This document shows, piece by piece, positions 1 to 15,023 of a stretch of DNA of 15,023 bases. This stretch comes from Thermoplasmatota archaeon. Its GTDB lineage: Archaea; Thermoplasmatota; E2; DHVEG-1. The notes beneath the pieces are model-generated. The model saw only the letters and a list, made by a program, of their open reading frames with translations. It did not search any database and was not told where the DNA came from. The stretch lies in assembly GCA_030609445.1 (NCBI GenBank), contig JAUWCF010000003.1:1-15023 (forward strand), read 5' to 3'. Position numbers and translations under genes: made by a program. Every line of letters starts with the position of its first letter. Position 1 is the first letter of the stretch.

Positions 1-396
1 TTCAACATCTGACATCTTTTCAGCATGAACAAGTAATGTATCATAGTTGAGGTCACCTGCAGATATTTCTTCAATATTGCCATTCTTCAATGTAAAAACG
101 CTATGATTGGGAGTGACGATGGTGTATCCACTTTTTGTCGATATTTTAACCAACTTTTTATTCCATTTGTGTCTCACTGCTTTTTTTACCCTTTTGATTT
201 CTGTTTTACCCTCTTTGTTTACCGAGACTGCCGTCCAATTTTCTTTGATATTGGCTATTTCAAATTCAGTCCCATTGTTTTTTTCTATTTTATGACCATA
301 TTTTTTAATTGCATTATCAACAAATTCTCCAATTTTCATGTTAACTGTGTTACCACTTGGATTTTGTAGAATAATTCGTTGAGAGTGATCTACACT
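1..396 (-). mobile_element. Intein N-terminal region inside PolB (partial)
   Basis: The polymerase frame changes character directly after YQSMKGARNAG. The next residues, SVDHSQRIILQ, fit intein block A, with Ser1 as the nucleophile. MKIGEFVD follows, a phrase typical of the segment after block A in archaeal polymerase inteins. GYTIVTPNHSVFTLKNG matches block B, with the TxxH residues at intein positions 95-98. The 132 visible residues form most of the N-terminal splicing domain. Whether a LAGLIDADG homing endonuclease follows, and whether blocks F and G (His-Asn) close it, cannot be seen. From memory of related archaeal polymerases that read GARNAGT, I infer the first C-extein residue is Thr. 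Splicing competence is likely but unproven. Confidence 0.88.
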
Positions 397-2289
397 TCCT
401 GCGTTTCTTGCTCCTTTCATACTTTGATACATCATTTTTAGTTGTTGTAACTCCTGTTTATCCCCTTTCTCTTTTGCAACTTTTAGTTCTTTTTTTATCT
501 TTGCAATCATGCTCATAATCCCAGTCATCGCGCCGTTTACAACACCCTGTTTAGGATCGATTTTTATTCCAAGCATGTATCCTTTGTCTGCAAATGAATC
601 ATTTGCTGTAACTTCTCGCCAGTGAATGTTTCTTGTTTGTAAAAATTCATTTGGAAGTTTTTTCAGCCATATCCACTCATCTGGTGTTTCATTTTTTTGT
701 GCAAGTTTTATAGTATCTGCTCCAACATTCATTGCTTTTAAAATTGTGGGATACATTGCACCAACATCAGCTACTAGCACATGATACCATGGAATGAAAT
801 GTGATTTTGCTTCTGAATCTGGCTTAATAGTCATTCCACCAGGCATATGATAATTCAACGAATCATCGGTATCCTTGGCATTCTCATTATGAATTACGAA
901 AGGATATTCAACCCATTCTGGCATTTCATCTCCATATTTTAACACCCTGACAAAATCTTTAGAAAGCTGCTCTTGTTTTTTCTTTGCTGATGAAACAATC
1001 TCTGTTTTTGTAGAGCATCCTTTAAAATCTCTCAACAGTGTTTGTGAAATAGATTTAACTCTGCAGATTGGAGGTATAATCTTTTTATGTCTCGCCCCAC
1101 GTATAAGTGCCATATGATCCCACATGTTAACTGCACCTGCGGGAAGCAACATGTCAAATGGCATACATGTTGTAAAGGCAAGAGGCAATGCCTGCTGGAT
1201 AAGATTTAAAGTCACCCCTATTTGCTCTTGCACATCATGTTTGTTATATTGCAATGTTCTCTCATCAATTTTTATCTGAGACGGTGTTAAAATAATACGA
1301 TCTTTTATGATTATTCCTAGAAACGGAGCAAGTGCTTTTAGGCTAAATTCGTTAAGAAATGAATAGAATTTTCTTGCCCCGAGATATGTATCAAAACTAG
1401 ATGGATAAAACTGTACTACTTCTGAACTCGTTCCAAAATGATATGATTTATCAGGCCGACAATATTTATAGATAAAACGTTTCAAATCTTTTCGTTCATC
1501 ATCAGATAGCTGTTCACGCTCACGGTTTAATATCCCCTTTATTCTCTCATATATCTGGAGGTTATCAAAACCAGCAATATTGTGCCCAGAGATAATATCG
1601 TATTGTTCAGCCATTTTACAAAATGCATGAAGATTTTCAATTTCCTCGTTGGTATTTTGTGATATAAGTTGTTTTACCTCAACATCTTCCCAATGAGCTG
1701 GTAGATCTAAAATTTCAAAACTAAACTGTTCATTATCTAGGTTTTTCTCTGATTCAAATGAAATGTCAAAATTAGAATAACCAATGATGTCAATTGGTAT
1801 ATCTTTTTTTCCTTCTGCAAATTGTGTGGTTTCAATATCATAGACAAATACTTTTACTTTCTTTTTTTCACCATGTGTATCAAAAAGCCAAACCTTGTCT
1901 TCAGCTGCAAGATCTGTTAGTGCTCTCTGTTTATAGGGAATGTCATGTTCTGCTGTATAGATGTTATGTTCGAAGAAAAGATAACTGCTTATATCTGGTA
2001 CGACATATGATTCCTTTGTATAGACTTTGAATACTTTTCTTGTTTTATTAAAATCACAAAAACTTCTGTAGGTCTCAATTTCTCCTATCTCTTTTATTTT
2101 CGATAGTTTCTCATGATCTATCTTGTTTTTCTCCCATCGTTCTAAGAGTTTGCTTCTAACGGTTTCAATATTTGTGTTTTCTCCGCTGAATGCAAGAAAA
2201 TATGGGCTATGTACATCTGACACTGGTTTAGGTGGTCTACCTTGAAAATACAGGTAATCTGGTGAGATACCAAGTAACATTTCGTTCAC
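1..2289 (-). CDS. polB: Family B DNA polymerase, N-terminal part, interrupted by an intein (partial at left edge)
   Basis: The minus strand is open without a stop from the start to base 1 (763 codons). The host protein is a replicative-type family B DNA polymerase with 3'-5' exonuclease. Numbering is from the GTG at 2289. Exo I is DIETT at 151-155, Exo II is GHNIAGFDN at 235-243, and Exo III is the Y-x3-D YNKHD at 348-352, so proofreading looks intact. Motif A is DVGAMYP at 508-514 with the metal-binding Asp. Motif B appears as KMMYQSMKG at 618-626, a variant of Kx3NSxYG. After GARNAG the reading frame continues into an intein at residue 632. Motif C (the YxDTD region) and the C-terminal extein lie outside the window. 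The start is GTG 2289, with a purine-rich GGGGG 7 nt upstream; ATG 2280 in the same frame is the alternative. PolB identity is very secure, while the subfamily is not assigned. Confidence 0.93.
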   Translation of the reverse strand, partial: MNEMLLGISPDYLYFQGRPPKPVSDVHSPYFLAFSGENTNIETVRSKLLERWEKNKIDHEKLSKIKEIGEIETYRSFCDFNKTRKVFKVYTKESYVVPDISSYLFFEHNIYTAEHDIPYKQRALTDLAAEDKVWLFDTHGEKKKVKVFVYDIETTQFAEGKKDIPIDIIGYSNFDISFESEKNLDNEQFSFEILDLPAHWEDVEVKQLISQNTNEEIENLHAFCKMAEQYDIISGHNIAGFDNLQIYERIKGILNREREQLSDDERKDLKRFIYKYCRPDKSYHFGTSSEVVQFYPSSFDTYLGARKFYSFLNEFSLKALAPFLGIIIKDRIILTPSQIKIDERTLQYNKHDVQEQIGVTLNLIQQALPLAFTTCMPFDMLLPAGAVNMWDHMALIRGARHKKIIPPICRVKSISQTLLRDFKGCSTKTEIVSSAKKKQEQLSKDFVRVLKYGDEMPEWVEYPFVIHNENAKDTDDSLNYHMPGGMTIKPDSEAKSHFIPWYHVLVADVGAMYPTILKAMNVGADTIKLAQKNETPDEWIWLKKLPNEFLQTRNIHWREVTANDSFADKGYMLGIKIDPKQGVVNGAMTGIMSMIAKIKKELKVAKEKGDKQELQQLKMMYQSMKGARNAGSVDHSQRIILQNPSGNTVNMKIGEFVDNAIKKYGHKIEKNNGTEFEIANIKENWTAVSVNKEGKTEIKRVKKAVRHKWNKKLVKISTKSGYTIVTPNHSVFTLKNGNIEEISAGDLNYDTLLVHAEKMSDVE

Positions 2290-2338
2290 AGCTTTTCCCC
2301 CATGCTTTTCTCAATCCATTTTATCTACTTAGAATTAA

Positions 2339-2348
2339 CCTTATATGG
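2339..2348. promoter_or_regulatory. Palindromic TATA-like box shared by divergent polB and deacetylase genes
   Basis: CCTTATATGG is a perfect 10-bp palindrome in the 90-nt divergent gap. It lies 31-40 nt before the deacetylase ATG on the plus strand, a spacing that suits a short-leader transcript. On the minus strand it lies about 50 nt before the polB GTG, leaving room for a short leader with a purine-rich ribosome binding site. It is the best TATA-like element in the gap; use in both directions is inferred. Confidence 0.45.
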
Positions 2349-2378
2349 AACTACCGTATTTTATTTTGTTGATTTTGT

Positions 2379-3386
2379 ATGAAAACACAAATTGCACATT
2401 CAAAAGATTTCAATAAACATGACAATGCAGATCATCCTGAAAATGCAAAAAGACTTCAAGTTATGATGCGTGAAATACAAAATGCGTCTTTTTATGACAA
2501 ACTTGATTTTTTCGAACCCGATCTTATTAGCGAAGAAGCACTTTACTCAGTACATTCAGACGATATGATTCAGCAGGTCAAAGACATTAGCTCTACAGGA
2601 GATTCATGGATAGATATGGATACCTATGTTTGTAAATCCGACTATGAAACAGCTCGAAAAGCAGCAGGAGGGCTTCTTCAGATCAGCAGGAATGTACTTG
2701 ATGGAAAAGCAGATAATGGATTTGCACTTGTACGACCGCCCGGCCATCATGCTACCCATGAGCGATCCATGGGTTTTTGTCTTTTTAACAATGCTGCACT
2801 TACGGCAAATGAACTTTCTAAAAAAGGAAAACAAGTACTCGTTTTTGATTGTGATGCCCATCATGGAAACGGAACACAATATCTCTTTTATGATAGATAC
2901 GATATTATGTATCAGTCGTTTCATCTCTATCCATATTACCCGGGTACTGGCCCTGTTGAGGATGTTGGAGAAGGAGATGGCGAGGGGTATACAATAAATG
3001 CTCCTTTAAGTCATGGAAATGGTAATGAAGCAGTTTCTCAACTGCTTGATGAGATATTTCTTCCGATTGCTCGACAGTTTAAACCGGATCTTGTTATTGT
3101 TTCTTCAGGGTATGATTCTCATCATTTGGATCCTCTAGGTGGTCTTAAATTAACATCTAATTTTTTTGGGGAGATAATAGCAAAACTTCAGAATATTCAA
3201 CCAAAAATCGTTTGTACACTTGAAGGTGGATATAACCTTGATTGGATTGGTAAATGTCTTGTTTCTCAACTTGGACAACTGATCTCTCATCCAGTAGTAT
3301 TTGATGATACTGCTGATGAGAATATTGCAGTTAAGCCAGTTATTAATAAAATAAGAAATGAGCTAGCAAGTTATTGGAAGATATGA
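2379..3386 (+). CDS. Histone deacetylase / AcuC-AphA family Zn-dependent deacetylase
   Basis: This 335-residue protein has the full set of family signatures, resembling class II histone deacetylases. RPPGHHA carries the two active-site His (H123, H124), followed by MGFCLFNN. FDCDAHHGNGT gives zinc ligands D159 and H161, and SSGYDSHHLDPLGG gives the third zinc ligand D246. LEGGYN gives the transition-state Tyr285. The enzyme should hydrolyse an acetyl-amide bond. Candidate substrates are acetyl-lysine on chromatin proteins, acetyl-polyamines, or small acetyl amides, and sequence alone does not decide between them. The length fits a single-domain archaeal or bacterial member. No ribosome binding site precedes the ATG, which together with the TATA-like box suggests a leaderless or short-leader mRNA. 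It ends one base before the stop of the convergent small gene. Confidence 0.93.
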   Translation: MKTQIAHSKDFNKHDNADHPENAKRLQVMMREIQNASFYDKLDFFEPDLISEEALYSVHSDDMIQQVKDISSTGDSWIDMDTYVCKSDYETARKAAGGLLQISRNVLDGKADNGFALVRPPGHHATHERSMGFCLFNNAALTANELSKKGKQVLVFDCDAHHGNGTQYLFYDRYDIMYQSFHLYPYYPGTGPVEDVGEGDGEGYTINAPLSHGNGNEAVSQLLDEIFLPIARQFKPDLVIVSSGYDSHHLDPLGGLKLTSNFFGEIIAKLQNIQPKIVCTLEGGYNLDWIGKCLVSQLGQLISHPVVFDDTADENIAVKPVINKIRNELASYWKI

Positions 3387-3387
3387 T

Positions 3388-3687
3388 TTAGTCAAAAATC
3401 ATGCCCATGCCTGAAGCAGCAGAGTCTTCTTGTTCTTTGATTTTTTCATCAACTTCTTTTGCCTTTTTTTCGCCAAGTTTTTTGAATTTTAACTCTTTTG
3501 CCAGCTCTTTTGCTCGTTTTAAACCTTTGTCGCTGCCCTCTATCTTGACATAGGAGACATCTCCTTTCATATCAAGAGAGCTTGCATCTCTAGTAAGTAT
3601 GCTTTGTCTGCTGACAAGATCATCTTTTGCTAAGCTGTTGATTTTACCTGCGTTTTCAGATTTCACTTCAAAGATAATATACGTCAC
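3388..3687 (-). CDS. Small conserved-looking protein of unknown function
   Basis: This is a 99-residue protein I do not recognise. The N-terminal half reads as alternating strands and helices (TYIIFEVKS, then VSYVKIEGS followed by a Lys-rich helix GLKRAKELAKELKF), like a small ferredoxin-like or ACT-like fold; this is inference. A charged Lys/Glu linker follows, and the chain ends in GMGMIFD. There is no signal peptide or membrane segment. The start is a GTG, strongly supported by a near-perfect archaeal ribosome binding site AAGGTGAT 5 nt upstream. A TTTATATA box lies before that, so the gene has its own promoter even though it follows coaD closely. Its stop is one base from the stop of the convergent deacetylase gene. 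Confidence 0.82.
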   Translation of the reverse strand: MTYIIFEVKSENAGKINSLAKDDLVSRQSILTRDASSLDMKGDVSYVKIEGSDKGLKRAKELAKELKFKKLGEKKAKEVDEKIKEQEDSAASGMGMIFD

Positions 3688-3692
3688 TTTTA

Positions 3693-3700
3693 ATCACCTT
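3693..3700 (-). promoter_or_regulatory. Ribosome binding site of the small unknown gene
   Basis: AAGGTGAT on the minus strand is strongly complementary to the 3' end of archaeal 16S rRNA. It lies 5 nt before the GTG codon, which decides in favour of this non-ATG start. Confidence 0.75.
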
Positions 3701-3725
3701 ATCTTGCGGATGTAATAAAAGATCA

Positions 3726-3733
3726 TATATAAA
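3726..3733 (-). promoter_or_regulatory. TATA box of the small unknown gene
   Basis: TTTATATA on the minus strand matches the archaeal TATA consensus. It is 39-46 nt before the GTG start and ends two bases before the coaD stop codon. The predicted transcription start near 3700-3705 would give a very short leader holding the AAGGTGAT site. Confidence 0.65.
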
Positions 3734-3734
3734 A

Positions 3735-4196
3735 TTAATCTCTCTTTTGAGTCTTTCCCTCTTCGTCTATCTCTTTATTTCTTATTCTTGATGAACTGAT
3801 TGGAATATTGTCATCAGCTAAAACAAAAGGAATTTGTATGATTTGTAATTGTTTTTCACCTTTTTGTTTACGGATTCTATTTATTTCCTCTGCGGTATGT
3901 TTTGTTTCAGGAGATATAATTATGGCATCAAAATCTTCTTTTAATGACGGTCCGTATTTGTTGTAGATTGGTTTTATTAAGTATCTTCCAGTTAATTTCT
4001 CTTTAGAAAGGTATTTTTCAACAGTCTTTTTCCGTTCTTCAAAAGATTTAACATCTCTTTTTTTATCAATTATTTCTCCTGTTGTGACCCCTATGAATAC
4101 GTGTCCTTGTCTTCCTGCAATTTCAAATGCTTTGCTGATTAGCAGTTTATGTCCTTTGTGGAGATGATCAAATGTACCTCCGATACAAACCTTCAT
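3735..4196 (-). CDS. coaD: Phosphopantetheine adenylyltransferase, archaeal type
   Basis: This enzyme transfers AMP from ATP to 4'-phosphopantetheine to give dephospho-CoA, the penultimate step of coenzyme A synthesis, in the cytoplasm. The 153 residues open with the nucleotidyltransferase signature GGTFDHLHKGH (residues 6-16), holding the T/HxGH-type nucleotide-binding His13 and His16. They close with ISSSRIR (133-139), the usual ISSTxIR element. KSFEERKKTVEKYL and the FDAIIISPET stretch are typical of the archaeal/eukaryotic-like form rather than bacterial CoaD. A TATA-like box lies 23-31 nt before the ATG with no ribosome binding site, so leaderless translation is expected. No other CoA gene is nearby. 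Confidence 0.93.
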   Translation of the reverse strand: MKVCIGGTFDHLHKGHKLLISKAFEIAGRQGHVFIGVTTGEIIDKKRDVKSFEERKKTVEKYLSKEKLTGRYLIKPIYNKYGPSLKEDFDAIIISPETKHTAEEINRIRKQKGEKQLQIIQIPFVLADDNIPISSSRIRNKEIDEEGKTQKRD

Positions 4197-4218
4197 TCAC
4201 GGGGAACATTAGTAATAA

Positions 4219-4227
4219 CTTTAAAAA
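4219..4227 (-). promoter_or_regulatory. TATA-like box of coaD
   Basis: TTTTTAAAG on the minus strand is 23-31 nt before the coaD ATG, the usual spacing for a leaderless archaeal transcript. It separates coaD transcriptionally from the flippase gene, which ends about 100 nt upstream. Confidence 0.5.
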
Positions 4228-4297
4228 TAATGTTATTTCATCAAATTAAAAAATCAGCGGTGATGCACGATAATAACAGAGTTCTCTGTATCATTAC

Positions 4298-5899
4298 TCA
4301 TCTTTTTTTATTCATTTCTGATTTTATATATTTCGCCATTTCCTTAGGATGTATCACGTTCCAGAAAAAATCAAAGTCTTGTTTTTTGAACTCTTTTAAT
4401 ATAAATAAAATTCCAAAATATAATGCTACTCCTATTCCAGAAAATCCAATTAAATGATACCAATGCACCGATGGAACAAATAATTTAGATGAGTAATATA
4501 ATAGTATTCCCATACCTACGCCAGCGATTATGTGACGGGGAATATGACTGTTTAAAATTTTCATCTTGGTCATTTTTTTTGCTGCGAGTTGAAATCCAAA
4601 AAGTCCAATAAGCAATGAGATTAGCGTTGCAATTGCTGCGCCTACTGCGCCATCAATTCCAAATGATGAAAGAACTCCTCCTTTTGGTATAAACAAATAA
4701 TTTAGAGCGATGTTGACGGTACACATTGTTATACCGATTTTTGCTGCTACGCCTGGTTTGTTCATTCCTGCTATGAGGGAGGAATATGGTTTCATAATGC
4801 CTAATATAAAAGCATAGATTGCTATTATTATGAGTACTGGTGCTGCAGATATAAAGGAACTGCTTAACATAAAATAGATTATTGGTTCTGCAAATATTAT
4901 AATTAGTACTATTATGGGGATTGTTACCATTGAGATGTACCGTTCTGCCTGATGTGTTGTTTTAATAAGTCCTTTGAAATTGTTTGTTGCGTGGTATTCT
5001 GAAAGTGTTGGGAATAGGACGATGCCTAGTGCTGTTGATAGGATAATTATGACTTCGGATAGTTGTTGTACTGTCCAGTAGTATCCTACTTCTGCTTGTG
5101 TACAAAAATATCCAATCATTACCTTGTCTATATTTATGGAGATAACTACGATGAGCGAGATGATTGTTATAGGGATGCCAAAGGAAAGATAGCTTTTGGA
5201 GAGTTTCCAACTTGGTTTTTTAATTGGATATTTTCGCAGAAGCCACATTCCTACAAGAAAAGATGCCATACATCCGAAGACGTATGCCATTGCAAGAGAG
5301 CCAGTTGCATGATCTGCAATGAATTGTTGAAGTGGCTGAAGGAATTGTGGCCATGTTGCAATTGGCGAGATGCCTACTGCACTTATTCCTGCAAGAGCTA
5401 CAATTATTGTAAGTGGGATTTTTATGATGTTTTCTGTTGTCCAGGTTATTTGCCGTTTTACTATTTCTTTTGTGCCACTGAATGTCTGCATGGGGATTTC
5501 TTTGAGGTTCAGGAAGATATAGTAAATCAAAAAGATGTAGATAATCGACTTGCTGGCTTCATCTAAAAATCGTTCATGGAATAATAGTTGTAATAGAAAT
5601 ATGGCGACAACTACGCCAAGTATCATTACTCCTGTAAATAATATTTTGATTGTTGCATAGGTGCCGATGCAGGTTCCTAGATCTTGTCCCTCTGAGATTC
5701 GTTTTACATGCGCTTCGAGAAAACCAAATTTTGCTACAAGATGAAATAATGTAAGAAAAGCCATGGCAAATCCTATGTATCCAAGTGCTTCTGGCGCGTG
5801 GCTCCCCCAAAGTTTTGCTAGTATGAATAGCCCGATCCATCCTAGGAAGCGAGCGAAGAATTGTGAGGATACAATTAAGAAGGATTTTCTAGCGATCAT
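4298..5899 (-). CDS. Polysaccharide flippase of the MOP/Wzx superfamily
   Basis: This 533-residue protein is almost entirely hydrophobic segments joined by short charged loops, consistent with about 12-14 membrane helices. The start (ARKSFLIVSSQFFARFLGWIGLFILAKLWG) and the central GIPITIISLIVVISINIDKVMIGYF are typical of oligosaccharide flippases, in which lipid-linked sugars are turned across the membrane. TLSEYHAT also fits the family. Lying just downstream of glmU and glmS, it probably handles a lipid-linked, amino-sugar-containing glycan for cell-surface polysaccharide or N-glycosylation; this link is inferred from context only. A strong TATA box and no ribosome binding site precede the ATG, so it can be transcribed on its own as a leaderless mRNA. 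A multidrug MATE exporter is the main alternative but less likely. Confidence 0.88.
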   Translation of the reverse strand: MIARKSFLIVSSQFFARFLGWIGLFILAKLWGSHAPEALGYIGFAMAFLTLFHLVAKFGFLEAHVKRISEGQDLGTCIGTYATIKILFTGVMILGVVVAIFLLQLLFHERFLDEASKSIIYIFLIYYIFLNLKEIPMQTFSGTKEIVKRQITWTTENIIKIPLTIIVALAGISAVGISPIATWPQFLQPLQQFIADHATGSLAMAYVFGCMASFLVGMWLLRKYPIKKPSWKLSKSYLSFGIPITIISLIVVISINIDKVMIGYFCTQAEVGYYWTVQQLSEVIIILSTALGIVLFPTLSEYHATNNFKGLIKTTHQAERYISMVTIPIIVLIIIFAEPIIYFMLSSSFISAAPVLIIIAIYAFILGIMKPYSSLIAGMNKPGVAAKIGITMCTVNIALNYLFIPKGGVLSSFGIDGAVGAAIATLISLLIGLFGFQLAAKKMTKMKILNSHIPRHIIAGVGMGILLYYSSKLFVPSVHWYHLIGFSGIGVALYFGILFILKEFKKQDFDFFWNVIHPKEMAKYIKSEMNKKR

Positions 5900-5924
5900 G
5901 ATGGGGGATCAAATAAAACAGAGG

Positions 5925-5932
5925 TATATAAA
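5925..5932 (-). promoter_or_regulatory. TATA box of the flippase gene
   Basis: TTTATATA on the minus strand, a consensus archaeal TATA box, is 26-33 nt before the flippase ATG. That places the transcription start at or next to the ATG. It lies in the short gap between the glmU stop and the flippase start, so the flippase does not depend on read-through. Confidence 0.7.
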
Positions 5933-5953
5933 TGAGTCATAAACAAACAAATG

Positions 5954-7159
5954 TTACAGTATTTTACTATTGGGTGTGACCTCACCCTTAACAGATGCTG
6001 CTTGCCCTATAAAACAATTATTTCCAATAGTTGTTCCAACGTTTATTGTCGAATTTATTCCGGTCTGTACATTATCGCCGAGGGCTGCTCCAAATTTTCT
6101 TCTTTTTGTATCGAGTTTTTTTCCGTTGAGAATGACGTTAATATTTTTTTTGTCAAGTCTAAGATTTGCAATTTTTGTTCCCGCTCCAAGATTGCAGTTA
6201 CTCCCAATAACAGAGTCACCGACATAGTTCTGATGAGGAACATTGCTTTTATCCATCACTATTGAGTTTTTTACTTCACATGCATTACCAATGTGGCAGT
6301 TGTTTCCAATTGCCGTATGTGCTCTGATGTAGCAGTTTGGCCCGATTTTACAGTTATTGCCGATAATGACTGGCCCTTCGATGTAGCTTCCGGCACGTAT
6401 TAAGGTGTCTTTTCCGACGATAACATTTCCTTTTATCGTCGTGTTTTCTTCTACAATTCCTTCTATTTTCTTTTCTGCTTTTTTCAAGATTTCTTCATTT
6501 GCATCAAGCAGATGCCAGGGGTACACCACGTCTTTCCATTCTTTTAAAAAAATTCCTTTCATCTCTTCTTTTTTTAGTAGCAGATTTATCGAATCTGTAA
6601 TCTCATATTCGCCTCGTGGTGATTTATCTGTTTTTCTAATATAGCTAAAAATATCCTTATTGAAATGGTAGATACCTGCATTTATGATGTTTGAAAAAGG
6701 CTTATTCATTTTTTCATAGATTTTAACGACTTTTCCTTCTTTTGTTTCAACTATTCCATATTCTTCTGCGTTTTCTACTTCAAAGAGTCCTATGCTTATC
6801 TCTTTTTCTGCAATATTTTTTATATCCTGCATTCCAAAGATAGTATCTCCGCAGAGAACAATACAGTCATCAACAAATCGTTCAACCATTCCTATTGCAT
6901 GTGATGTCCCAAGGGCTCTACCTTGATTTACATATTCTATTGTGACATTCCATTTTTTGCCATTGCCAAAATAGTCTCGTACCATTTCACTTTTATACCC
7001 AACGACAAAGACAAATTCTTTTACATCTGCTTTAATTGCGTTTAATAGATTCCACTCTAGGATCGGTTTGTTGGCAATTTGAAGCATGACTTTTGGGCGG
7101 GTGAATGTGAGAGGATGCATTCGTTTTCCTTCACCTGCTGCAAGAATTACACATTTCAT
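5954..7159 (-). CDS. glmU: Bifunctional GlmU: glucosamine-1-phosphate acetyltransferase / GlcNAc-1-phosphate uridylyltransferase
   Basis: The last two steps of UDP-GlcNAc synthesis are expected. Numbering is from the ATG at 7159 (401 aa). The N-terminal nucleotidyltransferase domain (about 1-225) has LAAGEGKR at 6-13, PKVM at 22-25, LGTSHA at 83-88, the metal-binding GDT at 104-106, and YPWHLLDAN near 213-221. The C-terminal left-handed beta-helix (about 240-401) shows IGNNC hexapeptide repeats. It keeps the acetyltransferase residues H309 in PHQNYVGD, followed by GAGT (325-328) and N332, as in characterised archaeal enzymes such as Sulfurisphaera tokodaii ST0452. An in-frame extension to 7246 exists but overlaps the end of glmS and does not look like family sequence. 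The chosen ATG begins exactly at MKCVILAAGEG, 16 nt after the glmS stop, with GGAG overlapping that gap, indicating coupling to glmS. Confidence 0.92.
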   Translation of the reverse strand: MKCVILAAGEGKRMHPLTFTRPKVMLQIANKPILEWNLLNAIKADVKEFVFVVGYKSEMVRDYFGNGKKWNVTIEYVNQGRALGTSHAIGMVERFVDDCIVLCGDTIFGMQDIKNIAEKEISIGLFEVENAEEYGIVETKEGKVVKIYEKMNKPFSNIINAGIYHFNKDIFSYIRKTDKSPRGEYEITDSINLLLKKEEMKGIFLKEWKDVVYPWHLLDANEEILKKAEKKIEGIVEENTTIKGNVIVGKDTLIRAGSYIEGPVIIGNNCKIGPNCYIRAHTAIGNNCHIGNACEVKNSIVMDKSNVPHQNYVGDSVIGSNCNLGAGTKIANLRLDKKNINVILNGKKLDTKRRKFGAALGDNVQTGINSTINVGTTIGNNCFIGQAASVKGEVTPNSKIL

Positions 7160-7175
7160 TTCTTTCTTTGTCTCC

Positions 7176-8990
7176 TCATTCAACGGTAACAGACTTTGCA
7201 AGATTACGTGGTTTATCGATAGAGCAATTTCTAAGATTTGCGACATGATACGCCAGAAGTTGAAGAATAACTGTGATGGGGACGCAGGATAACAACGTTG
7301 AATTTGATGGGAATCTTAAAACAAAATCTGCATGTTTTTCAATTTCAACATCATGCTCATCAGCAATAGCAATTACTTGAGGACCTCTTGCCTTTATCTC
7401 ACTGATGTTTGCAAGAATTTTATTATATGTTGAGTCATTAGTAGCAATAGCAACTACCGGTGTATCTTTTGTAAGCAGAGCAAATGGGCCATGTTTGAGT
7501 TCACCTGCTGCAAAACCTTCAGCGTGGATATATGATATTTCTTTAAGTTTTAATGCGCCTTCTAATGAGAGAGGATAGTTTATTCCTCGCCCAATGAAAA
7601 AAACCGATTTCGAGTCTTTAATTTGTTTTGCAATTCTTTTTATTTCGTTGCTGTTATCAAGTATTTGTCGAACCTCTCTAGGAAGTTTCTTTAATCGAAG
7701 GATGTAGTCATAGATATCATTCGAGCCTAGGGTATTTTTTATTGATGCAATTTTTAATGCAGTTAAGAGAAGAATAATAATTTGGGAGGTAAATGTTTTT
7801 GTTGCCGCAACTCCAATTTCTGGTCCAGATTGTGTAAGGATATATCCGTCAGTAATTCTTGTTGCAGTACTGCCAATAACATTGGTGATTGCTAGTGTTT
7901 TACAGCCTGAGTGTTTTGCTTCTCGTAAAGCTGCTAGCGTATCTGATGTTTCACCTGATTGTGTGATAGCGATAACAAGTGATGATTTGTTTCTTGTGCT
8001 AAAGAATCGATATTCTGAAGCGGTTTCTACAATGACAGGAATTTTGCATGTTTGTTCTATGATGTATTTTCCAGCTAGACCTGCATAATACGATGTTCCA
8101 CAGGCAACGATATGAATGGAATCAGTTCCGTTTGTTAGAAGTTTTTCAACTTCTTCAGGGAAATTAATGGTTTGTTTTATTTCTGATACTCTGCCTCTTA
8201 AAGCCTGGTTGATTGCGTCGGGTTGATCAAAAATTTCTTTTAACATGAAATGCGGGAAACCAGATTTTTCAGCGTCCTTTACATTCCATGTAATGATATC
8301 TTCTTTCTTTGTAACTTCTTTTTTGTTTTCATCAAAAACATGTATTGATTTTTTTGTTATGACACAAAGCTCTCCTTCATCTAGATAAATTACTCTATTT
8401 GTATATTTGAGTAACGCTGGGATGTCTGAGGCGATGAAATTTTCATTATCTCCCACTCCTAGGATAAGCGGACTTTCTTTTCTGGCACCGACAAGTGTTT
8501 CTGGTTCATCTTCGCACATAACAACAATTGCATAGGCTCCCTGAATTTGTTTTAGGGTAGTAAACACTGCCGCCTCGAGGTTACCTTCATAATGTTCTTC
8601 GAGGAGATGGGCGATAACTTCTGTATCTGTTTGAGATGTGAATGTGTGTCCCTTGTTTTCCAACTCTTCTTTTAATTTTTTGAAGTTTTCTATAATCCCA
8701 TTATGAACGACTATGATTTTTCTATTGGGGCTTATTTGAGGATGCGCATTTTCTTTGTTTACTTTTCCGTGAGTGCCCCATCTTGTGTGTCCTATGCCAA
8801 TATCTCCTTTGATTAAGGGGATTTCTTTTTCTAAATTAGTTATTTCTCCAACTTCTTTAAACACCTGTAGTTTGTCATCTATTATTCCTATGCCTGCTGA
8901 ATCATATCCTCTATAGTCAAGCCTTTTTAAACCATCTATAATCACGTCTTTTGCTTCTCTAAACCCGATATAGCCAATTATTCCGCACAC
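7176..8990 (-). CDS. glmS: Glutamine--fructose-6-phosphate aminotransferase (isomerizing)
   Basis: GlmS converts fructose-6-phosphate and glutamine to glucosamine-6-phosphate and glutamate, the committed step of amino-sugar synthesis. The 604 residues are the usual full length. The N-terminal class II glutaminase domain starts MCGIIGYIG with nucleophile Cys2 and has RGYDS at 27-31 and HTRWGTHG at 68-75. Two SIS sugar-isomerase domains follow: CGTS at 297-300, TQSGETSDT at 343-351, GRGINYP at 467-473, then HAEGFAAGELKHGP at 489-502. The chain ends in the canonical DKPRNLAKSVTVE. The start codon is GTG, one base after the stop of the upstream GlmU paralog. GTGAT within the end of that gene can serve as ribosome binding site, so translation is probably coupled. 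No glmS ribozyme is visible, nor is there room for one. Confidence 0.96.
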   Translation of the reverse strand: MCGIIGYIGFREAKDVIIDGLKRLDYRGYDSAGIGIIDDKLQVFKEVGEITNLEKEIPLIKGDIGIGHTRWGTHGKVNKENAHPQISPNRKIIVVHNGIIENFKKLKEELENKGHTFTSQTDTEVIAHLLEEHYEGNLEAAVFTTLKQIQGAYAIVVMCEDEPETLVGARKESPLILGVGDNENFIASDIPALLKYTNRVIYLDEGELCVITKKSIHVFDENKKEVTKKEDIITWNVKDAEKSGFPHFMLKEIFDQPDAINQALRGRVSEIKQTINFPEEVEKLLTNGTDSIHIVACGTSYYAGLAGKYIIEQTCKIPVIVETASEYRFFSTRNKSSLVIAITQSGETSDTLAALREAKHSGCKTLAITNVIGSTATRITDGYILTQSGPEIGVAATKTFTSQIIILLLTALKIASIKNTLGSNDIYDYILRLKKLPREVRQILDNSNEIKRIAKQIKDSKSVFFIGRGINYPLSLEGALKLKEISYIHAEGFAAGELKHGPFALLTKDTPVVAIATNDSTYNKILANISEIKARGPQVIAIADEHDVEIEKHADFVLRFPSNSTLLSCVPITVILQLLAYHVANLRNCSIDKPRNLAKSVTVE

Positions 8991-8991
8991 G

Positions 8992-10176
8992 TTACATCAC
9001 TTTGCTTTCACTTGGTATGTTTTTGCTTATTTTTTTCAATGGTTCAATTTCGCATCTTCTCCCAATTATTATTCCTGATTCTACAACAACGTTATTTCCT
9101 ATAGTGCAATCTTCACCGATCATGGTACCAATGTTTTTTATTTTTTTAAATTCACCTTCAGTTTCGATGGTCGCTTCTCCTGTTATATTTGAAAAATTAT
9201 TTCCGATTATGTTTCCTTTAGCAATGATTGAATGTGAGATATATGAGCTGGAGTTGATATGGACGTCTTCCATTATGATGCTGTTTCTGATCTCGCAGAA
9301 AGGGCGGATGGAAGAGTTATTCCCAATGGTTGTTGAAGGAAAGATACAGGCATTTGGCCCTATCTCACATCCACTACCGATTATCACAGGTCCAACAATA
9401 TAACAGCCTGAGTAGATGGTGGTATCTTTTCCTATGGAAACCGCACCTTTCATGGTAACTCCTTTTTCAATAACGCCACTTGTAGATGCTGGAAAATGAT
9501 GAATCATAGCTTCGTTCACACTGATGAGATCCCAGGGATACACGATATCCATCCATAAATCTGCAAGTATTGTATTGATGGTTTTGTTTTTTTCAACGGT
9601 TGATTGAATAACAGATGAAAGCGTGTAAATGCCTTGAGATGTTAATTCTTCTATCTCGTCAAATACTTCGTAAGGAAGCTTATATATTCCTGTTGAAATA
9701 AACTTACCTAGTTCTTCTTTTGGTTTTTCAACAAGTTCTTTAAGAATGGTTTTTTCTATAAAAACGACGCCGTATTTTGATGGATGCGGATGTTCTTTTA
9801 TAAGGATGCAGTATTCTGATTTGGCATTAATTAATTTTGAAATGCTGTTTTGATCGATGATGTTATCTCCAGACAGGGCGATAAATGAGTCATTGAGTTT
9901 GTTTTTTGCTTGTAGTAACGCATGGGCAGTACCTAGCTGTTTATCCTGAATTACATAAGTGATTTTGATGCCTTTGTAGTTTTTAAAATACTCCATAATG
10001 ACTTCTTTTTTGTATCCAACAACAACGACGATTTCATCAATCCCGCAGTTTCTTGCTGCATCAAAAACATATTCAAGTACTGGTTTGTTTGCAACAGGTA
10101 GCATTACCTTTGGCATGGTTTCGGTAAATGGTCGTAATCTTTTTCCTTCGCCTGCAGCTAGAATTACCGCTTTCAT
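8992..10176 (-). CDS. GlmU-like sugar-1-phosphate nucleotidylyltransferase with altered acetyltransferase domain
   Basis: A 394-residue paralog of the GlmU two genes downstream, aligning with it almost without gaps up to residue 315. The nucleotidyltransferase domain is complete: LAAGEGKR at 6-13, PKVM at 22-25, LGTAHA at 81-86, SGDN at 102-105 and YPWDL at 213-217. It should therefore activate a sugar-1-phosphate with a nucleotide, likely UTP. The C-terminal beta-helix is present (IGSGCEIGPN, IGNNSSI, IGEDCTIGNN). But where GlmU has PHQNYVGD, this protein has NSSSYISH at 308-315, so H309 is Ser and D315 is His, and the GAGT segment reads IIGNNFSNITGE. The GlcN-1-phosphate acetyltransferase activity is therefore doubtful. 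It overlaps the glmS unit by proximity (1-nt gap) and probably heads that operon. GGCGAT, 5 nt before the ATG, is a plausible ribosome binding site. Confidence 0.9.
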   Translation of the reverse strand: MKAVILAAGEGKRLRPFTETMPKVMLPVANKPVLEYVFDAARNCGIDEIVVVVGYKKEVIMEYFKNYKGIKITYVIQDKQLGTAHALLQAKNKLNDSFIALSGDNIIDQNSISKLINAKSEYCILIKEHPHPSKYGVVFIEKTILKELVEKPKEELGKFISTGIYKLPYEVFDEIEELTSQGIYTLSSVIQSTVEKNKTINTILADLWMDIVYPWDLISVNEAMIHHFPASTSGVIEKGVTMKGAVSIGKDTTIYSGCYIVGPVIIGSGCEIGPNACIFPSTTIGNNSSIRPFCEIRNSIIMEDVHINSSSYISHSIIAKGNIIGNNFSNITGEATIETEGEFKKIKNIGTMIGEDCTIGNNVVVESGIIIGRRCEIEPLKKISKNIPSESKVM

Positions 10177-10209
10177 TATATCGCCTTCTGATGGTAGCTT
10201 GGTTCAGGT

Positions 10210-10221
10210 ATTTTATATTTT
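10210..10221 (-). promoter_or_regulatory. Possible TATA-like box of the glmU-paralog/glmS/glmU operon
   Basis: AAAATATAAAATA on the minus strand lies about 35-45 nt before the ATG of the GlmU paralog in a 127-nt gap. The spacing would give a short leader containing the GGCGAT ribosome binding site. The whole gap is AT-rich, so the exact box is uncertain. Confidence 0.35.
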
Positions 10222-10303
10222 CTCATAAAACGTATTTCAATGGCAAGATTCTTAGTTAATTTAATAAAAATACGCTATTTTTTGTTTTCAATCTGATGGC
10301 TTT

Positions 10304-10708
10304 TTATCCGATTACTTGTACTACTTGTTTGTTTACGATGAGAAATTCCACCAGTTCGCCTGATTTTTTTAATTCTTGTAAAAGATTATAGTTTAAGATG
10401 TGTTCATATTTTGATAAGACTCTGCTTCCGCTTGGTGACCAGCTTGCTATTTCTACTTGATGTGAACCGAAGTCTTTTACACTTCCGAGTATGGTAAATG
10501 ATTCTGTTGTTAGTTTAAATGGACAAGAAGCACATTCGATGACTGTTTTATATGGGACGTAAGGATTTTCAGTATCGGATATTGGCTCTATTTGAACCAT
10601 TGTTAAGATCCCTTTGCATTGCGGACAAATCATGGAGCCACCAGTTTTGTCCCAAATGTCTTTTAAAACGTCCATGTTTTTTTTAAAACTCATCTCAGTA
10701 AGCTCCAT
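10304..10708 (-). CDS. Zinc-ribbon protein of unknown function
   Basis: This 134-residue protein belongs to no family I can name. It has one zinc-ribbon-like module: CPQCKG at 29-34 and CASCPF at 59-64, separated by a 27-residue segment. The rest is mixed strand and helix, with a hydrophobic C-terminal pair of strands (LVEFLIVNKQVVQVIG). There is no signal peptide or membrane helix, so it is probably cytoplasmic. A TATTATAT box is 25-32 nt before the ATG, supporting a leaderless transcript from this exact start; an inner Met at residue 6 is less likely. It is followed by the GlmU paralog after 127 nt with a possible separate promoter, so a link to amino-sugar metabolism is not established. 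RNA or protein binding is a guess from the ribbon only. Confidence 0.82.
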   Translation of the reverse strand: MELTEMSFKKNMDVLKDIWDKTGGSMICPQCKGILTMVQIEPISDTENPYVPYKTVIECASCPFKLTTESFTILGSVKDFGSHQVEIASWSPSGSRVLSKYEHILNYNLLQELKKSGELVEFLIVNKQVVQVIG

Positions 10709-10732
10709 CCGTATAATATACCTGCTTCTCCC

Positions 10733-10740
10733 ATATAATA
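10733..10740 (-). promoter_or_regulatory. TATA box of the zinc-ribbon gene
   Basis: TATTATAT on the minus strand is 25-32 nt before the ATG, which fits a leaderless archaeal transcript. A second AT-rich stretch near 10711-10721 is too close to the start to be the TATA box. Confidence 0.55.
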
Positions 10741-10819
10741 GTTTTGGTCAAAATATCGATGGAGCGGTGTAAATAGTCTTATTAAATTGATAATTGATCT
10801 CGGATGTGAGGCGTCGTTG

Positions 10820-11608
10820 ATGAAAATCATTACATTTCTTTCGGATTTCGGGTTAAAAGGTGGGTATGTCGCTCAGATGAAAGGCGTTGCATCAGGTATT
10901 TCTGATGCAAGGCTTGTTGATATAACCCATGAAATAACGCCGCATAATATTTTTGAGGGGGCTTTTGTTCTTCGGTCGGTTGTCCCATATTTTCCTATGG
11001 GCGGTGTTCATGTAGCTGTTGTTGATCCTAGTGTGGGTACTGAGAGGAAAGGTATTGTTGTTGCTACGAGAAAACATGTTTTTATTGGTCCTGATAACGG
11101 TCTTTTGATGCCTGCCGCTCACTTTTTTGGTGATTTTGTTGTTTATGAGATTACAAATAAAAAATATATGCTTTCTTCTTTATCTAATACGTTTCATGGG
11201 AGGGATGTTTTTGCTCCTGTTGCAGCACATATTACAAATGGTGTGTCTTTTGAGGAGGTTGGTAGTAGAATCAATGATTTTGTTGATTTGGATTTTGGAT
11301 GTGGCAGAAGAAAGGATAACGTTGTTGTTGGGAAGGTTATTCATGTTGATAGATTTGGAAATGTTGTAACTAATATTTCATCAGATATTGTACTTAAGGA
11401 TATAGGTTATAATAAAAAAGTTAAGGTCTTGATTGGTAAAAATGCTATTGAGGTTCTTTTTGTTCGTTCGTATGGTTTTGTGAAAAAGGGAGATGCGCTT
11501 GCAACTATTGGGAGTAGTGATTTTTTTGAAATTGGTGTAAACCAAGGAAATGCTTCTAAAAAGTTGTCTGTTAAAGAGGGAGATGTTGTAAAGGTTATGT
11601 TTGATTAG
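10820..11608 (+). CDS. S-adenosyl-L-methionine hydroxide adenosyltransferase (DUF62)
   Basis: The family is related to bacterial fluorinases and chlorinases but uses water/hydroxide, splitting S-adenosylmethionine to adenosine and methionine. Numbering from the ATG at 10820 gives 262 residues, the usual length. Landmarks are ITFLSDFG at 4-11, GGYVAQMKG at 14-22, [14 protein letters not shown] at 67-80, GPDNGL at 90-95, [12 protein letters not shown] at 125-136, and [10 protein letters not shown] in the C-terminal domain. D69, R76 and H126 match the Asp-Arg-His set that is characteristic of the hydroxide-using enzymes. An in-frame ATG at 10787 would add 11 residues unlike the family, and GTGAGG lies before the inner ATG, so the inner start is preferred. 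The stop overlaps the stop of the convergent DUF357 gene by 4 bases. The physiological role of the family is not well established. Confidence 0.92.
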
Positions 11609-11817
11609 AATTTTATTATTGCGTCGAGGAGTCCATGTGCATAGTTTATGCATCCAAAGGCTGTGAAGAAATCTTTTTTTTCTAGGTAGTATTTTGAGTC
11701 TTCGAAGTATTGAGTTGCTAGTTCTATTATTTTTTGATTATTTTTGGTGGTTTTTGTTTTTTTTACGTTTTCTTCAAACATTGTGATATCTTTTTGTATT
11801 CTTGTTTTTTCGTCCAT
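11605..11817 (-). CDS. DUF357 family small helical protein
   Basis: This 70-residue, fully helical, charged protein ends in a stretch typical of archaeal DUF357: a [19 protein letters not shown] helix followed by LLDAIIKF. The family is a small helical bundle found across archaea with no established function. No membrane segment or signal is present. It is convergent with the DUF62 gene, and the two stops share TTAG. The start is an ATG without a good ribosome binding site. A weak AATTTATGA element lies about 33-39 nt upstream and might be its promoter. Confidence 0.85.
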
Positions 11818-11874
11818 GGCATCTGAGATGTGAGACCGTATTTGTGGTCATAAATTTTTTCCTTGTTTTGTGTT

Positions 11875-11928
11875 TTTTGTCGTTTTTAATCCGACATAAT
11901 GTTTTGTCGTTTTTGAGCCGACAAAATG
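11875..11928 (+). repeat. Two tandem 27-bp inverted-repeat units, probable operators
   Basis: Unit 1 (11875-11901) and unit 2 (11902-11928) abut directly and agree at 24 of 27 positions. Each is an inverted repeat with arms TTTTGTCG and CGACAAAA around a 9-nt T-rich spacer. Unit 2 arms are perfect over 8 bp, and unit 1 has one mismatch (CGACATAA). They lie a few bases upstream of a TATA-like box and 68 nt before the start of a winged-helix regulator gene, the expected place for autoregulatory operators. A hairpin in RNA is possible but neither copy is followed by a T-tract. Confidence 0.75.
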
Positions 11929-11934
11929 AAAAAG

Positions 11935-11969
11935 TATTTAAACTTATGAAATAAAGTAATTATATAAAT
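11935..11969 (+). promoter_or_regulatory. Promoter region of the regulator-transporter operon (two candidate TATA boxes)
   Basis: TATTTAAA at 11935-11942 and TTATATAAAT at 11960-11969 are both good archaeal TATA candidates. The first sits 7 nt after the operator pair and would give a leader of about 30 nt carrying the GGTG ribosome binding site at 11985-11988. The second, 27-36 nt before the ATG, would give an almost leaderless mRNA. The first arrangement uses the ribosome binding site and places the operators over the upstream (BRE) element, so bound regulator could block initiation. Confidence 0.6.
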
Positions 11970-11995
11970 CTAATAATATAATTTGGTGTAAAATA

Positions 11996-12394
11996 ATGAC
12001 AGGGCACGTGCTTCGTATAGATAAAAATTCCGAAAGAGCAGTGCACGAGCTATTGAAATCAAAAGCTGAATCAAGGATTTATATCTATCTCCTCAGAAAA
12101 AATGGGGCAAGAAGCGAAGAGATCATCAAAGGCACCAAACTTCATCCAAGTACAGTACGAGAACTTCTCTCCAAAATGCATGGGCAACAGTTAATTTATC
12201 GTGAAAAACTAAAAAATGACAGCATAGGGAAAAACCCCTATTTCTATCGAGCAGTTTCTCCTGTTAAACTTCTACAAAAAAAGGCAAAAGAAATCGAAGA
12301 TAGGCTAAATAGAATTGCAAATCTAACCGGTAAAAAAGATAAAGACACCAAATACGTGAGAATAAAAATCTATAAACGAGGCGGAAACGCATGA
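11996..12394 (+). CDS. Winged helix-turn-helix transcriptional regulator (ArsR/TrmB-like)
   Basis: This 132-residue DNA-binding protein has a helix-turn-helix at about 25-62: RIYIYLLRKNG, then SEEIIKGTKL, then the recognition helix HPSTVRELLSKM. A beta wing follows (LIYREK... NPYFYRAVSP, about 66-89), then a charged C-terminal helix (about 90-110) that could dimerise, and a basic tail. I cannot place it in one named family; ArsR-like or TrmB-like are the nearest. GGTG lies 7 nt before the ATG. Its stop overlaps the transporter start (ATGA), so the two are translationally coupled. The paired inverted repeats just upstream suggest it binds its own promoter and controls the transporter. Repression is more likely than activation because the sites adjoin the TATA box, but this is inferred. 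Confidence 0.87.
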   Translation: MTGHVLRIDKNSERAVHELLKSKAESRIYIYLLRKNGARSEEIIKGTKLHPSTVRELLSKMHGQQLIYREKLKNDSIGKNPYFYRAVSPVKLLQKKAKEIEDRLNRIANLTGKKDKDTKYVRIKIYKRGGNA

Positions 12395-14631
12395 ATACAA
12401 AAACAATTGCAAAAATCTTAGTAAAACAACCAAAAGCGGTTGTCATAGTGTTTACTATATTTACTGTAATTGTTGCCCTTCAGATCCAGAATGTGTATAT
12501 GGTATCAGATATCACCGGTTATCTCCCTGAAGATAATCCTTCAATACAGCTCTGGGAAGAAATCAATGAGGAATTTCAGATAGGATCAACTATCGTCATT
12601 TATGTCGAAGCAGATGACATACGGGATCCCTATGTTTTACGGGAGATGGATCGCGTCAGCACTAAAATTAACGCTTATGATCTTGATAAAGGTGAAAAAG
12701 ATGGTATCGTTTCTGTAACAAGTATCGCTTCACTTATAAAAGATGAAAACGCAAAACCAAATATCCCTGGAGGCTTGGGGGGAACCGGAAAATTTGAAAT
12801 CCCTGACGATAGAAACCTTATTTCTCGTTATCTTGCAAGAGTTCTCATACAAGAAATGAAAGGAATTCTTTTTATAAACACCTATAAAATAGCAGTAATT
12901 GTCATACAGCTATCTGATGAGGCTGATTATCATGTCGTGCTTGATAATGTTGAAGCAGCTATTGACCGAGAGGCACGATATTCAGATATGATGGTAACCG
13001 GTCTTATTGCAATGCAGCAGGCAATTCAAAAAGAAAGCATGCAAAGCATGATGATAATTTTCCCTGTTGCAATACTATTTATTTCCATTGTAATCTTTTT
13101 CTTCAATAGAACAATAAAAGGAATCATCATCATCTTTCTACCATTGGCATATGCACTTGCCTTAACATTTGGAGTTTTTGGAATGGTGATGCCGGAGCTT
13201 ACTCTTTTGTCAATTGCAGTTGTAGCTCTTCTTATTGGACTAGGTGTTGATTATTCCATTCATATACTTAATAGGTTTTCTGAAGAGGTTGATTTAGAGG
13301 ATAAAATTGAGGTAGTTGAAAAAACACTCCGGCTTACTGGTAAAGCGGTGTTACTCTCTACAATTACGACAATGATTGGTTTTGGGTCACTCATGGTGTC
13401 AAGTATGCCTCCAATGGTAACCTTTGGTCTTGGATGTATTATTGGTATTTTGTTCTGTTTTGTTTCTGCAACGATTCTTGTGCCTTGCCTTGCGATCATA
13501 TTAAAGTTTGAAAAGAAAGGTCGTGCGCATAACTGGTGGAGAATTGTTGCAAATATTGCTGTTGATAACAAAAAACGATTTGCAGTACTTGCATGTTTTT
13601 TTACTGTTATGTCTCTTGTTGTACTACCAAGCATAACAACTGATGTTAACTATTTTGACATGATTCCAGAAGGCGTTCCAGAAGTAGAAAAATATTTTGA
13701 ATATGCAGATAATTTTGGAGGCGGAACCAGCGTCAACATGATTCTCATAGAGACAGAGCCTCAGGGTCTTACCTATCCTGAGACTATAGACGCTATCTAT
13801 ACTATGCAGGAGGAAATGAGAAAGACAGGTGCAACTGTTGCTTCAATTGCTGACGTATTAAAAGAAGCCTATGATATATTGGAAAGAAACACGATCCTAG
13901 AAAAACTTGCTGAATTTGCAAGTGCAGAAGAAATAATATTTGACCGGGTAGCAAAAGAAGGCCTTGTTGATGATGATTATTCAAAGACTATTGTTTTTGT
14001 ATATTTCCCTATTGGAAAGAGCACTCGCGAGCTGGAGGTGTTGATAAATAAAATCAATGACATTGCTTCAAACACAGTATTACCCTATAACGGTCGTACT
14101 TCTAAATTAACCGGTCAAGATGCAATGAATGTGGAGATCAATAATCAGCTTTTAGATGAACAATTACGTTCTATGATTATTGCACTATTAGTTGTCCTTG
14201 CGGCACTTATCGTTATATTTAACTCCTCATTGTGGGGATTTTTAACGATGATTCCTGTCATGTTTGTTCTCGTTTGGGAACCAGGATTTCTTGTAATGCT
14301 TGATATCTCGCTTTCTGTTGTAACAATTTCTATTGCTTCTATTATGATAGGCATAGGTATTGATTATGGCATACATGTCACAGAAAGGGTTAGAGAAGAG
14401 CTGGCTAAAGGAAAAGCGAGAAAGAAGGCGACAAAGGACGCTATTGAAAAAACAGGTCTTTCACTCATCGAAGCAGCTTGTACTACAATTGCGGGTCTTG
14501 CTTCTGTATATTTTGTTGATATTCCTGCAATACAACATTTCGCAACAATTGTCATTATTATGACTATTTCTTCACTTGTTGCTGCAGTGTTTATCCTACC
14601 TATCTTTTATAGTTTAAAGTTCGTTAAGTAG
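12391..14631 (+). CDS. RND superfamily transporter, MMPL/HAE3-like
   Basis: A 746-residue membrane protein made of two homologous halves. Each has one helix, a large extracytoplasmic domain, then a five-helix bundle. Helix 1 lies at about 17-33 and the first outer domain at about 34-215, with helices at about 218-370. The second half starts with a helix near 397-413, has its outer domain to about 590, and helices to the C terminus. The fourth helix of each half carries the RND proton-relay-type Asp: GLGVDYSIH (D287) and GIGIDYGIH (D658). This architecture is that of archaeal/bacterial HAE3-type exporters and MmpL proteins, energised by proton or sodium gradients. Lipids, hydrophobic compounds or drugs are possible cargo, and the sequence does not decide. 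A four-base overlap with the regulator and a GAGGCGG ribosome binding site 7 nt before the ATG support coupled expression. No partner subunits are nearby. Confidence 0.92.
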   Translation: MNTKTIAKILVKQPKAVVIVFTIFTVIVALQIQNVYMVSDITGYLPEDNPSIQLWEEINEEFQIGSTIVIYVEADDIRDPYVLREMDRVSTKINAYDLDKGEKDGIVSVTSIASLIKDENAKPNIPGGLGGTGKFEIPDDRNLISRYLARVLIQEMKGILFINTYKIAVIVIQLSDEADYHVVLDNVEAAIDREARYSDMMVTGLIAMQQAIQKESMQSMMIIFPVAILFISIVIFFFNRTIKGIIIIFLPLAYALALTFGVFGMVMPELTLLSIAVVALLIGLGVDYSIHILNRFSEEVDLEDKIEVVEKTLRLTGKAVLLSTITTMIGFGSLMVSSMPPMVTFGLGCIIGILFCFVSATILVPCLAIILKFEKKGRAHNWWRIVANIAVDNKKRFAVLACFFTVMSLVVLPSITTDVNYFDMIPEGVPEVEKYFEYADNFGGGTSVNMILIETEPQGLTYPETIDAIYTMQEEMRKTGATVASIADVLKEAYDILERNTILEKLAEFASAEEIIFDRVAKEGLVDDDYSKTIVFVYFPIGKSTRELEVLINKINDIASNTVLPYNGRTSKLTGQDAMNVEINNQLLDEQLRSMIIALLVVLAALIVIFNSSLWGFLTMIPVMFVLVWEPGFLVMLDISLSVVTISIASIMIGIGIDYGIHVTERVREELAKGKARKKATKDAIEKTGLSLIEAACTTIAGLASVYFVDIPAIQHFATIVIIMTISSLVAAVFILPIFYSLKFVK

Positions 14632-14702
14632 GAAAAAACCCATAAAAATAGAGAATGAACAAAGAAGTGGACTGATTTCATTTCTACATTACTCTATGGA
14701 AT

Positions 14703-14729
14703 TAAAAAGGAAAAGAAGAGAGAATGGTT
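14703..14729 (-). terminator. Possible T-rich terminator after the right-edge gene
   Basis: Directly after the stop codon of the right-edge gene, the minus strand runs through repeated pyrimidine tracts (TTCTCTCTTC, then TTTTCC, then TTTTT). Archaeal RNA polymerase can terminate on such T-runs without a hairpin. No stem is visible, so this is a weak call. Confidence 0.3.
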
Positions 14730-15023
14730 TTAGCTGATTATAGCGGTAGTATTGCCAAATATTCTTATGATTAAAATGAATAAAATTGTAAATTTGACTA
14801 TACGTAATAGATTAAGTATTATTGAAAGCAGGAAAAGTAGTATAAATGTCGGTTCAGGGCCGTTTTGATATTTTAGTTTTAGCTCTTCAACATCTATATC
14901 TGGCATTATAATAGGGTGCTGTGATTTCATTGTTTCTTTAAACGCGTTGAATTCTACCGCACATGCTGTTGGCAACATTATCATAAAAAAAACTGCCAAC
15001 AGACTTCCAATTATTATTCTCTT
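14730..15023 (-). CDS. Secreted or membrane-anchored protein, start beyond the right edge (partial)
   Basis: The frame is open from the right edge to its stop, giving 97 visible residues. At the edge, KRIIIGSLLAVFFMIMLP followed by TACAVEFN looks like a complete signal peptide (positive start, hydrophobic core, small residues ACA before the likely cut), so the true Met is probably only a few codons outside the window. A TTG at 14999 could be called as a start but would cut off the basic part of the signal. After a short charged, Pro-rich segment with PIIMPDIDVEELK comes a long C-terminal hydrophobic stretch (TFILLFLLSIILNLL and VKFTILFILIIRIF), one or two membrane helices. The mature protein would be about 75 residues with most of its hydrophilic part outside the cell. 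I do not recognise the family. Confidence 0.62.
   Translation of the reverse strand, partial: KRIIIGSLLAVFFMIMLPTACAVEFNAFKETMKSQHPIIMPDIDVEELKLKYQNGPEPTFILLFLLSIILNLLRIVKFTILFILIIRIFGNTTAIIS

Follow-up and report, generated by a model that had tools for sequence, protein, structure and literature searches.

Nature of the insert at the contig edge

The stretch of DNA analysed here (the window, 15,023 bases) opens inside a gene: positions 1-2289 of the minus strand form a single ORF that reads as a divergent family B DNA polymerase, then as the start of an intein, and is still open at the window edge. We asked what kind of element interrupts this polymerase, at which residue it is inserted, whether it is an allele already described and how it is distributed among relatives. 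The window is the entire contig C77 of the source genome G000 (G000:C77:1-15023; 216 contigs, 66% complete), hence its left edge is an assembly end. We read window 1-396 as the N-terminal half of a class 1 intein at KGARNAG/THG in motif B (slashes mark insertion points), which would be spliced out of the polymerase and would be a homing element of related Thermoplasmata with repeated endonuclease loss. The probability of this reading is put at about 0.92.

The ORF runs from ...LKMMYQSMKGARNAG into block A, continues through block B (GYTIVTPNHSVF) and reaches the window edge with KMSDVE. Two profiles matched the insert above their cut-offs, Intein_splicing of Pfam at 38.9 bits (against 35.8) and intein_Nterm of NCBIfam at 35.6 bits (against 24.5). 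Its block A begins with the Ser1 of SVDHSQ, where class 1 inteins have a Ser or Cys nucleophile, and the TxxH of block B, a motif also found in 47/47 complete relatives, is present as TPNH. Base composition gave no contrast between the insert (GC 0.328 for 1-396) and windows across the rest of the polymerase gene (0.318-0.374). The host belongs to family B by its PolB fold, as modelled for the homologue P0002, and by motifs A, B and C.

A second contig of the same genome, C110 (5614 bases), opens inside an intein, KMADFVKKSLGDCFAIPPKKIEFVDPSSDYVYDISVEDNENFLDSNGGILLHN, which has blocks F and G, ends in LLHN and is followed by THGILSAPGV..., with Thr at +1. The terminal His-Asn and the Cys, Ser or Thr at +1 of class 1 inteins are thus both read on C110, in what is probably the same gene. 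No overlap between the ends of C77 and C110 was found (best end overlap, 14/18 bases), which leaves the centre of the insert uncovered, and the two contigs could stem from different strains. We infer that they carry one gene because the halves fit and both resemble P0004, a homologue with no insert. Identity to P0004 is 98% for the C77 part (P0004 residues 4-561), 95% for the last C110 part and 78% for the short middle C110 piece, whose 55 residues include edges that are not extein.

The first-pass annotation had recognised an intein directly behind GARNAG and assigned the site to the motif B region of a PolB. The profile matches, homologues lacking exactly that stretch and the C-terminal half on C110 all bear this out, and the blocks F and G, terminal His-Asn and Thr followed by HG that it predicted were read on C110. 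Insert-free homologues that kept the 132 residues would have spoken against it; those found, P0002, P0003, P0004 and P0008, lack them precisely and read GARNAGTHGI. Its span of 1..420 was right in that an intein is present, but the insert begins at window 396, and 397-417 (KGARNAG) is still polymerase.

C110 carries a second intein of the polymerase, inserted after ...IRIVYGD, beginning SVDSDTDIII and ending ...AHN/TDGIYLGC. Its frame is interrupted between about L013 4307 and 4473, near a run of A, which could reflect decay or a sequencing error. The site, YGD/TDG, differs from that of the motif-B intein; YGD/TDS is the known pol-c site, position III (PMC549080). Inteins at pol-c also occur in P0122, P0123, P0126, P0128, P0132 and P0154, and those of the relatives L080 and L103 share 27% and 26% identity with the motif-B intein of L095. 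The pol-c insert lies within a single contig in G000, G016 and G026, whereas in G014 and G079 its halves fall on two contigs.

Table 1. Features of the window and of contig C110
Feature	Position	Strand	Basis
N-terminal part of the family B DNA polymerase, covering the exonuclease domain, the palm (motif A VADVGAMYPT) and the beginning of motif B	397..2289	-	ORF; DNA_pol_B_exo1; P0004 identity; P0002 model
KGARNAG, N-terminal side of motif B (Kx3NS with an additional residue), the seven extein residues that precede the insertion	397..417	-	sequence and alignments
KMMYQSM, upstream of motif B by alignment; motif B of the first-pass annotation	418..438	-	alignments
Intein, N-terminal 132 residues, cut by contig edge	1..396	-	translation, profile matches, relatives
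Intein block A SVDHSQRIILQ, Ser1 nucleophile	364..396	-	translation and relatives
Intein block B, TxxH	94..129	-	translation and relatives
Second intein, pol-c site YGD/TDG	L013 3973-5305 (contig C110)		LAGLIDADG-like part 21.0 bits, just below cut-off
Neighbouring genes: histone-deacetylase domain protein, cytidylyltransferase-like, polysaccharide biosynthesis protein, SAM hydroxide adenosyltransferase, MMPL protein	2379-14631		Pfam
Neighbouring genes: two nucleotidyltransferases with hexapeptide repeats flanking a SIS/glutamine amidotransferase protein	within 2379-14631		Pfam

Position of the insertion within motif B

MAFFT L-INS-i, MAFFT G-INS-i and hhalign agreed in placing KGARN on KxxxN and T629 on the x of NSxYG. 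By these alignments motif B of the window polymerase is KGARNAG/THG and the intein sits inside it, at NS/xYG, one aligned residue past the classical N/SxYG. None placed the insertion at the N-S junction of Kx3NSxYG, with about one residue of uncertainty from an extra residue on which the three disagreed (A627 or G628). The predicted motif-B helix (608-633) stops two residues beyond G631. An hmmsearch alignment with Pol alpha puts motif B elsewhere, against this mapping; it was set aside for its low accuracy in this region, below that of the MAFFT and hhalign alignments. In this polymerase group motif B has one extra residue and His replaces Tyr (NAGTHG for NSxYG); the H and G of NAGTHG were invariant across 59 aligned homologues.

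KMMYQSMKG had earlier been equated with Kx3NSxYG, and the insertion counted about nine residues past the N-S equivalent. Neither survived the three alignments, which put motif B at KGARNAG/THG and the distance at one aligned residue; the companion suggestion, that the site differs from the N/S, motif A and YxDTD sites, was right.

The insert could be the classical motif-B allele (N/SxYG, as in Thermococcus-type PolB), seen through a local difference in host sequence. The classical archaeal intein, represented in our comparison by P0185 and also exemplified by PI-PkoII/2cw7, has Ser at +1 and only distant similarity to the window intein, whose +1 residue is Thr. In addition to the placing of Thr+1 on the x of NSxYG, a profile of the 33 full-length copies gave the N/S intein of P0185 101.6 bits, below aCPSF1 (232.5), V-ATPase (216.2 and 219.7) and pol-c (209.2), the N/S side of this comparison being one intein sequence and one structure. 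Archaeal inteins of V-ATPase, aCPSF1 and Top6B were among the top scores outside the allele and reside in other host proteins. We consider the classical allele an unlikely identity for the insert. The NS/xYG insertion looks like a separate allele, since copies of at least 60% identity were all at this site and the N/S intein of P0185 is a more distant relative than the V-ATPase and aCPSF1 inteins.

A PolB fragment from Promethearchaeia, P0232, has two inteins: one ends HN/SYGVFG, in the same motif-B register, and the other lies at pol-c.

Occupied, empty and short alleles among relatives

Among the 120 of 500 matches listed by the homology search were polymerases lacking the insert, with identities of up to 98%, and polymerases that carry it. 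The proteins of the homology searches yielded 47 complete inteins at this junction, a count that leaves out the window piece and two incomplete proteins, P0006 and P0156. All 47 start with S, end in LHN and are followed by THG; 33 are 442-445 aa long and 14 are 188-237 aa long, too short for an endonuclease. A Pfam-only scan of two motif-B copies detected LAGLIDADG_3 in each. The model of a relative's copy (L095:7672-9003; 7-sequence alignment, pLDDT 81.1) showed a HINT fold.

The extein set comprised 151 sequences, 42 carrying the intein and 109 empty; five carriers had been dropped as too short, and the set was partly found with carrier queries and so is not unbiased. All 42 carriers had T at position +1, where the empty alleles had T (96), S (9) or A (4). 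The four with Ala (AHG) are P0043, P0061, P0065 and P0114; such a site should not support splicing, and is possibly a resistant allele or plain drift.

The polymerase was present in 75/80 genomes of the class, with both sides of the site visible in 71. Five of these (G000, G015, G023, G042 and G046) carried the intein, and all five belong to the same family as the window genome. Among 60 named loci, which overlap with the class genomes, the site was visible in 56, occupied in four (L093, L094, L095 and L099) and empty in 52 (38 + 14). In 389 sampled genomes of the phylum, 13 matched the intein at E 1e-15 or better.

The catalogue of PolB alleles in PMC4071816 runs from polB-a to polB-d, the fourth also occurring in Archaeoglobus profundus, and the window intein might correspond to haloarchaeal polB-d or to another catalogued site. 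Like it, polB-d is a PolB allele beyond a, b and c. Copies at least 60% identical to the intein occurred in 5/389 genomes of the phylum, including the window genome, all in this gene at this site, and phages and plasmids searched with the intein gave no match. Outside this polymerase, identity among the matches listed was at most 38% where coverage exceeded 30% of the query (one of the protein searches behind this figure gave the best 120 of 128 matches). These searches, which did not extend to haloarchaeal genomes, leave a catalogued site improbable, slightly more so than the classical allele. PolB3 inteins occupy mostly shared sites, some sites being lineage-specific (PMC4104785), and inteins occupy conserved sites (PMC2814812).

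That the halves lie on two contigs, each ending within the intein, would also be expected of a naturally split gene joined by trans-splicing, as in Nanoarchaeum. Both ends are, against this, contig ends in the 216-contig, 66% complete assembly, the ORFs are open at both edges and the 47 complete relatives are single proteins, making a split gene very improbable. An extra polymerase domain is ruled out by the empty homologues, up to 98% identical, and is at odds with the intein motifs at both ends, the matches above curated cut-offs and the intein fold modelled for a relative.

Two occurrences stand apart. P0006, a partial protein labelled Petrotogales bacterium, has this archaeal polymerase and intein and is likely a misbinned contig. 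L105 1-979 (G002 contig C18) starts at the insertion site, and another G002 contig has an empty site, perhaps reflecting a mixed population.

The window genome and its relatives are presumably DHVEG-1. Section 17 of PMC7544198 describes an archaeal PolB group, B8, in DHVEG-1; the window polymerase probably belongs to it, to judge by the fit of host range. The main text of that paper has no word beginning "intein", and among titles and abstract openings, most subscription papers being outside this scope, none dealt with inteins in this polymerase.

Endonuclease state, splicing and history of the allele

The edge of C110 (KMADFVKKSLGDC) has no NTR motif before DC, a motif found in 33/33 full copies and 3/14 short ones, and the residues seen (132 + 53 = 185) come close to the commonest short length, 188 (6/14). 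For these two reasons the window copy is probably endonuclease-free, with a few residues missing between the contigs. Against a short state, the window half finds its best matches among the full copies, P0143 (76% identity) being the closest of the 47, and NTR also occurs in those three short copies.

Splicing would follow the standard route: an acyl shift at Ser1, transesterification to Thr+1 and cyclisation of the terminal Asn. Excision would rejoin motif B, and the unspliced polymerase should be inactive. In full-length copies the LAGLIDADG endonuclease is presumably aimed at the conserved codons of KGARNAGTHGI. The allele would then be a homing element in the same gene across related Thermoplasmata, its endonuclease lost repeatedly. 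Homing has been described for a haloarchaeal polB intein (PMC3024317).

On the extein tree, occupancy cannot be explained with fewer than 22 changes; shuffles averaged about 37, and 0/500 were as low. The short forms were scattered on the intein tree, where endonuclease state required at least 8 changes, many forks being weak; 40/500 shuffles were as low, so this state is hardly clustered. Intein and extein identities were correlated (rho 0.66; 0/999 permutations as high), and in 139/861 carrier pairs the inteins were more alike than the exteins. With this correlation and so few such pairs, the pattern may largely reflect vertical descent with losses and not homing. The data fit long residence, repeated loss or regain and repeated endonuclease decay, and do not prove transfer. 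P0131 and P0139, whose inteins are closer to others than their exteins are, were dropped as evidence of transfer because of very long extein branches.

Viral contigs scanned with a single intein contained no relative, and a scan with the mixed alignment A3 gave seven weak loci. A viral origin was rejected: junction pattern sites occurred in four of the seven (L108, L110, L111 and L113), none followed by THG, and the pattern found none in L109, L112 and L114.

A bolder proposal is that NS/xYG is a separate, uncatalogued PolB allele of Thermoplasmata whose endonuclease-free copies, of several origins and persisting beside empty alleles, are kept as a switch. Together with the YGD/TDG intein they would isolate a 49-residue segment between motifs B and C, polymerase activity then needing two splicing events. 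We regard this as a long shot.

As full-length, short and empty states of the allele occur in related archaea, with many state changes on the trees and an empty homologue that is 98% identical to the window's, the locus could serve as a natural test system for the homing cycle in uncultured archaea, from invasion through decay of the endonuclease to loss. A site adjoining the classical one is relevant to the question of a single or a repeated invasion of motif B, and the 14 short inteins are candidate splicing tools.

Further intein-like inserts were found in G000, on contigs C160 (L014), C21 (L015) and C42 (L016). Those in gyrase B and in the catalytic domain of the PolD large subunit scored above the cut-off; that in a PEP-utilising enzyme, with LAGLIDADG_3, scored 28.3 bits, below it.
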